Of a DNA stretch of 64,000 bases, positions 1 through 64,000 are shown piece by piece. Below the pieces are notes generated by a model. That model did no database searches and was not told the origin of the DNA. It saw only the letters and a program-made list of their open reading frames with translations. Position 1 is the stretch's first letter. The number at the start of each line of letters is the position of its first letter. Source of the DNA: Haloglomus halophilum (GTDB lineage: Archaea; Halobacteriota; Halobacteria; Halobacteriales; Haloarculaceae); contig NZ_CP101166.1 of the NCBI RefSeq assembly GCF_024298885.1, forward strand, positions 2,541,149-2,605,148. The letters run 5' to 3'. The position numbers and the translations under genes are program-made.

Positions 1-893
1 TCGCGGGTCGCCGGTCCCTGTGGAAGTTCGGAATCGACAGCCGCCAGGTCGGCGGTGAGGTCCCAGAGCCGGCGCGCCAGTGTGTCGTCCTTGGTGGTCC
101 GTGCCGGGTCGGTCAGCTCCCGCTTGTCGAAGTACTCGCCGGTGACGCCCTCGACGCCCTCGGCCGCGGCGAGATACGCCAGCGCCCGGCCGCCGTCCTC
201 GACACTGTCGGTCAGTCCGGGGATCGAGGGCAGTGCGGAGAGCGCGTCGGCACCCAGCGACAGCGGGAACGGCAGGTCACGGGTGAAGTTGCTCTCGGGG
301 ATGTTGCCGGGGTGGAAGCAGTTGGCCGTCGCGGGGCCGAGCCGGCGCGCGAGCTCGCGCGTGAACAGGACGTTACAGAGCTTCGACTCGCAGTAGCGCT
401 CGACCGCCGGGCCCGTCAGGCCGCGCTTGCGCTCGACCATGTCGAGGTCGAGCTGCGCGAAGCGGTGCGCGACCGATGCCGTGTTCACCACGCGGGCGTC
501 CTCGGCGAGGTGGTCGGCCAGCTCGTGCGTGAGGACGAACGGCGCGACGTGGTTGACGCCGAATATCATCCCGAACCCCTGCTCGGTGTGGCCACGGTAG
601 CTGGTGTAGAGACCGGCGTTGTTGCAGAGGACATCCAGTTCGTCGGTCGCGCCTTTTACCGCGTCCGCGAGGTCGCGGACCTTCTCGAGGTCCGTGAAGT
701 CCGCGGGGTGGAAGGAGGCCTCGCCGCCGGCGTCCTCGATGGCGTCGACGGTCGCCTGCCCGCGCTCCGCGTCGCGCCCGTGGACGAGGACACGTGCCCC
801 GCGGGCACCGAGGCGGATGGCGCCGTCCCGTCCGACGCCGCTGGTCGCCCCCGTCACGAGTATCGTGCGTCCGGAGAGGTCCGGTAGGTCCAT
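1..893 (-). CDS. Short-chain dehydrogenase/reductase, 3' end outside window
   Basis: NAD(P)-dependent SDR oxidoreductase; substrate unknown. The N-terminus MDLPDLSGRTILVTGATSGVGR carries the Rossmann TGxxxGxG motif, CNNAG follows near residue 90, and the catalytic region keeps Ser in NTASVAH, though the usual YxxxK appears as YCESK. The architecture is that of retinol-dehydrogenase-like SDRs. The frame stays open to the left edge with no stop, so the C-terminus is missing. The gene just upstream (start at 1956, same strand) is a close paralog, and the spacing of about 136 bases suggests a tandem duplication that may share transcription. Confidence 0.88.
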   Translation of the reverse strand, partial: MDLPDLSGRTILVTGATSGVGRDGAIRLGARGARVLVHGRDAERGQATVDAIEDAGGEASFHPADFTDLEKVRDLADAVKGATDELDVLCNNAGLYTSYRGHTEQGFGMIFGVNHVAPFVLTHELADHLAEDARVVNTASVAHRFAQLDLDMVERKRGLTGPAVERYCESKLCNVLFTRELARRLGPATANCFHPGNIPESNFTRDLPFPLSLGADALSALPSIPGLTDSVEDGGRALAYLAAAEGVEGVTGEYFDKRELTDPARTTKDDTLARRLWDLTADLAAVDSELPQGPATR

Positions 894-1029
894 ACGGCGG
901 GTACGGTCGCGAGCCTAATGCCAGTTCCCGCGGTCATGGATGGGGGTTCTTTGTCCGGATTCGGACGCGACAGCGGGTGCCGGCGTGCCGTCGGGGACGT
1001 GGCGGTCCGCCGTGGTTCGGCCGCCCGGC

Positions 1030-1956
1030 TCAGGGCCAGTTCGGGTCCACGTCGACGAGGTCGGCCGACAGCGCCCACAGCCGGGTCGCGCGGTCCTCGT
1101 CGCGGGCGCTGGGCGAGGCGCGGGCCTTCCGCCGCTTGTTGAAGTACGCGCCGGTCACGGTCACGTTCGGGTCGGCAGCGAGCTTCGCCATCGCCCTCCC
1201 GCCGTCCTCGACGGTGTCGCTCACGCCGGGGACGAGGTCGAGGCTCTCCCACAGCAGCGAGCCGGGGAAGGCGAGGTCCCGGCCGACGCCGCTGCCCGGG
1301 ATGATGCCGGGATGGAAGCAGTTGCACTGCTGGTTCTCGCCGAGCCGCCGCGCGAGCTCCTTCGTGAACAGCACGTTGCAGAGCTTGGAGTTGGAGTAGA
1401 AGGCGAACCCGTTGAGCCCGGTCCGTTCGGTCACGCCGGTCGCCTGCCCGAGCTTCCGCAGGGGGGCCAGTTCCTTCGCGCCCGTGATGCCGGGGACGCC
1501 GGTGCGGCCGTTCTCGCGGATCTCCTCGAAGTCGAGGTCGCCGTTGCGGTGCGCGACCGATGCCGTGTTGACGACACGGCCGTCGTCGGCCAGCAGGTCG
1601 ATTATCTCGTGGGTGAGGAGGTAGCCCGCGAGGTGGTTGACGGCGAAGTGGAGCTCGAAGCCCTGCTCGCTCTCGCGGAACTCGTTGATGGCCAGCCCGG
1701 CGTTGTTGCAGATGACGTCGAGTTCGTCCACCGACTCGCGTATCTCCGCGGCGAACGCACGGACCGCATCGAGGTCGGCGAAGTCGGCGGCGTGGAAGGA
1801 GGCCTCGCCACCCGCCTCCTCGACCTGTGCGACCGTCTCGGCGCCGGCCTCGGCGTCGCGGCCGTGGACCAGTACGCGCCAGCCGTCGTCGCCGAGCCGG
1901 ACCGCCGCGTCCCGGCCGATCCCGCTCGTCGCCCCGGTGATGAGTGCCGTCGGCAT
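1030..1956 (-). CDS. Short-chain dehydrogenase/reductase (308 aa)
   Basis: SDR-family oxidoreductase. It begins MPTALITGATSGIGRDAAVRL with the TGATSGIG dinucleotide-binding motif. CNNAGLAINEF follows, then the catalytic Ser in NTASVAH and Tyr/Lys in YSNSKLCN. The length suits the family. Most motifs and the C-terminal LWxLxADL segment are shared with the truncated SDR downstream, so the two look like a tandem duplication. The ATG is the first plausible start, and the 277-base divergent gap to the next gene carries an inverted repeat. The substrate cannot be deduced. Confidence 0.9.
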   Translation of the reverse strand: MPTALITGATSGIGRDAAVRLGDDGWRVLVHGRDAEAGAETVAQVEEAGGEASFHAADFADLDAVRAFAAEIRESVDELDVICNNAGLAINEFRESEQGFELHFAVNHLAGYLLTHEIIDLLADDGRVVNTASVAHRNGDLDFEEIRENGRTGVPGITGAKELAPLRKLGQATGVTERTGLNGFAFYSNSKLCNVLFTKELARRLGENQQCNCFHPGIIPGSGVGRDLAFPGSLLWESLDLVPGVSDTVEDGGRAMAKLAADPNVTVTGAYFNKRRKARASPSARDEDRATRLWALSADLVDVDPNWP

Positions 1957-2062
1957 TCGTGTACGCTGTCTACACGCTAGAGGGTTTCATCCTTGCCCTT
2001 CACCACGGTTCTCGCCGTCGACCAGCGTCTGCGGGTCGCACATTACACGGTTATCGCCGCGG

Positions 2063-2093
2063 CTGTTCACCCGCCCACCAGTTATCTGAACAG
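2063..2093. promoter_or_regulatory. Inverted repeat in the SDR/heme-gene divergent gap
   Basis: CTGTTCA and TGAACAG form perfect 7-bp arms separated by 17 bases, inside the AT-richer gap between the divergent SDR and siroheme-decarboxylase-like genes. The placement suits a regulator-binding site, but short inverted repeats arise by chance. Confidence 0.25.
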
Positions 2094-2233
2094 TGTGGTG
2101 ATGTTGATCAATAATCCTGTCCACTCCGCAGCTATTTCGTGCCGCCCGGCCGCGGCTCCCGCCCCCGTTTTCGGTGCCCCCGCGTCCATCCGCGACCGAC
2201 GGAGGCAAGTCACCCCGACCCCAACCTCGGGCA

Positions 2234-3292
2234 ATGAGTTCGCTGGGGGCCGGCGGGAGCGACGAGGACTGGCGCGCCGGGCTCGACGAGGTGGACGCGG
2301 CGCTCGTCGACGGCTACCAGTCCGGCTTCCCCGTCGTCGAGGAGCCGTTCCGGGTCGTGGCTGCGGACCTCGGCATCGAGGAGGCCGAGGCGCTCGAACG
2401 GGTGCGGGCGCTCCGCGAGCGCGGCGTCTTCCGCCGCTTCGGGGCCGTCCTCAACCCGCCCGTCATCGGCTCGTCGACGCTCGCAGCCGTCCGGGCCCCC
2501 GAGGACCGGTTCGAGGAGGTCGCGGAGGTCATCAACGGCTACCGGCAGGTGAACCACAACTACCGCCGCAGCCACGAGTGGAACATGTGGTTCGTCGTCA
2601 CTGCCGGGAGCCGGGGGACACGGGACCGCATCCTCGATGATATCGAGGCTCGAACGGGCTGTGAGGTGCTCGTGCTGCCGATGCTGACGGACTTCTACAT
2701 CGACCTGGAGTTCCCCGTCGTCAACGGGGACCGATTCGCGCGGGAATCGCTGCAGGAGACCGAGGTCGACGCGACCCGCATCTCCGAGGAGGCGACCGCC
2801 GACTTCAGCGACCTCGAACGGCGGCTCCTGCTGGAGATCCAGGACGGTTTCCCGCTGACCCGGACGCCGTACCGGGACGTGGCCGACGCCATCGACGCGC
2901 CGGTCGACGACGTGCTGGCGGCGGTCGAGCGCCTCCGCGACAACGGCTGCATCAAGCGTATCGGCTGTGTCGTCAACCACCTCGTCACGGGCTTCGACGC
3001 CAACTGCATGGTCGTCTGGGACGTGCCCGACGAGGAGCTAGACGCGCGGGGTGAGGCGGTCGGGGCGCTCCCGTACGTGACGTTGTGCTACCACCGGCCT
3101 CGTCGGCCGGAGCAGGACTGGCCGTACAACCTGTTCACGATGGTCCACGGCCGGGAGGCCGCTGCCGTCGACGAGAAGGTGGACGAACTCGCCGCCGAGC
3201 ACCTCCCCTTCGAACACGAGCGGCTGTTCTCGACGGAGACGCTGAAGCAGACCGGTGCGCGCTACGACGATATCGTCGGCGGCGAGGAGTGA
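2234..3292 (+). CDS. ahbB: Siroheme decarboxylase-like protein, two Lrp/AsnC modules (AhbA/AhbB type)
   Basis: Predicted to decarboxylate siroheme to didecarboxysiroheme in the archaeal alternative heme pathway. The 352-residue protein holds two tandem units, each a winged-helix (first FPVVEEPFRVVAADLGIEE, second FPLTRTPYRDVADAIDAP) followed by an AsnC-like domain. The segment RQVNHNYRRSHEWNMWFVV (Arg/His/Trp-rich) and YVTLCYHRPRR resemble AhbA/AhbB and NirDLGH active-site stretches. I chose the ATG at 2234 because the 20 residues added by the upstream in-frame start (2174) are low-complexity and not family-like. A standard Lrp regulator is the alternative, but the CYHRP and NHNYRR motifs favour the enzyme. 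No other heme gene is in the window. Confidence 0.78.
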   Translation: MSSLGAGGSDEDWRAGLDEVDAALVDGYQSGFPVVEEPFRVVAADLGIEEAEALERVRALRERGVFRRFGAVLNPPVIGSSTLAAVRAPEDRFEEVAEVINGYRQVNHNYRRSHEWNMWFVVTAGSRGTRDRILDDIEARTGCEVLVLPMLTDFYIDLEFPVVNGDRFARESLQETEVDATRISEEATADFSDLERRLLLEIQDGFPLTRTPYRDVADAIDAPVDDVLAAVERLRDNGCIKRIGCVVNHLVTGFDANCMVVWDVPDEELDARGEAVGALPYVTLCYHRPRRPEQDWPYNLFTMVHGREAAAVDEKVDELAAEHLPFEHERLFSTETLKQTGARYDDIVGGEE

Positions 3293-3410
3293 GCGCGCGG
3301 CAGATGGCTCTGAGGGTCCAGTGATGGTCGACAGCGGAACGGAACGTTTCGGAGGGTCGCGGCGGGGCATCGATGGCCCGTCACGACCGTTCCTGCCGCA
3401 CCCGCGACGG

Positions 3411-3569
3411 CTACCGCCAGCCCTCGAGATCGAGGGCCTCCGCGGCCTGCATCGAGAGCCAGGCGCCGTCGCGACAGATGGCCGCGATGACGAACCGGTC
3501 GTCGTCGACGGAGCCCATCACCTCACAGTCGGGCGCCAATCCGGACGCCCGCGCGGTGTCGGGTGCCAT
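3411..3569 (-). CDS. Small conserved haloarchaeal protein (52 aa)
   Basis: A short acidic protein starting MAPDTARASGLAPDCEVMG and ending DLEGWR. It contains a compact FVIAAICRDGAWLSM segment with a conserved look and no signal peptide or membrane segment. It resembles, from memory, a family of 50-60-residue halophilic proteins with a D-W-L/V-x-M core; the function is unknown. It is convergent with the gene at 2234 and divergent from the ABC operon promoter. ATG start and TAG stop are clear. Confidence 0.6.
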   Translation of the reverse strand: MAPDTARASGLAPDCEVMGSVDDDRFVIAAICRDGAWLSMQAAEALDLEGWR

Positions 3570-3709
3570 ACTATGACAGTAACTGACAATCCAACATAAA
3601 CGTGCCGGATATCGACGCCGATTCGGCCTCTCTGTGGCCCGGAATCACCGGCACGGGGTGAACGAACGGTCGGTTATCCGCGGTGCATGCGTCTGTATAC
3701 CACTGTTAG

Positions 3710-3725
3710 TGAAATCGTGATTTCA
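3710..3725. promoter_or_regulatory. Candidate operator upstream of peptide ABC operon
   Basis: TGAAAT-CGTG-ATTTCA is a perfect inverted repeat with a 4-base centre in the AT-rich leader about 125 bases before the binding-protein start. A TATA-like GTATATATCGATAC lies just downstream (about 3744-3757). Position and symmetry suggest an operator for substrate-dependent control. Confidence 0.35.
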
Positions 3726-3849
3726 GCATACGATAGCTACTTGCGTATATATCGATACGTTCGGCTGTATGGCACGCGGACACGGTGAATCGACGTTCGG
3801 CCACGGCGCGTCGGAGACGCGTCGATAACCCTGACACAATACACGATAC

Positions 3850-5709
3850 ATGACCGAGAACGACCTTTCGCGTCGTAGTTTCCTGAAAGCGACTGGCGGT
3901 GCCGCGGCGGCCGCGACCGTGGCCGGCTGTACCGGCGACGGTGGCGACGGCGACGGCGGCGACGGCGGCGACGGTGGCAGCGGTGGTGCCGAGTGGTATC
4001 CCGTCCCCGAGCCCAGCGAGGGCGACACGGGCGGCACCCTCCAGCTCATCAACTCCACCATCACCACCTTCGACCCCATCCAGAACACGGACACCGCCGG
4101 CGGTGTCGTCATCCGGCAGCTGTTCGAGGGGCTGACGAAGTACCCCAACGGGGAGCCGAAGACGGAGAACTCGCTGGCCAGCGACATCAGCGTCAGCGAG
4201 GACTTCACGACGTACACGGTCACGCTCAAGGACGGCGTCACGTACCACGACGGGTCAGAGCTGACCGCGTCGGACGTGGTGTACTCCTGGGAGCGGCTGG
4301 CCCAGTCCGAGAACTCCAACCGGCAGTACTTCATCCTCGACAGCCTCGGCGTCGCGCACGAGACCCAGGACGGGAACTACGTGCCGGGCAGTATCGCGGT
4401 CGAGGCCACGAGCGACTCCGAGCTGACGATCGAACTCTCCGAGCCGTTCCACTCCTCGATGGAGATGATGGCCTACTCGTCGTTCGCGGTGATCCCGGAG
4501 GGGGTCGTCGGGGATATCGAGGGGTACGAGGGCGAGATGAGCCAGTCCGAGTTCGCCACCGCCAACCCGAGCGGCACCGGGCCGTTCCAGTTCGTCGAGT
4601 GGACGGAGGGTGACCACGCCGAGATCGAGGCCTACGGCGACTACCACGTCGATGGCCGCCCCTACCTCGACGGCATCTACTGGGCCATCATCGAGGAGGA
4701 CCAGGCGTCCTACACCTACTCGACCAACAAGAACTCCGATTTCCTCGCCATCCCCACCTCGAAGTACGACAAGGGGCAGGTGACGGTCCAGCAGGAGACC
4801 GACGATGGCAAGAAGCTGGGCAAGTACGGCCCGCTGGGCTCCGGTGAGGCCAGCGGCGAGGAGGTCCGCTACTCCCAGTCGCCGACGCTGCTGACCTACT
4901 ACATCGCGTTCAACGCGAAGCAGGCCCCCAAGCCGGTCCGGCAGGCCGCCGCCTACGTCCTCAACCGCGAGGAGGTCAACCAGTCCGTGTTCAAGGAGCG
5001 GTTCCAGCCGGGCTACAACCTGACGCCGCCGGGCATCTACCCGGGCGGTGCGAGCGCCTACAACAGCGACGTCGAGGAGAACTACCCGTACGGTGTCGGC
5101 GAGACCCGTATCGACGACGCCAAGCAGGTCATGGAGGACGCCGGCTACGGGCCGGACAACACGTTCGACCTGACCATCAACGCGTACAACTCCGGGGCGT
5201 TCCAGCAGCTCGCCGAGGGACTGCGCGACAAGCTCTCCTCGGCGTACGTCAACGTCACCGTCGAGCCGACGGACTTCTCGACCATCATCGAGAAGGGGAA
5301 CAACGGGAACCTGCAGTGTTACACGCTGGGCTGGATCGCGGACTGGCCCGCGCCGGACAACTTCCTCCAGCTGATGGCGCCGTCGCTGACGGACGTCGAC
5401 GAGCTGGGTTCCTCGGCGACCACCTACACGGACTGGGACGACGCCGACACGCAGGCACGCCGGGACGCCCAGGCCGCCTGGGAGAAGATCCAGAACAACC
5501 AGGCGCCGACCGACGAGGCCCAGCAGGCCCGCGACGAGGCCGCCGTGACGATGGAGCAGGCCAACTGGGAGGACGTCATCCTCCTGAACGTCATCCACGC
5601 CTCCGACGAGCGCTTCTGGTACCCGAACACGAACGTCCAGCCGTTCGGTTCCATGGGTCCGTCGCGGCAGATGCACGACACCACCTGGAAGGAAGGCGGC
5701 GGCAACTGA
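3850..5709 (+). CDS. ABC transporter substrate-binding lipoprotein, family 5 (oligo/dipeptide type)
   Basis: Extracellular solute receptor of a peptide-type ABC importer, 619 aa. The N-terminus has a Tat motif (LSRRSFLKATGG) and a lipobox VAGC at about residue 26, so it should be exported folded and anchored by a lipid-modified Cys. A Gly/Asp-rich linker of about 20 residues separates anchor and domain. The SBP_bac_5 fold shows in GGVVIRQLFEGLTKYPNGEP, LKDGVTYHDGSELTASDVVYSW and NPSGTGPFQFVEW. It is the first gene of the operon; the next gene begins 201 bases later, a gap compatible with a processing or attenuation step that keeps receptor levels higher than permease. Peptides are the usual ligand, but nickel or sugar-linked substrates are possible. 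Confidence 0.93.
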   Translation: MTENDLSRRSFLKATGGAAAAATVAGCTGDGGDGDGGDGGDGGSGGAEWYPVPEPSEGDTGGTLQLINSTITTFDPIQNTDTAGGVVIRQLFEGLTKYPNGEPKTENSLASDISVSEDFTTYTVTLKDGVTYHDGSELTASDVVYSWERLAQSENSNRQYFILDSLGVAHETQDGNYVPGSIAVEATSDSELTIELSEPFHSSMEMMAYSSFAVIPEGVVGDIEGYEGEMSQSEFATANPSGTGPFQFVEWTEGDHAEIEAYGDYHVDGRPYLDGIYWAIIEEDQASYTYSTNKNSDFLAIPTSKYDKGQVTVQQETDDGKKLGKYGPLGSGEASGEEVRYSQSPTLLTYYIAFNAKQAPKPVRQAAAYVLNREEVNQSVFKERFQPGYNLTPPGIYPGGASAYNSDVEENYPYGVGETRIDDAKQVMEDAGYGPDNTFDLTINAYNSGAFQQLAEGLRDKLSSAYVNVTVEPTDFSTIIEKGNNGNLQCYTLGWIADWPAPDNFLQLMAPSLTDVDELGSSATTYTDWDDADTQARRDAQAAWEKIQNNQAPTDEAQQARDEAAVTMEQANWEDVILLNVIHASDERFWYPNTNVQPFGSMGPSRQMHDTTWKEGGGN

Positions 5710-5910
5710 GGTCACCGACCGGCCTCGCCGCTGGGCGGACCGCGGATGTCGCGGTGGTGTGACGCCGCCGCGTCATCACTCGTGAGTCCCGCCTAGCGGT
5801 GTCAGCACGCGTATCGAGAGCCCAACACCAAAGGGTATATTCACGTCCGAGATAAGCATTTCAGCGTATCGAATCATGCGAAGTTCGCTCCAACAGGACC
5901 GTTCGGAACG

Positions 5911-6990
5911 ATGAGCAGGTGGCGCTACTTCGGTCGGCGGGTCGCCCTGTCGATCCCCATCCTGCTGTTCGCCATGTCGATGGTGTTTCTCATCACGCGA
6001 GCCGGGCCGGCGGACCCGGTTCGCAGCATCATCGGCCCGACCAGCGGGGCCGGCGACTATCACCGCATCGCGGTCCGGCTCGGTATCGAGCGACAGGTGA
6101 TGGTCAACGGGGAGGTCAGGTACGTGGACGTGCCGCTGTGGCAGCAGTACATCGACTTCATGACCCAGCTGCTGACGTTCGACCTGGGGGAGTCCTGGGT
6201 GCTCAACCCGGCGACCTCCGTCATCGAACTGGTCGCGGTGCGGGCCCCCCGGACCATCTGGCTCGGCTTCTGGTCGGTCCTCATCGCCCTGTTCATCGGT
6301 ATCCCGCTCGGGTTCTACGCGGGACTCAATCCCAACACCCGGAGCGACTACCTCGCCTCCTTCGGTGGTATCGTGTGGCGTGCGATGCCGAACTTCTGGT
6401 TGGCGGTCATCCTGCTGCAGGTGCTGTCGAACAGTCGGAAGCTGTTCGGCTTCTCCTGGCAGGACCTCGGTGTCGAGACGACCATCGTCCGGGCGCCTGA
6501 TCTCGCGTTCTTCGCCGACCCGACGATGTTCGTCACCGCGCCCGCGGCGGCGCTCACCGGACTGTTCGCCGCCATCAAGGTGGTGCTCCCGGCGGCGCTG
6601 GTGCTGGGTTCGTCCTCGATGGGCAACGAGATGCGTATCGGACGGACCGCCGTGCTGGAGACCATCAACTCGAACTACGTGGAGACGGCCCGGGCGAAGG
6701 GGCTGAGCGAGCGAGCCATCGTCTGGAAGCACGTCTTCCGGAACGCGCTCATCCCGCTGGTGCCCATCATCACCGGCGAGGCGTTCCTCCTCATCGGCGG
6801 CTCCATCATCGTCGAATCGGTCTTCTCGTACAACGGCCTGGGACAGCTGTTCTTCTCGGCGGCCCTGGCGGGTGATCTGCCGCTGGTGGGCGCGCTGTCG
6901 TTCATCTTCATCCTGCTCACGCTGGTGCTGAACATCGTCCAGGACCTGCTGTACACCATCATCGACCCCCGAGTGGGGTACGAGGAATAA
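5911..6990 (+). CDS. dppB: ABC transporter permease, DppB/OppB type
   Basis: Inner transmembrane subunit of the peptide-type importer, 359 aa. N-terminal membrane segment at residues 10-28 (VALSIPILLFAMSMVFLIT) and further segments characteristic of DppB. The EAA loop contacting the ATPase is ETARAKGLSERAIVWKHVF followed by RNALIPLV. A TATA-like GGGTATATTC near 5835 and spacing of 201 bases from the receptor gene suggest a possible internal promoter. Its TAA stop overlaps the next ATG by one base (TAATG), showing tight translational coupling. Confidence 0.92.
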   Translation: MSRWRYFGRRVALSIPILLFAMSMVFLITRAGPADPVRSIIGPTSGAGDYHRIAVRLGIERQVMVNGEVRYVDVPLWQQYIDFMTQLLTFDLGESWVLNPATSVIELVAVRAPRTIWLGFWSVLIALFIGIPLGFYAGLNPNTRSDYLASFGGIVWRAMPNFWLAVILLQVLSNSRKLFGFSWQDLGVETTIVRAPDLAFFADPTMFVTAPAAALTGLFAAIKVVLPAALVLGSSSMGNEMRIGRTAVLETINSNYVETARAKGLSERAIVWKHVFRNALIPLVPIITGEAFLLIGGSIIVESVFSYNGLGQLFFSAALAGDLPLVGALSFIFILLTLVLNIVQDLLYTIIDPRVGYEE

Positions 6991-8486
6991 TGAGCAACGA
7001 AACCATCCTTCCGGGCGTATCGGACGACGAGACGACGATTCCACGGGACGCCGGTCTGTTCGAGCGCATCGCGGCCAACCCCCGGCCGGCGGCCATCTGG
7101 GCCGGGGTTCTGGCGGTCCTCGTGTTACTGGAGGCGGGAGCGGTCGCCAGCCTGCTCGTCTCGTTCATCCGAGGGGCCGTGGCAGCCGCCCCCGGCGTGA
7201 CCCCCTCCGCCTACGGACTCGACGCGGTGGTCCAGAGCGCCAGCGAGATCCCGACGTTGCTCTCGCGTGACATCATCCCCAACCAGGGGTACGACGTGAA
7301 CGGTGGCAACGACGGCCCCTGGGAGGGAACCTTCCTCGGGCTTCCGCCCGCGTTCGCGTGGTTCATCCGGTTCGCACTGGTCTACGTCTACGCCGCGGTG
7401 CTGTTCGGATGGCTCGCCAACGGCTACCGTGTCTTCCGCCGGCACTACCGCTACGCCGACTGGACGCCCCGCGACGACGTGGTCAACCGGTTCAGCGGCC
7501 ACACCTGGGGCCAGTTCGGGGCCGTGGTCGTGCTGGCGTTCATCGTGATGGCGCTGTTCGCGCCGGCGCTCTCGCCCACCACCGTCGAGCGCAACATCGA
7601 GCAGCCATACAGCTACGAGATCTCCTACTTCGACGAGGAGGCCGGCAGTGTCGAGCAGACCTTCGTCGGCGCGGCCAACGGCGACTCCCGGTCGCAGGGC
7701 GGTGGCGACTCGAACTACGGCCTGCTGAGCTACGACGACTACGGCAGGTTCCATCCGTTCGGAACGCTCGACTCCGGGAAGGACCTGTTCACGTTCATGA
7801 TGTACGGGTCGCGGGTCTCGCTGTTCGTCGGCCTGATGGCCATCGGACTCTCCGGGCTCATCGCCACCGTCGCGGCGATGCTGACGGCCTACTACAAGGG
7901 ACTGGTCGACCTCGCGACGGTCGTCGTCGGCGACTCCATCATCTCCATCCCGCAGTTGCTGTTGCTCCTCATGGCGGTGGCGGTCTTCCGGGGGCATCCG
8001 ATCGCGGCGATCTACAACCGCGGGTTCCTCATCGCGCTCATCTTCGCGTTCACCGGCTGGCCGCTGCTGTGGCGCGCCATCCGTGGGCCCGCGTTGCAGG
8101 TGTCGAACCAGGAGTGGATCGACGCCGCCCGCTCGTACGGGCAGAAGCCGTCGGCGACGATGCGCAAGCACATGCTGCCGTACGTGGTCGGCTACCTGCT
8201 GGTGTACGCCTCGATGACGCTGGGCGGCATCATCATCTCGACGGCGGCGCTGTCGTTCCTCGGACTCGGTATCACCACCCCCACCCCCGAGTGGGGCCGG
8301 GCGGTGGCCATCGGGGAGCCGTACATCGCCACCCAGTCCTGGCATATCGGGACCATCCCCGGTATCATGATCGTCATCGTGGTGACCGCGTTCAACGCCC
8401 TGGGTGACGGCATCCGCGACGCCATCGACCCGCAGAGCGAGGGCGGCGAGAGTACCGAGGGCGCCATGGCGGGTGGTGGTGCATGA
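6990..8486 (+). CDS. dppC: ABC transporter permease, DppC/OppC type, with extended N-terminus
   Basis: Second permease subunit, 498 aa against about 300 in most bacteria. Two extra hydrophobic segments (about residues 32-60 and 122-145) precede the segment usually found first (FGAVVVLAFIVMALFAPAL). A long polar stretch of about 80 residues follows it on the outer face. The core then has the DppC fold with EAA loop DAARSYGQKPSATMRKHMLP and STAALSFLGLGITTPTPEWG. The start overlaps the upstream stop by one base and the stop overlaps the next ATG (ATGA). The added helices are probably a lineage-specific feature. Confidence 0.9.
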   Translation: MSNETILPGVSDDETTIPRDAGLFERIAANPRPAAIWAGVLAVLVLLEAGAVASLLVSFIRGAVAAAPGVTPSAYGLDAVVQSASEIPTLLSRDIIPNQGYDVNGGNDGPWEGTFLGLPPAFAWFIRFALVYVYAAVLFGWLANGYRVFRRHYRYADWTPRDDVVNRFSGHTWGQFGAVVVLAFIVMALFAPALSPTTVERNIEQPYSYEISYFDEEAGSVEQTFVGAANGDSRSQGGGDSNYGLLSYDDYGRFHPFGTLDSGKDLFTFMMYGSRVSLFVGLMAIGLSGLIATVAAMLTAYYKGLVDLATVVVGDSIISIPQLLLLLMAVAVFRGHPIAAIYNRGFLIALIFAFTGWPLLWRAIRGPALQVSNQEWIDAARSYGQKPSATMRKHMLPYVVGYLLVYASMTLGGIIISTAALSFLGLGITTPTPEWGRAVAIGEPYIATQSWHIGTIPGIMIVIVVTAFNALGDGIRDAIDPQSEGGESTEGAMAGGGA

Positions 8487-9610
8487 GCGGCACCCAGCCC
8501 ACCCTGGCCGTCGAGGACCTCCGGACGGCCTTCTTCACCGACAAGGAGATCATCCGTGCGGTCGACGGCGCCTCGTTCACCATCGGACCGGGCGAGACCG
8601 TCGGTATCGTCGGTGAATCCGGCTCGGGCAAGTCCGTCACCGCCCGCTCCATCATGGGGCTGGTGGACTCGCCCGGCCGCATCCTGGAGGGGTCGTCCAT
8701 CGAGTATCGCGGCGAGGAGCTGGTCGGCAAGAGCGAGGATGCCTACCGGAAGATCCGCGGCGGCGACATCGCGATGGTCTTCCAGGACCCCCTCACGTCG
8801 CTCAATCCGGTCTACACCGTCGGCAACCAGATCCGCGAGGCCATCCGGCTCCACCGGGGGCTGGAGGGCGCCGAGGCCCGGGAGCTGGCGGTCGAGCTGC
8901 TGGAGGCCGTCTCCATCCCGGACGCCCGCCGCCGTATCACCGAGTACCCCCACCAGTTCTCGGGCGGGATGCGCCAGCGGGCCGTCATCGCGATGGCGCT
9001 GGCCTGTGACCCGGAGCTGCTCATCTGCGACGAACCGACCACCGCGCTCGACGTGACCATCCAGGCACAGATCCTGGAGCTGCTGCAGGACCTGCAGGAC
9101 GAGCGGGACCTCTCCATCATGTTCATCACCCACGACATGGGCGTCATCGCGGAGATCGCCGACCGCGTCAACGTGATGTACGCGGGCGAGATCGTCGAGT
9201 CGGCGCCCGTCGGGGACCTGTTCGACAACCCCAAGCACCCGTACACGCAGGGGCTCCTCGAGTCCATCCCCGGCCGGCACCCGGACGAGGATCGACTCCG
9301 AACCATCGAGGGCGACGTGCCGACCGCGAACGAGCCGGCCCGTGACTGCCGGTTCGCGCCGCGCTGTCCGGAGGCGTTCGACGCCTGCGAGGCGGTCCAT
9401 CCGGTCCCGGTCGACGTCGGGCAGGACCACACGGACCACGCCGCAGCCTGTCTGCTGTATCCGGAGGGCTCGACCGAGGAGGAGCGCGTCGAGCGCCACC
9501 GCCAGCTCGGCAACGCCGCCGAGCGGGTCATCGGCGGTGAGACGGATTCGAACACCGACGGCGAGGAGCCACAGACCGCGGCCGACGGCTCCGGAGGTGA
9601 GCACCGATGA
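8483..9610 (+). CDS. dppD: ABC transporter ATP-binding protein, DppD/OppD type
   Basis: Cytoplasmic ATPase of the importer, 375 aa. Walker A GESGSGKS at residues 44-51, Q-loop [11 protein letters not shown], signature FSGGMRQR near 158, Walker [13 protein letters not shown], then H-loop FITHD. The C-terminal oligopeptide (oligo_HPY) domain shows [14 protein letters not shown] and a later Cys in [10 protein letters not shown], the usual cysteine set of this family. ATGA overlaps at both ends couple it to the neighbours. Confidence 0.93.
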
Positions 9611-11238
9611 GCACCGACACGCCGGCCGACGGCGACGGTTCCGGGAGCGGCACCGACGCCGACGCCGACGCGGACGGTCGGGGCGCCGACCCGCTCGTAC
9701 AGGTGAACGAGCTGAAGACCTACTACGACACGGACAACCTGCTCGGCGGGAATCCGGTCAAGGCCGTCGACGGCGTCTCGTTCGACATCGAGCGCGGCGA
9801 GACGCTCGGGCTCGTCGGCGAGTCCGGCTGCGGGAAGACCACGCTCGGCCGGACGCTCGTGCAGCTCGAGGACGCCACCGCCGGCGAGGTGCTGTTCGAC
9901 GGGACGGACATCACGGAGCTCTCGGGGAGCGACCTGAAGCAGTGGCGCCGGAACGCCCAGATCGTCTTCCAGGACCCCGAGTCGTCGCTCAACGACCGGA
10001 TGACGGTCGGGGAGATCGTCCGCGAGCCGCTGGAGGTCCACGGCTGGCCGCACCTGTCGGTCCGGCTCACCGGGAGCGGTGCCGACGCGGCGACGGTGCA
10101 GGGCAAGAAGGTCACGCGGGCACCAGCTGACGCCACCGGCCGCGACGTGGACATCACGGTCCACCTCGACGGCCCCTCGGTCGATATCCGCGAGGCGATG
10201 CCGCTGGAGGAGGACGACCTCGGCGTCTCCGTCGAGGGGAACACGGTCGAGGTCGACGTGATACCGACACGGGCACAGCTCCAGCGTGCGCACGTCCGGG
10301 AGCTGCTCTCGACGGTCGGCCTGCAGGAGGCCCACTACTACCGCTACCCCCACCAGTTCTCCGGCGGCCAGCGCCAGCGAATCGGTATCGCCCGGGCGCT
10401 CGCCCTGGAGCCGGAGTTCGTCGTGCTGGACGAGCCGGTGAGTGCGCTGGACGTCTCCGTGCAGGCGAAGATCCTCAACCTGCTCGACGACCTGCAGGAC
10501 GAGTTCGACCTCACCTACCTCTTCATCGCGCACGACCTGAGCGTCGTCCGGCACATCTGTGACCGCGTCGCCGTGATGTACCTCGGCAACATCATGGAGC
10601 TCGGGCCGACGGAGGAGCTGTTCGACTCCCCGGCGAACCCGTACACGTTCTCGCTGCTGTCGGCGATTCCCGAACCCGACCCCTCCGTCGAGAAGGACCG
10701 GGTCACCCTGCGCGGGACGCCGCCGTCGCCGCGCTACCCGCCGTCGGGCTGCCCCTTCTCGACGCGGTGCCCGGTGAAGATCCGGCCCGAGGAGTACCAG
10801 CACCTCGACGACGAGGTCTGGCGTGCCATCGAGACGTTCCAGGAGATCCTCCGCGAGCGTGACCGCGCCGAACGGTCGCTCCGCGAGATCGCGAAGGAGC
10901 TGCTCGGACTGGAGACGCGGTTCTCCGATATCACCGAGATCAACGACGAGGTGTTCGCCGACATCGAGCTGTCGGGAAGCGTCCGCGAGACCGTCGAGGA
11001 GGCCGAATCGCTCGTCCAGTCCCGGAGCGAGTCCGCCGCACTCGACCTGCTGCGCGAGGAGTTCGGCGGCGTCTGCAGCGCCGAGCGTCCCGACCTCCAC
11101 ACCGTCGGGTCCCGGGGCCGGGAGTCGCTGTGTCACCGCCACCGCGACGAACACGCCGAGCCGCACGAGGAGTTCGGCGACGTGTTCGCCGCCGCCAGCG
11201 GTATCGGGAACCGGCGCAACGTCGCCGACGACGACTGA
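9607..11238 (+). CDS. dppF: ABC transporter ATP-binding protein, DppF/OppF type, with two insertions
   Basis: Second ATPase of the importer, 543 aa, against about 330 for typical DppF. Walker [10 protein letters not shown] at 71-79, Q-loop [10 protein letters not shown] at 120-129, signature FSGGQRQR at 251-258, Walker [13 protein letters not shown]. Between Q-loop and signature lie 130 residues rather than about 60: an acidic, strand-rich insertion spans about 147-223. The C-terminal domain starts normally (GCPFSTRCP) but its third Cys ([11 protein letters not shown]) comes only after a helical, charged insertion of about 110 residues; GRESLCHRH ends the domain. An acidic, low-complexity N-terminus precedes the ATPase. 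All catalytic motifs are intact, so it should be active. Confidence 0.9.
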
Positions 11239-11296
11239 GGCCGCTCGCGACGTCCCGCCCGCCGGCGGTCGTCCGGACCTGCTGTTCTCTCCGCTC

Positions 11297-12100
11297 TCAG
11301 TTCCCGTCGCCCAGCGTGTAGGCCGCCCTGACCTCGACGGTGACGGTCACATCGCCGGGGGTGAACGTGGTCGGCGTGGCGTCGCCGCCGGCGCCACCCT
11401 CGGCGAACGCGCGGTCGTAGTCGTAGACCGGGCCGGCGGGCGACCCGACCGACAGCGACCGGACGCCGTCGATACCGAGGCCGGCCGCGGCGGCGACCGC
11501 GTCGGCGTCGGCGCGGGCGTTCTCGGTGGCGAGCGTGAGCGCCTCGGCTCGGACGGCTGCGCGGGCGTCGTCGGTGAGGCCGAAGCGGACGGCGTCGACG
11601 CGGACGGTGCTCTCGCCCGCGCGCCGGTCCTCGGCGGCCGCGACGGCCGTGTCGACGGCGTCACCGGCGCGGTCGGGCGTCGTGGTCACCTCGAGGCCGT
11701 GGGTGGCACGGTAGCCACGAAGGTCGCGGCCGTCGTGGGTGTAGTTGTACTCGGCGGTCAGCGAGTAGTGGGTGGTCTCGACGGTCGCGAACCCGGCGTC
11801 GGCGAGCGCGGCGCGGACGGCCGCCGTGTCGGCGGCGACGCGCTCGCGGGCCTCGCCCGCCGTGTCGGCCAGCGCGGTGACCGTCAGCGAGACGACGGCC
11901 TCGTCGGGGGCGGCCGAGACCTCACCGACGCCGGTCGTCGAGACCGTGGGCGCCGCGGTGTCGTTCGAGGCCGCGACCGGGTCGGCGAGCGACGCGCCAG
12001 CGACGGGGCTGGGGTCGGCGCTGACGCTGAACGTGGTGCACCCGGCGAGCAGGAGCAAGAGGGCGGTCGCGACGGCTGTGGCCGGGCGTGCTGTGGACAT
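11297..12100 (-). CDS. SIMPL-domain (DUF541) lipoprotein (267 aa)
   Basis: Probable cell-surface lipoprotein. The N-terminus is a Sec-type lipoprotein signal (ATALLLLLAGC, lipobox Cys about residue 21), then a DUF541/SIMPL domain: VSTTGVGEVSAAPDEAVVSL, LADAGFATVETTHYSLTAEY, YRATHGLEVTT and a C-terminal GDVTVTVEVRAAYTL. The biochemical role of SIMPL proteins (BP26 and YggE relatives) is not settled; they are linked to envelope stress. A paralog of the same architecture lies immediately upstream on the same strand (12259-13071). It converges on the end of the ABC operon. Confidence 0.87.
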   Translation of the reverse strand: MSTARPATAVATALLLLLAGCTTFSVSADPSPVAGASLADPVAASNDTAAPTVSTTGVGEVSAAPDEAVVSLTVTALADTAGEARERVAADTAAVRAALADAGFATVETTHYSLTAEYNYTHDGRDLRGYRATHGLEVTTTPDRAGDAVDTAVAAAEDRRAGESTVRVDAVRFGLTDDARAAVRAEALTLATENARADADAVAAAAGLGIDGVRSLSVGSPAGPVYDYDRAFAEGGAGGDATPTTFTPGDVTVTVEVRAAYTLGDGN

Positions 12101-12258
12101 GCCATCCCAGACGCCGTCCGAGGAGATATACCGTGCGTAACGTGAAATGGTGGTTTGAGCGGTCCTGGAGCCGGTAATTCCGGACTACCGGCATCCGACC
12201 CCCCGGCCGGGGCCTCGACGGTCGGCGCGTCGTAGGGGCCGGCGGTCGCGTGCTCGAT

Positions 12259-13071
12259 TCAGTTGGCGCTGGTCGCGTTGTAGGTGACCAGTGCCTGCGC
12301 GGTGACCGTGACGGTGCCGCCCTCGAAGGAGGTGCTGGCGCCGCCGCTGTCGCCGGCGGCGGCGAAGGCGGCCGTCTCCTCGACGCGGTACGGCCGGACG
12401 CTCGTCTCGGCGGTCTCGACCGAGGCGACGCCCGTGATGTCGAGGCTGGTGCCGTCGGCGGCCGTCTCCGCCTGCGTGCGGCCGACATCGACGGCCTCGG
12501 CGAGCGCCTCGTTCCGGAGTTCACGGCGCGTCTCCTCCGTGAGGGTGAAATCGATGCCCTCGACGCGGTTGGCGCCGTTCTCCAGCGCCGTCACGACGGT
12601 CGGGCCGGCCCGGGAGGTGTTGTTCAGCGTGATGGCGAACGCGTGCTGGCCCTGGTACCGGGGCTGGTCGGGGTTGCGTTCGGGGTCGTAGCGGTAGTTC
12701 TGCCGGATGTCGTACCGGGTGGTGACGACCTGGTCGGCGTCGATACCGGCCTCGGCGAGCGCCTCGCGCATCGCCGTGGCGTTCTCCGCGAGCCGGTCGC
12801 GGATGACGGAGACGTTGTCCGACCGGGCGACGACCGCCACGCTGACCACCGCGCGGTCGGGCTCGGCCTCGGCGGTGCCGCTGGCGGCGACCTGGATGGT
12901 TCGGTCGGCGTCGTTCGGCGCCATCTCCGGCTGGCTCTCGGGGCCGTCACCGGCGTCGGCAGGGTTCTGGTTCACCCCATCGCTGGGGGCACCGGTCAAT
13001 CCGAGCGGGGCGCTGCACCCGGCGGTCACGAGGAGGACAGCCAGGCTCAGCGCGGCAACGCTGCGTCGCAT
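12259..13071 (-). CDS. SIMPL-domain (DUF541) lipoprotein (270 aa)
   Basis: Paralog of the neighbouring SIMPL lipoprotein. It starts MRRSVAALSLAVLLVTAGC, a Sec lipoprotein signal with the Cys at 19, followed by a short Gly/Asp/Pro linker. The domain begins IQVAASGTAEAEPDRAVVSV and includes VVTTRYDIRQNYRYD and ALENGANRVEGIDFTLTEE, ending in EGGTVTVTAQALVTYN. The frame remains open far upstream, but that part only shadows the DUF389 and hisG genes; the start at 13071 is fixed by the signal peptide. The tandem copies have diverged, implying different partners or timing. Confidence 0.87.
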   Translation of the reverse strand: MRRSVAALSLAVLLVTAGCSAPLGLTGAPSDGVNQNPADAGDGPESQPEMAPNDADRTIQVAASGTAEAEPDRAVVSVAVVARSDNVSVIRDRLAENATAMREALAEAGIDADQVVTTRYDIRQNYRYDPERNPDQPRYQGQHAFAITLNNTSRAGPTVVTALENGANRVEGIDFTLTEETRRELRNEALAEAVDVGRTQAETAADGTSLDITGVASVETAETSVRPYRVEETAAFAAAGDSGGASTSFEGGTVTVTAQALVTYNATSAN

Positions 13072-13115
13072 GCATCCCGTGCTGCAACGGGGTGGGAAAA
13101 GTGTCTCCTCGAATG

Positions 13116-14477
13116 TCAAACGGCCCTTTGAGCGTCGGTCGTCGGGGCCGGGGCCTCCACAGTCCGTGCCGATGTCGGCGGTGCGAGCCCCGCGGCGTGT
13201 TCGACGGTGACGAACCGGACCTCGACGTGCACGTCGTATCCGACGGCCTCGTCGATGCGCGCGTCGAGCGTCGACACCAGTCCCGCCGTCTCCCCGTCCG
13301 GCGGGACCCCGACCGTGACGACGACGCTGGTGGGCCGCTGCATGACGAGCAGGTGCTGTTCGTACTCGACGGTGGTGTCGAGCCGGTCGACCGAGCCGTA
13401 GTCGGCAGCCAGCGCGTCGTCGATGGCCGCCTCGATGGCATCCTCGGTCTGTGACTGCTGGTAGGAGTCGTAGGTGACTCCCCCGAGGAACACCGAGAGG
13501 ACGGCGATGCCGACGAACAGCGCGCCGACGCGCTTGACCGTCGCCATGCGTGCGCCCTTCGCCCGGAGGAACCCCTCCGGCGCGTAGCCGGCGTAGTAGA
13601 GGACGAGCAGCGCCGCGAGCTCGATCGACAGCAGGTTGACGAGCGTGAGGACGCCGGCCGACAGGGCGACCGTCTCCAGCCCGTAGGCGATACCGATGCC
13701 GACGGTAGCGGCGGGCGGGATGAGCGCGACGGCGATCATGACGCCGACGAGCGCGGTCGAGACGCCGGTGGTGAGCGAGACGGCGCCGGCGGTCCCCGCG
13801 CCGAGCGCGACCGCGAGCGAGAGGAAGTCGGGTGCGAGGCGCTCGCGGACCTGCTCGATTGCCCGGGGGTCGGTCACCTGGACGAGGTTGGTCGACTCGA
13901 CGAGGAAGGCGAAGGCCGTCGCCGCCAGCACCGAGAGGACGACGCCGAGCGCCTGGAACTTCACGCCCCGACGGAACAGGTCGCCGTCGTCGATGACGGT
14001 GCCGACGGCGGCGGCCATCGCCGGCCCGATAAGCGGAGCGATGACCATCGACCCGACGACCGTTGCGGGGGAGTCGAGCAACAGCCCGGCGGTCGCGACC
14101 ACCGCGCTCACGACGGTCAGCGTGACGTACGTCGATGGGGTCGAGGCGAGGCTCTCGGCCGTCTCCCGGAGCTCGACCTGCGCGATGCGGTCCTCGCTCG
14201 CTTCCTCCTTGGCGAACCGCGCCTCCAGCTCCTCGAACTGCTTCGAGGAGACGGCCTGGGCCTCCGTCACCACCGTGACCGCGTCCTCGTCGATGCCGAC
14301 CTCCGCGAGCGACGTGAGGACCGGCTCGACGGCGTTCGTCGGGAGCGGGAACGTCACGACGTGGGTGTAGCGGTCGCTGGTCTCCTCGGTGACCGTGTAG
14401 TCGATGCCCTCCTCCTCGAGGAGGGCGACGACCTTCCCGTACGTCCCCGGCGGGAGCGAGGCGTGGACGAGTCGCAC
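13116..14477 (-). CDS. DUF389 (TIGR00341-type) membrane protein (453 aa)
   Basis: Multi-pass membrane protein of unknown function. The cytoplasmic N-terminal domain (residues 1-130, starting at GTG with RLVHASLPPGTYGKV) precedes a membrane core with the DUF389 hallmark GSMVIAPLIGPAMA and the later GVMIAVALIPPAATVGIG. About six hydrophobic helices are visible, then a soluble tail of roughly 130 residues with YEQHLLVMQRPTSVVVTVGV. The GTG at 14477 begins the conserved domain; the extra 84 residues of the open frame overlap hisG on the other strand and look noncoding. It diverges from hisG with 94 bases between. Confidence 0.85.
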   Translation of the reverse strand: MRLVHASLPPGTYGKVVALLEEEGIDYTVTEETSDRYTHVVTFPLPTNAVEPVLTSLAEVGIDEDAVTVVTEAQAVSSKQFEELEARFAKEEASEDRIAQVELRETAESLASTPSTYVTLTVVSAVVATAGLLLDSPATVVGSMVIAPLIGPAMAAAVGTVIDDGDLFRRGVKFQALGVVLSVLAATAFAFLVESTNLVQVTDPRAIEQVRERLAPDFLSLAVALGAGTAGAVSLTTGVSTALVGVMIAVALIPPAATVGIGIAYGLETVALSAGVLTLVNLLSIELAALLVLYYAGYAPEGFLRAKGARMATVKRVGALFVGIAVLSVFLGGVTYDSYQQSQTEDAIEAAIDDALAADYGSVDRLDTTVEYEQHLLVMQRPTSVVVTVGVPPDGETAGLVSTLDARIDEAVGYDVHVEVRFVTVEHAAGLAPPTSARTVEAPAPTTDAQRAV

Positions 14478-14571
14478 GGCCGGCGTTGTGGTGGACCGGG
14501 GATAAGTGGTCGTGGTTCCGCCGGTCCCCGTCGCCCGAAACGCCTTCCCCGGTCGACCGCGAGGGGGCGGT

Positions 14572-15465
14572 ATGCGCATCGCGGTACCCAACAAGGGACG
14601 CCTCCACGAGCCGACGCTCTCCCTGCTCGAGCGCGCCGGGCTCCACGTCGAGAACGGGAGCGACCGGAAACTGTACGCCGACACGGTCGACCCGGACGTG
14701 CAGGTGCTGTTCGCCCGTGCGGCCGACATCCCCGCCTACGTCGCCGACGGCGCCGCCGCGGTCGGTGTGACCGGCCGCGACCAGGTCCACGAGCACGAAC
14801 ACGGCACCGACCTCGAGGAACTGCTCGACCTGGAGCTCGGCAAGTGCCGGCTCGTCCTCGCATCGCCCGAGGACGGCCCCATCCGCGAGACCGCCGACCT
14901 CGCGGATGGGACCGTCGCCACGGAGTTCCCGAACATCACCCGGACGTTCTTCGAGGGGACCGACGTGAGTCCCGATATCGTCGAGGTCTCGGGGGCCACC
15001 GAGCTCACCCCACATGTCGATATGGCCGACGCCATCGTCGACATCACCTCGACGGGGACGACCCTGCGGATGAACCGGCTCGCCATCGTCGACGAGGTGC
15101 TCCAGTCGTCCGTGCGGCTGTACGCCCATCCCGACCGGGTCGACGACGAGAAGGTCCGGCAGGTCGAGACCGCGCTCGCGAGCGTCCTCGCGGCCGAGGG
15201 GAAGCGCTACCTGATGATGAACGTCCCCAGCGACTCGCTGGCCGACGTCGAGGATGTCATCCCCGGCATGGGCGGGCCGACGGTGATGGATGTCGACAGC
15301 CGGGCGTCGGAGACACCCGGTGAAGACGGCGACGGTGCCGAGGAGGACGCCGTCGCGGTCCACGTCGTCGTCGAGGAACGAGAGGTGTTCGAGACCATCA
15401 CCCGCCTGAAGGAGGCCGGCGCGCGCGACATTCTCGTGACCGAAATCGAGCGGCTGGTGGAGTAG
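14572..15465 (+). CDS. hisG: ATP phosphoribosyltransferase, long form
   Basis: First step of histidine biosynthesis: ATP and PRPP to phosphoribosyl-ATP, in the cytoplasm. The 297-residue protein begins [20 protein letters not shown], a clear HisG start, with [20 protein letters not shown] and the PRPP-binding segment [16 protein letters not shown]. The C-terminal 75 residues (ending [20 protein letters not shown]) form the HisG_C ACT-like regulatory domain, so this is the hexameric, histidine-inhibited long form that needs no HisZ. Other his genes are not nearby. Confidence 0.96.
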
Positions 15466-15517
15466 CGGAGGCGCGAGGAGGGAAGGCTTACAAGCGCATG
15501 GACCGCACACTCGGGTG

Positions 15518-17059
15518 ATGGACGACGAGGGGTCGGACCGGCGGTCGTCGGACGATACCGACGAGCCGGCCGAGGACGCGTCCGAAGCCGTCGACGAATC
15601 CGAGAGCGACGGCTCCGGCGACGAGGACCCCTCCGAACCCGAGGACGCCCCCACGGACGAGGACCCCTCCGGACCAGATGACGCCGACGAGGGGGCCTAC
15701 GAGCTGGAGGACGGCCCCACGGACGAGGTCGGTGACCTCTCCCCCTCGCCCGAGGCGGACCCGGACCCGGACCCGGCCGCGGCAGCGGACGAGGCCGTCA
15801 GTGACGGTCCGTACGGGGACGACGTGGCGGACGATGCGGATGCGGACACGGATGACGTGGCTGCCGACACGGACCCGGCCGACGACGCCGACGACCGCAT
15901 CGTCACGGACGACGCGGCGGAGCGCTCGCTCGAGGACGAGGCCGTCTCGCCGGTTCCGGAGGACGACGACGAGGCCGACGAGACCGAGACGCCCGAACCG
16001 GCGCCCGAGCGGGAGCCGGTGTCGCAGTCGGACCTCGAGCCGGCAGGCGACCCCGAGGCCCAGTGGGGTCCCGCGGACGACGAGGAGTGGGAGGACCCGT
16101 TCCCCGACGTGGAGACGGAGGTCCCAGACTACGACGCCGACGACGAGGCGGCCGAGGCCTACCCCGCGAACCCGAACACGCCCGACTCCTCGGTCGAGAC
16201 CGAGGACGTGGTGGGCGGGGCCACCGGACAGCCCGAGTCGGACGGCGGATACGCCGACCCAACCTCGACGACGACCGTCGAGAACGACTTCGGGGACGGG
16301 CCCGCGAGCGACCAGGAGATGCCGCTGGCCGACCACATCGAGGAGATGGTCCGGCGGCTGGGGGTGGTCATCATCGTGATGGCCGTCGTCTCGGCCATCG
16401 TCTTCCCGTTCGCCGAGCGCATCATCAACTTCCTCTGGTTCTCCTACCTGCCCGGCCAGCTCTCGCAGTGCCCGGCCAACCCCAACATCGCGAACGGCGG
16501 TGCGGCCTGTGCCCGCGTCTACAACCCGCTCGCGCTCATCTTCGCGCGGCTGAAGATGGCCACGCTCGCGGGTCTGGTGGTCTCGCTCCCCGTGTTCGTC
16601 TACGAGACCTACCTGTTCATGCGGCCGGGGCTCTACCCGAAGGAGCGCCGCTACTACCTCGCCAGCGTCCCGACCAGTCTCATCCTCGCCGCAGCCGGCA
16701 TCGCCTTCGCGCACCTGCTGGTGCTGCCGGCCATCTTCACCTACTTCGTCTTCTACTCCCAGGACGCGACGGTCATCGCGTTCGGCCTGACCGAGACGTT
16801 CGACCTGATGGTCCTGATGCTGGGCGGCTTCGCCATCATCTTCCAGATCCCCCTGTTCGTCAGCCTCGCGCTGATGATGGGGCTGGTCACCCGGCGGTGG
16901 ATGGCGACCAAGCGTCTCTACTTCTGGGGCGCGTTCGCCGGCCTCGCCTTCCTGTTCAGCCCGGATCCGACCGGGATGGCGCCCATCATCGTCGCCGCGA
17001 CGATGATCGTCCTCTTCGAGGGGACGCTGCTGCTGGCGAAGTGGACTGGGCGGGAGTAA
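15518..17059 (+). CDS. tatC: Sec-independent translocase subunit TatC with acidic N-terminal extension
   Basis: Receptor/core subunit of the twin-arginine translocase, which exports folded proteins and is heavily used by haloarchaea. Residues 1-about 265 are a disordered, extremely Asp/Glu-rich region; the six-helix TatC domain begins MPLADHIEEMVRRLG and keeps YLFMRPGLYPKERR and the late FSPDPTGMAPIIVAATM. Two Cys in the first outer loop (SQCPANPN and GGAACARV) could form a disulfide. A GTG sits directly before the ATG (GTGATG); ATG is preferred. Canonical TatC is about 250 aa. This window encodes several Tat-signal lipoproteins that would depend on such a translocase. Confidence 0.93.
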   Translation: MDDEGSDRRSSDDTDEPAEDASEAVDESESDGSGDEDPSEPEDAPTDEDPSGPDDADEGAYELEDGPTDEVGDLSPSPEADPDPDPAAAADEAVSDGPYGDDVADDADADTDDVAADTDPADDADDRIVTDDAAERSLEDEAVSPVPEDDDEADETETPEPAPEREPVSQSDLEPAGDPEAQWGPADDEEWEDPFPDVETEVPDYDADDEAAEAYPANPNTPDSSVETEDVVGGATGQPESDGGYADPTSTTTVENDFGDGPASDQEMPLADHIEEMVRRLGVVIIVMAVVSAIVFPFAERIINFLWFSYLPGQLSQCPANPNIANGGAACARVYNPLALIFARLKMATLAGLVVSLPVFVYETYLFMRPGLYPKERRYYLASVPTSLILAAAGIAFAHLLVLPAIFTYFVFYSQDATVIAFGLTETFDLMVLMLGGFAIIFQIPLFVSLALMMGLVTRRWMATKRLYFWGAFAGLAFLFSPDPTGMAPIIVAATMIVLFEGTLLLAKWTGRE

Positions 17060-17111
17060 GCCGAGGTCGCTCGTTCGTCCGTGCGTTCTGCTCGTCAGCC
17101 GGGCGACGACT

Positions 17112-18803
17112 TCACCTATCCACTTCGCCCATGATCGTGTCCAGCGACCCGAGCGTCGCCACGAGGTCGGGGATGTACTCGCCTTCGCTCATCTCCGGGA
17201 GCGCCTGGAGGTTCGAGAACGAGGGGCCACGGATCTTGAAGCGTGCGGGCGTGTCGGTCCCGTCCGAGCGGATGTAGATCCCGAGTTCGCCCTTGGCGGC
17301 CTCGACGGCGCGGTAGATCTCGGCGTCGGGGTCGGGCTTGATGGTCCGCGGGACGTTCCCCTGGATGGTCCGGTCGTCTTCGGGCCAGTCGCGCAGGAGG
17401 TCGACGCACTGCTCGACGATGCGGGCGGACTCCTCCAGTTCGCGCAGCCGCACGAGGAGCCGGGCGTAGTTGTCGCAGCCGTCCTCGGTGACGACATCCC
17501 AGTCGAGCTCGTCGTAGTAGCCGTACGGGTCGTCGCGCCGGAGGTCGTAGTCGACCCCGGAGCCGCGGGCGACCGGGCCGGTGACGCCGTAGGATTTCGC
17601 CACGTCCGGCTCCAGTACGCCGGTGTCGACCGTGCGGATCTGCATGATCTCGTTCGCCGTGAGCAGGTCGTGGTACTCGCGCAGGCGCCCCGGGAGGTGG
17701 TCGGTGAAATCCACCACGCTGTCGAGGAACTCCTCGCGGGGCTCGGGCAGGTCCCACGCCACGCCGCCGAGCCGGAAGTAGTTGAACATCAGGCGCTGGC
17801 CGGTGAGGTCCTCGACGAGGCTCTGGACGCGCTCGCGGTCCTGGATGGCGTACATGAACGACGCCGTGAACTCGCCGATGACGTCGAGCGCGTACGTGCC
17901 GACGGCGAGCAGGTGCGAGAGCATCCGCGAGAGTTCGGCGCTCATCGTCCGGATGACCTGTGCGTACTCGGGCACGTCGATGTCGACGAGGTCCTCGGCC
18001 GCGCGGGCGTACGCCCACTCGTTGAGCAGGCCGGCGCCGCCCCAGTCCCACCGGTCGGGGTACGGCATGATCTGGTGGCGGTAGGTCCCCTGCTGGCACA
18101 TCTGCTCCTCGCAGCGGTGGATGTAGCCGATATCCGGCTCCACGTCGGCAACCGTCTCCCCGTCCAGCGTCACGCCCAGATGGAGCACGCCGTGCGTGGA
18201 GGGGTGGTGCGGGCCGATGTTGAGGAACATCGTGTCGCCGTCGCGGCCGTCCTCCTGCAGGGGGTTCGCGTGCTCGCGGAGCGTGACGACCTGTGCGCTC
18301 TCCTGGTCGTAGTCCTCGCGGAGCGGGTGGCCCTGCCAGGTCTCGGGCAGGAGGATGCGCCGCAGGTCGGGGTGGTCGTCGTACTCGATGCCGAACAGGT
18401 CGTAGGCCTCGCGCTCGTGCCAGTCGGCGGTGTCGAAGACGCTCGCGCCGGACTCGCTGACGGGCCCCTCGTGTCGCGTCGGGACGACGAGCGCCGTCTC
18501 GAACGTGGCATCGTCGTAGCTCCGGAGGTGGTAGATCGTCTCGAAACGGTCGTCGTACTCCTGAGCGGTGACGCAGGCACAGTGGTCGAATCCGGCGGCC
18601 CGCAGGCGCGCGAGCGCGTCGGCGACGGCGTCCGCGCGCACGACGAACGCCTCGCAGTTGCGATGCGTCTCGCGCCCGACGACCCGGTCGCCCAGCGCCT
18701 CGGCGGCGACGGCGGCCGGGTCGTGGCCGGCGACTCCATCCGGTTCTCGTAGCTGCTCGGTCGTGGCGGACTCCTGGAGGGCGCCCCCCGACTCTCGCTG
18801 CAT
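17112..18803 (-). CDS. nuoCD: NADH-quinone oxidoreductase-like subunit CD, standing alone
   Basis: Fused 30-kDa (NuoC) and 49-kDa (NuoD) subunits of complex I-type enzymes; the D part lines the quinone pocket. The NuoC region (about residues 40-170) includes ERVYDLFG-like [20 protein letters not shown]; the NuoD region starts [19 protein letters not shown] and includes [20 protein letters not shown] and [19 protein letters not shown]. The C-terminus [22 protein letters not shown] matches the family end. The 563-residue length is normal. I chose the ATG at 18803; 18878 is a possible upstream start. No other nuo gene lies beside it: tatC is convergent and a phosphatase divergent. Confidence 0.88.
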
Positions 18804-18935
18804 GGGTAAGGCGTGTGGCGCTGTCCCCGTGGCCGTTGACACGAACCCACTAGCCCACTCAAGTACCGTCTCCGCCATCAGGGCCCCTCCTCCAGTCCCG
18901 CCACGCTCATACTCGGCGCGCTCCTCTCTCCGGTA

Positions 18936-19715
18936 GTGACTACCGTCCTGTTGCTCCGGCACGGGGAGACGACGTGGAACCGCGAGGGCCGCATGCAGGG
19001 GTGGGCGCCGACGCCGCTGACCGAGCGTGGTCGCGAGCAGGCCCGCCGAGCCGGCGCGGCCATCGCCGAGGCGTACGCGGTCGACCGGGTCGTCGCCTCG
19101 GACCTCCGCCGGACGCGGGAGACGACCGCCGAACTGCTGGCCAGCCTCGACCTCGACCCATCGTTCGACAGCCGCTGGCGCGAGCGCTCCTTCGGCGACC
19201 TCCAGGGGCTCACCGTGGAGGAGGTGTTCGAGGGGCACCCGGAGTACTCGTTGCTCGCGTCGGGCATCGCGGCCGCGGAGGCGACGCCGCCCGGCGGCGA
19301 ATCGCTCGTCGACGCCCGGGAGCGCGTCATCGGGGGCTGGGATGCGCTGGTCGCCGGTGCCGTCCCCGACGAGACGGTGCTCGTCGTCACGCACGGCGGC
19401 CCGCTGTTCCTCCTGCTCGCGCACGTCCGCGGCCAGGACTTCGAGACCGCGATGGACGAGGGCTGGCCGGAGAACACGGGGGTGGCAGAACTGCGGGTTC
19501 CGCCCGGCGACCCGGACGCGACCGAGGTGGTTCGCGACGCAGAGCCGCTGCACGAACCCATCGAGCGACACGAGGACACCCACCCGGCTGGGCGGGACGG
19601 CGGTGCTCACGACGACGGTGACGGCGATGCGGGTGGGGACGACCCCGAGGTGGAACGCCGCGAACCGACCGGCGAAGCCGGCACCGACCGTATCGAGTCA
19701 CGCTCCGGACGGTGA
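18936..19715 (+). CDS. Histidine phosphatase family protein with acidic tail (259 aa)
   Basis: Phosphoglycerate-mutase-like phosphatase. Catalytic [10 protein letters not shown] at residues 6-15, second Arg in [10 protein letters not shown], acid [11 protein letters not shown] and the second His in VVTHGGPLF. Substrate is unknown (small phosphate esters are usual). The start is GTG at 18936, placing the RHG motif at the expected residue 8. After about residue 200 comes a hydrophilic Asp/Gly/Glu-rich tail lacking family features. A shorter paralog is encoded at 20891. It is divergent from nuoCD by 132 bases. Confidence 0.85.
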
Positions 19716-19874
19716 CGGGAGGTCTCGACGCTCGCCCACCCGCACACCGTATCCGCGTGATCGATGTCTCGGCAGAACCGCACGACTGCGGAGTCTTGCA
19801 GTGACCGCCAGCGTTAAATTCACCATCTATCCGTTGAGGTTTTCATCCGGGCCCGTTCATCCAGTCGTGATACG

Positions 19875-20780
19875 ATGCGAGACATCGCGACGCGACGACG
19901 GTTCCTCGGACTGGTATCGACGACCGCGGCTGTCGGCCTCGCCGGCTGTACCGACGCCGGTGGCAGTGACGGCGGTGACGGTGGCAGTGACGGCGGTGAC
20001 GGTGGCAGTGACGGCGGTGACGGTGGCAGTGACGGCGGTGACGGTGGCAGTGACGGCGGTGACGGCGGTGACGGTAGCGACGACGAGTACCGGAACGGTG
20101 TCAGTGCCGACGCGAGCGTCTCGTTCAACGTGCCGGGGGGTGGGACCGATCTGACGAGTCGGTACGTGACCTGGGCGGCCACCGCCGATGGCGTCGACAT
20201 CGAGGAGTCGGGTGAGGTCAACGAGGGCGCCGGCCACTACCACATCATGGTCGATACCGAGCCGGTCGAGCCCGGCGAGACGATACCGAGCGACGACAGC
20301 CACGTCCACTACGGGACCGGCCAGACCGACGGCGTCCTCGAACTGGAACCCGGAGACCATACGCTCCACCTGCAGGTCGGCGACGGCGAGCACACGGCGA
20401 TGGCGCTGACCGACACTGTCGAGGTGAGCGTGAGCGAGTCGGCCGAGCTGACGCTCGATACGACCGTCGACGGGAGCGTCGTCGAGTGGGACATCACGGC
20501 AGAGAACTACGACATCGTCCCCTCGTCGGACGGCTTCGCGTCGAACGCCGGCCACCTCCACGCCATCATCGACGCGGAGCACGTCCCGGTCGGGGAGGTC
20601 ATCCCGAGCGACGACCGGCACGTCCACTTCGGCGATGGGTCGACCAGCGGCAGCCTCGACCTGGCCGAGCAGCTCGGCGACGACTACGAGGCCGGTGAGC
20701 ACACCATCCACTTCCAGGTCGGGACCGCGAGCCACCGCGCAACGATGGTCCACGTGCACACCACGGTCACGACGGAGTGA
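19875..20780 (+). CDS. Tat lipoprotein with two DUF4399-like domains
   Basis: Predicted surface lipoprotein of unknown function, 301 aa. Tat motif TRRRFLGLV and lipobox LAGC (Cys about 25) are followed by a repetitive GSDGGD linker. Two copies of a DUF4399-like unit follow: first GHYHIMVDTEPVEPGETIPSD with HVHYGTGQTD and GDHTLHLQVGDGEH, second GHLHAIIDAEHVPVGEVIPSD with HVHFGDGSTS and GEHTIHFQVGTASH. Several His residues recur at matching places, hinting at metal or ligand binding (inference). It lies between two histidine-phosphatase paralogs. Confidence 0.8.
   Translation: MRDIATRRRFLGLVSTTAAVGLAGCTDAGGSDGGDGGSDGGDGGSDGGDGGSDGGDGGSDGGDGGDGSDDEYRNGVSADASVSFNVPGGGTDLTSRYVTWAATADGVDIEESGEVNEGAGHYHIMVDTEPVEPGETIPSDDSHVHYGTGQTDGVLELEPGDHTLHLQVGDGEHTAMALTDTVEVSVSESAELTLDTTVDGSVVEWDITAENYDIVPSSDGFASNAGHLHAIIDAEHVPVGEVIPSDDRHVHFGDGSTSGSLDLAEQLGDDYEAGEHTIHFQVGTASHRATMVHVHTTVTTE
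19960..20073 (+). repeat. In-frame 18-bp tandem repeat (GSDGGD linker)
   Basis: About six near-perfect copies of GGCAGTGACGGCGGTGAC (18 bases) encode repeated Gly-Ser-Asp-Gly-Gly-Asp in the spacer after the lipobox. Copies are almost identical in DNA, not only in protein, indicating recent expansion by slippage; copy number may vary among strains. Confidence 0.85.
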
Positions 20781-20890
20781 CGCCGCGTCGGGGGCGCGTC
20801 CATCGTCCGACCCCGGGCCGCACGCGGGCCGCACGCGGAGCGGATTCCGAGGCGGAAGGCGAATAGGCCCCCCGGTCGAACCGGCGGGTG

Positions 20891-21547
20891 ATGACCACGG
20901 CCGTCGTCGTCCGCCACGGGCAGACGGACTGGAACAACGAGGGTCGGATGCAGGGGTGGGCCCCCGTGCCACTGAACGAACTGGGGCGCGAGCAGGCCGT
21001 CGCCGCCGGCGAGTACCTCGCCGACCAGTACGACGTCGACCGGGCGGTCTGTTCGGACCTCCTCCGCACGCGCGAGACGGCCACGCGCCTGTGTGACCCG
21101 CTCGGCATCGAGCCGGGCGGCGACCGCGTTCGCTACACGAGCGCCTGGCGCGAGCGCGACCTCGGCGTCTACCAGGGGCTCACCTACGCCGACATGTACG
21201 AGCGGTTCCCGGAGTTCGGGCTGGGCGAGGCCGCCGTGCAGGCCGCCGCCGAGACGCCAGAGGGCGGCGAGTCGCTGCTGGACCTCCGGGACCGCACCCT
21301 GGAGGAGTGGGCGGACCTGCTGGAGCGAGCGGGCGAGGACGAGACGGTGCTCGTCGTCACCCACGGCGGTCCCATCCACCTCCTGCTCGGCCACGTGAAG
21401 GGACTCGACGTGCGCGACGCCTTCCTGGAGCACTCGATGGCGAACTGCGGCATCACGGTACTGGAGCACCCGCCGGGGGCGCCCGTCGACGACACGGCCG
21501 ACGCCGTCGAGGTGGTCCGGGAGAACGGGACCGAGTGGGCGGACTGA
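20891..21547 (+). CDS. Histidine phosphatase family protein (218 aa)
   Basis: Phosphoglycerate-mutase-like phosphatase. VVVRHGQTDWNNEGRMQGW gives the RHG catalytic motif near residue 8; SDLLRTRETA supplies the second Arg, WRERDLGVYQGL the acid and VVTHGGPIHLLLGH the second His. Length suits the family. It is similar to the phosphatase at 18936 but lacks the acidic tail. ATG at 20891 directly follows a GTG; the ATG is preferred. The substrate is undetermined. Confidence 0.88.
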   Translation: MTTAVVVRHGQTDWNNEGRMQGWAPVPLNELGREQAVAAGEYLADQYDVDRAVCSDLLRTRETATRLCDPLGIEPGGDRVRYTSAWRERDLGVYQGLTYADMYERFPEFGLGEAAVQAAAETPEGGESLLDLRDRTLEEWADLLERAGEDETVLVVTHGGPIHLLLGHVKGLDVRDAFLEHSMANCGITVLEHPPGAPVDDTADAVEVVRENGTEWAD

Positions 21548-21678
21548 TTCCGTTCGTCGCGACGCTGCCCCGTCCGTCCGGGGTCCCCGGTACTGCAGCC
21601 GGGCCTCGTCGCGACGCTGCGACTCGTACGGCTCGACGAGGGCGGAGTATTTGTTCCTGGACGGGATACGCCTCGCCC

Positions 21679-22083
21679 ATGGCCAGCGATTCCGTGGAGG
21701 TCACGGCACGATGTCGCGAGACGACGGACCCGTTCACCATCCGGTTCGAGGACCGGGGGGATGGCTGGGCCGCGACGGATGCCACCGCAATCGCCGGAGC
21801 CGGCGACGGGGGTGCCGACGACGGCCGACGCATCCAGGGCAAGTTCCGTTCGGGAGCGGCCTACGACGGGTGCCCGGACTGTGGCACGATGATGTTCTTC
21901 CGGTGTGGTGGCTGCGGGCACCTCGGCTGTTACGACGGCTCCGACGCGGTCGTCTGTCCGTGGTGTGAGGGGCGGACGACCATCCGGGGCGACATCGAGG
22001 AGCTGGAGGGTGTCGACCGCGGGGACGGTGACGGCGGTCGGCTCTCGAAGACAGGCGACGTGAGTGGCCTCTCGAAGGGATGA
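21679..22083 (+). CDS. Zinc-ribbon protein, TerY-C-like (134 aa)
   Basis: A small cytoplasmic protein with an N-terminal strand-rich part (residues 1-55) and a Cys-rich C-terminal half: CPDCGTMMFFRCGGCGHLGC, then VVCPWCEGR. These paired CxxC knuckles resemble the TerY-C metal-binding domain, usually seen with vWA or kinase partners; none lies here. ATG at 21679 begins a normal acidic N-terminus. Function is unknown. Confidence 0.68.
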   Translation: MASDSVEVTARCRETTDPFTIRFEDRGDGWAATDATAIAGAGDGGADDGRRIQGKFRSGAAYDGCPDCGTMMFFRCGGCGHLGCYDGSDAVVCPWCEGRTTIRGDIEELEGVDRGDGDGGRLSKTGDVSGLSKG

Positions 22084-22161
22084 GACGCTACCGACACGGG
22101 TGCCACCGGGTGACGACCGTGCCTGCGAGGCCTAATGAGGCTCCCTGGCGTACGCGGACAC

Positions 22162-22782
22162 ATGAGTGACGCCGACGAACCCGAGGTCACCGCCGAGTTG
22201 CCCGATGCACCGTTCCACACGACCGGCACCGACCACATCACAATCTGGGGCTCGAACGAGGACGACACGCTCGCGTTCTACCGGGACCTGCTGGGGATGC
22301 CGCTGGTCCTCCGGCAGCCGAACCTCGACGACCCCTCACAGACGCACCTCTTCTTCGACACCGGGGACGGGCGCATCCTCACCGTCTTCGTCGGCGACCG
22401 GGCCTCGAACCAGGGCGGCCAGCGGACCCAGACCGGCGGGGTCCACCACCTCTGCTTCTCGCTCGACCCGGAGCGCTACGAGGAGGTGATGGACGCCCTG
22501 GACGAGGCCGGCAAGCGCTACAACGTGTTCGACCGCGGTATCTTCCACTCGCTGTACACCACCGACAACAACGGGCTCGTCATCGAGCTGTCTGCGGACA
22601 AGTACGACATCCCCGACGACCGGCGGGGCGAGGTGCTGGCGGCGGCCCAGCGGCTGCGGGTCGAGGACGGCGCCGACTACGCCAAGGACGAGCATCTCGC
22701 GGCGGCCATCGAGGAGCTCGGACTCGACGTGACGAAGTACGACCTCCCCGAGGCCGAGAGCGGCGTCGGTGGGGTGGAGTAA
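22162..22782 (+). CDS. VOC-family (glyoxalase/dioxygenase fold) protein (206 aa)
   Basis: Metal-dependent vicinal oxygen chelate protein. The first half has TDHITIWGSNEDDTLAFYRDLLG, a typical VOC beta-alpha start with a metal-ligand His. The second part gives TGGVHHLCFSLDPERYEEVM and GLVIELS, with the terminal Glu ligand. The C-terminal tail (about residues 145-206) is helical and acidic. Substrate cannot be inferred; dioxygenase, lyase or resistance roles all occur. ATG at 22162 is the natural start. Confidence 0.82.
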   Translation: MSDADEPEVTAELPDAPFHTTGTDHITIWGSNEDDTLAFYRDLLGMPLVLRQPNLDDPSQTHLFFDTGDGRILTVFVGDRASNQGGQRTQTGGVHHLCFSLDPERYEEVMDALDEAGKRYNVFDRGIFHSLYTTDNNGLVIELSADKYDIPDDRRGEVLAAAQRLRVEDGADYAKDEHLAAAIEELGLDVTKYDLPEAESGVGGVE

Positions 22783-22796
22783 CTGACTTCGGCCGC

Positions 22797-23417
22797 TCAG
22801 CAGACGGGCTTGGGGTTGACGCCCAGCTCCTCCAGCGTCGAGAAGTAGTCGTCGTAGGCCGCGCCGATGACCTCGTTCGCCGCGGCCTCGGCGCGCTCCC
22901 AGTCGTCGGCATCGTCCGCGAGGATGTCGAGTAGATCGACACCGTCGGCGATGTGGTCCTCCAGATTGCTCCCGAGGCCGCGGAAGGTGCTCGCCGTCGT
23001 CGGGTCGGCCTGTCCCGTGAAGAAACCGGTCGCCTGTGAGCGGTGCGCTTTCGCGACGAGCGTTCTACCGACGAAGGCGCCCAGGCGCTCGACCGGCGTC
23101 CCGGCACCCGCCATCGCCGCGTACAGGTCGGGTGCCTCGCCCGGTTCATGTGCGTCGAGTTCCCCCGCGACCGCGTCGTAGGCCTCCTGCTCGGCCTCGG
23201 CCGCCCCCCCGAAGAAGCCGCTCGCCTCGCCGTCGGCCGCCGCCCAGCCCTCGTACGTCTCGACGGCGGCGGCGTGGTCGTCGGCCATCGCCGTCAGCAC
23301 GGCCTCGGGTTCCATCTCTCCCGCGGTGAGCGCGTACAGCGCCTTCGAGGAGCCCAGACGGGAGAGCTCGGTCTTGTTCGCCTCACGGACGGCCGGCACG
23401 AAGTCCTCCGGAGTCAT
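22797..23417 (-). CDS. Rubrerythrin-like conserved haloarchaeal protein (206 aa)
   Basis: An all-helical, acidic soluble protein beginning MTPEDFVPAVREANKTELSR and ending LGVNPKPVC. From memory the family is labelled rubrerythrin-like or antitermination factor in haloarchaeal genomes; neither role can be shown here. An ExxH metal motif is not evident (AEAEQEAYDAV is found where one might expect it), so iron binding is doubtful. GFFTGQADPTTASTFRGLG is a distinctive conserved-looking stretch. A 19-residue longer N-terminus from 23474 is possible. It converges on the VOC gene with 14 bases between. Confidence 0.72.
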   Translation of the reverse strand: MTPEDFVPAVREANKTELSRLGSSKALYALTAGEMEPEAVLTAMADDHAAAVETYEGWAAADGEASGFFGGAAEAEQEAYDAVAGELDAHEPGEAPDLYAAMAGAGTPVERLGAFVGRTLVAKAHRSQATGFFTGQADPTTASTFRGLGSNLEDHIADGVDLLDILADDADDWERAEAAANEVIGAAYDDYFSTLEELGVNPKPVC

Positions 23418-23538
23418 GCGCGGCCGTTCGACGGCCTGCGGTTTATGATGGTCGGTCGTCGTGGTCGCCGTCACTGCTCGGTGGTCGCGGTCGCGACTCT
23501 CACCGTCTGGAAGGGCACAGCCCCTCCGAGTCCCTGAT

Positions 23539-23558
23539 TCCGGGAATCTACTCCCGGA
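23539..23558. promoter_or_regulatory. Perfect 7-bp inverted repeat just before a start codon
   Basis: TCCGGGA and TCCCGGA flank ATCTAC and end three bases before the ATG at 23562. It may be an RNA hairpin hiding the start or an operator. If translation starts at 23589 instead, it lies 30 bases upstream. Confidence 0.35.
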
Positions 23559-23561
23559 TAT

Positions 23562-24029
23562 ATGTCCGCACAGGTCGTCTCCTCATCCATGATGAGCACG
23601 AACGCCACCTCGACCACCGACCGCTCGATCCGTCTCCCCGCGCTGCGCGCTCCGTTCGGGCTCTGGGGCGTGATGGCCGGACTCGCCGTCGCGAACGGTA
23701 TCTTCCGCGAGCTCGTTCTCATCCCCCGTATCGGCGAGTACGCCGGACACGTCCTCAGCACCGGGCTGCTCGTCGGTGCCATCCTCGCCGTCTCGGCGCT
23801 GTACTTCATCCGGACCGAGACCGACTACTCACGGGCCGAACTGGCCGCCGTCGGCGCCGGCTGGACGCTCATGACCGTCGGCTTCGAGTTCCTCGTCGGC
23901 TACGCCGAGGGGACGCCCGTCTCGGTCACCCTCGGCCAGTACGACGTGCTCGCCGGGCAGGTGTGGATCGCCGTCCCGCTGACGTTGCTGGTGGCGCCGT
24001 ACCTGTTCGGGCGGCTGCTGCGGGAGTGA
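23562..24029 (+). CDS. Four-helix membrane protein, unknown function (155 aa)
   Basis: An integral membrane protein with hydrophobic segments near residues 38-55, 68-86, 98-118 and 133-152. Charged FRELVLIPRIGEYAGH and ETDYSRAE loops lie between them. No recognised domain. The start at 23562 (MSAQVVSSS) follows a hairpin; the Met codons at 23589 and 23592 are alternatives. It is divergent from the rubrerythrin-like gene. Confidence 0.68.
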   Translation: MSAQVVSSSMMSTNATSTTDRSIRLPALRAPFGLWGVMAGLAVANGIFRELVLIPRIGEYAGHVLSTGLLVGAILAVSALYFIRTETDYSRAELAAVGAGWTLMTVGFEFLVGYAEGTPVSVTLGQYDVLAGQVWIAVPLTLLVAPYLFGRLLRE

Positions 24030-24107
24030 CCGGTCTGTTACCTGACCGCATTCTCGGTCGGCGTACGGGTGGATCGGTGTGCCCGGGCACGAGAACCACT
24101 GTCCCGA

Positions 24108-25823
24108 TTAGCTCACTTCCCACAGTCCCCCTCGTAACCGATTTCCGAGGACACCTTGGAACCCTGCCGTTACGTCGCTACGGCCCAGCCGTTCAGGAAC
24201 CAGAACCTTCAGCCAACCCTGTTCGGTGTCCCCTTCCGAGAGCGAGGTCGTGGTGTCGAACCGCTCCGGTGGGTCGAGGTCCGGGTCGTCGCTGGATGGC
24301 TTCAGCATCCGGCTCTCACCACGGTACTGCCACTGGTCAGGATAGGCAACCAGAAACCCGTCGTCCGGGATGGAGTCTATCTCCCGCCCGGCGTCCAGCG
24401 TGACGAAGATGAAACAGTACTGCTTGCCGTCGGGTGCACGAGTGCTGCCGAGGGCCTGCTCGGCCGCTTCGTAGTCGCGTTTCAGCACGATTGCCTCGAC
24501 CTGCATACTCCCGATCTCGAAATCGACCGGGTCCCCCAGCGAGACCCGGGCTGGGCGGTACGTGACGCGTTTCGTACGCTCTCCGGCGGCCTGTCCGAGG
24601 CCCAGTATCCGGATGTCGTAGGGTCCCAGCGCCGAGTGCTTGTCTGTCACTGACCAGGTAGTCGCAGCCCCCGGTGCGAGCCCTCGATGGAAGAACGTCG
24701 TCTCGAGAGGCATCGGATAGTTCCGCTTGGTCGATGGTTTCCGCTGTAGCGCGAGCTGCAGGTCGAGTGGAGCAGTGCCCGTATTGGCCACCTTCACCGG
24801 ATACCTCGAGGTGACCCCTCCCTCGAGCGGGCTGTCACCGACCCCAAACGCTTCGAGTTCTAACTCCGGGACTCCCGGGGTATCCAGCCGACAGACCACG
24901 TCTATGGGGGAGTCCGTATCCGGGCCGTCTCGCTGAAGTCCGAACCGGATTTCCTTCGACGCCTGTGCCCGGTCGATGCTGAAGGGGGCGAAGACCTTCC
25001 GTTCCTGCTCGTCACTTTTGAGCGTGGCGTAGAACAGGCTCTCACCCGTGGCGTGCTGTGTCGTCCTGACGCCTCGGGGTCGATAGCCGCTCTCGTTTGT
25101 CTTCGGGTATTTCTCCAACAGGTTCCCGTTCGGCATCGTCCAGCCGAGTGGTCCGAGCCATATATCGTCGGTTCGGCGACTTCTGAACGAGAGCTGTACG
25201 ATCCCGAGAACTCGCTCCGGCGATGGAGAGAGCCCCGTCACGGCGGGCTCGCTGTATCCCAGACCGAGGTCCGCCGTGTAGGTGATAAGGTTCCGGTACC
25301 GGAACCCTTCGACGGTCATCTCCAGCCCAGTACCGAGTTGCAAGGTGCTCCCGGGGGCGGCAACCTGTGTTCCGACGGGGACCTGGATCCGTTTCGCCTC
25401 CTCGAACCGCGTTCCTGTGACCTCGAGCGTGTACGTTCCGGCCCGAGTCAGGGTAAGTGACACCTCGGTCGAGAACTCCGCTCCGGGGGCGATTTCGGCC
25501 TGTTCGAACTCCGTCGAGACTGCCGTGGGGCCATCGACGCTCCTGATGGTCCCGGATACCGACCCGCCCCCACCCACGTTCTCCGCCCGAACGAGTAGCC
25601 TGGTCTCGGTTCCAGCAGTGGCGTCTCCCGCGACCGTCAGTTGTGTCCCGGCCAGGCTGGGCGGGCCCTGGGGCGTCGGCGGCTCCGTCGGGACGTCCGT
25701 CTTCGAGCCAGCGTTCGGGGATCGGGGGTCAGTATTCCGGACCCGGTCGAGGACCTCCTGACAGCCCGCGAGTCCCAGAACGGCACTCCCCGTTGCCCCC
25801 CGAAGCAGATTCCGCCGATTCAT
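24108..25823 (-). CDS. Tat lipoprotein with beta-rich domains, unknown function (571 aa)
   Basis: Exported lipoprotein. It begins MNRRNLLRGATGSAVLGLAGC, a Tat-like RR motif plus lipobox at Cys 21, then a Pro/Thr/Gly linker. The body is strand-rich with CARDB-like stretches (TETRLLVRAENVGGGGSVSG and VSLTLTRAGTYTLEVTGT; later YPVKVANTGTAPLDLQLAL), suggesting several Ig-like modules. No enzyme motif is seen. Base composition is less GC-rich than its neighbours and codon use is less biased, hinting at a different history. It is flanked by divergent htpX. Confidence 0.7.
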   Translation of the reverse strand: MNRRNLLRGATGSAVLGLAGCQEVLDRVRNTDPRSPNAGSKTDVPTEPPTPQGPPSLAGTQLTVAGDATAGTETRLLVRAENVGGGGSVSGTIRSVDGPTAVSTEFEQAEIAPGAEFSTEVSLTLTRAGTYTLEVTGTRFEEAKRIQVPVGTQVAAPGSTLQLGTGLEMTVEGFRYRNLITYTADLGLGYSEPAVTGLSPSPERVLGIVQLSFRSRRTDDIWLGPLGWTMPNGNLLEKYPKTNESGYRPRGVRTTQHATGESLFYATLKSDEQERKVFAPFSIDRAQASKEIRFGLQRDGPDTDSPIDVVCRLDTPGVPELELEAFGVGDSPLEGGVTSRYPVKVANTGTAPLDLQLALQRKPSTKRNYPMPLETTFFHRGLAPGAATTWSVTDKHSALGPYDIRILGLGQAAGERTKRVTYRPARVSLGDPVDFEIGSMQVEAIVLKRDYEAAEQALGSTRAPDGKQYCFIFVTLDAGREIDSIPDDGFLVAYPDQWQYRGESRMLKPSSDDPDLDPPERFDTTTSLSEGDTEQGWLKVLVPERLGRSDVTAGFQGVLGNRLRGGLWEVS

Positions 25824-26058
25824 GGACTCTGTAGGCGGATGAATTTATAAAAAGGATGTGGGTGGTGTTCTCTCCCCGCGTGGTCGTCCGAAGTACTTCG
25901 ATTCGAACTCACCGCTACATCGAGTTCCGTTCCCACCCGTGGAAGCGGCTCGAACGGCCCGGGAAGCTGTGCTGTCGAGTGGACCCCCTCACACGATGCC
26001 TTGTGTACAGCTCCCCCCGACGACGAGGGTTATAGTCACCCGCGACCTACCCGCAGGT

Positions 26059-26925
26059 ATGGACTGGAAGACCGACTGGGGACTGCGAGGACGGATGTTC
26101 CTCACGATGTTCCTGCTGTTCGTCCTCTACATCGTCTTCGTCGGCGTGCTCGCGGCCCTCGATGTCGGCCTGTTCATCATCGTCGGGTTCATGGCGCTGT
26201 TCTCGCTTGGTCAGTTCTTCTTCAGCGACAAACTCGCGCTCTACTCGATGGGCGCCAAGGAGGTCAGCGAGGAGGAGTACCCGGAGCTACACGCGATGGT
26301 GACCCGGCTCTCCCAGCAGGCCGACCTCCCGAAGCCGAAGGTGGCTGTCGCCGACAGCCGCGTCCCGAACGCCTTCGCGACGGGTCGCTCGCAGAAGTCC
26401 AGCGCCGTCTGCGTGACGACGGGCATCATGCAGCGCCTCGACGAGGAGGAACTCGAGGGGGTGATGGCCCACGAACTGGCCCACATCAAGAACCGCGACG
26501 TGATGGTGATGACCATCGCGTCGTTCCTCTCGACCATCGCGTTCCTCGTCGTGCGCTTCGGCATCTACTTCGGCGGCGGCCGCAACCGAAACGGGCAGGT
26601 GTTCGTGGCCATCCTCGCCTCGCTGGTCGTCTGGATACTCTCGTTCGTCCTCATCCGGGCGCTCTCGCGGTACCGCGAGTTCGCGGCCGACCGTGGCGGC
26701 GCGGCCATCACCGGCAACCCGTCGGCGCTGGCGTCGGCCCTGCTCACCATCGACGGCTCGATGGACCAGGTGCCAAAGGAGGACCTGCGCGACCAGGCCG
26801 AGATGAACGCGTTCTTCATCATCCCCATCCGCTCGGGCGTCGTCGGCCGACTGTTCAGCACGCACCCCTCGACGGAGCGGCGGGTCGAGGCGCTGCGGGA
26901 CCTGGAGCGCGAGATGGAGACCTGA
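26059..26925 (+). CDS. htpX: M48 zinc metalloprotease HtpX
   Basis: Membrane-bound zinc protease acting in membrane protein quality control. Four transmembrane segments: two N-terminal (about residues 13-55) and two mid-protein (about 150-200). The catalytic HELAH lies at 138-142, third ligand Glu in RYREFAADRGG; the C-terminus STHPSTERRVEALRDLE is typical of HtpX. Length 288 aa is normal. The ATG at 26059 follows an unrelated upstream open stretch. The next gene, 65 bases on, is a pspAB homolog, a known archaeal pairing. Confidence 0.94.
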   Translation: MDWKTDWGLRGRMFLTMFLLFVLYIVFVGVLAALDVGLFIIVGFMALFSLGQFFFSDKLALYSMGAKEVSEEEYPELHAMVTRLSQQADLPKPKVAVADSRVPNAFATGRSQKSSAVCVTTGIMQRLDEEELEGVMAHELAHIKNRDVMVMTIASFLSTIAFLVVRFGIYFGGGRNRNGQVFVAILASLVVWILSFVLIRALSRYREFAADRGGAAITGNPSALASALLTIDGSMDQVPKEDLRDQAEMNAFFIIPIRSGVVGRLFSTHPSTERRVEALRDLEREMET

Positions 26926-26990
26926 AGTGGTGCCGACACACGCTCGCACCGGACGGTTGAAGCGCCCACCGGGTCTACCGGCGACCGAGC

Positions 26991-27605
26991 ATGGGACTCC
27001 TCGATACGCTCCGCGAGGCGCTGGGGATGCGCGCGGAGGCCGACGCCACCCGCCGGGCGAACCCGGACGACCTGTTCGGGATGTCCACCGCGTACGTGAC
27101 GATGGAGGCCAACCTGGACTACCGCTCGACCGGCGACGCCGCGCTCTGTTTCTCCGGCGTCGACTCGACGGAGTTCACCGCCGCGGTCCGTGCCATCGAG
27201 GAGATCCTCGCGGCCGGCGCAGAGGAGACAGGCACCGCGTTCGACGTCCAGACCGACGGGAAGGGGTACGAGTGGGTCGTCCTCCACGACGACGACCCGG
27301 AGGACCTCGTGACGAGCATCCACTTCGCCGCGGACGAACTCTCAGAGCGCGGGTTCGGCTCGCGGCTGCTGGCCGCGGTCTTCGCGTTCGAGCGCCCGGA
27401 CGAGGACTACACCGCGTACTGGCTCTACTCGTTCCGCCGGGGGGCGTACTATCCGTTCGTCCCCGACCCGTCCGGCCGGAAGGAACGCGTCGAGCGTGCC
27501 GAGTTCAAACTGGAGACGGTGCTGGACGGCGAGCTGGCGGTCGAGCCCGAGAAGGAGTACTGGTACCCGCTGTGGCCCGACGGTGGGCGGCATCCGTGGG
27601 AGTGA
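26991..27605 (+). CDS. pspAB: PspA-associated protein PspAB
   Basis: Cytoplasmic 204-residue protein matching the PspAB family (often annotated beside htpX in actinobacteria and haloarchaea). It starts MGLLDTLREALGMR and contains a conserved KGYEWVVLHDDDPEDLVTSI stretch and RGAYYPFVPD. Its role is presumed to be in membrane-stress response with HtpX; no pspA is present in the window. Separate start, same strand and 65-base spacing suggest co-transcription. Confidence 0.8.
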   Translation: MGLLDTLREALGMRAEADATRRANPDDLFGMSTAYVTMEANLDYRSTGDAALCFSGVDSTEFTAAVRAIEEILAAGAEETGTAFDVQTDGKGYEWVVLHDDDPEDLVTSIHFAADELSERGFGSRLLAAVFAFERPDEDYTAYWLYSFRRGAYYPFVPDPSGRKERVERAEFKLETVLDGELAVEPEKEYWYPLWPDGGRHPWE

Positions 27606-27668
27606 CCGGCCGGGCCGTCCCAGCGAGCCGGGGCAAGACACTTGCCCCGGGCGTCCACGTCGGGGGGC

Positions 27669-29072
27669 ATGCGCCGCCGCCGTGCGCTCGCCTGTCTCGC
27701 GGGCGGGCTGACCGGGCTCGCCGGCTGTAGCGGGTTCGGTGGCTCGAGTGGCACGCCGCACTCTGTCGGCGAGCAGCCGGCCACCGGGACGGCCGCGCCC
27801 GCACTGCACCGCCCGGGCGAGCCCGTGACCGTCGGCGACGCCGGCACCTTCGTCCTGCGGGACCCCCGCGTGCAGGAGGCCGTCTTCGACGGCGAGGCGG
27901 CAGGGCTTCGGCTCCGGCAGCAGGCGGGCGTGCAGTTCCTGGTGTTCGACCTACAGCACCGCGGCGAGGGGTACTACCCGCAGCCGATGCTCCGGCTCGA
28001 CGGCGACCCCGTCCGCGTCGAACGATTCCTGTCCCGGGGCGCGGAGCCGTTCGTCGCGATGGTCCCGGTCCAGTCGGTCGGCCGTGCGACCGTGACGCTG
28101 AACGGCGTCCGCTGGGCCCTCCCGGGGTCGGTGACCGACCGCCTGGCACGGCGGCCGCGATTCCGCATCCGCGAGGCCGAACTGGTGGCGCGTGGCGACG
28201 GTGCCTCGCTCTCCCTGACCATCGAGAACGACGGTGACCGGAACGGTATCTGGCGAGCCGTCGCGGACTCCCGGCAGGTCGACGACGGTGGGGACCCCGT
28301 CGGGGTGGCCGTCCCCGCCGGCGAGACGGTGACCGAGGACGTGCTGTCGTTCGACCGGCCGCCTGCGGCGGTCGAGGTCGCCGACCTCGGGCCCGACGAC
28401 CGCGTCATCGACCACGGCCCGGACCCGGAGGGGTCGGTCGGCGAGCCCGTTCCAGTGCCCGGTGTGGGCGACGTGACACTGACGGCCGCTGGCGTGCAGG
28501 AGGCGGTGTTCCGCTCGCACGACGGCGCGGGGCTCACCGTCCAGCACGACGCCGACCGGCAGTACCTCGTCTGCTCGTTCGCGGGCGCGGTCGAGGGGCT
28601 CCCGACGCCGACCGTGCGACTGGAGGGCGAGCCGCTATCCGCCGAGCGGGTCCGGCGGCCGAATCCCGGCCGGCTGGTCGCGGCTGTCGACCTGGCGTTC
28701 CAGCGCCCCCGGTCGGCCGAACTCCACGCCGACGGCGCGCGCTGGATACTCCCGAACGAGGTGGCGGAGCACCTCGCGAAGCCGGCCGCGTTCCGACTGC
28801 GGGATGCGGCGTTCGTTTCGGATGGAGCCGATGGGACCGCGCTCGAACTCACCGTCGAGAACGTCGGCACCCGTGGCGGCGTCTTCCGGGCGCTGGCGGC
28901 GCCCGTCGACTCGGACGATGCTGCGATACCCCTGACGCTGCCGGTCGAGGCGGGCGAACGCCGGACCGGCCTCCCGCTGTCGTTCGAGCGGCCGCCGTCG
29001 GCGTACACCTTCGAGTCGGAGCCGGCGGCGACCGACCACACCATCCGGTACCGCGAGGCCGACGCGGGGTGA
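27669..29072 (+). CDS. Lipoprotein of unknown function (467 aa)
   Basis: Probably exported: the N-terminus MRRRRALACLAGGLTGLAGC has Arg-rich and lipobox signals (Tat likely, Cys 20). It carries two similar halves: PRVQEAVFDGEAAGLRLRQQ with GEGYYPQPMLRLDGDPV early, and AAGVQEAVFRSHDGAGLTVQ with PTPTVRLEGEPLSAERV later; each is followed by a LELTVEN or SLTIEN strand module. This indicates an internal duplication. No enzyme motif. It shares this Ig-like flavour with the lipoprotein at 24108-25823. The ATG at 27669 is set by the signal. Confidence 0.68.
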   Translation: MRRRRALACLAGGLTGLAGCSGFGGSSGTPHSVGEQPATGTAAPALHRPGEPVTVGDAGTFVLRDPRVQEAVFDGEAAGLRLRQQAGVQFLVFDLQHRGEGYYPQPMLRLDGDPVRVERFLSRGAEPFVAMVPVQSVGRATVTLNGVRWALPGSVTDRLARRPRFRIREAELVARGDGASLSLTIENDGDRNGIWRAVADSRQVDDGGDPVGVAVPAGETVTEDVLSFDRPPAAVEVADLGPDDRVIDHGPDPEGSVGEPVPVPGVGDVTLTAAGVQEAVFRSHDGAGLTVQHDADRQYLVCSFAGAVEGLPTPTVRLEGEPLSAERVRRPNPGRLVAAVDLAFQRPRSAELHADGARWILPNEVAEHLAKPAAFRLRDAAFVSDGADGTALELTVENVGTRGGVFRALAAPVDSDDAAIPLTLPVEAGERRTGLPLSFERPPSAYTFESEPAATDHTIRYREADAG

Positions 29073-29115
29073 GCGGACCGCCGCGTTCAATAGGACGGCT
29101 CCACACCGAGCGTCC

Positions 29116-30156
29116 GTGCAACGGCTCCACGCGCGCTACCCGTTCCTGAACGCCGCTCGCGAGGCCGTGGAAGCGGCCGACGTGGACCTCGTCGCCCTCG
29201 TACAGGAGGGTGGGCCGGCGGTCGAGCGCGGCGTCGAGCGGGTGCGCCGCGCACTGCTCGAGGGGACCGCCGAGAGCGAGGAGCGCCTCGGTGCGCGCCC
29301 GGAACTGCTCTCGTACCCGGTCGCGCGCGTGCTCGTCTCGCTCGTCGACGCGCCCGGCGCGACCGAGAAGTACGCCCGCGCGGAGGCCGCGCTCGCCCAG
29401 CGCCGCTTCACCGCCGACTTCCAGGAGGAGCGCTCGCTCCAGAGCGGCGGCGAGACGCTGTCGCTCCAGCAACTGCTGGCGGATTTCGACCTCTCGGGCG
29501 ACGTGCGACCGATGGGTGACGGCCGGTTCGACGTGGCCGTCACCGCGTACCTTCGTCTCTCGAGCGGCCTCGACGGGGAACACTGGCGGCTCGTCCGACG
29601 GACGCTCAGCGACGGCACGGTGCCCGTGACGAGCGACGAACTGGAGTCGCTCCTGCGCGAGGCCGTCCGTGAGCGGGTCGCCGACGGCCTCCCGCTGAAC
29701 GTGCCCGACCCCATCGCCGACGCGTTGAGCGAGGAGGTGGGCCGCCTGCGGACGGCGGTCGCGGACGCGGACCCGCCGCGCTCGTTGGCTGAGTTCGAGG
29801 TCGAGGCGCTGCCGCCCTGCGTGGACGCGCTCGTCGACCGCGCCCGCGACGGCGAGGACCTGCCGGACAACTCCCGGTTCGCGCTCGTCGGGTTCCTCGC
29901 CGCCTTCTCGGAACTCGACGCACACGACATCACGGCGGTCTGCGGGTTCGACGACCCCGAGCGGGTCCGCTACCAGCTCGACAGGCTCCGCGACGACCGC
30001 GGGGTCGCCTTCGCGCCGCCGTCGTGCGCGACGATGCAGGCCTACGGGGACTGCGTGAACAAGGACGACCTCTGTGCCGAGATCGTCCACCCGCTCTCCT
30101 ACTACGCGCGGCGGACCGAGGACGGCGAGGCCGAGGCTGATTCGGCGGCGGACTGA
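29116..30156 (+). CDS. priL: DNA primase large subunit PriL
   Basis: Fe-S regulatory subunit of the archaeal/eukaryotic-type primase, partner of PriS (not in window). 346 aa, starting GTG with QRLHARYPFLNAAREAVEA. Four cysteines that ligate the [4Fe-4S] cluster are seen at residues 235 (PPC), 304 (PSC), 313 (GDC) and 320 (DLC). The family C-terminus IVHPLSYYARR is followed by an acidic tail (DGEAEADSAAD) encoded by the first unit of a 37-bp tandem duplication. Confidence 0.93.
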   Translation: MQRLHARYPFLNAAREAVEAADVDLVALVQEGGPAVERGVERVRRALLEGTAESEERLGARPELLSYPVARVLVSLVDAPGATEKYARAEAALAQRRFTADFQEERSLQSGGETLSLQQLLADFDLSGDVRPMGDGRFDVAVTAYLRLSSGLDGEHWRLVRRTLSDGTVPVTSDELESLLREAVRERVADGLPLNVPDPIADALSEEVGRLRTAVADADPPRSLAEFEVEALPPCVDALVDRARDGEDLPDNSRFALVGFLAAFSELDAHDITAVCGFDDPERVRYQLDRLRDDRGVAFAPPSCATMQAYGDCVNKDDLCAEIVHPLSYYARRTEDGEAEADSAAD

Positions 30157-30191
30157 GGACGGCGAGGCCGAGGCTGATTCGGCGGCGGACT
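30118..30191 (+). repeat. 37-bp perfect tandem duplication spanning the priL stop
   Basis: Units 30118-30154 and 30155-30191 are identical and each starts GAGGACGGCGAGGCC and ends GGCGGACT. The first encodes the priL C-terminal acidic tail and supplies its stop (TGA formed at the junction); the second is untranslated. 37 is not a multiple of three. Confidence 0.9.
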
Positions 30192-30199
30192 GAGCGCGG

Positions 30200-30403
30200 T
30201 CAGCGCAAGAGGAGTGCCACGCCGACACCCGCTAGCACCAGAAGTAGCAGGGTGAACACGGCCAGGATTCCGACGAGGCTGTCGACGCCGAACAGGGTCA
30301 CTCCGATGGCGGCCAGCAGGCCACCGAGGGCGAACACCACCCGGAACCGGATGTACCTCCCGATGAGGGGACTGTCTCGGAGGAAGCCGACGATACCGCG
30401 CAT
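30200..30403 (-). CDS. Small membrane protein (67 aa)
   Basis: Two hydrophobic helices (about residues 20-40 and 44-65) after a basic N-terminus MRGIVGFLRDSPLIGRYIRF. No known domain. It converges on priL. A second small membrane protein lies upstream on the same strand (30526-30714), and a 17-base identity (GAACACGGCCAGGATTC) occurs within this gene and again between the two genes. Confidence 0.62.
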   Translation of the reverse strand: MRGIVGFLRDSPLIGRYIRFRVVFALGGLLAAIGVTLFGVDSLVGILAVFTLLLLVLAGVGVALLLR

Positions 30404-30525
30404 ACGCCCCTCGTCTCGGTCGGTGATGATAACGGCTTTCCTGATGGGGGGCAGTTCTGTCACGACCGAACCTGATACCGGGGAGAGAGAACAGGATAGA
30501 ACACGGCCAGGATTCGAGCCGGACG

Positions 30526-30714
30526 CTACCGGTACGCGAACGCGGTCCCGACGCCGGCCATCACGAGGACGAAGGCGGCGATGGCGCCGACCAGCATGAG
30601 GCCGTCGATGTTCTTGCCGGAGGACATCCCGACAGCGACGATTCCGGCGGCGAACAGCGCGACGGCGGCGACGGCGACGAGGATCTCGACTATCGTCTCC
30701 CTGTCGGGGGCCAT
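30526..30714 (-). CDS. Small membrane protein (62 aa)
   Basis: A 62-residue protein beginning MAPDRETIVEILVAVAAVAL with two transmembrane helices (about 8-29 and 37-58) and a short polar loop SSGKNIDG. Function unknown. It is separated by about 120 bases from the downstream small membrane gene. Its start is preceded by an AT-rich gap of 184 bases shared with the divergent SWIM gene. Confidence 0.65.
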   Translation of the reverse strand: MAPDRETIVEILVAVAAVALFAAGIVAVGMSSGKNIDGLMLVGAIAAFVLVMAGVGTAFAYR

Positions 30715-30898
30715 ACAGCGGCGTTCCGCCGGTCAATTAAAAAGGGCTTCGAAGGCGCTCCCGAGATGCCGGTGCCGCCCGGTCGCGCTCGCCGGGCGGA
30801 GCGGCCACGCTGTCGGCGTGTTTCACTTCCACCACGCTAGCGCGGGTCTTATGCCGATAGATACCCTTGTTTCTGATGGAAGCAGAGTGATTACACAT

Positions 30899-31699
30899 AT
30901 GGCGCACACCGAACACACAGCCGCGTCATCGGATGAATCGCAGTGGAAACGAAGGGGGGTATCACCCCCGCGTGAGCGTCCGGTACTCGAGCACGTGACC
31001 GACACCACCGCCGATGGGGGTGGGTCGACCACTCGGGCCGGCGGGGACAGCGGCGGTCATCGGCGGACCGGCGACCCCCGGCGGCCGCGTGCACTCGCGC
31101 CCGACACGAGTCGGCTGGACGGGCGCTCGGCCCGCGCGTGGACGGAGCCGATGGCGGTGACGGCGCTGGGCGAGGGTCGCTACGAGGTCGAGAACAGCGA
31201 GGGGCGTACCTACGTCGTTGACCTGCCCGAGAGCGACTGCACCTGCCCGGACCACCGCATCCGGGGGGAGTCCTGCAAGCACCTCCGCCGGGTGGCTATC
31301 GAAGTGACGCGGGGGCAGGTGCCGGCGCCCGGGAAGGTCCGGGGCACCTGCCGTGGTTGCGAGCGCGAGGCGTTCGTCCCCGAGGACGACCCCGCGTTCT
31401 GCCGGGCCTGCCGGCTGGAGCCGGGCGACCTCGCGACCGACCGCGAGACGGGCGACGCCGTCCTCGTCGTCCGGGTGACCGACGAGCGCGCCGACGCGGT
31501 CGAGGTCGACGGAACCGGCCGCTCGGTGGCCGACTACGAGACGAACGACGGCTACCCGGCCGACGACCCCGTGGTCGAGGTGGTGTACCCGTTCGGCGGC
31601 AACGAGCCGCTGGCCGAGCGCCGGCGCTACTCGTTCCCGCACTCGCGGCTCCTGCCCCGCGATGCGGCGCTGGTCGACGCGGGCGTCGGCGACGCCTGA
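30899..31699 (+). CDS. SWIM zinc-finger protein (266 aa)
   Basis: Probable nucleic-acid- or protein-binding factor. After a disordered N-terminal region (residues 1-75) comes a SWIM finger DCTCPDHRIRGESCKHLRRV (CxCx(n)CxH). A second Cys set, GTCRGCEREAFVP and FCRACRLEPG, forms a possible zinc ribbon. The C-terminal part is strand-rich with an RRYSFPHSRLLP end that reads like a small domain. ATG at 30899 gives MAHTEHT; an in-frame ATG at 30851 is an alternative. Confidence 0.78.
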   Translation: MAHTEHTAASSDESQWKRRGVSPPRERPVLEHVTDTTADGGGSTTRAGGDSGGHRRTGDPRRPRALAPDTSRLDGRSARAWTEPMAVTALGEGRYEVENSEGRTYVVDLPESDCTCPDHRIRGESCKHLRRVAIEVTRGQVPAPGKVRGTCRGCEREAFVPEDDPAFCRACRLEPGDLATDRETGDAVLVVRVTDERADAVEVDGTGRSVADYETNDGYPADDPVVEVVYPFGGNEPLAERRRYSFPHSRLLPRDAALVDAGVGDA

Positions 31700-31716
31700 A
31701 CGGGCCCCCTGCGAGC

Positions 31717-31962
31717 CTACACCTCGTCCTCCAGTCCGACGAAGACGGTCTTCAGTTTCCGACCACAGTCCGGACAGCAGCAGCTCTGCCACGTCTCGGG
31801 GTCGAGGCCGCCGAAGGTCTCGGTCCGCGTGGCGTCCCCGGCGGCCACCTCGCGGTCGCACGTCTCGCAGTGGAACGACTCCGGTACGCCTGGCACACCA
31901 CGGCGTAGCCGTCGCGCTGCCGAGTGCGTTTCGCCCGGACGGTCGAGACTTCGCCGCGTCAC
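31717..31962 (-). CDS. Small zinc-ribbon protein coupled to a protease gene
   Basis: A Cys-rich protein: FHCETCDREVAAGD and later SCCCPDCGRKLKTVF give two CxxC pairs, a zinc ribbon. The open frame starts at GTG 31962, overlapping the upstream protease stop as GTGA, which suggests translational coupling; then the protein has 81 aa. The first 22 residues are Arg-rich and not domain-like, so the GTG at 31896 (59 aa) is a plausible alternative. Function unknown. Confidence 0.55.
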   Translation of the reverse strand: MTRRSLDRPGETHSAARRLRRGVPGVPESFHCETCDREVAAGDATRTETFGGLDPETWQSCCCPDCGRKLKTVFVGLEDEV

Positions 31963-33134
31963 TCGGGCGACGGTCGCTCACCGAGCGTCAGCGATACGGT
32001 CCGTTCCTTCCCGTCGCGGATGATGCCGACTGCGAGTTCGTCGCCGGGACTCGTCTCCAGCGCGAGGTGGATGGAGAGGTCGTTCAGCGTCTCGATAGGT
32101 GTGCTGTCCAGCCGGCGGATGACATCGCCGCCGGTGGGGACCTCGACGTTGTTGACCGGCTTCGAGCCGTTCGACCCGCGGAGGACACCGGTCACCGGGC
32201 TGTCGTCGCGGACGCTGGCGACGTACGCCCCCTTCACGGCGGGGAGGTCGTTCCCCTCGGCCAGCACGGGCGTCACCGGGCGGAGCCCGACACCCATGAA
32301 CGAGTGGGTGTACTCACCCGACTCGACGAGCGCGGGCAGCACGCGCTTCGAGAGCGCGGCGCTGACGGCGAAGGCGATGTTGTCGCCCCCGCCGGAGTTG
32401 ACCACCCCGACGACGTTGGCGTCGAGGTCGACGAGGGGGCCGCCGCTGTTGCCGGGGTTGGCGGCGGCGTCCGTCTGGACCGCGTCCGGGATGACGAAGT
32501 TGTTCGCGGCCGAGAGCGACCGGTCGACGCCGCTGACGATGCCCGCCGAGACGGACTGGCCGAGCCCGAACGGCGCGCCGACGGCGATGACCTCCGTTCC
32601 GACGGGCGGTTCGCGTTCGATGAAGGAGAGCGGGGTCGCGTAGTCGGGCAGCGAGTCGACGCTGATGACGGCGAGGTCGGAGTAGACGTCCGCGCCGACT
32701 ACCTCCCCCTCGCGCCAGTCCTGCTCGGCGAAGCCGACCTCGAACGTCTCGCCTCCCTCGACGACGTGCTGGTTGGTGACGACGTGTCCGTCGTAGACGA
32801 AGCCCGAGCCCTGCCCCGCGCGTCCGTCGGCCCCGTACGCCCGGATGACCGCGACGCTCGACACCGTCGCCTCGTACGCCGCGGTGTACGGACTCCGCCC
32901 GGCCGTCGAACCGGGACCGCCCCGTGGCGGCGCCTCGGTCGGCGTGTCGGTCGGGCCGTCGGGCTGGTCGGTGGTACTCCCGACGAACCCGCTCGAACAG
33001 CCGGCCAGTGCCGCCGCCGTCCCGGCCGCGCCGAGCAGGAACGCTCGCCGGGAACGGTTCCCGCCGGCCTCGCTTGTCCGTCCCCCCGGATCGGCGCCCG
33101 TGCCGTCGCCGCGACCGTCGTTGCCGTCGTTCAC
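31959..33134 (-). CDS. HtrA/DegP-type serine protease, Tat lipoprotein
   Basis: Surface-anchored trypsin-like protease with PDZ domain, 391 aa. Tat motif SRRAFLLGAAG and lipobox ALAGC (Cys 46); Thr/Pro-rich linker to about 80. Catalytic triad: His 123 in VVTNQHVVEGG, Asp 153 in YSDLAVISVD, Ser 230 in NPGNSGGPLVDL. The PDZ domain occupies about 275-385 (VPTGGDVIRRLDSTPIETLN). GTG start at 33134 is supported by the Tat region; the longer frame upstream shadows larE. It is divergent from larE and its stop overlaps the zinc-ribbon gene. Likely role: extracytoplasmic protein quality control. Confidence 0.92.
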   Translation of the reverse strand: MNDGNDGRGDGTGADPGGRTSEAGGNRSRRAFLLGAAGTAAALAGCSSGFVGSTTDQPDGPTDTPTEAPPRGGPGSTAGRSPYTAAYEATVSSVAVIRAYGADGRAGQGSGFVYDGHVVTNQHVVEGGETFEVGFAEQDWREGEVVGADVYSDLAVISVDSLPDYATPLSFIEREPPVGTEVIAVGAPFGLGQSVSAGIVSGVDRSLSAANNFVIPDAVQTDAAANPGNSGGPLVDLDANVVGVVNSGGGDNIAFAVSAALSKRVLPALVESGEYTHSFMGVGLRPVTPVLAEGNDLPAVKGAYVASVRDDSPVTGVLRGSNGSKPVNNVEVPTGGDVIRRLDSTPIETLNDLSIHLALETSPGDELAVGIIRDGKERTVSLTLGERPSPE

Positions 33135-33296
33135 ACGGTGGATTCGGCCGGGCCGGGCAAAGACCCACCGCCCTCGGGCGCGGGCCCAGCCGACCCGCCG
33201 CCCACCCGCAGCCGGTACCCCGGCCCCGCGGACGGCCGAGTGCCAGTTCGGACACCGACCCGTGCGCTTTTGCCCGCGCTCGCCCTCCCTCCGACG

Positions 33297-34232
33297 ATGA
33301 CCGACGACGTTGCTGCCGACGCGGTGGACGAGTCGCTCGACCCCTCGGTCCGCGACCGGGCAGCGGCCGTCCGCGAGTCGCTGGCCGAGCTGGACGGCGT
33401 TCTCGTCGCGTTCTCGGGGGGTGTCGACTCCGCCGTCGTGGCCGCACTGGCCCACGACGCGCTCGGCGCTGACGCCGTCGCCTGCACCGCACGGAGCGAG
33501 ACGCTCCCCGCCGAGGAACTCGACGACGCCCGTCGGGTCGCCGACGAGATCGGTATCCGCCACGAGGAGGTCACCTTCTCGGAACTGGACGACCCGAACT
33601 TCGTCGCCAACGACGAGGAGCGGTGCTACCACTGCCGGACGATGCGCCTGGGCGCCATGTTCGAGCGGGCCCGCGAACTCGACATCGACACCGTCTGCGA
33701 CGGGACGAACGCCTCGGATCCCGGCGAGGGCCACCGACCCGGCCTCCGCGCGGTCGACGAGATGGACGCCTACTCGCCGCTGCTGGCCCACGACGTGACG
33801 AAGGACGGGGTCCGTGCCATCGCCCGCGAGTACGACCTCTCCGTCGCGGACAAGCCCTCGATGGCCTGTCTCTCCTCCCGCATCCCGACCGGGCTCGAGG
33901 TGACCGAGGAGCGCCTCTCCCGCGTGGAGACGGCCGAACGCCTCCTCCGGACCTGGGGCTTCGAGCAGTTCCGCGTGCGCGACCACGACGGCCTCGCGCG
34001 CATCGAGGTCGGTGCCGACGAACTGGAGTACGCGCTCGACACCGACTTCGCGGCCGCCGCCCGCGACCACCTCCGCGACGCGGGCTTCGACCACGTCACG
34101 CTGGACCTCGCGGGCTACGAGACCGGCAGCGTCTCGCCCGAGGGTGAGACGGCCACCGATGCCGACACCGACGACGGCCTGCCCAGCGAGGCCGACGTGC
34201 TCGACACCGAGTACCCGACCGGCGACGGCTGA
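33297..34232 (+). CDS. larE: ATP-dependent sulfur transferase LarE, three-cysteine type
   Basis: PP-loop enzyme that in Lactobacillus donates sulfur for the nickel-pincer (NPN) cofactor. 311 aa. PP-loop SGGVDS at residues 40-45; NAD-synthetase-like CDGTNASDPGEGHRPG. Cys 109 and 112 (ERCYHCR) and Cys 191 (SMACLSSR) make the three-cysteine set of LarE proteins that bind an Fe-S cluster and recycle sulfur, unlike the single sacrificial Cys type. larA, larB and larC are not in this window, so the partner is unknown. ATG at 33297; the open frame extending far upstream is a shadow. Confidence 0.87.
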   Translation: MTDDVAADAVDESLDPSVRDRAAAVRESLAELDGVLVAFSGGVDSAVVAALAHDALGADAVACTARSETLPAEELDDARRVADEIGIRHEEVTFSELDDPNFVANDEERCYHCRTMRLGAMFERARELDIDTVCDGTNASDPGEGHRPGLRAVDEMDAYSPLLAHDVTKDGVRAIAREYDLSVADKPSMACLSSRIPTGLEVTEERLSRVETAERLLRTWGFEQFRVRDHDGLARIEVGADELEYALDTDFAAAARDHLRDAGFDHVTLDLAGYETGSVSPEGETATDADTDDGLPSEADVLDTEYPTGDG

Positions 34233-34297
34233 CGGCGCCGCGCCTCTCGACCGTGCCGACCACCGCCCTTTACGGGCGCGTCCGCCGACCGGGGCGT

Positions 34298-35389
34298 ATG
34301 GATGCGGACACGGCGCCCGGGTCGGGACCGGACGTGGGGTGCCCCGGCGACGACCTCTGGGACGCGCTGGCGGCCGTGGGCGACCCCCTCGGACCGGTCG
34401 TCGAGGAGGCCGTCGAACTGGCGGCCGCGGGCGACCCGGTGGCGGTCGTCGGGGCGCCGTTCGGCGGCCGCGAGCGGGTGCTCGAACGCGTCGCCGACCG
34501 ACTCGGGGCGAGGCACGGGCGAGTGGCGCCGGGCGACGCTCCGCCCACCATCGACGGCCCGACGATCGTGGCCGACGCCCACCACGCGTACCGCCGGGCG
34601 GTCGGCGGGTTCGAGCCGCTGGACGACCTCGTGCGGCGGGCCGGCGGTGCCGACAGCCCGCTCGTGACCGGCTGGACCCAGCACGCCTGGTCGTACCTCC
34701 TCCACGCCCGGAACATCGACGAGGCGTTCGAGGCGGTCGCGGTTCCGGCGGTCGACCGTGAGGTGCTGGGCACGCTCGTCCGGCGGTGGTCGCCCAGCAT
34801 CACGTTCCGCGCCCCACCCGAGGAGGAACGTGGACTCCTGCAGGTCGAGCGGCGGCCCTACTCGCTCCCGGTGTTCGGGGAGCGCGAGGTCCCCGTCCCG
34901 GTCCTCGACATGGACGCGCTCGACCACCGCGACGCCGAGGAGGACCCCGAGGCGGCGGTAGTCCGGCGGCTGACGACGCTCGCGGACGGGAACCCGGGCG
35001 TCGCGTGGGCGCTCTGGAACGACTGCGTCGGGGACACCGACCACGCCGAGGTCGACCCGACCACGCTCCGAACGCCGGTCGAGCGGGCCGGCGAGCGGGC
35101 CCGCGACCGCGAGCGGGCCCAGCACGAGCGCGGCACCGGAGGGGCCGGCACGCCCACGGGCGCCGACGACGCCGGTCTCGACCGGCGGGCGGCGTTCTGT
35201 TGTCGACTCGTCCTCGCGAGCGAGCGGCTCCCACGGTCTGTCGTGGCCGAGAGCGTCGACGACGCCGACCGACTGCTCACGAGCCTCGAACGCCGTGGCT
35301 ACCTGACGACGGCCGACGGGACCGTCCGGCTCCGCCCGGCGGCGGTCCCGGACGCCGTCGCGCTGACCGACCGGAGGCGGATTCCGTGA
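34298..35389 (+). CDS. Degenerate ATPase-like protein with C-terminal winged helix (363 aa)
   Basis: I do not recognise a named family. The protein has a P-loop-like start (VAVVGAPFGGRERVL) lacking the Lys-Thr/Ser of Walker A, a Walker-B-like PTIVADAHHAYRR and a later sensor-like PLVTGWTQHAWSYLL. The C-terminal segment (RRAAFCCRLVLASERLPR to LERRGYLTTADGTVRLRP) reads as a winged helix. It looks like an AAA/STAND-type ATPase that lost nucleotide contacts (inference). Its stop overlaps the GTG of the MscS gene (GTGA), implying a joint role or at least co-expression. Confidence 0.6.
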   Translation: MDADTAPGSGPDVGCPGDDLWDALAAVGDPLGPVVEEAVELAAAGDPVAVVGAPFGGRERVLERVADRLGARHGRVAPGDAPPTIDGPTIVADAHHAYRRAVGGFEPLDDLVRRAGGADSPLVTGWTQHAWSYLLHARNIDEAFEAVAVPAVDREVLGTLVRRWSPSITFRAPPEEERGLLQVERRPYSLPVFGEREVPVPVLDMDALDHRDAEEDPEAAVVRRLTTLADGNPGVAWALWNDCVGDTDHAEVDPTTLRTPVERAGERARDRERAQHERGTGGAGTPTGADDAGLDRRAAFCCRLVLASERLPRSVVAESVDDADRLLTSLERRGYLTTADGTVRLRPAAVPDAVALTDRRRIP

Positions 35390-36252
35390 CCGCCAGCACC
35401 TCGGCGGCGGCCGCCGTGCCGGCCGTCCCCCTGCAGGCCACGCCGACACCGACGGACGCCGCCGACCCGCTCGCCGGCCTCCGGGTCGACGCCGGGACCG
35501 TCACCCAGGCGGTTCTGGTGCTGGTGGTCGCGTACGTGCTGGCGCGGCTCGTCGCCGCGGGCCTGTCGTTCGTCGCCGAGCGTGCGGGCGACCGCCGTAT
35601 CGCGGTGAAGGTGTTCATCCCGCTGGCCCGGTTCGTCATCTACGCGGTGGCGGTCGCCTCCATCCTCGGCGGTATCTTCCAGCTCGGGTCGACCGAGCTC
35701 GTCGCCGCCGGTGGCCTGCTCGGCGCCGCGCTCGGCTTCGGCATCAAGGACCTGTTCGCCAGCGTCATCGGCGGGCTGGTGGTCGTCTTCGAGCGGCCCT
35801 ACCGCGTCGGCGACAAGGTCAGCCTCGGCGAGCACTACGGCGAGGTGACCGACGTGGGGCTGCGCGCGACCCGGCTGGTGACGCCGAACGACACGGAGGT
35901 CGTGGTGCCGAACCTGGCCATCTTCGGCGATTCCGTGGCGAATGCGAACGCCGGTGCCGCGGAGATGCTGGCGGTCGCCGAGCTCCACGTCGCCCCGACC
36001 GCCGACCACGAACGCGCCGTCGACATCGTCCGCGAGGCCGCGCTCACCTCGCCGTACGTCCGGCTCTCCGGCGAGCACCCCGTGACCGTCATCGTCGAGG
36101 ACGGGCCCCACTACACGACCATCAAGGGGAAGGCGTACGTCGCGGACCTGCGCGACGAGTTCCCCTTCACGTCGGACGTGACCCGGCGCGCGCTGGCCGC
36201 GTTCGAGGCGGCCGGCATCGAGCGCCCCCGGTTCGCGCCCGACGAGGCGTAG
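35386..36252 (+). CDS. Mechanosensitive ion channel, MscS family (288 aa)
   Basis: Small-conductance mechanosensitive channel relieving turgor on osmotic downshock. A short N-terminal region is followed by three helices (about residues 40-60, 75-100 and the pore helix GGLLGAALGFGIKDLFASVIGGL), then the beta domain VFERPYRVGDKVSLG and VPNLAIFGDSV and a C-terminal alpha/beta domain. Length matches MscS. GTG start at 35386 overlaps the upstream stop by three bases; the added upstream frame is noncoding. Confidence 0.9.
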   Translation: MTASTSAAAAVPAVPLQATPTPTDAADPLAGLRVDAGTVTQAVLVLVVAYVLARLVAAGLSFVAERAGDRRIAVKVFIPLARFVIYAVAVASILGGIFQLGSTELVAAGGLLGAALGFGIKDLFASVIGGLVVVFERPYRVGDKVSLGEHYGEVTDVGLRATRLVTPNDTEVVVPNLAIFGDSVANANAGAAEMLAVAELHVAPTADHERAVDIVREAALTSPYVRLSGEHPVTVIVEDGPHYTTIKGKAYVADLRDEFPFTSDVTRRALAAFEAAGIERPRFAPDEA

Positions 36253-36316
36253 GGGCCCACGTCGGCGGCGGCCGTCCCCGCACGGGATTTAAGATGTTCC
36301 CACGCGCCCCCACGGT

Positions 36317-36895
36317 ATGGACTACGAGTTGGCCATCGAGGGCGCGCCGGACACGATTCCCGGCGGGACCGGCGTGTTGCTGGTCCACCCGAGCACGGGC
36401 GAGACCGACCGCATCGACACGGACTTCCTGAAGACGGACACCGACCACCTGCTGGTCGTCTCCACCCGGACCACCGCGCGCGAGGTCCAGCAGAAACTGG
36501 AGTACTACGGCGTCGACGAGGAGCACGCCGTCATCCTCGATACGCTCTCGGTCGAGCGGGGCTACTCGCGGCGCTCGGCGAGCAACGTCCACTACGTCGG
36601 CGCGCCCGACGACCTCGACGGCATCGTGGAGGTCGTCCGCGAGTTCCTCGACACCCACGACGGCAAGCTCCGCATCAGCTTCGACTCCATCACGGAGCTG
36701 GCGTACTACGCCGACGAGGACCGCGCCCGCGGCGCCGTCGAGGACGTACTCGAGTTGCTGGCGGAACACGACGCCGTCGGCCTGTTCCACCTCGCCGAGG
36801 AGGTCCACGACGAGGCCGTCGTCGAGGGGTACCGCGAGCTGTTCGACGGGGTCGTCACGCTCACGGCCGACGGGACGGTCACCTGCGAGTTCTGA
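36317..36895 (+). CDS. RecA-superfamily (KaiC/RAD55-like) protein with degenerate P-loop (192 aa)
   Basis: Conserved haloarchaeal protein. The start MDYELAIEGAPDTIPGGTGV reads like a KaiC/RAD55 N-terminus in which the P-loop position (PGGTGVLLVHPST) lacks GKT. HLLVVSTRTTAREVQQKLEY, DDLDGIVEVVREFLDTHDG and RISFDSITELAYYADEDRAR match RAD55-like beta strands, the last carrying a Walker-B-like Asp. From memory, haloarchaea carry a DUF-named family with this pattern. Probably a non-hydrolysing regulatory relative. Confidence 0.65.
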   Translation: MDYELAIEGAPDTIPGGTGVLLVHPSTGETDRIDTDFLKTDTDHLLVVSTRTTAREVQQKLEYYGVDEEHAVILDTLSVERGYSRRSASNVHYVGAPDDLDGIVEVVREFLDTHDGKLRISFDSITELAYYADEDRARGAVEDVLELLAEHDAVGLFHLAEEVHDEAVVEGYRELFDGVVTLTADGTVTCEF

Positions 36896-36936
36896 AACCG
36901 CTCGCCGGCCGGCGGCCGGCACAGAAGAGGGCCGGT

Positions 36937-37206
36937 TCAGGCGCCGGCGCGCTCCAGCGCGTCCTCGATGTCGTCGCGCTGGGTGACGCCGACGAACCGC
37001 TCGACGATGCCGTCGTCGTTCTCGATGATGAGCGTCGGCAGCGAGCGGACCTGGTACTCGTTGGCGACATCCTGTTCCTCGTCGACGTTCACCTTCTCGA
37101 GGTCGAACCGGTCGCCCCAGTCCTCCTTCAGCTCGTCGAGTATCGGGTCCTGTGTCTTGCAGGGGCCACACCAGTCCGCGTGGAAGTCGTACAGGTTGAC
37201 AGTCAT
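36937..37206 (-). CDS. Thioredoxin-family protein (89 aa)
   Basis: A single thioredoxin fold, cytoplasmic. The active-site WCGPC lies at residues 12-16 of MTVNLYDFHADWCGPCKTQD; the cis-Pro is in SLPTLIIE, giving a complete redox site. At 89 aa it is slightly shorter than bacterial TrxA (about 108), as several haloarchaeal versions are. Substrates are not inferable. It converges on the RecA-like gene. Confidence 0.92.
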   Translation of the reverse strand: MTVNLYDFHADWCGPCKTQDPILDELKEDWGDRFDLEKVNVDEEQDVANEYQVRSLPTLIIENDDGIVERFVGVTQRDDIEDALERAGA

Positions 37207-37349
37207 GCTACCGCTGATTGCCGAGCCTCGCGCATAAGGATTTCCCAGCCGGGGGGTGCCGCCGGTTCATGCCGCCGGTTCACGCCGCCGCGCCTGGGCG
37301 TTCCCCACAGGCCGAAAGGCTTAGGCACGCCGCTCGCCCACGGGAGGGT

Positions 37350-37511
37350 ATGAGCAGCGGACAGAACTCCGGCGGCCTGATGTCCAGTGCCGGGCTGGTC
37401 CGGTACTTCGACTCCGAGGACCGCAACGCACCGACCATCGACCCCAAGACGGTGGTCGCCTTCGGCGTCCTCTTCGGCGTTCTCATCCAGGTCCTGAACG
37501 CGGTCGCCTGA
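37350..37511 (+). CDS. Preprotein translocase subunit Sec61-beta/SecG
   Basis: Accessory subunit of the SecYEG (Sec61) channel. 53 aa, [20 protein letters not shown] followed by [17 protein letters not shown] and one membrane helix ([12 protein letters not shown]), the archaeal Sec61-beta layout. ATG at 37350 gives the standard N-terminus. It stands alone, as in other haloarchaea. It diverges from the thioredoxin gene with 143 bases between. Confidence 0.92.
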
Positions 37512-37694
37512 CCGGGCCGCATCGTCTCCGGTTCTCTCAACTCCGCCAGCCGTGCCGCTGCGCGCAAGCGGTCGACCAGCGCGCGGCCGGGCCGGACCAC
37601 CGATGTCCCAGGGAGAGGCAGCGCCCACGGGGAGTCGCGCCGCTCGGCGGGTGGAGAACGGGGAGAGAGAACCGCTGCCGGGTTGGTCTTCGGG

Positions 37695-37970
37695 CTAGTC
37701 GTCGGCTGCTGCGGGGGCCTCGGGTTCGGTCTCGGTCTCGGGCTGGACGATCTCGTAGAGGTTCTGCCGGGCGTCGGCGAAGTAGACGTCCTCCTCGACC
37801 GTGTCTATCTCCTCGAGTCGTTCGAGCGCGTAGCGGACCGTCCGGGCCGACAGCATCGACTCCTCGACGATGCCCTTCTGGGTCATGGGCCCGTTGTACT
37901 CGAGCACCTTGAAAACGAGCTTCGCGCTCGGCGGAAGGTCCGAGAGTTCCTCCGCGTCGGATTCTGCCAT
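37695..37970 (-). CDS. Winged-helix (MarR/ArsR-like) regulator (91 aa)
   Basis: A small DNA-binding protein. LPPSAKLVFKVLEYNGPMTQ starts the wing-helix domain, with recognition helix SMLSARTVRYALERLEEI and wing EEDVYFADARQNLYEI; an acidic Ala/Glu tail follows. A near-ideal Shine-Dalgarno GGAGGT lies four bases before the ATG (complement of 37975-37980) and a TATA-like sequence (TCTTTATAC, 37999-38008) is upstream on the minus strand. The target genes are unknown. Confidence 0.82.
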   Translation of the reverse strand: MAESDAEELSDLPPSAKLVFKVLEYNGPMTQKGIVEESMLSARTVRYALERLEEIDTVEEDVYFADARQNLYEIVQPETETEPEAPAAADD

Positions 37971-38176
37971 CTGTACCTCCTACTGACGCGTGCCATCCGT
38001 ATAAAGATTGAGGCATCGGGGCGCGTGCCGGCCGGAAACGGGGAGAACGGCGGGGATGCCACCCGGTGTCGCGGGGGTTACCACCGCGGGTGTCGGAGCC
38101 GGTCGGTGCCGGCGACGAGCGGGCCAGTGGACCGACGGAGCGAACCGCTTTTGCCCGCGGGCAGACGAGACGAGGT

Positions 38177-38497
38177 ATGGCAACCGACACGGTCGACCGT
38201 CGGACCGCGCACCTGCGCGGCGTGACGGTGACGACACTCGCGGCCCTCGCGGGCATCGCGGCCGCGCTGGTGTCGACCACCATCGCGACGGGCGCGACCG
38301 ACCGGAGCGCGCTGTTCGTGCTCGTCGGCTTCACGTTCGCCCAGTTCGCCGTCCTGCAGGGCATCGACACCGTCGGCCTCCTCCAGCTCGATGTGGACGA
38401 GTTCGGGGCCAAGGACGTTCTCTACGTCGTCTTCATGACGTTCGCGTTCTGGTTCGTCAGCTGGGGTGTCCTGCTCACCTCGGGGGCGTCGCTGTAA
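38177..38497 (+). CDS. EMC6-like membrane protein (106 aa)
   Basis: A three-helix membrane protein (about residues 16-36, 46-64, 79-102) starting MATDTVDRRTAHLRGVTVTT. Its layout resembles a haloarchaeal EMC6-like protein found next to ABCE1; the assignment is from memory and pattern. The last two codons overlap the ABCE1 start by one base (TAATG), so translation is coupled. EMC-type proteins act in membrane protein insertion. Confidence 0.62.
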   Translation: MATDTVDRRTAHLRGVTVTTLAALAGIAAALVSTTIATGATDRSALFVLVGFTFAQFAVLQGIDTVGLLQLDVDEFGAKDVLYVVFMTFAFWFVSWGVLLTSGASL

Positions 38498-40350
38498 TGG
38501 CCGAGGACAGTATCGCGGTCGTGGACCTGGACCGGTGCCAGCCCGACCGCTGCAACTACGAGTGCGCCAACTACTGCCCGCCCAACCGCACCGGAAAGGA
38601 GTGTATCGTCACGCGCGAGGAGCGCCACGGTGACGAGCCGTACGAGGGCGGGGCCGACCAGATATCCATCTCCGAGGAGATCTGCCTGGGCGAGTCGTGT
38701 GGCATCTGTGTGAACAAGTGCCCGTTCGACGCCATCGAGATCATCAACCTCCCGGGTGAGCTCGAGGAGTCCCCGGCCCACCGCTACGGGGAGAACGCGT
38801 TCGGGCTGTACGGCCTGCCGGCCCCACAGGAGGGCCGCGTGACGGGCGTGCTCGGCCCGAACGGCATCGGGAAGTCGACGGCGGTCCGCATCCTCGCGGG
38901 CGAGATCACCCCCAACCTCGGCCACCACGAGGACGAGCCATCGTGGGAGGCCGTGCTCGACGAGTACCGCGGGACCGCGCTGCAGGACTATCTGGAGGAT
39001 CTCCGGGACGGGAAGCTCGACGTGGCACGCAAGCCCCAGTACGTCGACCGTATCCCCGACCAGTTCGACGGGAAGACCTCGGAACTGCTGGACGGCGTCG
39101 ACGAGCGCGGCGTCGCCGACGAGATAACGGAGCGTCTGGGCATCGCGGGCGTCGTCGACCAGGACATCGACACGCTCTCGGGCGGCGAACTCCAGCGCGT
39201 CGCGCTCGCGGCCGCGCTGGTCCGCGACGCGGACTTCTACTTCATCGACGAGATCACGCCGTATCTGGACATCGGCCAGCGCGTGACCGCCGCGCGGCTC
39301 ATCCGGGAACTGGCCGAAGAGGAGGACCGCTCGATGATGGTCATCGAGCACGACCTCGCCATCCTCGACCTCGTCGCGGACACGGTCCACGTCACCTACG
39401 GTGAGCCGGGGGCGTTCGGTGTCGTCACGACGCCCAAATCGACGCGCAACGGCATCAACGAGTACCTCGATGGCTACCTCGAAGCGGAGAACATGCGCAT
39501 CCGGCAGTCGCCCATCCGCTTCGAGGAGCACGCGCCACGGCAGAGTGCCCGCGGCGATGTCCTCATCGAGTATCCCGAACTCACCAAGTCCTACGGCGAG
39601 GGCGAGTTCACGCTCGAGGTCGAACCCGGTGAGATCCACAGCAACGAGGTGCTGGGCATCGTCGGCCCGAACGGTATCGGGAAGTCGACGTTCGCCGAAC
39701 TGCTGACCGGCCGCCTGGAGGCGACGGAGGGTGAGGTGGACACGCGGCTCGACATCGCGTACAAGCCCCAGTACATCGAGATCGACCAGCCGATGCGGGT
39801 CGACTCGTTCCTCGCGTCCATCACGGACGACTTCGGCTCCTCGTACTGGAACACGGAGATCGCCCAGCCCCTGCAACTGGAGCGCATCATGGAGCAGCAG
39901 CTCACCGACCTCTCGGGCGGCGAGCGCCAGCGCGTCGCCATCGCGGCCTGCCTCTCGAAGGACGCCGACCTCTACCTGCTGGACGAGCCCTCCGCCTTCC
40001 TCGACGTGGAACAGCGGGTGCAGGCCACCAGCGCCATCCGGCGCTACACCGAGAACCACGACGCCACGGCGATGGTGATCGACCACGACATCTACATGAT
40101 CGACCTGCTGGCCGACCGCCTGCAGGTGTTCGACGGCGAGCCGGCCGAACACGGCCACGCCGGCGAACCGGTCGGGATGCGCGAGGGCATGAACCAGTTC
40201 CTCGCCAACCTCGACGTGACCTTCCGTCGCGACCAGAACACGGGTCGCCCGCGCATCAACAAGCCCGGCTCGCAACTCGACCGCAAGCAGAAGAAGCAGG
40301 GCGAGTACTACTACGCGCCGGAGGATGCCGAGGAGCTGGACGAGGAGTAG
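38497..40350 (+). CDS. rli1: ABCE1/Rli1 ribosome-recycling ATPase
   Basis: Splits ribosomes after termination and helps re-initiation, with two nucleotide-binding domains and an N-terminal ferredoxin-like Fe-S domain. Cys-rich CQPDRCNYECANYCPPNR and CGICVNKCPFDAIEI ligate two [4Fe-4S] clusters. NBD1 Walker A GPNGIGKST at 120-128, signature LSGGELQRV; NBD2 Walker A GPNGIGKST again, signature LSGGERQRV, Walker B LYLLDEPSAFLD. The 617-residue length is normal. It is essential in archaea and eukaryotes. Start overlaps the EMC6-like stop by one base. Confidence 0.97.
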   Translation: MAEDSIAVVDLDRCQPDRCNYECANYCPPNRTGKECIVTREERHGDEPYEGGADQISISEEICLGESCGICVNKCPFDAIEIINLPGELEESPAHRYGENAFGLYGLPAPQEGRVTGVLGPNGIGKSTAVRILAGEITPNLGHHEDEPSWEAVLDEYRGTALQDYLEDLRDGKLDVARKPQYVDRIPDQFDGKTSELLDGVDERGVADEITERLGIAGVVDQDIDTLSGGELQRVALAAALVRDADFYFIDEITPYLDIGQRVTAARLIRELAEEEDRSMMVIEHDLAILDLVADTVHVTYGEPGAFGVVTTPKSTRNGINEYLDGYLEAENMRIRQSPIRFEEHAPRQSARGDVLIEYPELTKSYGEGEFTLEVEPGEIHSNEVLGIVGPNGIGKSTFAELLTGRLEATEGEVDTRLDIAYKPQYIEIDQPMRVDSFLASITDDFGSSYWNTEIAQPLQLERIMEQQLTDLSGGERQRVAIAACLSKDADLYLLDEPSAFLDVEQRVQATSAIRRYTENHDATAMVIDHDIYMIDLLADRLQVFDGEPAEHGHAGEPVGMREGMNQFLANLDVTFRRDQNTGRPRINKPGSQLDRKQKKQGEYYYAPEDAEELDEE

Positions 40351-40373
40351 CCGACTCGTTCGACGCCGTTCGT

Positions 40374-41522
40374 TCAGCCGTCGAGTCGCATCCCACACTC
40401 TGGACAGAACGGCGGGCCGCTCGACACCGTGACCTCGGAGCCACACGACGGGCACTCGTCGCTGCCGGCCTCCCCGGACGGGTCGGCATCGCCGGTCGAG
40501 CCAGCATCCGCGGACGGCTCCGCTCCGGTCGCCGTCACCGCGTACAGGTTCCCGTCCCGGCTCGCGATGTAGACGGTCCCATCGGCTACCGTCGGGTTGG
40601 AGAACACCCTGTCCCCGGTCTCGAATCGCCACCGTTCGGTGCCGCTGTCGGCGCCGAGCGCGTACAGGTTCCCGTCCCGACTCCCCACGTAGACGGTCTC
40701 CCCGGTCACGGTTGGGGTCGAGGCGACCGTGTCGTCCGCCTCGTATCGCCAGCGACGGGTCCCATCGCCCCGGTTCACTGCGAACAGGGCCCCGCTGCTC
40801 GAGTATCCGCTGGTTCGACCGACGTAGACCGTGTCCTCGGTCACCTGTGGTCGGCTGATGATCTGATTCCCGGTTTCGAACTCCCAGTCCCCGGTCCCGG
40901 TGGCGGCATCCACCGCGTACAGGTACCCGTCCTCGGTCCCGACGTAGATGGTTCCCTCGACGACGGCGGGGGGCCCGACATCGCCTCCCGCCCGGAAGCG
41001 CCATCGCTCCGCGCCGGTCTCGGCATCCACGGCGTAGAGCCGTCCGTCCCAGCTGCCGAAGTAGACTGTCTCGCCTGCTACCGCTGGTGAGGGGAACTTT
41101 CCGTCCGTCCCGTACTGCCATCGCGTCTCCCCGCTCCGCCGGTCGACCGCGTACAGGTTTCCGTCGCTGCTCCCCACGTAGACGAGTTCCCGACCCACCG
41201 CCGGGGAGAACCCCGGCCACTCCCCGACGTGGATGCGCCACCGCTCCGTCCCCTCGGACGCGTCCACCGCGTACAGGTATCCGTCGTTGCTGGTGACGTA
41301 GACGGTGTCGCCGCGGACCGTCGGTGACGGACGCATCGACCTGTCGGCCCCGAACCGCCAGCGCTCGGTCCCGGTCCGTCTGTCGACCGCGTACAGCCGG
41401 TCGCTCGCGAGATAGATGGTGTCTCCCGCCAGTACCGGGGACGAATCGGGTGACCCGCTCGTCCGGAACCGCCACTGCTCCATCCCGCCCTCTTCCGGGG
41501 CGCCCCCTCCTGACTCGCTCAT
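40374..41522 (-). CDS. PQQ-type beta-propeller with C-terminal zinc ribbon (382 aa)
   Basis: Eight repeats with a [23 protein letters not shown] consensus (for example [52 protein letters not shown]) form an eight-blade PQQ-like propeller. After a short acidic linker, [20 protein letters not shown] is a zinc ribbon. No signal peptide, Tat motif or membrane helix is visible, so the protein should be cytoplasmic, unlike most PQQ-propeller proteins. The function is unknown. It converges on ABCE1. Confidence 0.85.
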
Positions 41523-41639
41523 GGGTGGGGCTCTCCCCGGAACCGAAAAAACGTGCTGCCAGCCACTCGACCGAGAGACCTGCCGATGGGGAGCGCGACT
41601 CTCGAAACGCTTACGCCCGGCCACCCGCCACGAGCAAGT

Positions 41640-42665
41640 ATGATACAGGTCGCGGTCAACGGCTACGGGACCATCGGCAAGCGCGTCGCGGACGCCGTCA
41701 CGCTCCAGCCCGACATGGAGCTGGTGGGCGTGGCGAAGACCAGCCCCAACCACGAGGCCGAACTCGCCGTCGAGAACGGCTATCCGCTGTACGCGGCGGT
41801 CGAGGACCGCATCGAGCTGTTCGACGAGGCCGGCATCGAACTCGCGGGCACGGTCGACGAACTCGTCGAGGCCGCGGACGTCGTCGTCGACGCCTGCCCG
41901 TCGGGTATCGGCGCCGACAACAAGTCGATGTACGAGGAACTCGACACGCCCGCGCTCTACCAGGGCGGGGAGTCGGCCGACCTCGTGGACACGTCGTTCA
42001 ACGCCCGCGCGAACTACAGCGACGCCGAGGGCGCCGACCACGTCCGCGTCGTCTCCTGCAACACGACCGGCCTCTCCCGGCTGCTCGCGCCGCTCGAAGC
42101 GGAGTACGGCGTCGAGAAGGCCCGTGTCACGCTCGTCCGGCGCGGCGGTGACCCCGGGCAGACCGGCCGCGGCCCCATCAACGACATCCTCCCGAACCCG
42201 GTGACGCTCCCGAGCCACCACGGTCCGGACGTGAACACCATCTTCCCCGATCTTTCTATCGACACGCTGGGGCTGAAGGTGCCGGCGACGCTGATGCACA
42301 CCCACTCCGTGAACGTCCAGCTGGAGCCCGACGCTGCCGACATGCCCAGCGCCGACGAGGTTCGCGAGCTGCTGGCCGGCGAGGAGCGGACGTTCATGGT
42401 CCAGCCGAGCCACGACATCGACGGCGCGGGCAAGCTCAAGGAGTACGCGCTGGACCGCGGCCGGCCGCGGGGGGACCTCTGGGAGAACTGCATCTGGAGC
42501 GAGTCCATCAGCGTCGAGGACGACGACCTCTACCTGTTCCAGGCCATCCACCAGGAGTCCGACGTGGTGCCCGAGAACGTCGACGCAATCCGCGCGGTGC
42601 TGGGTACGGCCGACGCCGCCGAATCCCGCGAGCGGACGAACGAGACGATGGGCGTCGGGCTGTAG
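41640..42665 (+). CDS. gap: Glyceraldehyde-3-phosphate dehydrogenase, archaeal type II
   Basis: Interconverts glyceraldehyde-3-phosphate and 1,3-bisphosphoglycerate with NAD(P); main role gluconeogenic or lower glycolytic. 341 aa, [20 protein letters not shown] (Rossmann GxGxxG), catalytic Cys 140 in [11 protein letters not shown], and [11 protein letters not shown] late in the sequence. It belongs to the archaeal class distinct from the bacterial enzyme. The ATG at 41640 is the natural start; upstream in-frame residues are not family-like. It stands alone and is transcribed divergently from the propeller gene. Confidence 0.95.
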
Positions 42666-42775
42666 CGGCCCGGCGAACGACGCGGCAAGCGGTGGGCGAC
42701 GGCCGTCCGACTCCTGTGCCACGTTTTGACAAGGTGCGAAGCCTTTTGCCCCGTGGTGCCCAACTGCCGGCCGTA

Positions 42776-43141
42776 ATGCGCCGCGACGACCGCGACGACG
42801 ACCCGTTCTCGGATGTCTCGGACTTCTTCCGCGAGATAGAGCGGATGATGGGTGGTGCCGATTCGGGTTTCGGCGACGATGTCCACTTCCGGGTCGACCG
42901 CGAGGACGACCTGGTGCGGGTGGTGGGTGACCTGCCGGGCGTCGAGAAGGAGGCCATCGACGTCCAGTGCGACGGGCACGACCTCATCGTCGGCGCCGAC
43001 ACCGACCGGCACGAGTACCGCGAGCGCATCGACCTCCCGGTTCGGGTCGACGAGCACTCCGCGGCGGCCACCTTCAACAACGGTGTCCTCGAGATCACCC
43101 TCGACCCCGTCGAGAGCGGCACCGGTATCGACCTCGACTGA
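42776..43141 (+). CDS. Hsp20/alpha-crystallin small heat-shock protein (121 aa)
   Basis: ATP-independent chaperone. MRRDDRDDDPFSDVSDFFRE starts a short, acidic N-terminus; the alpha-crystallin domain includes DLVRVVGDLPGVEKEAIDVQ, LIVGADTDRHEYRERIDLPV and FNNGVLEITL. It follows gap by 110 bases on the same strand. The ATG at 42776 gives the family start; an in-frame upstream start at 42692 adds a noncoding-looking stretch. Heat induction is likely but not shown by the sequence. Confidence 0.88.
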   Translation: MRRDDRDDDPFSDVSDFFREIERMMGGADSGFGDDVHFRVDREDDLVRVVGDLPGVEKEAIDVQCDGHDLIVGADTDRHEYRERIDLPVRVDEHSAAATFNNGVLEITLDPVESGTGIDLD

Positions 43142-43221
43142 CGACCGACCGCGACTCCGTTCCGCGTTCTTCCTCCCGAAGACGCCGCGCCCCGGTGGAG
43201 CGACAGCTCCGGCTGTCACCG

Positions 43222-44103
43222 TCACGCCTCCTCGGCCGTCCGTCGGACGAGCGCCGCCAGCCGGTCGTAGAAGCCCGGTTCGTACTTCGTCGCGGCGTCG
43301 ACCGTCGGCCGGGCGTTCGTCTCGTTGACCACGGCCCGGCCTGCTCCGCCGTCGGCGACCAGCAGGTCCACGCCGAGCCAGGGGATGTCGAGCGCCGTGG
43401 CAGCCCGCTCGGCGAGGTCGCGCAGGTCGGCGGGCAGGTCCACGCCGGTCGCCTCGGCACCGCGGTGGACGTTGTGCTTCCAGCGGCCCGCCTCGCGAGC
43501 GGTGTCGGGGAGCCGCCGCTCGACGGCGCCGACGTACTCCCCCTCCACGCACATCACGCGGTAGTCGCGGGCGTCGGGTACGAGCGACTGGACGAGGAAG
43601 GAGCGGTCACCGGTCGCGGGGAACTCGTGGAGCAGGTCGAGGTAGTCGGTCACACCGAGCAGGGAGTCGGCATCGCCGACCCGCGCGACGCCGATGCCGC
43701 GCGTCGCCGAGTTGGGTTTGACGACGGCGGGGGCCCCCACGCGGTCGAGCGCGTCGAGCAGGGCGGTCTCGCCCGACGGGTTCGAGACGACGACCGAATC
43801 GGGTGTCGGAACCCCCGCCCGTCCGAGTCGAGCCAGCGTCTCCCCCTTGTGTCGCGAGCGGAGGACCGCCTCGCGGTCGTTCACCCACGGCACGTCGAGC
43901 AGGGCGTCGGCGATGCCGCCCTCGGCGAGCCGCGGCGGCGCGACGAAGCCGACATCCACGTCGGGGTAGGCGTCATCCGGGGCGGTGAGGTCGACCGTTC
44001 GCTCGGCCGTCGGCAGGTGGACCGCCTCGATACCGCGCTCGGCGAGGGGTTCACGGACCCGGTCGAGGGTCTCCGCGTCGGTCGCAACCCCGAGTCTGAG
44101 CAT
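43222..44103 (-). CDS. ATP-grasp (RimK-like) ligase (293 aa)
   Basis: ATP-dependent carboxylate-amine ligase. The N-terminal domain starts MLRLGVATDAETLDRVREPL; the ATP-grasp core includes GAPAVVKPNSATRGIGVARV (phosphate-binding loop with Lys), RDYRVMCVEGEYVGAVERRL and the Mg-binding GAGRAVVNETNARPTVDAAT. RimK relatives add Glu to tails or make small peptides. The substrate is undetermined. It is convergent with Hsp20. Confidence 0.85.
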   Translation of the reverse strand: MLRLGVATDAETLDRVREPLAERGIEAVHLPTAERTVDLTAPDDAYPDVDVGFVAPPRLAEGGIADALLDVPWVNDREAVLRSRHKGETLARLGRAGVPTPDSVVVSNPSGETALLDALDRVGAPAVVKPNSATRGIGVARVGDADSLLGVTDYLDLLHEFPATGDRSFLVQSLVPDARDYRVMCVEGEYVGAVERRLPDTAREAGRWKHNVHRGAEATGVDLPADLRDLAERAATALDIPWLGVDLLVADGGAGRAVVNETNARPTVDAATKYEPGFYDRLAALVRRTAEEA

Positions 44104-44248
44104 GTCCGGCCGTGGGGCCGCCGCCCATATCAGTCGTTGGAACGGTCGGTCCGGGCTCCGGGAGCCCAGGCCTCACCGACTGGTACGGTCAGGCGAACGT
44201 CCATCGACGACTGCCAGGGCGGTGTCAGCGATCACCGCACGGCGAAGA

Positions 44249-44488
44249 TCAGGCGCTGATCTCAGCGAGCTTCGGCAGGACCTTGTCGGTGGCGATGGCA
44301 TAGGCGAACCCGAGGCAGACGACGCCCGGGATGACGGCCCACAGGCCGACCGTCGTATCCCCTCCCTGGACGGTTACGAAGGCGAAGTGTTCGAGGTACG
44401 CTCCCGCGGCGGAGAGCGCCACAGCCGCCAGGCCAGAAAGAACCAGTTCCAGAAGTTCAGGGAGGAGTTCAACTGTCTGGGGTCGCAT
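44249..44488 (-). CDS. Small membrane protein (79 aa)
   Basis: MRPQTVELLPELLELVLSGL opens a two-helix membrane protein (about residues 12-34 and 46-66) with a short tail TDKVLPKLAEISA. No known domain. It diverges by 80 bases from another small two-helix gene (44569); the shared gap may hold a divergent promoter. Base composition here is lower in GC than the neighbours. Confidence 0.6.
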   Translation of the reverse strand: MRPQTVELLPELLELVLSGLAAVALSAAGAYLEHFAFVTVQGGDTTVGLWAVIPGVVCLGFAYAIATDKVLPKLAEISA

Positions 44489-44568
44489 CGTTACTTTCTG
44501 AGTCAGTACGGGTGTTGATTAGCTTGCCGAAAGAGGAATAATAGTGCCTCTCGTTCCCACGGGTACCG

Positions 44569-44799
44569 ATGCAGAGAGGTAACAGCACAACCGATTACGC
44601 CAAGTTCGCGAAACAGGGATTCCTGCTCGGTGTCGGGGCATTCCTCGTCGGGGAACTCACCGAACCGATCCAACATAGCTTCGGGATGGTGGTTCCTGGC
44701 TGGGAACACAGCCTGCTGTTCCTTCTGACGGTACTGGGGGTACTCACAGCCCTGCTCGCTCCGTTCGTGTTCGGGGTCGCCCTCCCGCTCACCCAGTAG
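44569..44799 (+). CDS. Small membrane protein (76 aa)
   Basis: Two hydrophobic helices (about residues 17-32 and 45-70), MQRGNSTTDYAKFAKQGFLL start and VALPLTQ end. Unknown function. It lies opposite the small gene at 44249 and converges on the exchanger gene. Its codon use is less GC-biased than surrounding genes. Confidence 0.58.
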   Translation: MQRGNSTTDYAKFAKQGFLLGVGAFLVGELTEPIQHSFGMVVPGWEHSLLFLLTVLGVLTALLAPFVFGVALPLTQ

Positions 44800-44866
44800 G
44801 TGGTTCGCGACCGACGCGACGGTGGGCTCTTTCGTCGCCGATGTTCCGGTTGCTGTCGAAAGGGCT

Positions 44867-46204
44867 CTAATCGTCCGCTCGGACCTCTGACCCGTCGGCC
44901 GTCCCCCTGAACTGGCGCCGGCTGAGCGAAGCAACCCGCTTCGCGTCGTCGAACCGGCGCGCGAACAGGCCCAGCCCCAGCACCATGTAGAGCGTGGTGA
45001 AGGCGAGCAGGAGGGTGATACTGGCGCTCTCGGCGGCCGCCTCGGTCATCGTCCGGATGAGGACGAACTCGCCGATGACCTGTGAGAGGAACAGGACGAG
45101 CAACACCACCGCCTCCGTCATGGAGATGCGGAAGTTGATGAGGATGGACAGCGCGAAGAAGCTCTGGGCGGCGGTGAGCCATATCTCGGCGGCCTGCTTC
45201 TCGCCGAACGGGAGCGCGCCGTACTGGCCGAGCGCGATGGAGTAGACGACGACCAGCGTCCCGATGAGCAGCGTCCACTGGTTCAGCTTCGATGAGATGA
45301 GCGCGTTGAACGAGGCCGTCGTCCGGGCCTTGTTGACGAGATAGGCCGTGACGATGAGCTCCGGCGACTCGCTGGCCAGCGGCGCGAACCACTGGACCAT
45401 GAAGAACTCGGGGATGCCGTAGCTCACGCCGATGGCCTCCAGCCCGTGTGCGAACGGCTCGACGGCGGTGAAGATGAGGAAGCCCGAGTAGACGAACAGC
45501 CCCAGGACGATGGGGATGCGGAGCTGTCGACCGAACCCCTGGAGGTAGGCGGGGACGCCGACGTGGGCCTCGCTCTCCTCGATGTCGCCACGGATGATGA
45601 CGAAGATGTACGTGACGTACAGCCCCACGAGGACCAGCATGTCGACGATGTCGATGCCACGCCCGCCGCCGAGCATCCCGAACGGTACCAGGAACGCCCA
45701 GACGGTGGCGGCGGTGAGGAAGAGGATCTCGGTGGCGATGCTCTCGTCGAGTTTGACGGCGCTCGAGAGGAACCCGTCGCCCCGGTCGACCGCGGTGTCG
45801 CCCGAGGAGCGGGCCTTGTAGATGGAGAACAGGGCGATACCGGACCAGCCCAGGCCGATGAGGATGCGGTTAGCGCCGGTCATGTTGGCGACCGCGAGGT
45901 CGCCCCCGCCGGAGCCGGGGTTGGCGCCGGCCTGGTACGCGTAGAGGGCGTCGACGGCGTATTCGGGGGCCACCGCCAGCACCGCGAGGACCGCGAGCGC
46001 GAACGCCCGGGGAACGTCCTTCTCGGCGGTCTCGGCGCCCCACGCCAGCAGGAAGGAGGCGCCGAGGACGGCCGACCCCGCGACGAGGACCTGCAGCACC
46101 GTGGAGAGCGTGTCGACGGAGCCGGTCGCCCAGACGCCGACCCACGGCAGCGTGAAGAGAGCCGCAACCGCCAGCGAACCGATAGAGTACCGGGCGTTTG
46201 CCAT
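44867..46204 (-). CDS. Sodium/calcium exchanger-like (CaCA) membrane protein (445 aa)
   Basis: Multi-pass cation antiporter of the CaCA superfamily. Around ten to twelve helices; alpha-1-like SAVLGASFLLAWGAETAEKD and alpha-2-like PLASESPELIVTAYLVN carry acidic residues where the family binds cations, and the second contains the characteristic E-S-P-E. A second alpha-like stretch LAVAPEYAVDALY is also present. Ion specificity cannot be stated. It is convergent with the small gene at 44569 and lies 122 bases from folCP on the same strand. Confidence 0.85.
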   Translation of the reverse strand: MANARYSIGSLAVAALFTLPWVGVWATGSVDTLSTVLQVLVAGSAVLGASFLLAWGAETAEKDVPRAFALAVLAVLAVAPEYAVDALYAYQAGANPGSGGGDLAVANMTGANRILIGLGWSGIALFSIYKARSSGDTAVDRGDGFLSSAVKLDESIATEILFLTAATVWAFLVPFGMLGGGRGIDIVDMLVLVGLYVTYIFVIIRGDIEESEAHVGVPAYLQGFGRQLRIPIVLGLFVYSGFLIFTAVEPFAHGLEAIGVSYGIPEFFMVQWFAPLASESPELIVTAYLVNKARTTASFNALISSKLNQWTLLIGTLVVVYSIALGQYGALPFGEKQAAEIWLTAAQSFFALSILINFRISMTEAVVLLVLFLSQVIGEFVLIRTMTEAAAESASITLLLAFTTLYMVLGLGLFARRFDDAKRVASLSRRQFRGTADGSEVRADD

Positions 46205-46326
46205 CGTTCCAGGTACGCTGCCGGGGGCTTGTATCGCTTCTGCTTCCGGGACCGGGTCGGGTCACGCTCCCACGGATGGGAACCGTCGCGCCCGTTCGTA
46301 CGGCGCGTGTCGGATTCTCTCCGCGC

Positions 46327-48840
46327 TCAGATGTCGTCCGGCTGGTCGGCGGCCTCGACGGTCCGGACGGCCGCGACGTTCTCGGCCACGTCGTGGACCC
46401 GGACCACGTCCGCGCCGCGGTCGGCCGCGAGTGCCGTGGCCGCCACCGTGGGTGCCAGCCGCTCGTCCACGTCCGCACCCAGCAGCTCGAACATCGACTT
46501 GTGCGAGTGGCCCACCAGCACGGGACAGCCCAGCGCCCGGAACTCGCCGATACGGCCCAGGAGCTCGAAGTTCTCGTGACGCGACTTGCCAAAGCCCAGG
46601 CCGGGGTCGACGAGTATCTGCGAGCGGTCGAGCCCGGCCTTCTCCGCGAGCAGGACGCGCTCGACCAGCCCCGCCAGCGTGTCCTCGACCACATCGTCGT
46701 ACTCGACCTCGGCGTCGGGGTCGACCGGCGCGTTCACGGAGTGCATCACCACGACGGGCACGTCGCGCTCGGCCGCGAGCAGGCGCATCGCGGGGTCGGC
46801 CAGCCCGGAGACGTCGTTCAGCAGGTCCGCGCCCGCGTCCAGCGCGGCCTCGGCCACCTCGGCCTTCCGCGTGTCGATGCTCACCATCGCGTCGCAGTCG
46901 GCGATGCGCTCGATGACGGGCACGACGCGCTGTCGCTCCTCCTCGGCTGGCACGGGGTCGGCACCGGGCCGCGTGGACTCCCCGCCCACGTCGACGATGT
47001 CGGTGCCTGCCTCGACCATCGCCTCCGCGCGGGCGACGGCGTCCTCGACGGCGTCGTACTCGCCGCCGTCGTGGAACGAATCGGGGGTGACGTTGAGGAT
47101 ACCCATCACGGCGGTCCCGTCGGCCCAGGGGTAGCCCCGCTCGCGGGCGGCGGCGTCGGGGTCGGTGCGGATGCCGAGTCGGTGCCGGAGCTGTTCGCCG
47201 AGCTGCGAGAGACCGTACGGCTGCCCGTCGAGTTTCTCGAGCAGCGAGTTGAACTGCGCGAGCGTCCCCGAGAGGACGACGTCGACGGGCTCCTCGTCCT
47301 GCCGGGAGAGCCCCGACGTGGCACACTCCCCGCCGAGCGACAGCATCTCCTGCTTGAGGTACTCGGCCTGTCGCACCTGGACGCGGGTCTGCAGCGTCCG
47401 GTGGACCGTCTTCCCGCGCATCCGCCAGACGCCCGGGTCGGTGACGTTGGCGTCCCGCAGCGTCGCCTCGGCGGTCGGGAGGTCGTCGACCCGTTTGGGC
47501 ACGTGCAGGCGCGTCCAGCGGGTCCGGGCCTCGGCGACCGTGTACAGCGAGCCCGTGACGAGGACGGCGTCGTCCTCGTCGGCAGCGTCGAGCGCCGCGT
47601 CGAGCGCGCCGGGGACGTTGCCCGTCCGCTCGACGGTGTCGTACCCGTCGGCCGCCTCGAAGGCGGCCGCGAGCGCCCCGGACGACTCCGCACGACTCAC
47701 GTCCGGGCGGCAGGTGTACACCGCGCCCCGCGGGAGCGCGGCGGCCATCCCGGCGTGGTCCTTGTCGGCCATCGCGCCGACGACGAGGTGGCAGTCCGCG
47801 AACTCGTCGCCGAACTCGGCGAGCGTCCCGGCGACGGACTCGCAGCCGCCGGGGTTGTGTGCCCCGTCGAGCACGATCAGCGGGTCCCGCGAGAGCACCT
47901 CGAATCGACCGGGCCAGTGGGCGTTGCGAAGGCCCGTCCGCAGCGCGCTGTCGGGGTCGGCCGTCGTCCGGTCGTCGAGCGCGTGGAGGGTCTGCCGGAC
48001 GAGCGCGGCGGCCACGCCCGCGTTCCGGGCCTGATGGGCGCCGGGGAGTGCGAGCCGCGCGTCCAGTGACCAGTCCGGGCCCGCCAGGGTGGCGGCGCCC
48101 TCGATGCCCTCGCGCCCGTGGTAGTCGACGGTCACGTCCGGCGCCTCGTCACGGTCGTCCGCGGCGTCGGCGGCGTCCGCCGTCCCGACCGTCAGCACGC
48201 CCCCGCGCTCGTCGGCGACCTCGCGGACGGCCGCCAGTCCGCCGCCTGTCGCCCCCGTGACGAGCGGTCGGTCGGCCGGCGCGACGTGGGCCTTGTCCCG
48301 GGCGATCTCGGGGACCGTGTCGCCCAGCACGTCGGCGTGTTCGAGCGTGACGCTCGTCACGGCGCTCGCCACCGGGTCGACGACGCTCGTGGCGTCGTGC
48401 TTGCCCCCGATGCCGACCTCGAGGACGGCGACATCGACGTCGGCGCGGTCGAACGCCCACAGCGCCATCGCGGTGACCGTCTCGAAGAACGTCGGCGACT
48501 CGCCCGCGCCCGCCCGCTCGACGATGTGGTCCTCGGCGGCGTCGACGAACTCGCAGACGGCACCCTTCGTGACCTGGCGGTCGTTCACGAGGATCCGCTC
48601 GCGGAGGTCGTCCAGATGCGGGGAGGTGTACAGCCCCACGTCGAGGCCGGCCTCGCGGAGCGAGCACTCGACCATCCGCGCGGTCGAGCCCTTCCCGTTC
48701 GAGCCGGCCACCTGCACGGGGACGAGGTCCTCGTGGGGGTCGCCCAGGTGTTCGAGGAGGCGCTCCGTGGACGCCACGCCGGTCCGGGGCGAGTACCGGC
48801 GGAGGTCGAACAGGAAGTTCGCCGCCTCGTGGTAGTCCAT
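46327..48840 (-). CDS. folCP: Bifunctional folylpolyglutamate/dihydrofolate synthase and dihydropteroate synthase
   Basis: One polypeptide of 837 aa carries FolC (residues 1-about 430) then FolP (579-837), as known in haloarchaea. FolC: VQVAGSNGKGSTARMVE at 44-60 (P-loop GSNGKGS) and GIGGKHDATSVVDP. FolP: MGILNVTPDSFHDGG starting at 579, DVGGESTRPGADPV, DTRKAEVAEAALDAGADLLN and DPGLGFGKSRHENFELL. A linker of about 150 residues lies between. FolP makes dihydropteroate from pterin and pABA; FolC adds glutamate. ATG at 48840 starts the FolC domain. Confidence 0.95.
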   Translation of the reverse strand: MDYHEAANFLFDLRRYSPRTGVASTERLLEHLGDPHEDLVPVQVAGSNGKGSTARMVECSLREAGLDVGLYTSPHLDDLRERILVNDRQVTKGAVCEFVDAAEDHIVERAGAGESPTFFETVTAMALWAFDRADVDVAVLEVGIGGKHDATSVVDPVASAVTSVTLEHADVLGDTVPEIARDKAHVAPADRPLVTGATGGGLAAVREVADERGGVLTVGTADAADAADDRDEAPDVTVDYHGREGIEGAATLAGPDWSLDARLALPGAHQARNAGVAAALVRQTLHALDDRTTADPDSALRTGLRNAHWPGRFEVLSRDPLIVLDGAHNPGGCESVAGTLAEFGDEFADCHLVVGAMADKDHAGMAAALPRGAVYTCRPDVSRAESSGALAAAFEAADGYDTVERTGNVPGALDAALDAADEDDAVLVTGSLYTVAEARTRWTRLHVPKRVDDLPTAEATLRDANVTDPGVWRMRGKTVHRTLQTRVQVRQAEYLKQEMLSLGGECATSGLSRQDEEPVDVVLSGTLAQFNSLLEKLDGQPYGLSQLGEQLRHRLGIRTDPDAAARERGYPWADGTAVMGILNVTPDSFHDGGEYDAVEDAVARAEAMVEAGTDIVDVGGESTRPGADPVPAEEERQRVVPVIERIADCDAMVSIDTRKAEVAEAALDAGADLLNDVSGLADPAMRLLAAERDVPVVVMHSVNAPVDPDAEVEYDDVVEDTLAGLVERVLLAEKAGLDRSQILVDPGLGFGKSRHENFELLGRIGEFRALGCPVLVGHSHKSMFELLGADVDERLAPTVAATALAADRGADVVRVHDVAENVAAVRTVEAADQPDDI

Positions 48841-48910
48841 ACCCCGAGTCGCCCTGCGGGGCGCTTCAGGGTGTCGGACTCGGCAGGAGTCCGCGAGCCC
48901 CGGCCTGCGA

Positions 48911-49222
48911 CTACACCGAGAACCGCCGTCGGGCCCGGCCGACCAGCGACCGGAGCTGGTCGCTGTCGATGTCGTCCAGCGACACCTCCCGGGCCACCTT
49001 CACCAGTGCCGCCACGACGATGCCGACCTCGAGCAGTGCGAGGACCACCAGCGCGACGAGATACGGCAGTGCGGTCTCCAGCAGCGCCAGCAACGTGGTT
49101 CCGCCGGTCAGCGTCACCACGACCTGCCACAGTCCGACCAGGCCGACGCCGACGCCCAGCAGCAGGACGACGGCGGCGGCCGCCAGATAGCCCCACGGAA
49201 TCGCGTCGGTGACGGTACTCAT
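48911..49222 (-). CDS. Membrane protein, unknown function (103 aa)
   Basis: Two or three hydrophobic segments (about residues 12-36, 40-60, 50-72) followed by a charged amphipathic tail (VAREVSLDDIDSDQLRSLVG, then RRRFSV). No family recognised. It starts at ATG 49222, 70 bases from folCP on the same strand, so it may be co-transcribed with it. Confidence 0.65.
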   Translation of the reverse strand: MSTVTDAIPWGYLAAAAVVLLLGVGVGLVGLWQVVVTLTGGTTLLALLETALPYLVALVVLALLEVGIVVAALVKVAREVSLDDIDSDQLRSLVGRARRRFSV

Positions 49223-49384
49223 GCGTGGGGGTAGTCGTGGTGACCGTATCAATATGACGGCCGTATCTGGGATAAGGTGTGATAAATCTGGAAATAGGGG
49301 ATGATGGTGCTGTTCTTATGACTGGTCTATGAGCATAGGTTGAAAATGGCGATTAGAATAAATATGGGCTGCCGTTGGCGGTTC

Positions 49385-49581
49385 AGGGAGCGGTCGGTGG
49401 ACTGCATCCGCGCGCCGAAGGCGCGCGGTTCACTCGTCCGAGGCGAGCGGTGAGCCGGCCGAAGGCCGGCGAACCCGATGCCGAGGACGAGCTTTTTTCT
49501 GAACGTTTTTTCGGCAAGCGGTGACCGAAGACGGCCGGCCGCAGGCCGGCCGGCGAGGTCACCCGCAGCCGAAAAAAGCTC
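49385..49581 (-). other. Structured intergenic segment: UUCG-tetraloop hairpins and T-rich arms after the thermosome gene
   Basis: The gap between two minus-strand genes (49223-49580) has an AT-rich part (to about 49380) and then nested inverted repeats. CCGCGCGCC-GAA-GGCGCGCGG (49408-49428) and GCCGGCC-GAA-GGCCGGC (49454-49470) read on the minus strand as C(UUCG)G-capped hairpins. CTCGTCC (49433-49439) pairs with GGACGAG (49485-49491) around the second. CGGCCGGCC-GCA-GGCCGGCCG (49532-49552) is a third hairpin. GAGCTTTTTTC (49489-49499) pairs with GAAAAAAGCTC (49571-49581), whose minus-strand reading puts T6 immediately after the thermosome stop. It may be a terminator, a 3' UTR structure or a small RNA. 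Confidence 0.6.
49571..49580 (-). terminator. T-tract just after the thermosome stop
   Basis: On the minus strand AGCTTTTTTC follows the TAG directly; a haloarchaeal-style U-rich termination site, reinforced by the surrounding inverted repeats. The short distance from the stop makes it plausible. Confidence 0.5.
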
Positions 49582-51254
49582 TACATCATGCCGCCCATGC
49601 CACCGCCCATACCGCCCATGCCGCCGCCCATGCCGCCACCGGGGCCGCCCGCCTCTTCCTCGCCCTCGGTGGACAGGTCACCGGCAGCGATGATGTCGTC
49701 GATCTTCAGCACGAGCGTGGCGGCCTCCGTGGCGCTGGAGAGCGCCTGCTCCTTGGCGTGGGCCGGCTCGACGACGCCGGCGTCGTAGGTGTTGACCACG
49801 TCACCGCTGAAGACGTTGAGCCCGGCGTGGGCGTCACCGTCGGCGTGCGCGGCACGCAGGTCGACCAGCGTGTCGATGGAGTCGAGGCCGGCGTTCTCCG
49901 CGAGGACGCGGGGAACGAGTTCGAGCGCGTCGGCGAACGCCTCGACGGCCATCTGCTCGCGGCCCTCGACGGAGTCGGCGAAGTCACGCAGGCGGCTAGC
50001 GATCTCGACCTCGGCGGCACCGCCGCCGGCGAGGACGCGGCCGTCCGCCACGGTGGTCGCGACGACGTCGAGCGCGTCACCGATGCCGCGCTCGGTCTCG
50101 TCGACGACGTGGTCGGTGGAGCCCCGGATGATGAGCGTGACGCCGTGGGCGTCCTCGTCGCCCTCGACGAGGAACATGTCGTCGGCGTCGTCACGGGAGA
50201 CATCGGCACGGCCGAGGTCGCTCGCGTCGAAGTCGTCGAGGTCGGAGACGACGTTGGCGCCCGTGACCTCCTTCAGGAACTTCAGGTCGGACTTCTTCAC
50301 ACGGCGGGCCGCGAGGATGCCCTCCTTCGCGAGGTAGTGCTGGGCGAGGTCGTCGATACCCTTCTGACAGAAGACGACGTCCGCGCCGGAGTCGGCGATC
50401 TGCTGGACCTTCTGCTTGAGGCGCTCCTCCTCCTGGTCGAGGAAGTCCTGGAGCTGGTCCGGGCTGGAGAGGTTGACCTGCGCGTCGCCGTCGGGCTCCT
50501 CGACCTCGATGGGCTCGTTGACGAGGAGGACATCGGCGTCGTCGACCTCGCTCGGCATGTCCGGGTGGGCCGGGTCCTTGTCGATGGCGGCGCCGTGGAG
50601 CAGCTCGGACTCGCCGACCGAGCGGCCGGTCTGGGTCTCGATGTTGACGAACTCGAGGTCGACGACGGTGCCGCCGTCGTCCGTCTCGACGGAGACGGCC
50701 TGCACGGCGTCGACGATGAGCTGGGCGAGCAGGTCCTTGTTCTGCTCGGCGCCCTTGCCCGTCATCGACGTCTCGGCGAGCTTCTTCAGGAGGTCGATGT
50801 CGTCGGGTTCGACCTCGGTGGCGATGTCGTCGACCAGACTCCGGGCCTCCTCGCTGGCGAGGTGGAAGCCACGGATGATGGCCGACGGGTGGATGTCCTG
50901 CTCGAGGAGGTCCTCGGCGTTCTTGAGGAGTTCGCCAGCGGTCGCGACGGCGGTGGTGGTGCCGTCGCCGGCCTCGTCCTCCTGTGTCTCCGCGACCTCG
51001 ACGATCATCGACGCGGTGGGGTTGTCGATGTCCATCTCCTGCAGGATGGTGACACCGTCGTTCGTGATGGTGACGTCACCCATCGAGGAGACGAGCATCT
51101 TGTCCATCCCCTTCGGGCCGAGGGTGGTCCGTACGGACTCCGCGACCGCACGAGCCGCCTCGATGTTGTGGCTCTGGGCGTCCTTGTCCTTCATCCGCTG
51201 GGAGTCCTCCCCCAGGATGATCATCGGCTGGCCCTGCATTCGCTGTTGGCTCAT
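49581..51254 (-). CDS. Thermosome subunit (group II chaperonin)
   Basis: Subunit of the double-ring ATP-dependent chaperonin (CCT/TRiC relative), 557 aa. N-terminus MSQQRMQGQPMIILGEDSQR; VRTTLGPKGMDKMLV; ATPase motif GDGTTTAVATAG near 96-107; later VLAGGGAAEVEIASRLR and NVFSGDVVNTYDAGVVEP; tail of Gly-Met repeats (GGGMGGGMGGMGGG) typical of haloarchaeal thermosomes. ATG at 51254 fits; a TATA box lies at 51281-51290 (minus strand), 27 bases upstream. Heat-shock control is expected from relatives. Confidence 0.96.
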   Translation of the reverse strand: MSQQRMQGQPMIILGEDSQRMKDKDAQSHNIEAARAVAESVRTTLGPKGMDKMLVSSMGDVTITNDGVTILQEMDIDNPTASMIVEVAETQEDEAGDGTTTAVATAGELLKNAEDLLEQDIHPSAIIRGFHLASEEARSLVDDIATEVEPDDIDLLKKLAETSMTGKGAEQNKDLLAQLIVDAVQAVSVETDDGGTVVDLEFVNIETQTGRSVGESELLHGAAIDKDPAHPDMPSEVDDADVLLVNEPIEVEEPDGDAQVNLSSPDQLQDFLDQEEERLKQKVQQIADSGADVVFCQKGIDDLAQHYLAKEGILAARRVKKSDLKFLKEVTGANVVSDLDDFDASDLGRADVSRDDADDMFLVEGDEDAHGVTLIIRGSTDHVVDETERGIGDALDVVATTVADGRVLAGGGAAEVEIASRLRDFADSVEGREQMAVEAFADALELVPRVLAENAGLDSIDTLVDLRAAHADGDAHAGLNVFSGDVVNTYDAGVVEPAHAKEQALSSATEAATLVLKIDDIIAAGDLSTEGEEEAGGPGGGMGGGMGGMGGGMGGMM

Positions 51255-51280
51255 AGTCAGCGAAAGATTGCGAGCAGTTC

Positions 51281-51290
51281 TATATAAAAG
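51281..51290 (-). promoter_or_regulatory. TATA box of the thermosome promoter
   Basis: Minus-strand CTTTTATATA centred about 30 bases before the start codon gives an expected TSS only a few bases from the ATG, so the transcript is probably nearly leaderless. It is a strong archaeal TATA match in a GC-rich setting. Confidence 0.6.
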
Positions 51291-51467
51291 TGGCGTTCGC
51301 GGGCCCCGAGGGCGTCGCTGACCCTGGCGACATTCTCGACCGCAAACCATGCGATGACAGCCGAGCGGCGGCGAATACCGTGTGAACGGCTCCCAACGAT
51401 ACGCGTCGAGAGACGGAACTTGTTGCCGGGGTTTATATGTGTCGACGATGCGGGTCGCGCCCGTCGG

Positions 51468-51857
51468 CTACTCGACCGGCTCCTTCCAGTGGACCGTCGC
51501 GGTCCCGATGACGAACGCGTCGTCGGTGGCCGCGTCGCGCCGGACCCGGAGCGTGTTCTCCCCGCCGACGAGGTCGGTGCCGGTGATGGAGTCCATCCAG
51601 CACTGCCAGCCCGGCGCCGGGGGGATGTCGAACCCGGAGAGCGGTTCGCCGTTCACGACGATCTCGTGGCCGAACTCGCTCACGTCGTACGCCTGGAGCT
51701 GGACGAACCCCTCCGTCGGGTCGTCCGCGGGAATCTCGAACGCGTGTGCCTCGGTCCGGTCGCCGACGAACTCCGCCCACGGCGTGTCGAGGTCGTCCGC
51801 GTCCTCGCCGAGCAGTTCCATGAAGTTCACCAGCGCGTAGTTTGCCCGCCGTGTCAT
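51468..51857 (-). CDS. Conserved haloarchaeal protein, probably beta-rich (129 aa)
   Basis: Starts MTRRANYALVNFMELLGEDA and contains beta strands such as FVQLQAYDVSEFGHEIVVNG and DSITGTDLVGGENTLRVRR, reminiscent of carbohydrate-binding-like folds; no catalytic motif is visible. It lacks a signal peptide. Unknown function. It lies in the same direction as, and upstream of, the thermosome gene with its own likely promoter. Confidence 0.65.
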   Translation of the reverse strand: MTRRANYALVNFMELLGEDADDLDTPWAEFVGDRTEAHAFEIPADDPTEGFVQLQAYDVSEFGHEIVVNGEPLSGFDIPPAPGWQCWMDSITGTDLVGGENTLRVRRDAATDDAFVIGTATVHWKEPVE

Positions 51858-51983
51858 ACACGCCCCGTCGACGGGTGACTGTATAGGTGCGGCGCTACCC
51901 GGACGTACGAGCTATCGCAGATACCTGCTCAGAAAAGAATAGTATCCTGTATATCTGTCTAGAGGAGGTGGTAATCTGAGAAG

Positions 51984-52064
51984 CGCCGGGACAGGGATTT
52001 GAACCCTGGATCCCAGAGGGAACACGCTTTCCAGGCGTGCGCCTTACCACTCGGCCATCCCGGC
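51984..52064 (-). tRNA. tRNA-Ser (anticodon GGA)
   Basis: Minus strand folds as a class II tRNA: acceptor GCCGGGA/TCCCGGC with G discriminator, D arm TGGCCGAGTGGTAAGGC, anticodon stem CACGC/GCGTG with loop CTGGAAA (GGA, complement at 52030-52032), a long variable arm (TTCCCTCTGGGATC) and T arm with GGTTCAAATCC. 81 bases, CCA not encoded. The long variable arm and GGA anticodon mark serine; no intron is seen. Confidence 0.95.
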
Positions 52065-52091
52065 TCGAACGACGCTAACCCGTTGCGCCGC

Positions 52092-52340
52092 TTAAGGTTG
52101 TTCCTTCTTCCCGGTCGACTCCGTTCCGTCGGTTTCCGGGACCTCGAACGCGGGTCCGACCCGTCGTTCCAGCCAGTAGGCCGTACCGCCGGCGCCGACG
52201 CCGACGAGCGCTGCGATCCCCAGTGCGACGGGCAGCGTGACCGTCGCGCTCGTCAGCAGCTGGAGCGCCTGTACGCCCGCGAGGAAGGCGAGCGCGCCGA
52301 CGGCGCCCCACAGGAGCGCCGACTTCCGCCGGGGCCTCAT
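52092..52340 (-). CDS. Small two-helix membrane protein (82 aa)
   Basis: Basic start MRPRRKSALLWGAVGALAF, two helices (about residues 9-28 and 33-55) and an acidic C-terminal tail (ETDGTESTGKKEQP). Function unknown. Its ATG overlaps the ridA stop by four bases (ATGA), so both are co-transcribed. Confidence 0.7.
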   Translation of the reverse strand: MRPRRKSALLWGAVGALAFLAGVQALQLLTSATVTLPVALGIAALVGVGAGGTAYWLERRVGPAFEVPETDGTESTGKKEQP

Positions 52341-52720
52341 TCGACGACCGCGACGGCCTCGATCTCGACGGCGACGCCCTTCGGGAGCGCGCCGGCCTGC
52401 ACGGCCGACCGCGCCGGCGGCTCCTCGCGGAAGTAGGTGGCGTACGTCTCGTTCATCGCCTCGAAGTCGTCGATGTCCGCGAGGAAGACGGTCGTCTTCA
52501 GCACGTCCGAGACCCCGGCGCCGGCCTCGTCGAGCACGGCCACGAGGTTGTCCAGTGCCTGCTCGGTCTGCTCGCTGACCGGCGCGTCGCCGAGCAGTTC
52601 CCCGTCGGGCGTGAGCGGGATCTGCCCGGCTGTGAACACGAGGTCGCCGTTCGTCGTCGCCTGGCTGTAGGCGCCCACCGCTTCGGGGGCCTCGTCGGTG
52701 TGGACGATGTCCTTCGGCAT
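52337..52720 (-). CDS. ridA: RidA/YjgF/YER057c/UK114 enamine deaminase (127 aa)
   Basis: Hydrolyses reactive enamine/imine intermediates from pyridoxal-phosphate enzymes. MPKDIVHTDEAPEAVGAYSQ and later GDLVFTAGQIPLTPDGEL, DIDDFEAMNETYATYF and RSAVQAGALPKGVAVEIEAV carry the family Arg and Glu. Length matches. It is upstream gene of a two-gene unit with the membrane protein at 52092. Confidence 0.93.
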   Translation of the reverse strand: MPKDIVHTDEAPEAVGAYSQATTNGDLVFTAGQIPLTPDGELLGDAPVSEQTEQALDNLVAVLDEAGAGVSDVLKTTVFLADIDDFEAMNETYATYFREEPPARSAVQAGALPKGVAVEIEAVAVVE

Positions 52721-52883
52721 GGTCGGCGGTCGGGCGGCCGGGGCGATAAAGCCCGGGTGCCGGTTGCCTGTCGGTAGGCTGGTCGTGCGTAGGTACTGGA
52801 TTGGCTTGGTGAGTTTGCTGCTGACAGCACCGATAGGGAGCTGTTGAGACGGGGAGCTGTTGAAAGCCCCCGCGGGCTCGGGA

Positions 52884-53157
52884 GGCCGGGCCTCGCTGCG
52901 CTCCTCGGCCTCCCTGCGGTCGGCCTGCGGTGCTTGCGTCGTCCGGGCCCCGCCGAGCCCGCGGCCCCTTTCAGTCCCGCCCTGTGGCTGTCCGAGGTCG
53001 CGTCCACACCATGCTAGCTCGGTGTGTGCGCTCCGTGGAACGGACAATCTCGGGTGGGAATGGAAGGGGCTGGCCGCCTCGACCCGGCCCGGCCGACGCA
53101 AGCACCGCAACGAGCGACCGAAGGGAGCGACGTGAGGAGCGCAGCGAGGCCCGGCCG
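52884..53157. repeat. Long imperfect inverted repeat in a 551-bp gene-free segment
   Basis: The stretch 52721-53271 holds no gene I can support. Its arms 52884-52950 and 53084-53157 are inverted relatives: GGCCGGGCCTCGCTGCGCTC plus CTC (52884-52906) matches 53134-53156 inverted without mismatch, and GCGGTGCTTGCGTCG (52927-52941) matches 53094-53108. A further weaker pair (TTGAAAGCCCCCGCGGGCTC near 52859 and CCGAGCCCGCGGCCCCTTTC near 52953) lies nearer the centre. It may be a mobile-element relic, a cruciform or a bidirectional terminator. Confidence 0.75.
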
Positions 53158-53271
53158 GTCGAGCGGTCAGGGGCTTCCGAGGTGGTTTCTTCCAGGGAGA
53201 TATTGACTACACCTCCCTCCAACTACGTTCCCTCTCCCCACCGAACCGGGGGCACCATCCTCGCCGGAGCG

Positions 53272-54324
53272 TTACTTCACGTCGATACGAACGCCCTGCC
53301 CCCCGCGAGCGCGGGCCTCGCCCGAGACGGTCGCCTCGCGTTCCTGCCGGCCGACGAGTCGCTCGATGCGCTCCTCCATCTTCGGGTGGGTCGCCAGCAG
53401 GCGCGTGAGCGTTCCCTCCTCGTCACCGTGGACCACGAGGTCCGAGAGGAGGCCGCTGGGTGGGCGCGCCGCGCGGTCGATGCGGGCGAGCGCGCCGGCG
53501 AGTGCCATGGGCCGGCCGGTCACCTCGACGGCGCGGTCGTCGGCCGCGAGCTCCCGCCGTCGGGAGTAGGCTCGGAGCGCGAGCGTGAACACGAACAGGA
53601 CGACCACCACGCCCGCGGTCGCGTACGCGTGCGCCGCCGTGGTGGCCTCGGTGATCTCGCGGGGGGAGTCACCGCGGAGATAGGCGACCGCGCGGGCGAC
53701 GCCGACCGTGAGGATGATGACCGGGAGCAGCGCCAGCGTCACGAGCCCGGTCACGGTGCGGACGACGCTGCTCCCGAGCGTCTTCACCAGCCCGTCCCGG
53801 TTCTCGAGGTGTGCCAGTTCGTGTGCGAGGATGGTCTCCAGCTGGGGGCCATCGAGCAGCCGGAACAGCGACGGGTCGATGACGAGGAGGCCGTCGCGGG
53901 GCCCACCGAGTGCCAGCGCGTTCGGCGTCCCCAGCTGCCCGACGGCCAGCGTGGGCGGGGCGATACCCATCTCCTCGGCCATCGCGCCGACGCGGTCGTA
54001 GAGCTCCGGGGCACGGGGCCGCGGAATCTCCGTGGGTTCGAGCTCACGCCGGAGCGACACCAGGCCGCCCCGGTAGCTGGCGTAGCCGAACGCGAGCGCG
54101 AGGCCGAGAACGACCGCGACCGTCGTCACGGGGTCCGGACGTCGCGCCCAGAGGTAGAGCAGCCCCCGGTAGACGACGAACGCCGCGGCGGCGTAGAGTA
54201 CCAGCACGACGACGCCGACGACGGCCATCAGGAGCCGGAGGCCGGGCCCCGGATCGAACGGGGCCGACGAGCGCCGTACGGCCGGGGTGTCCTCCGACGG
54301 GGGGCGGGGACCGCGACGAGACAC
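53272..54324 (-). CDS. M48 metalloprotease, HtpX-like, second copy (350 aa)
   Basis: Membrane zinc protease. HELAH at residues 168-172, third ligand in RRRELAADDRAVEV, and HPKMEERIERLVG near the end. Hydrophobic segments before (about 33-53, 68-82) and after the motif. GTG at 54324 (MSRRGPRPPSEDT) is one candidate start; ATG at 54228 gives 318 aa, closer to relatives. The long open frame further upstream is a shadow. It differs from the HtpX at 26059 in sequence and neighbours, implying a separate target set. Confidence 0.87.
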   Translation of the reverse strand: MSRRGPRPPSEDTPAVRRSSAPFDPGPGLRLLMAVVGVVVLVLYAAAAFVVYRGLLYLWARRPDPVTTVAVVLGLALAFGYASYRGGLVSLRRELEPTEIPRPRAPELYDRVGAMAEEMGIAPPTLAVGQLGTPNALALGGPRDGLLVIDPSLFRLLDGPQLETILAHELAHLENRDGLVKTLGSSVVRTVTGLVTLALLPVIILTVGVARAVAYLRGDSPREITEATTAAHAYATAGVVVVLFVFTLALRAYSRRRELAADDRAVEVTGRPMALAGALARIDRAARPPSGLLSDLVVHGDEEGTLTRLLATHPKMEERIERLVGRQEREATVSGEARARGGQGVRIDVK

Positions 54325-54398
54325 GCCCACGGGTAGGCGCGGGAGCGACAAGACGGTTGCCGTGGGGCGCGCCGGTCCGTCGCCCGTCCGAGCGGGCG

Positions 54399-56036
54399 CT
54401 ACTCGTCCGGATGGATGTCGGTGACGGTGCCGACGCCCTTCGACTGGCCCTCGCGGAAGACGAAGCGCTGGCCCTCCTCGACGAGGTAGGGGTGGAACTT
54501 GAACCGGAGGCGTGCGCGGCCCGTGTCCCCGGGGAGCAACTGGCCGCCCTCGGGGTAGATGGCGGCGGCCTCGCTCACCGTCTCCAGGTGGACGACGGGC
54601 TCGTACCCCTCGTCGATGCGTGTGGGGTGGTTGAGCACCATCACCTCGGCCTCGAACTCGCGAACCGGCTCCGGGTCGGCCGAGCGCGGCAGGAGGACCA
54701 TCCCGCGCTCGATGTCGGCCTCGCGGACGTTCTTGAGCGCGATGCCGACGATGCGGCCCGCGGTGGCCTCGTCGACGCGGTGGTAGTGCATCTCGATGGA
54801 GCGGACCTCCACCTCCCGGAAGGAGCCGTCCTGCATGGGGCCGAGCAGCAGCTCGTCGCCCGCCGAGACCGTCCCCGAACGGATGGTGCCGGAGGCGACC
54901 GCGCCGACACCTTTCACGTTGTAGCTCCGGTCGATGTACATCTGGAACGGCTCGGCGGCGGCGCCGCTCTCGGTCTTCGGGAGCCGGTGGAACAGCTCGT
55001 CGAGCACCTGCAGCCCCTCCATCGTCACGGCGCTCGTCGTGACGACGGGGACGACCGTCTCGGAGATCTCCTCGATGGCGGCCTCGACGCCGTGCCGGGC
55101 GACCGAGAGGGGTGTCCGGTCGGCGCCCCGGAGGAGCCGCTCGACCTCGCGCTCGACCTCGGCCAGCCGGTCGTCGGTCACCATGTCCGCCTTCGTGATG
55201 GCGACGATGGTCGGTAACTCCGTCGCCAGGAGGATGCCGAGGTGCTCGCGGGTGGTCTTCGTCGGGCCGTCGTCGGCCGCGACGACCAGCAGGCCGTAGT
55301 CGAGCTTCTGCCCGACGAGGCCGCGGATGGTGGTGCGGAGCCACGGCTCGTGGCCCACCGTGTCGACGAAGCTCACGAGCCGGTCGGCCTCCTCGACGAC
55401 GCCGGCGCGGTCGGACTTCCGGTGGGGGTTGTCCATCCGGACGGGGCCGTCCTCGTCGTCGAAGCCGTAGACGCCGTACGAGAGGTCCGCGGAGAGCCCA
55501 CGCTCCATCTCGTGGGGCTGGACGTCGAGGAAGGCCCGGGTGCCGCCCTCGCCATCGTCCGGTTCGCCCGTGACCAACGAGCCGACGAGCGTCGACTTCC
55601 CGTGGTCGACGTGGCCCGCCGTCCCGACGACGATGTGCTCGTCGTCCGTGTCGAGGACGGCGCCCTCGCGGATGGTGGCGACGCCGACGATGCCGCGGCT
55701 CGCTGAGGGGTCGACGCCATCCTCGCCGACGCCCCACGTCTGTACGTCGTCGATGTGCGCGCCGGCCTCCTCGGCCAGCAGGCTCAGCACGTCCATCGAC
55801 TCGGAGAAGGCGTCGGAGGAGATGCCCGCGATGCCGCCGTCGTCCGTGACGCCGACGACGTAGGTGGCCTCGCCGTCGCCGCTCAGGACGCGGTGGCGCA
55901 GTTGCGCGGCGAGGGATTCGAGCCGGCCGTCCGTCAGGTGGACGGCCCGGGTGAGCCGTTCTTTGAACTCGACGCTGCCGCCCTCCTCCTCACCGTGCTC
56001 GATGGCACGGTCGAGGAGGGCCCGGTCGGCTGGCAT
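54399..56036 (-). CDS. GTPBP1-like translational GTPase (545 aa)
   Basis: EF-Tu-related GTPase. An N-terminal region of about 130 residues (MPADRALLDRAIEHGEEEGG, VGVTDDGGIAGISSD) precedes G1 VGTAGHVDHGKST at 138-149, G3 DTVGH, and G4 TKAD, then beta-barrel domains 2-3 (KGVGAVASGTIRSGTVSAGD, and FKFHPYLVEEGQRFVFREGQ). This is the archaeal GTPBP1-like family, implicated in mRNA decay or ribosome-associated quality control in eukaryotes. Role here is unknown. It is 75 bases upstream of the M48 gene on the same strand. Confidence 0.88.
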   Translation of the reverse strand: MPADRALLDRAIEHGEEEGGSVEFKERLTRAVHLTDGRLESLAAQLRHRVLSGDGEATYVVGVTDDGGIAGISSDAFSESMDVLSLLAEEAGAHIDDVQTWGVGEDGVDPSASRGIVGVATIREGAVLDTDDEHIVVGTAGHVDHGKSTLVGSLVTGEPDDGEGGTRAFLDVQPHEMERGLSADLSYGVYGFDDEDGPVRMDNPHRKSDRAGVVEEADRLVSFVDTVGHEPWLRTTIRGLVGQKLDYGLLVVAADDGPTKTTREHLGILLATELPTIVAITKADMVTDDRLAEVEREVERLLRGADRTPLSVARHGVEAAIEEISETVVPVVTTSAVTMEGLQVLDELFHRLPKTESGAAAEPFQMYIDRSYNVKGVGAVASGTIRSGTVSAGDELLLGPMQDGSFREVEVRSIEMHYHRVDEATAGRIVGIALKNVREADIERGMVLLPRSADPEPVREFEAEVMVLNHPTRIDEGYEPVVHLETVSEAAAIYPEGGQLLPGDTGRARLRFKFHPYLVEEGQRFVFREGQSKGVGTVTDIHPDE

Positions 56037-56147
56037 ACGAGAACAGGTAACAGTCGCCCCGACAAAAGGCTTCCCGAACGCGTGTGTCGCGGTATCGTGG
56101 AACAATCGACCCCTGATGTACGGTCCCGGTCGTGCCGGTTCGACCGT

Positions 56148-56531
56148 TCAGGGCCACGTCAACCCGCGCAGGCTGTTCAGCGTCCCGGGGGAGGCGAAGG
56201 GGGTCCCGTCGTGGGCCATCGGCCGCAGAGCGACCAGTCCGTCCAGTCGGTCCTCCAGTCCGGCGCGGTCGGTCGTGTCGTAGCCGGTGACGGTCCACGG
56301 GGGCCAGACCGTCAGCAGTTCGAACCGGCTCCCGGACCACCGAGCGTAGACATCGGCGGCACCGTCCTGGGCGACGAGTGCCAGCTCGCCGTCGGTCGCG
56401 CGCATCGTCTCGATGTGGTCCGAGAGGTCGGCGTCGCCACCGCCATCCGTGACCGCCTGGAAGACGTTGCGGACCGGCTGCTGGTCGGAATGGGACAGCA
56501 GGATATCCCGCACTTCTGTCTCGTCGCTCAT
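56148..56531 (-). CDS. Conserved haloarchaeal protein, unknown function (127 aa)
   Basis: Soluble acidic protein starting MSDETEVRDILLSHSDQQPV. A hydrophobic core segment SRFELLTVWPPWTVTGYD stands out, and the C-terminus ends NSLRGLTWP. No motif or family is recognised. It lies 111 bases upstream of the GTPase gene on the same strand. Confidence 0.6.
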   Translation of the reverse strand: MSDETEVRDILLSHSDQQPVRNVFQAVTDGGGDADLSDHIETMRATDGELALVAQDGAADVYARWSGSRFELLTVWPPWTVTGYDTTDRAGLEDRLDGLVALRPMAHDGTPFASPGTLNSLRGLTWP

Positions 56532-56686
56532 CGGTCGTGCGTATGTGTGGCACGCACATAATCTCCGGGGTGGCCGCGGCTCCCGCTGAGGGTGGAACCA
56601 CGGGCGGGCGGGTCGGTGGTGACCCTCCGGTCACGGGGTCCCGCCGCGGCCGCCACCGCTTTGCCGTGTGCTCGCGTGGGCCCGGT

Positions 56687-57667
56687 ATGGAACGGTCCCG
56701 GCTCGTGGCGGTCCTGCTCGCGACGCTACTGCTGACGGCGGGATGTACGGCCTCACAGCCCGCGGCCCCGCCGGGCGACGGCGGCGTGGACGACGGGCAG
56801 TCCGGTGCCGCGTCGCTCCACGGCGCCGACACGACCGGCAGCGTCACGGTCACCGTCACGCGGGTCGTCGACGGTGACACCCTGAAGGTGGAGTACGACA
56901 ACGGGACCGCCGACACCGTCCGGCTGCTCGGGGTCGACACGCCCGAGGTCCACACCGACAACTCGCCCGACGAGTTCGAGGGCGTCCCCGAGACGGAGGC
57001 CGGGCGCTCCTGTCTCGGGCGCTGGGGCGAGCAGGCCAGCAGCTACGTGAAGGAGACCCTCGCCGGCGAGGAGGTCACGCTCTATTTCGACGCGAACGAG
57101 GGTCGCCGTGGCTACTACGACCGCCTCCTCTCGTACGTCGTCCACGACGGCTCGAACGTCAACTACGGCCTCGTCTCGGGCGGCTACGCCCGGGTGTACG
57201 ACTCGCAGTTCACCGCGCGCGAGGCGTTCTACGACGCCGAATCGACCGCGCAGAACGAGGGCACGGGGCTCTGGGAGTGCGCTACCGAGTCGCCACTGAC
57301 CGGAACGGCGACCGTGACAGCCGATGGCGGCTCCACGGACGGCCGCCTCGCCGTCACTACCATCCACGCCGACGCCGAGGGCAACGACAACGAGAACCTC
57401 AACGACGAGTACGTGACTCTGGAGAACACGGGTGACTCGGACCTCTCGCTGTCGGGCTGGACCGTCAGCGACGAGGCCGGGAAGACGTACACCTTCGGCG
57501 ACGTGACGCTGGCGCCCGGCGAGACAGTGACGCTCCACACCGGGAGCGGCTCCGACACCGCGAGCGACGTCTACTGGGGCCGCGACGGGGCGGTCTGGAA
57601 CAACGGCGGCGACACCGTGACCGTCCGGGACGACTCGGGGTCGGTCGTGGCCGAACGGTCGTACTGA
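56687..57667 (+). CDS. Secreted thermonuclease lipoprotein with lamin-tail domain (326 aa)
   Basis: Cell-surface nuclease. MERSRLVAVLLATLLLTAGC is a Sec lipoprotein signal (Cys 20). The SNase domain spans about 50-205: VTRVVDGDTLKVEYDNGTAD with catalytic Asp, VRLLGVDTPEVH with Arg, YFDANEGRRGYYDRLLSYVV with the second catalytic pair. A lamin-tail (LTD) domain follows (about 235-326: VTLENTGDSDLSLSGWTVSD, FGDVTLAPGETVTLHTG). Extracellular DNA scavenging is a reasonable guess. Confidence 0.9.
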   Translation: MERSRLVAVLLATLLLTAGCTASQPAAPPGDGGVDDGQSGAASLHGADTTGSVTVTVTRVVDGDTLKVEYDNGTADTVRLLGVDTPEVHTDNSPDEFEGVPETEAGRSCLGRWGEQASSYVKETLAGEEVTLYFDANEGRRGYYDRLLSYVVHDGSNVNYGLVSGGYARVYDSQFTAREAFYDAESTAQNEGTGLWECATESPLTGTATVTADGGSTDGRLAVTTIHADAEGNDNENLNDEYVTLENTGDSDLSLSGWTVSDEAGKTYTFGDVTLAPGETVTLHTGSGSDTASDVYWGRDGAVWNNGGDTVTVRDDSGSVVAERSY

Positions 57668-57742
57668 TGGGTCGGCCTGGGGGGCCCGGATGGGCACCCG
57701 CCGACCGTAACCTTTCAACCCGCGCCCGGCGAACCGCGCGCC

Positions 57743-59038
57743 ATGTACGAGCGTCTGAAGGGCTTTCGCGACTTCTTCCCCGCGGAGATGGCCGCCCGGC
57801 GCGCCGTCGTCGACACCGTCGAGGACGTCGCGCGTCGCTACGGCTTCCGCGAGATCGACACGCCCCGCCTCGAATCCGCCGAGATGTGGGCCGACAAATC
57901 CGGCGACGACATCGTCGACGAGCTGTACGCCTTCGAGGACAAGGGCGGGCGCCACGTCACGCTCACGCCCGAGCTCACGCCGACGGTCGCGCGCATGGTC
58001 GTCGACAAGGGACAGGAGCTGAGCAAGCCCATCAAGTGGGTCTCGACCCGCCCGTTCTGGCGGTACGAGGCGGTCCAGCAGGGTCGCTTCCGCGAGTTCC
58101 ACCAGACCAACGTCGACATCTTCGGGACCGACGAGCCGACGGCCGACGCCGAGGTGCTGGCGTTCGCGGCCGACTCGCTCACCGAACTCGGGCTGACCGG
58201 CGAGGACTTCGAGTTCCGGGTCTCGCACCGCGACATCCTCGGGAACCTGCTGGAGTCGTTCGAGCCCGATGTCGACACGCGCGCGGCCATCCGCGCGGTC
58301 GACAAGCGCGCGAAGGTCGACTACGACGAGTACCTCGACCTGCTCGCGGCGGCGGGGATGGAGCGGGCCGACGCCGAGTCGTTCGACGACCTCGTGGCGG
58401 GCGACGACCTCGAGGCCGTGGCCGAGGCCGGCAACGAGGACGTCAACGCCGCCGTCGACAACCTGCGTGCCGTCCTCGACGCCGCCGAGGACTTCGGCGT
58501 CCGCGAGTTCTGCGACGTGTCACTCGCGACCGCGCGCGGGCTGGACTACTACACCGGCGTCGTCTTCGAGTGCTTCGACTCGACCGGCGAGGTCTCGCGC
58601 TCCGTCTTCGGCGGCGGCCGCTACGACGACCTCATCGAGTCGTTCGGCGGCCAGCCCACCCCTGCCGTCGGCGTCGCCCCCGGCCACGCCACGCTCCACC
58701 TGCTCTGCCAGCGCGCCGGCGTCTACCCCGACGAGGCCGTCTCGACCGACTACTATGTGCTGTCGGTGGGCGAGACCCGTCCCGAGGCCCTGCGCGTGGC
58801 CCGTGACCTCCGCGAGCGCGGCCACGTCGTCGAGACGGACCTCAACGACCGCGGCTTCGGCTCGCAGCTCTCCTATGCCGACTCCATCAACGCCGAGACG
58901 GTCGTCGTCGTCGGCGAGCGCGACCTGGAGGACGGCAACGTGACGGTCAAGGACATGGCCAGCGGCGACGAGACCACCGCCCCGTTCGAGAGCTTCCCCG
59001 GCGATATGGAGCGGCCGACGTACGACGATTTCGCGTAA
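57743..59038 (+). CDS. hisS: Histidine-tRNA ligase
   Basis: Charges tRNA-His. 431 aa with class II motifs: MYERLKGFRDFFPAEMAARR, motif 2 STRPFWRYEAVQQGRFREFH, LDYYTGVVFECFD, GGGRYDDLIESFGG and motif 3 VGVAPGHATL. C-terminal anticodon-binding domain ends near YDDFA. Normal length. It stands alone between the nuclease gene and the glycosyltransferases, with 75 bases to the preceding stop. Confidence 0.97.
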   Translation: MYERLKGFRDFFPAEMAARRAVVDTVEDVARRYGFREIDTPRLESAEMWADKSGDDIVDELYAFEDKGGRHVTLTPELTPTVARMVVDKGQELSKPIKWVSTRPFWRYEAVQQGRFREFHQTNVDIFGTDEPTADAEVLAFAADSLTELGLTGEDFEFRVSHRDILGNLLESFEPDVDTRAAIRAVDKRAKVDYDEYLDLLAAAGMERADAESFDDLVAGDDLEAVAEAGNEDVNAAVDNLRAVLDAAEDFGVREFCDVSLATARGLDYYTGVVFECFDSTGEVSRSVFGGGRYDDLIESFGGQPTPAVGVAPGHATLHLLCQRAGVYPDEAVSTDYYVLSVGETRPEALRVARDLRERGHVVETDLNDRGFGSQLSYADSINAETVVVVGERDLEDGNVTVKDMASGDETTAPFESFPGDMERPTYDDFA

Positions 59039-59094
59039 CTCGGAGGTTTGTGTTCAGTTGCCGAAATTGTGGGAATGAATCTGGGATTATGAGG

Positions 59095-60222
59095 TTATCT
59101 GCTGGATAATTCGCCGAACAGCGACTCGTACTCTCCCGCGACCCGTGACCAGTCGTAGTCCAGCGCCCGCTCCCGTGCCCGCTCGCCCATCGCGTCGACC
59201 GCGTCGCGGTCCCGCGCGAGGCCGTCGAGTGTCAGCGCCAGTCGTTCGGGCGTGGGCTCGACCACCTGTCCCACGGCGTCGTCGACCACGTCCGTCGCCG
59301 CGCGCGGCGAGGCCACCACGGGCGTCCCCGACGCGAGCGCCTCCAGCACCGTCAGCGGCATCCCCTCGTACGCGGAGGGCAGGACGAACACGTCGCTCCG
59401 GGCGTAGCGCGCGGGGAGGGCGGCGTCGGGGACGTAGCCGAGGAACGTCACGCGGTCGCCGACGCCGGCGCGCCGGACGCGCCGCTCCAGTTCCCCGCGC
59501 AGCGGTCCATCGCCGCCGACCGTGAGCCGCCAGTCGCCGTCCGACCGCTTGACGGCGTCCACCAGCCGCCCCGGTCGCTTCTGCTCGACGAGGCGACCCT
59601 GGAAGTGGATGTGGACGGGCCTCTCGTCGTCGCCCCCGGCGCCGCCCGCGCCGGGGTGGAACCGCTCGGTATCCACGCCGTTCGGGATGTCGACGAGCCG
59701 GCCGTCCGCGGCCGGGTCCGGTCCCCCGAGCCGGCCGACGCGCGCGATGTCCTCGCGGACGTTGTCGGAGATGGCGACCACGCGGTCGGCGTGGCGGGCG
59801 ATGCGGCGCTCCAGCGCGGCGTAGGCCAGCGCCTGGGGCTTGCCGACGATACCGCGCGCGCCGGCGCGGGCGAGCCAGCCGTGCCAGACGAGGTGGAAGA
59901 CCATCGCCGTCGGCACGTCGAACGCGGCCCCGAGGGTGGCACTCTCGTCGGTCAGGAGGAGGGCGTCGCAGGCCTCGGCGTCGGCGCGGGCGGCGCGCGC
60001 GAGCCCGAGTTCCGTGACGGGGTTGGCCTTCACGTCGCGTGGTGAGGGGTAGGTCCGCACGTCGATGTCGCCGATACCGTCGCGGCACTCGCGTGGCTCG
60101 TCGGTGAAGACGGTCACGTCGTGACCGCGCGCACCGAGCGCGCGAGCGAGGTGCTCCGTGTGGCGCTCGCCGCCGCCTGGTTCTGGCCGCGCGAAGTACG
60201 CCTGGAGGACGCCGACGTGCAT
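59095..60222 (-). CDS. Glycosyltransferase, GT4-like (375 aa)
   Basis: Retaining GT-B-fold enzyme. MHVGVLQAYFARPEPGGGER carries the N-terminal Gly-rich loop, then LVDIPNGVDTERFHPG and the donor-binding SDVFVLPSAYEGMPLTVLEA, with the E-x7-E-type motif of family GT4. Likely role in surface glycan or N-glycan/glycolipid synthesis; donor and acceptor unknown. It is 28 bases downstream of the second glycosyltransferase, same strand. Confidence 0.9.
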   Translation of the reverse strand: MHVGVLQAYFARPEPGGGERHTEHLARALGARGHDVTVFTDEPRECRDGIGDIDVRTYPSPRDVKANPVTELGLARAARADAEACDALLLTDESATLGAAFDVPTAMVFHLVWHGWLARAGARGIVGKPQALAYAALERRIARHADRVVAISDNVREDIARVGRLGGPDPAADGRLVDIPNGVDTERFHPGAGGAGGDDERPVHIHFQGRLVEQKRPGRLVDAVKRSDGDWRLTVGGDGPLRGELERRVRRAGVGDRVTFLGYVPDAALPARYARSDVFVLPSAYEGMPLTVLEALASGTPVVASPRAATDVVDDAVGQVVEPTPERLALTLDGLARDRDAVDAMGERARERALDYDWSRVAGEYESLFGELSSR

Positions 60223-60250
60223 CAGCGACCGCCCCGGGGAAGACTGGGCA

Positions 60251-61486
60251 TCAGAAGCGGGCCTGGAAGTCGGCGTAATGCCCGGCGACCAGTTCGCGGA
60301 GCCGTGTCTCGAACGTCTCGCGGGAGAACTCCTCGACTGCCGCGCGTGCGTCGCCGTCGGCGAGGCCGTCGCGCTCGAAGCGCGCGAGGGCGGTCCGGAT
60401 GCCCGCTGGCGTACCGTCGTGGGTGTAGCCGTTCTCGCCCTCGTCGACGTGCATCCCGGGGAAGCCCGTCTCGTTGACGAGACACGCCTTGTCCGAGGCG
60501 TTCGCCTCGACCGGAACGATGCCGAAATCCTCCCGATGGCCGTTGAACACGACCGCGCGACAGTTCGAGAGGAGCGCGCGCTTCTCGTCCTCGCTGACGA
60601 AGCCCCGGTAGTCGACGTTCGGGAGCGAACTGACCCGCTCGCGGACGCGCGCGGCCACGTCACCCTCCGGCCCCGCGAGCAGGAGCCGGCGGTCGGTGCC
60701 GGCGAACGCTTCGACGACGGCCTCGACGCCCTTCTCGTCGTCCAGCCGGCCGAGGTGGAGGTAGTAGCTGCCGTCCGTCCCGGCCGAGGGGTGGGTGTCG
60801 TCGGGGGGGCTACCGCGCTCCCGTGCCACCGGCGCCCCGCCGTCCGTCCGGTACCGTTCCAGCGGCACCGGTGGGTAGAGCACCTCGGATTCGCGGTCGT
60901 AGTACTTCCAGAGGCGGCGCGCGATGACCGGGCTGTTGGCGAGGTAGTGGTCGACGCGGCGGTCGACCGCCGCATCGCGGGTCCGGAGGTAGCGCAGGAG
61001 CGGGCGGCCGAGCAGTCCGAGGGCCGACCCCTTGCGCTCGTGGTAGAGGTCGTAGAACCAGCGGGGCGGGGAATGACAGTAGTTGATGTGGAGGGTGTCG
61101 TCGGGCGTCACGACGGCCCGGGGGGTCGCCCCGGAGGTCACGAGCACGTCGATGTCGCCGTAGTCGCGCCAGTCGACGTCCTCCCAGATGCCGTACTCGA
61201 AGACGCGGTCGAGGCTCGCCTGGGCGCGCCGGAGCGGGGTCAACGAGAGGTCCTCCAGCACGTCGTGGAACGGGATATCCGACGGCCCGGCGGTCTCGGT
61301 CGGGGGGGCGACCGTGTAGATGCAGTCCGCACCGAGCGTCTCCGCGATGGCGCCGGCGACCCGGACGGCGCCGCCGATACCCCGGACGCGCCAGTGGGCC
61401 ACCGCGATGGTCAGGTCCGCGATGTCGACCGATGGTCGCTCGGTGCCGTCGGCGCCAGCTGTCGCGCCGGTCGACTGGCTACTCAC
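60251..61486 (-). CDS. Glycosyltransferase family protein (411 aa)
   Basis: GT-B-like glycosyltransferase. It has the N-terminal IADLTIAVAHWRVRGIGGAV and the C-terminal donor site FNGHREDFGIVPVEANASDK; the linker TYYLHLGRLDDEKGVEAVVE-like stretch SYYLHLGRLDDEKGVEAVVE confirms the fold. GTG start at 61486 is chosen over ATG 61588 because a TATA-like CGTATAAC lies upstream at 61548-61555 (minus strand) and earlier residues are not family-like. Likely forms a two-gene unit with the preceding enzyme. Confidence 0.85.
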   Translation of the reverse strand: MSSQSTGATAGADGTERPSVDIADLTIAVAHWRVRGIGGAVRVAGAIAETLGADCIYTVAPPTETAGPSDIPFHDVLEDLSLTPLRRAQASLDRVFEYGIWEDVDWRDYGDIDVLVTSGATPRAVVTPDDTLHINYCHSPPRWFYDLYHERKGSALGLLGRPLLRYLRTRDAAVDRRVDHYLANSPVIARRLWKYYDRESEVLYPPVPLERYRTDGGAPVARERGSPPDDTHPSAGTDGSYYLHLGRLDDEKGVEAVVEAFAGTDRRLLLAGPEGDVAARVRERVSSLPNVDYRGFVSEDEKRALLSNCRAVVFNGHREDFGIVPVEANASDKACLVNETGFPGMHVDEGENGYTHDGTPAGIRTALARFERDGLADGDARAAVEEFSRETFETRLRELVAGHYADFQARF

Positions 61487-61646
61487 TACCGGCGGTGAGG
61501 TGGAACGCGTGGAAAACGTTTGTGGCCTGAAACGGTCGGGCTCAGGGGTTATACGCCCCCTAAATCCAGATTTGCTAGAGGATGTCACTCCCTTATATTC
61601 GTTAGTCGAACCTAGTGCGGCCCAACTCCTTAGACGATATTACCAT

Positions 61647-61668
61647 TATAATTCATAAGGGTTTTATC
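61647..61668 (+). promoter_or_regulatory. AT-rich promoter region of isocitrate lyase
   Basis: ATTATAAT and TTTTAT lie 57-78 bases before the start of aceA inside an unusually AT-rich stretch (about 61555-61675), so either could serve as the TATA box. Its sharp contrast with the flanking GC-rich DNA supports a promoter. Confidence 0.4.
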
Positions 61669-61724
61669 CGCCCTCGCGTCAGGGTCGGACAGAGTACGGG
61701 CCTTCGCGCCCGCTCAGACAACCA

Positions 61725-62792
61725 ATGGCACACGACAACGACGGCAAGGACGAGGTTGCGAGCCGCGTCCAGAACACGGAATCTATCGTTCGAGAGGTCG
61801 ACAACAAGGCTGCGCGCGAGCTGCGACAGAAGTTCGAGGAGCAGGACTTCACGTTCGCGCCCGGTCTCTACCACGCGCTCGACGCGCGCCTGGCCGAGAT
61901 GGCCGGGCTCGACGCTGCGTACATGTCGGGCTACTCGACGGTCCTGGGCCAGTTCGGCTTCCCGGACCTCGAGATGGTCACGATGACCGAGATGGTCGAG
62001 AACGCAAAGCGCATCGTCGAGGCCACGAACCTGCCGGTCGTCGCCGACTGTGACACCGGCTACGGTGGCATCCACAACGTCCGCCGAGCGGTCCGCGAGT
62101 ACGAGAAGGCCGGCGTCGCCGCCGTCCACATCGAGGACCAGACGACCCCGAAGCGCTGTGGCCACATCGCCGGCAAGAAGATCGTCCCGCGTGACGAGGC
62201 GAAGGCCCGGTTCGAGGCCGCCGTCGACGCGAAGCAGGACGAGGACACCATCATCATCGCCCGCACCGACGCGTACGGCTCCGCCAACGGTGACTGGGAG
62301 GAGCACCTCGAGCGCGGCCGGATGTACGCCGACGCCGGCGTCGACCTGGTCTGGCCCGAGATGCCGGACCCGTCCCGCGATGACGCCGTCGAGTACGCCG
62401 AGACCATCCACGAGACCCACCCGGACCTGCAGCTGGCGTTCAACTACTCCAGCTCGTTCGCGTGGTCCGAGGAGGAGGACCCGCTCACGTTCCAGGAGCT
62501 GGGTGACCTCGGTTACCAGTACATCTTCATCACCCTCTACGCCCTGCACAGCGGTGCGCACGCGGTCTACGAGGACATGAAGAACATCTCGGAGAACGAC
62601 GAGGAAGCGCAGTGGGACCTCGAGGACCGCTACCTCGGCCACGAGACCGAGAGCCACCACGAGCTCTCGTTCGTCTCGCGGTTCCAGGACATCGAGGCGC
62701 AGTTCGACCCCGAGGCCAAGCAGCGGATGGAGGAGTCCGCCGGCTTCACCGAGGAGGAGTCGGACCCGCTGACCTCGAACGACGACGACTGA
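61725..62792 (+). CDS. aceA: Isocitrate lyase
   Basis: Splits isocitrate into glyoxylate and succinate in the glyoxylate shunt. 355 aa, of the ICL/PEP-mutase superfamily; the ICL motif KRCGH lies at residues 143-147 after IEDQTTP, and [10 protein letters not shown] carries Mg-binding acids. Length and motifs match the haloarchaeal enzyme described in Haloferax. No malate synthase is in the window. Downstream is an M28 peptidase, upstream two divergent glycosyltransferases. Confidence 0.92.
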
Positions 62793-62945
62793 TTCCGTCG
62801 TAATCCGCGGTCTATTGCGATCCTTTTCTTCACCCGCTCGTCAGTGGCTTCTTTCGGTTGAAATCTCGGAGGTTCAGGTCGTGCTCTAGCTGTTTCCTCA
62901 TGATCCATCCGCCCACGAACACCCGGCCGTTCGGACCCCGGACCT

Positions 62946-64000
62946 ATGGCCCATCCCATCGTCGCCACCACCATGTTCGACCAGCACGCCGATTCCGACC
63001 CGCTCGTCCGGGCGCTGGCGGGGCGGGCGTTCGCCGACCCGTTCCCGTGGCGGTTCCTCACACGCGTCGCCGAGATTCCGGACCGACTCGGCGGCTCGGC
63101 CGGGGAGCGCCGTGCGGCCGACCTCGCCCGCGAGGCGCTCCCCGGCGAGCCCACGCTCCAGTCGTTCCCCATCGAGCGCTGGGCGCGGGGCCGGACCGAC
63201 CTGACTGTGGCCGTCGACCGTCCGGATGGCACCGTCGAGCGCTCGTTCGAAGCCGTCGCGCTCCCGTACTCGCCCGCCGGGACGGTCGAGGCCCCGCTCG
63301 TCGACGTGGGGTACGGGACGGAGGCCGAGATCGCGGACGCGCCCCTCGACGGGGCCATCGCGGTCGCACGCACGGACAGCCCCGACGACGGCCGGTTCGT
63401 CCACCGGATGGAGACGTACGGCCACGCCGTCGACGCGGGAGCCGTCGCGTTCCTGTTCGTCAACCACGTCCCCGGGCAGTTGCCGCCGACCGGGTCGCTC
63501 CGGTTCGGGGGGTCGGGCGCGGTTCCGGGCGTCGGCGTCTCCTGGGAGACGGGCGCCTGGCTGACGGACTACGCGGACGGCGACGGTGACTCGCCGTCGG
63601 CCACCGCCCGGCTTGCCGTCGAGGCCACCACCGAGCGGGCCGAGAGCCGCAACGTCGTGGCGCACCTCGGCCCCGACACCGACGAGCGCGTGGTCATGGT
63701 CGCCCATCTCGACGCACACGACATCGCGGAGGGGGCACTCGACAACGGCGCCGGACTCACCGTGGCCGTGACGGCCGCGCGCCTGCTCGCGGCGGTCGCC
63801 GACGACCCGGACGCTCCCGATCCCGGTCTCGAACGGGGAGTCACCGTCGCGGCGGTCGGGTGCGAGGAGACGGGCCTGCTCGGGAGCGAGGCGCTGGCAG
63901 ACCGACTCGACGTCGAGCACGTCCACGCGGTCTGCAACGTCGACGGGGCCGGGCGCGCCCGCGACCTGCGGGCGTTCACGCACGGGTCCGGAGCGGTCGA
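62946..64000 (+). CDS. M28-family peptidase, 3' end outside window
   Basis: Zinc aminopeptidase-like enzyme, incomplete. The open frame starts MAHPIVATTMFDQHADSDPL (an internal ATG at 62973, MFDQHADS, is an alternative) and continues to the right edge. A PA-like insert spans about residues 95-195, followed by the catalytic region HLDAHDIAEGALDNGAG (HxD and second Asp ligands) and AVGCEETGLLGSEAL (EE pair). The last part with the remaining ligand lies outside. No signal peptide is evident. Substrate unknown. Confidence 0.87.
   Translation, partial: MAHPIVATTMFDQHADSDPLVRALAGRAFADPFPWRFLTRVAEIPDRLGGSAGERRAADLAREALPGEPTLQSFPIERWARGRTDLTVAVDRPDGTVERSFEAVALPYSPAGTVEAPLVDVGYGTEAEIADAPLDGAIAVARTDSPDDGRFVHRMETYGHAVDAGAVAFLFVNHVPGQLPPTGSLRFGGSGAVPGVGVSWETGAWLTDYADGDGDSPSATARLAVEATTERAESRNVVAHLGPDTDERVVMVAHLDAHDIAEGALDNGAGLTVAVTAARLLAAVADDPDAPDPGLERGVTVAAVGCEETGLLGSEALADRLDVEHVHAVCNVDGAGRARDLRAFTHGSGAV

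Follow-up and report, generated by a model that had tools for sequence, protein, structure and literature searches.

Several described systems contain PQQ-like propellers that can be compared with P0001, a protein encoded in the genome of Haloglomus halophilum. BamB belongs to the outer-membrane machinery and is an exported lipoprotein. It shares PQQ-like blades (PQQ_2, PF13360) with P0001, and the Foldseek list for P0001 has BamB entries as its nearest natural structures, after designed propellers. However, P0001 has no signal, falls below the cut-off of the BamB model TIGR03300 in NCBIfam (188.2 against 285.2 bits) and has a ribbon. A PQQ-like propeller is also present in Beta-prop_ACSF4 (PF13570), and P0001 scores above the curated cut-off of this family (186.7 vs 133). 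In the beta-alanine-activating enzyme, a large adenylating enzyme that is cytosolic in eukaryotes, the propeller is one part of the protein, whereas in P0001 it stands alone with a ribbon. Similar propellers occur in AfsK-type kinases (P0001 scores 166.5 bits on the AfsK model, which has a cut-off of 1300) and in haloarchaeal propeller-kinase fusions (locus L025; Halomicrobium WP_153554981.1). Unlike these proteins, P0001 has no kinase domain, and no kinase above cut-off was found in its genome.

PQQ propellers are described as protein binders in PMC9218822. For haloarchaeal ESCRT loci, it has been proposed that PQQ-like domains bind cargo, although those proteins differ from P0001 in having a propeller plus Ig-like domains (PMC10936438).

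The combination of PQQ_2 blades with a C-terminal CxxC-CxxC ribbon is found in propellers from nine other genomes (G048, G082, G284, G373, G170, G253, G188, G205 and G377). Where these were read, no evident signal was seen by eye, as for P0001. Some of them differ from P0001 in lying beside kinase, PP2C, vWA or FHA genes and in having T-x-[VI]-[YF] tails, others in having double or triple ribbons, and short forms of about four blades exist in G082, G205 and G284. Searches of the open-access literature and scans with Pfam, NCBIfam and PADLOC gave no named family and no paper on proteins that join a propeller to a ribbon, and the accessible part of PMC9239133 held nothing relevant. The parts of P0001 are of known kinds, and the pairing of blades and ribbon is a recurrent variant.

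Architecture and conservation of P0001

The window, which is the whole stretch of 64,000 nucleotides that was analysed, encodes P0001 on its minus strand. Translation places the ATG at 41522-41520 and the stop at 40374-40376, in agreement with the coordinates, strand and frame first claimed. The features of P0001 and its neighbours are as follows.

38497..40350, plus strand: RLI/ABCE1 ATPase, convergent neighbour outside the feature (NF009945, 938.5 bits)
40374..41522, minus strand: P0001, a 382-aa PQQ-like propeller with a C-terminal zinc-ribbon-type tail and without an export signal (translation, Pfam, NCBIfam)
40377..40457, minus strand: ribbon CPSC-x12-CPEC, residues 356-382 (Zn_ribbon_3; 96% identity to the orthologue)
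40458..40529, minus strand: disordered linker, residues about 332-355 (pLDDT < 50 over 334-353; 75% identity to the orthologue)
40530..41483, minus strand: eight-repeat propeller, residues about 14-331 (repeat count, AlphaFold2, Foldseek)
40641..40895, minus strand: blades 6-7, residues about 210-294, which differ most from the orthologue (aligned codons 209-293 contain 62 of the 140 nucleotide differences)
41640..42665, plus strand: archaeal type II GAPDH, divergent neighbour outside the feature (NF003251, 491 bits)

P0001 starts with a short polar stretch that is followed by eight PQQ-like repeats, which can be counted by eye and have pairwise identities of 35-57%. The Pfam match to PQQ_2 (PF13360) is far beyond chance (6.4e-57, 193.3 bits, cut-off 27.6). 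The AlphaFold2 model, made from an alignment of seven sequences, has a mean pLDDT of 86.3 and a pTM of 0.80, with blade strands throughout the propeller and pLDDT values of 83-98 per 10-residue block in this region. Foldseek ranked designed propellers (Cake, Bagel) and BamB first, with a TMq of 0.78 to designed Cake8, and a sequence comparison with the PDB placed designed propellers on top and BamB further down. By both its blades and its fold P0001 is a member of the PQQ_2 / PQQ-like beta-propeller superfamily, and the eight blades counted in the first-pass annotation are borne out by the PQQ_2 match, the repeats and the model.

A linker of about 24 residues lies between the propeller and the ribbon. 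The only four cysteines of P0001 are those of the ribbon, C357-P-S-C360-x12-C373-P-E-C376, and all four are conserved in the orthologue from the sister genome G048. The C-terminal CPSC/CPEC cysteines reported at the outset are confirmed. The Pfam match of the ribbon to Zn_ribbon_3 has an E value of 6.5e-6 and, at 25.9 bits, lies just below the cut-off of 27. In the AlphaFold2 model, confidence in the ribbon is no more than moderate (58-74 per pLDDT block). The ribbon is predicted to bind zinc.

Hydropathy averaged over 17 residues peaks at 0.81 in the whole protein and at 0.34 in the first 45 residues. The 40 codons upstream of the start, read by eye, contain no hydrophobic stretch, and no lipobox was seen in the protein. 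The start codon is common to the G048 orthologue, which has another residue in place of the internal M14 of P0001. A missed signal peptide is ruled out by the hydropathy values and the upstream codons, and these, together with the common start codon, agree with the initial claim that P0001 has no export signal. P0001 is probably a cytosolic protein. Its scores against the PQQ-dehydrogenase models of NCBIfam are far from the cut-offs (106.5 against 480 bits for TIGR03075 and 74.4 against 833 bits for TIGR03074). No cut-off for a PQQ enzyme was reached in NCBIfam, and a classical quinoprotein was rejected on this ground, as the first-pass annotation had argued. Judged from its sequence, P0001 probably has no catalytic activity.

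P0001 and its orthologue in G048 are 84% identical. The dN/dS ratio between them is 0.35 for the whole gene, 0.32 for the propeller, 0.20 for the ribbon and 0.66 for the linker, values that indicate a gene under purifying selection. Divergence is uneven within the propeller. Blades 1-5 and 8 have 87-97% identity to the orthologue, while blade 6 has 71% and blade 7 has 58%. The clustering of differences in codons 209-293 was reached by none of 10,000 codon shuffles, for a segment length that was picked after viewing the data; synonymous changes alone were not significantly clustered in blades 6-7 (1,047 of 10,000 shuffles). A 48-base piece of blade 7 in the G048 orthologue has 90% identity to blade 8 of P0001. 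Conversion between blades would fit this likeness, which does not prove it.

The flanking ABCE1 and archaeal type II GAPDH equivalogs, a base composition of 66-74% G+C and the many haloarchaea among the named plasmid relatives of the protein mark the host as a haloarchaeon. With ABCE1 convergent and GAPDH divergent, no partner, operon or conserved neighbourhood for P0001 was found at the locus. ABCE1 has no adjoining propeller in the congeners G047 and G049, and a link of P0001 to ABCE1 or GAPDH was dropped.

Ribbon-tailed propellers in the host and its relatives

The host genome has 18 open frames with PQQ_2 blades, one of which scores below the PQQ_2 cut-off, and four of the 18 (P0001 and three paralogues) have a C-terminal ribbon. 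The N-termini of 14 of these frames could be assigned by eye; eight are twin-arginine-like or lipoprotein and six are signal-less. The six signal-less proteins are P0001, its three ribbon-tailed paralogues and two propellers without a ribbon, and these last two show that proteins of this kind can do without the ribbon. The three ribbon-tailed paralogues (392, 408 and 466 aa) have 39-43% overall identity to P0001. A DNA pattern for the ribbon occurs at 18 sites in the host genome, four of which are propeller tails; the pattern overlooked the G048 counterpart of one paralogue. The motif GTLGHH-x-[RH] follows the last blade in two of the host paralogues (L080:8540-9766 and L082:8870-10270) and in a relative (L043). 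The two paralogue sites are its only occurrences in the host genome, and the motif gave no lead.

Sister genome G048 contains five ribbon-tailed propellers. Three are counterparts of host proteins, with 84% identity for P0001, 90% for the 408-aa paralogue and 88% for the 466-aa paralogue. The remaining two have a double ribbon (L275, 208500-214000) and a triple ribbon (L276, G048:C1:1555500-1560500), which suggests tandem growth of the ribbon tail. The four that accompany the P0001 orthologue all score above the PQQ_2 cut-off. For the 392-aa paralogue no close counterpart was found among the G048 frames compared (best 44%). The P0001 orthologue was not found in the other two congeners, where the best match has 44% identity in G047 and an E value of 3.7e-27 in G049, a genome that is 81% complete.

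More distant genomes were also searched. Full-length matches to a profile of the last blade plus ribbon were found in at least nine of 391 genomes of the class, including the host and G082. The true number may be higher, since a long linker defeats the profile, which misses two ribbon-tailed paralogues of the host itself. At least ten ribbon-tailed propellers are encoded in G082, which is from the same family, and the six that were scanned are all above the PQQ_2 cut-off. Short ribbon-tailed proteins occur at L122, L123 and L125 in G082, G205 and G284, with frames of 229-275 aa and about four blades by eye. They may complete a propeller by pairing. The short version adjoins a longer ribbon-tailed propeller in G082 and G284. 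Among the 30 loci that match P0001 best in its family, of which two (L037 and L039) have frames that end beyond the stretch read, a ribbon is present in three, namely P0001, its orthologue and one G082 locus; L026 and L027, also among the 30, have none. The first-pass annotation called the combination of propeller and ribbon uncommon. This description holds as far as its scattered distribution is concerned (at least nine of 391 genomes), but the combination is not unique, with four cases in the host, five in G048 and at least ten in G082.

A plasmid search with P0001 returned 300 matching records, all with less than 60% identity, annotated as PQQ-binding-like propellers, kinases and others. 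Many of the named plasmid relatives are from haloarchaea. A scan of genome contigs gave one relative, with a twin-arginine-like N-terminus. P0001 and its three ribbon-tailed paralogues matched no family in the PADLOC defence models, and a role in anti-phage defence was dropped.

Signalling genes near ribbon-tailed propellers

Kinase, phosphatase, vWA and FHA genes lie near ribbon-tailed propellers, within about 10 kb, in three of the nine genomes in which the profile found such propellers (G082, G284 and G373). The richest region is a stretch of about 50 kb in G082.

G082:C1:2381000-2430000 (L117, L118, L073): ribbon-rich stretch with eight ribbon-tailed propellers amid signalling genes (Pfam)

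According to Pfam this stretch also encodes two kinases, a PP2C, a vWA protein, three further FHA proteins and a pentapeptide-ribbon protein. One of the kinases has an FHA domain above cut-off and that of the other is just under it. A DnaJ-like protein likewise falls slightly short of its cut-off, while HEAT-like and cold-shock-like proteins were recognised by eye. Many tails in the stretch have the motif T-x-[VI]-[YF], often with a D after it. This tail presumably resembles the phospho-threonine tail of GarA/OdhI. The motif, often followed by D-P, was seen in propellers and other proteins at L073, L117, L118, L122, L123, L125 and L139. One DNA form of it occurs 13 times in G082 vs 2 reversed-control sites, and eight of the 13 fall inside 93 kb. 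The same form has 3-6 sites vs 0-4 control sites in five other genomes, so G082 does not stand out by its excess alone. PQQ-like propellers fused to Ser/Thr kinases were observed at L191:4051-6951 and L025:235-2271, and one such fusion is located on a Halomicrobium plasmid amid several more kinase genes.

Module genes were not found near ribbon-tailed propellers in the stretches examined of G205, G170, G253, G188 and G377, nor in the window or beside the three ribbon-tailed paralogues of the host. A PP2C_2 search of ten genomes, the nine from the profile plus G048, gave matches in four, and in three of these four the match lies beside a ribbon-tailed propeller. The host and G048 have no PP2C_2 match, and each has one sub-threshold kinase match and none above cut-off.

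PP2C_2 (PF13672) occurs in 72 of the 391 class genomes. The association was followed in 40 of 79 listed PP2C places, picked regardless of propellers from 39 genomes (one used twice), with the three discovery loci left out and one region of only 8 kb. Twenty offset regions in genomes of the same set served as controls. A kinase is present in 29 of the 40 PP2C regions vs none of the 20 controls, and a vWA match in 22 vs 1. The enrichment of both near PP2C means that the signalling module is real. Propellers of any kind are no commoner near PP2C (six of 40 regions vs three of 20 controls). Ribbon-tailed propellers, detected with a profile E value of 1e-12 plus a C-terminal CxxC pattern, so that weak or unusual cases could be missed, are present in none of the 40 regions and none of the 20 controls. 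The module is real and common, and it seldom accompanies a ribbon-tailed propeller; as a general partner of these proteins it was dropped. Since ribbon-tailed propellers are rare, the comparison cannot show that the three linkages are due to chance. A group of vWA, kinase and PP2C genes is widespread in the class (L198-L237) and in most cases includes a ribbon-FHA gene; the vWA and kinase genes occur together in 22 of the 40 regions.

Possible roles of P0001

There is about an even chance that P0001 is a non-catalytic cytosolic adaptor for protein interactions. The propeller face would bind one partner protein, and the zinc-bound ribbon would dock the complex to a second partner or dimerise. 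The flexible linker would let the propeller and the ribbon work jointly. Across the paralogues the propeller varies and the ribbon is kept, so different partners may be delivered to one common site. This role is consistent with scores below every quinoprotein and BamB cut-off, with BamB, a component of a larger complex, as the closest natural structure, and with the protein binding described for PQQ propellers and the cargo binding proposed in haloarchaeal ESCRT loci. Purifying selection on the gene, its conserved cysteines, the three ribbon-tailed paralogues and the divergence of blades 6-7 also speak for it. Against it stand the negative search for a partner, operon or conserved neighbourhood at the locus, the two signal-less propellers without a ribbon and the weak clustering of synonymous changes in blades 6-7. 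The scaffold role proposed in the first-pass annotation retains its two premises, no export signal and no quinoprotein score, and the scaffold itself is what we infer.

The chief rival to the adaptor is that P0001 is a lineage-specific paralogue whose function is slight or conditional, in which case the pairing would recur without a common role, because PQQ-like propellers multiply easily and ribbons have often been added to proteins of this genome. The scattered distribution of blade-plus-ribbon matches, the negative search for an orthologue in G047 and in G049 (the latter only 81% complete) out of three congeners, and the 18 ribbon-pattern sites of the host, four of them propeller tails, are in keeping with this explanation, as is the amplification of new propellers from single blades described in PMC9218822. 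The dN/dS of the gene and its intact cysteines argue against it, and three of the four ribbon-tailed propellers of the host have close counterparts in G048. On balance this explanation seems unlikely.

The remaining explanations tie P0001 to a particular process. It could be an accessory or substrate of the Ser/Thr-kinase, PP2C, vWA and FHA module, with the propeller as a scaffold and a phosphorylated T-x-[VI]-[YF] tail read by FHA. The three linked genomes, the many tails with this motif near the module and the existence of propeller-kinase fusions (also at L202 and L206) speak for such a role, but no module lies nearby in six of the nine genomes and unselected PP2C regions lack ribbon-tailed propellers. 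The kinase lead does not explain P0001, because PP2C_2 has no match in its host, where no Pkinase scores above cut-off either, and P0001 has no T-x-[VI]-[YF] motif. The absence of the module in the host nearly refutes this role for P0001, and we consider it very unlikely. Zinc ribbons often bind nucleic acid, and P0001 adjoins ABCE1, so it could also be an RNA- or ribosome-linked factor whose ribbon binds nucleic acid. The two genes are convergent, however, ABCE1 lacks a neighbouring propeller in the two congeners, and P0001 is acidic (15% D+E vs 9% K+R), which leaves this alternative a small chance. A cytosolic enzyme or quinoprotein whose propeller channel holds PQQ or some other small ligand is suggested by the PQQ-family fold but is highly improbable given that P0001 reaches no PQQ-enzyme cut-off. 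PqqE above cut-off is also absent from the host, which is weak evidence because none of 14 control genomes has a PqqE above cut-off either.

A broader proposal, which we regard as unlikely, is that ribbon-tailed cytosolic propellers form an archaeal family of exchangeable adaptors. A propeller face that changes fast, through new paralogues and divergence at the level of blades, would serve varied targets and a constant ribbon would serve one shared partner. Some lineages would be wired to Ser/Thr-kinase/FHA signalling through T-x-[VI]-[YF] tails, and the lineage of P0001 would be without the module or have lost it.

The many haloarchaeal PQQ-like propellers, a good number of them with export signals, include a recurrent subset that is signal-less and ribbon-tailed, which points to an intracellular role. 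The clusters with kinases, a phosphatase and phosphopeptide-binding domains are a tractable lead on archaeal phospho-signalling. In the genus of P0001 there are several paralogues for comparison, and the partner of the propeller is a clear target.
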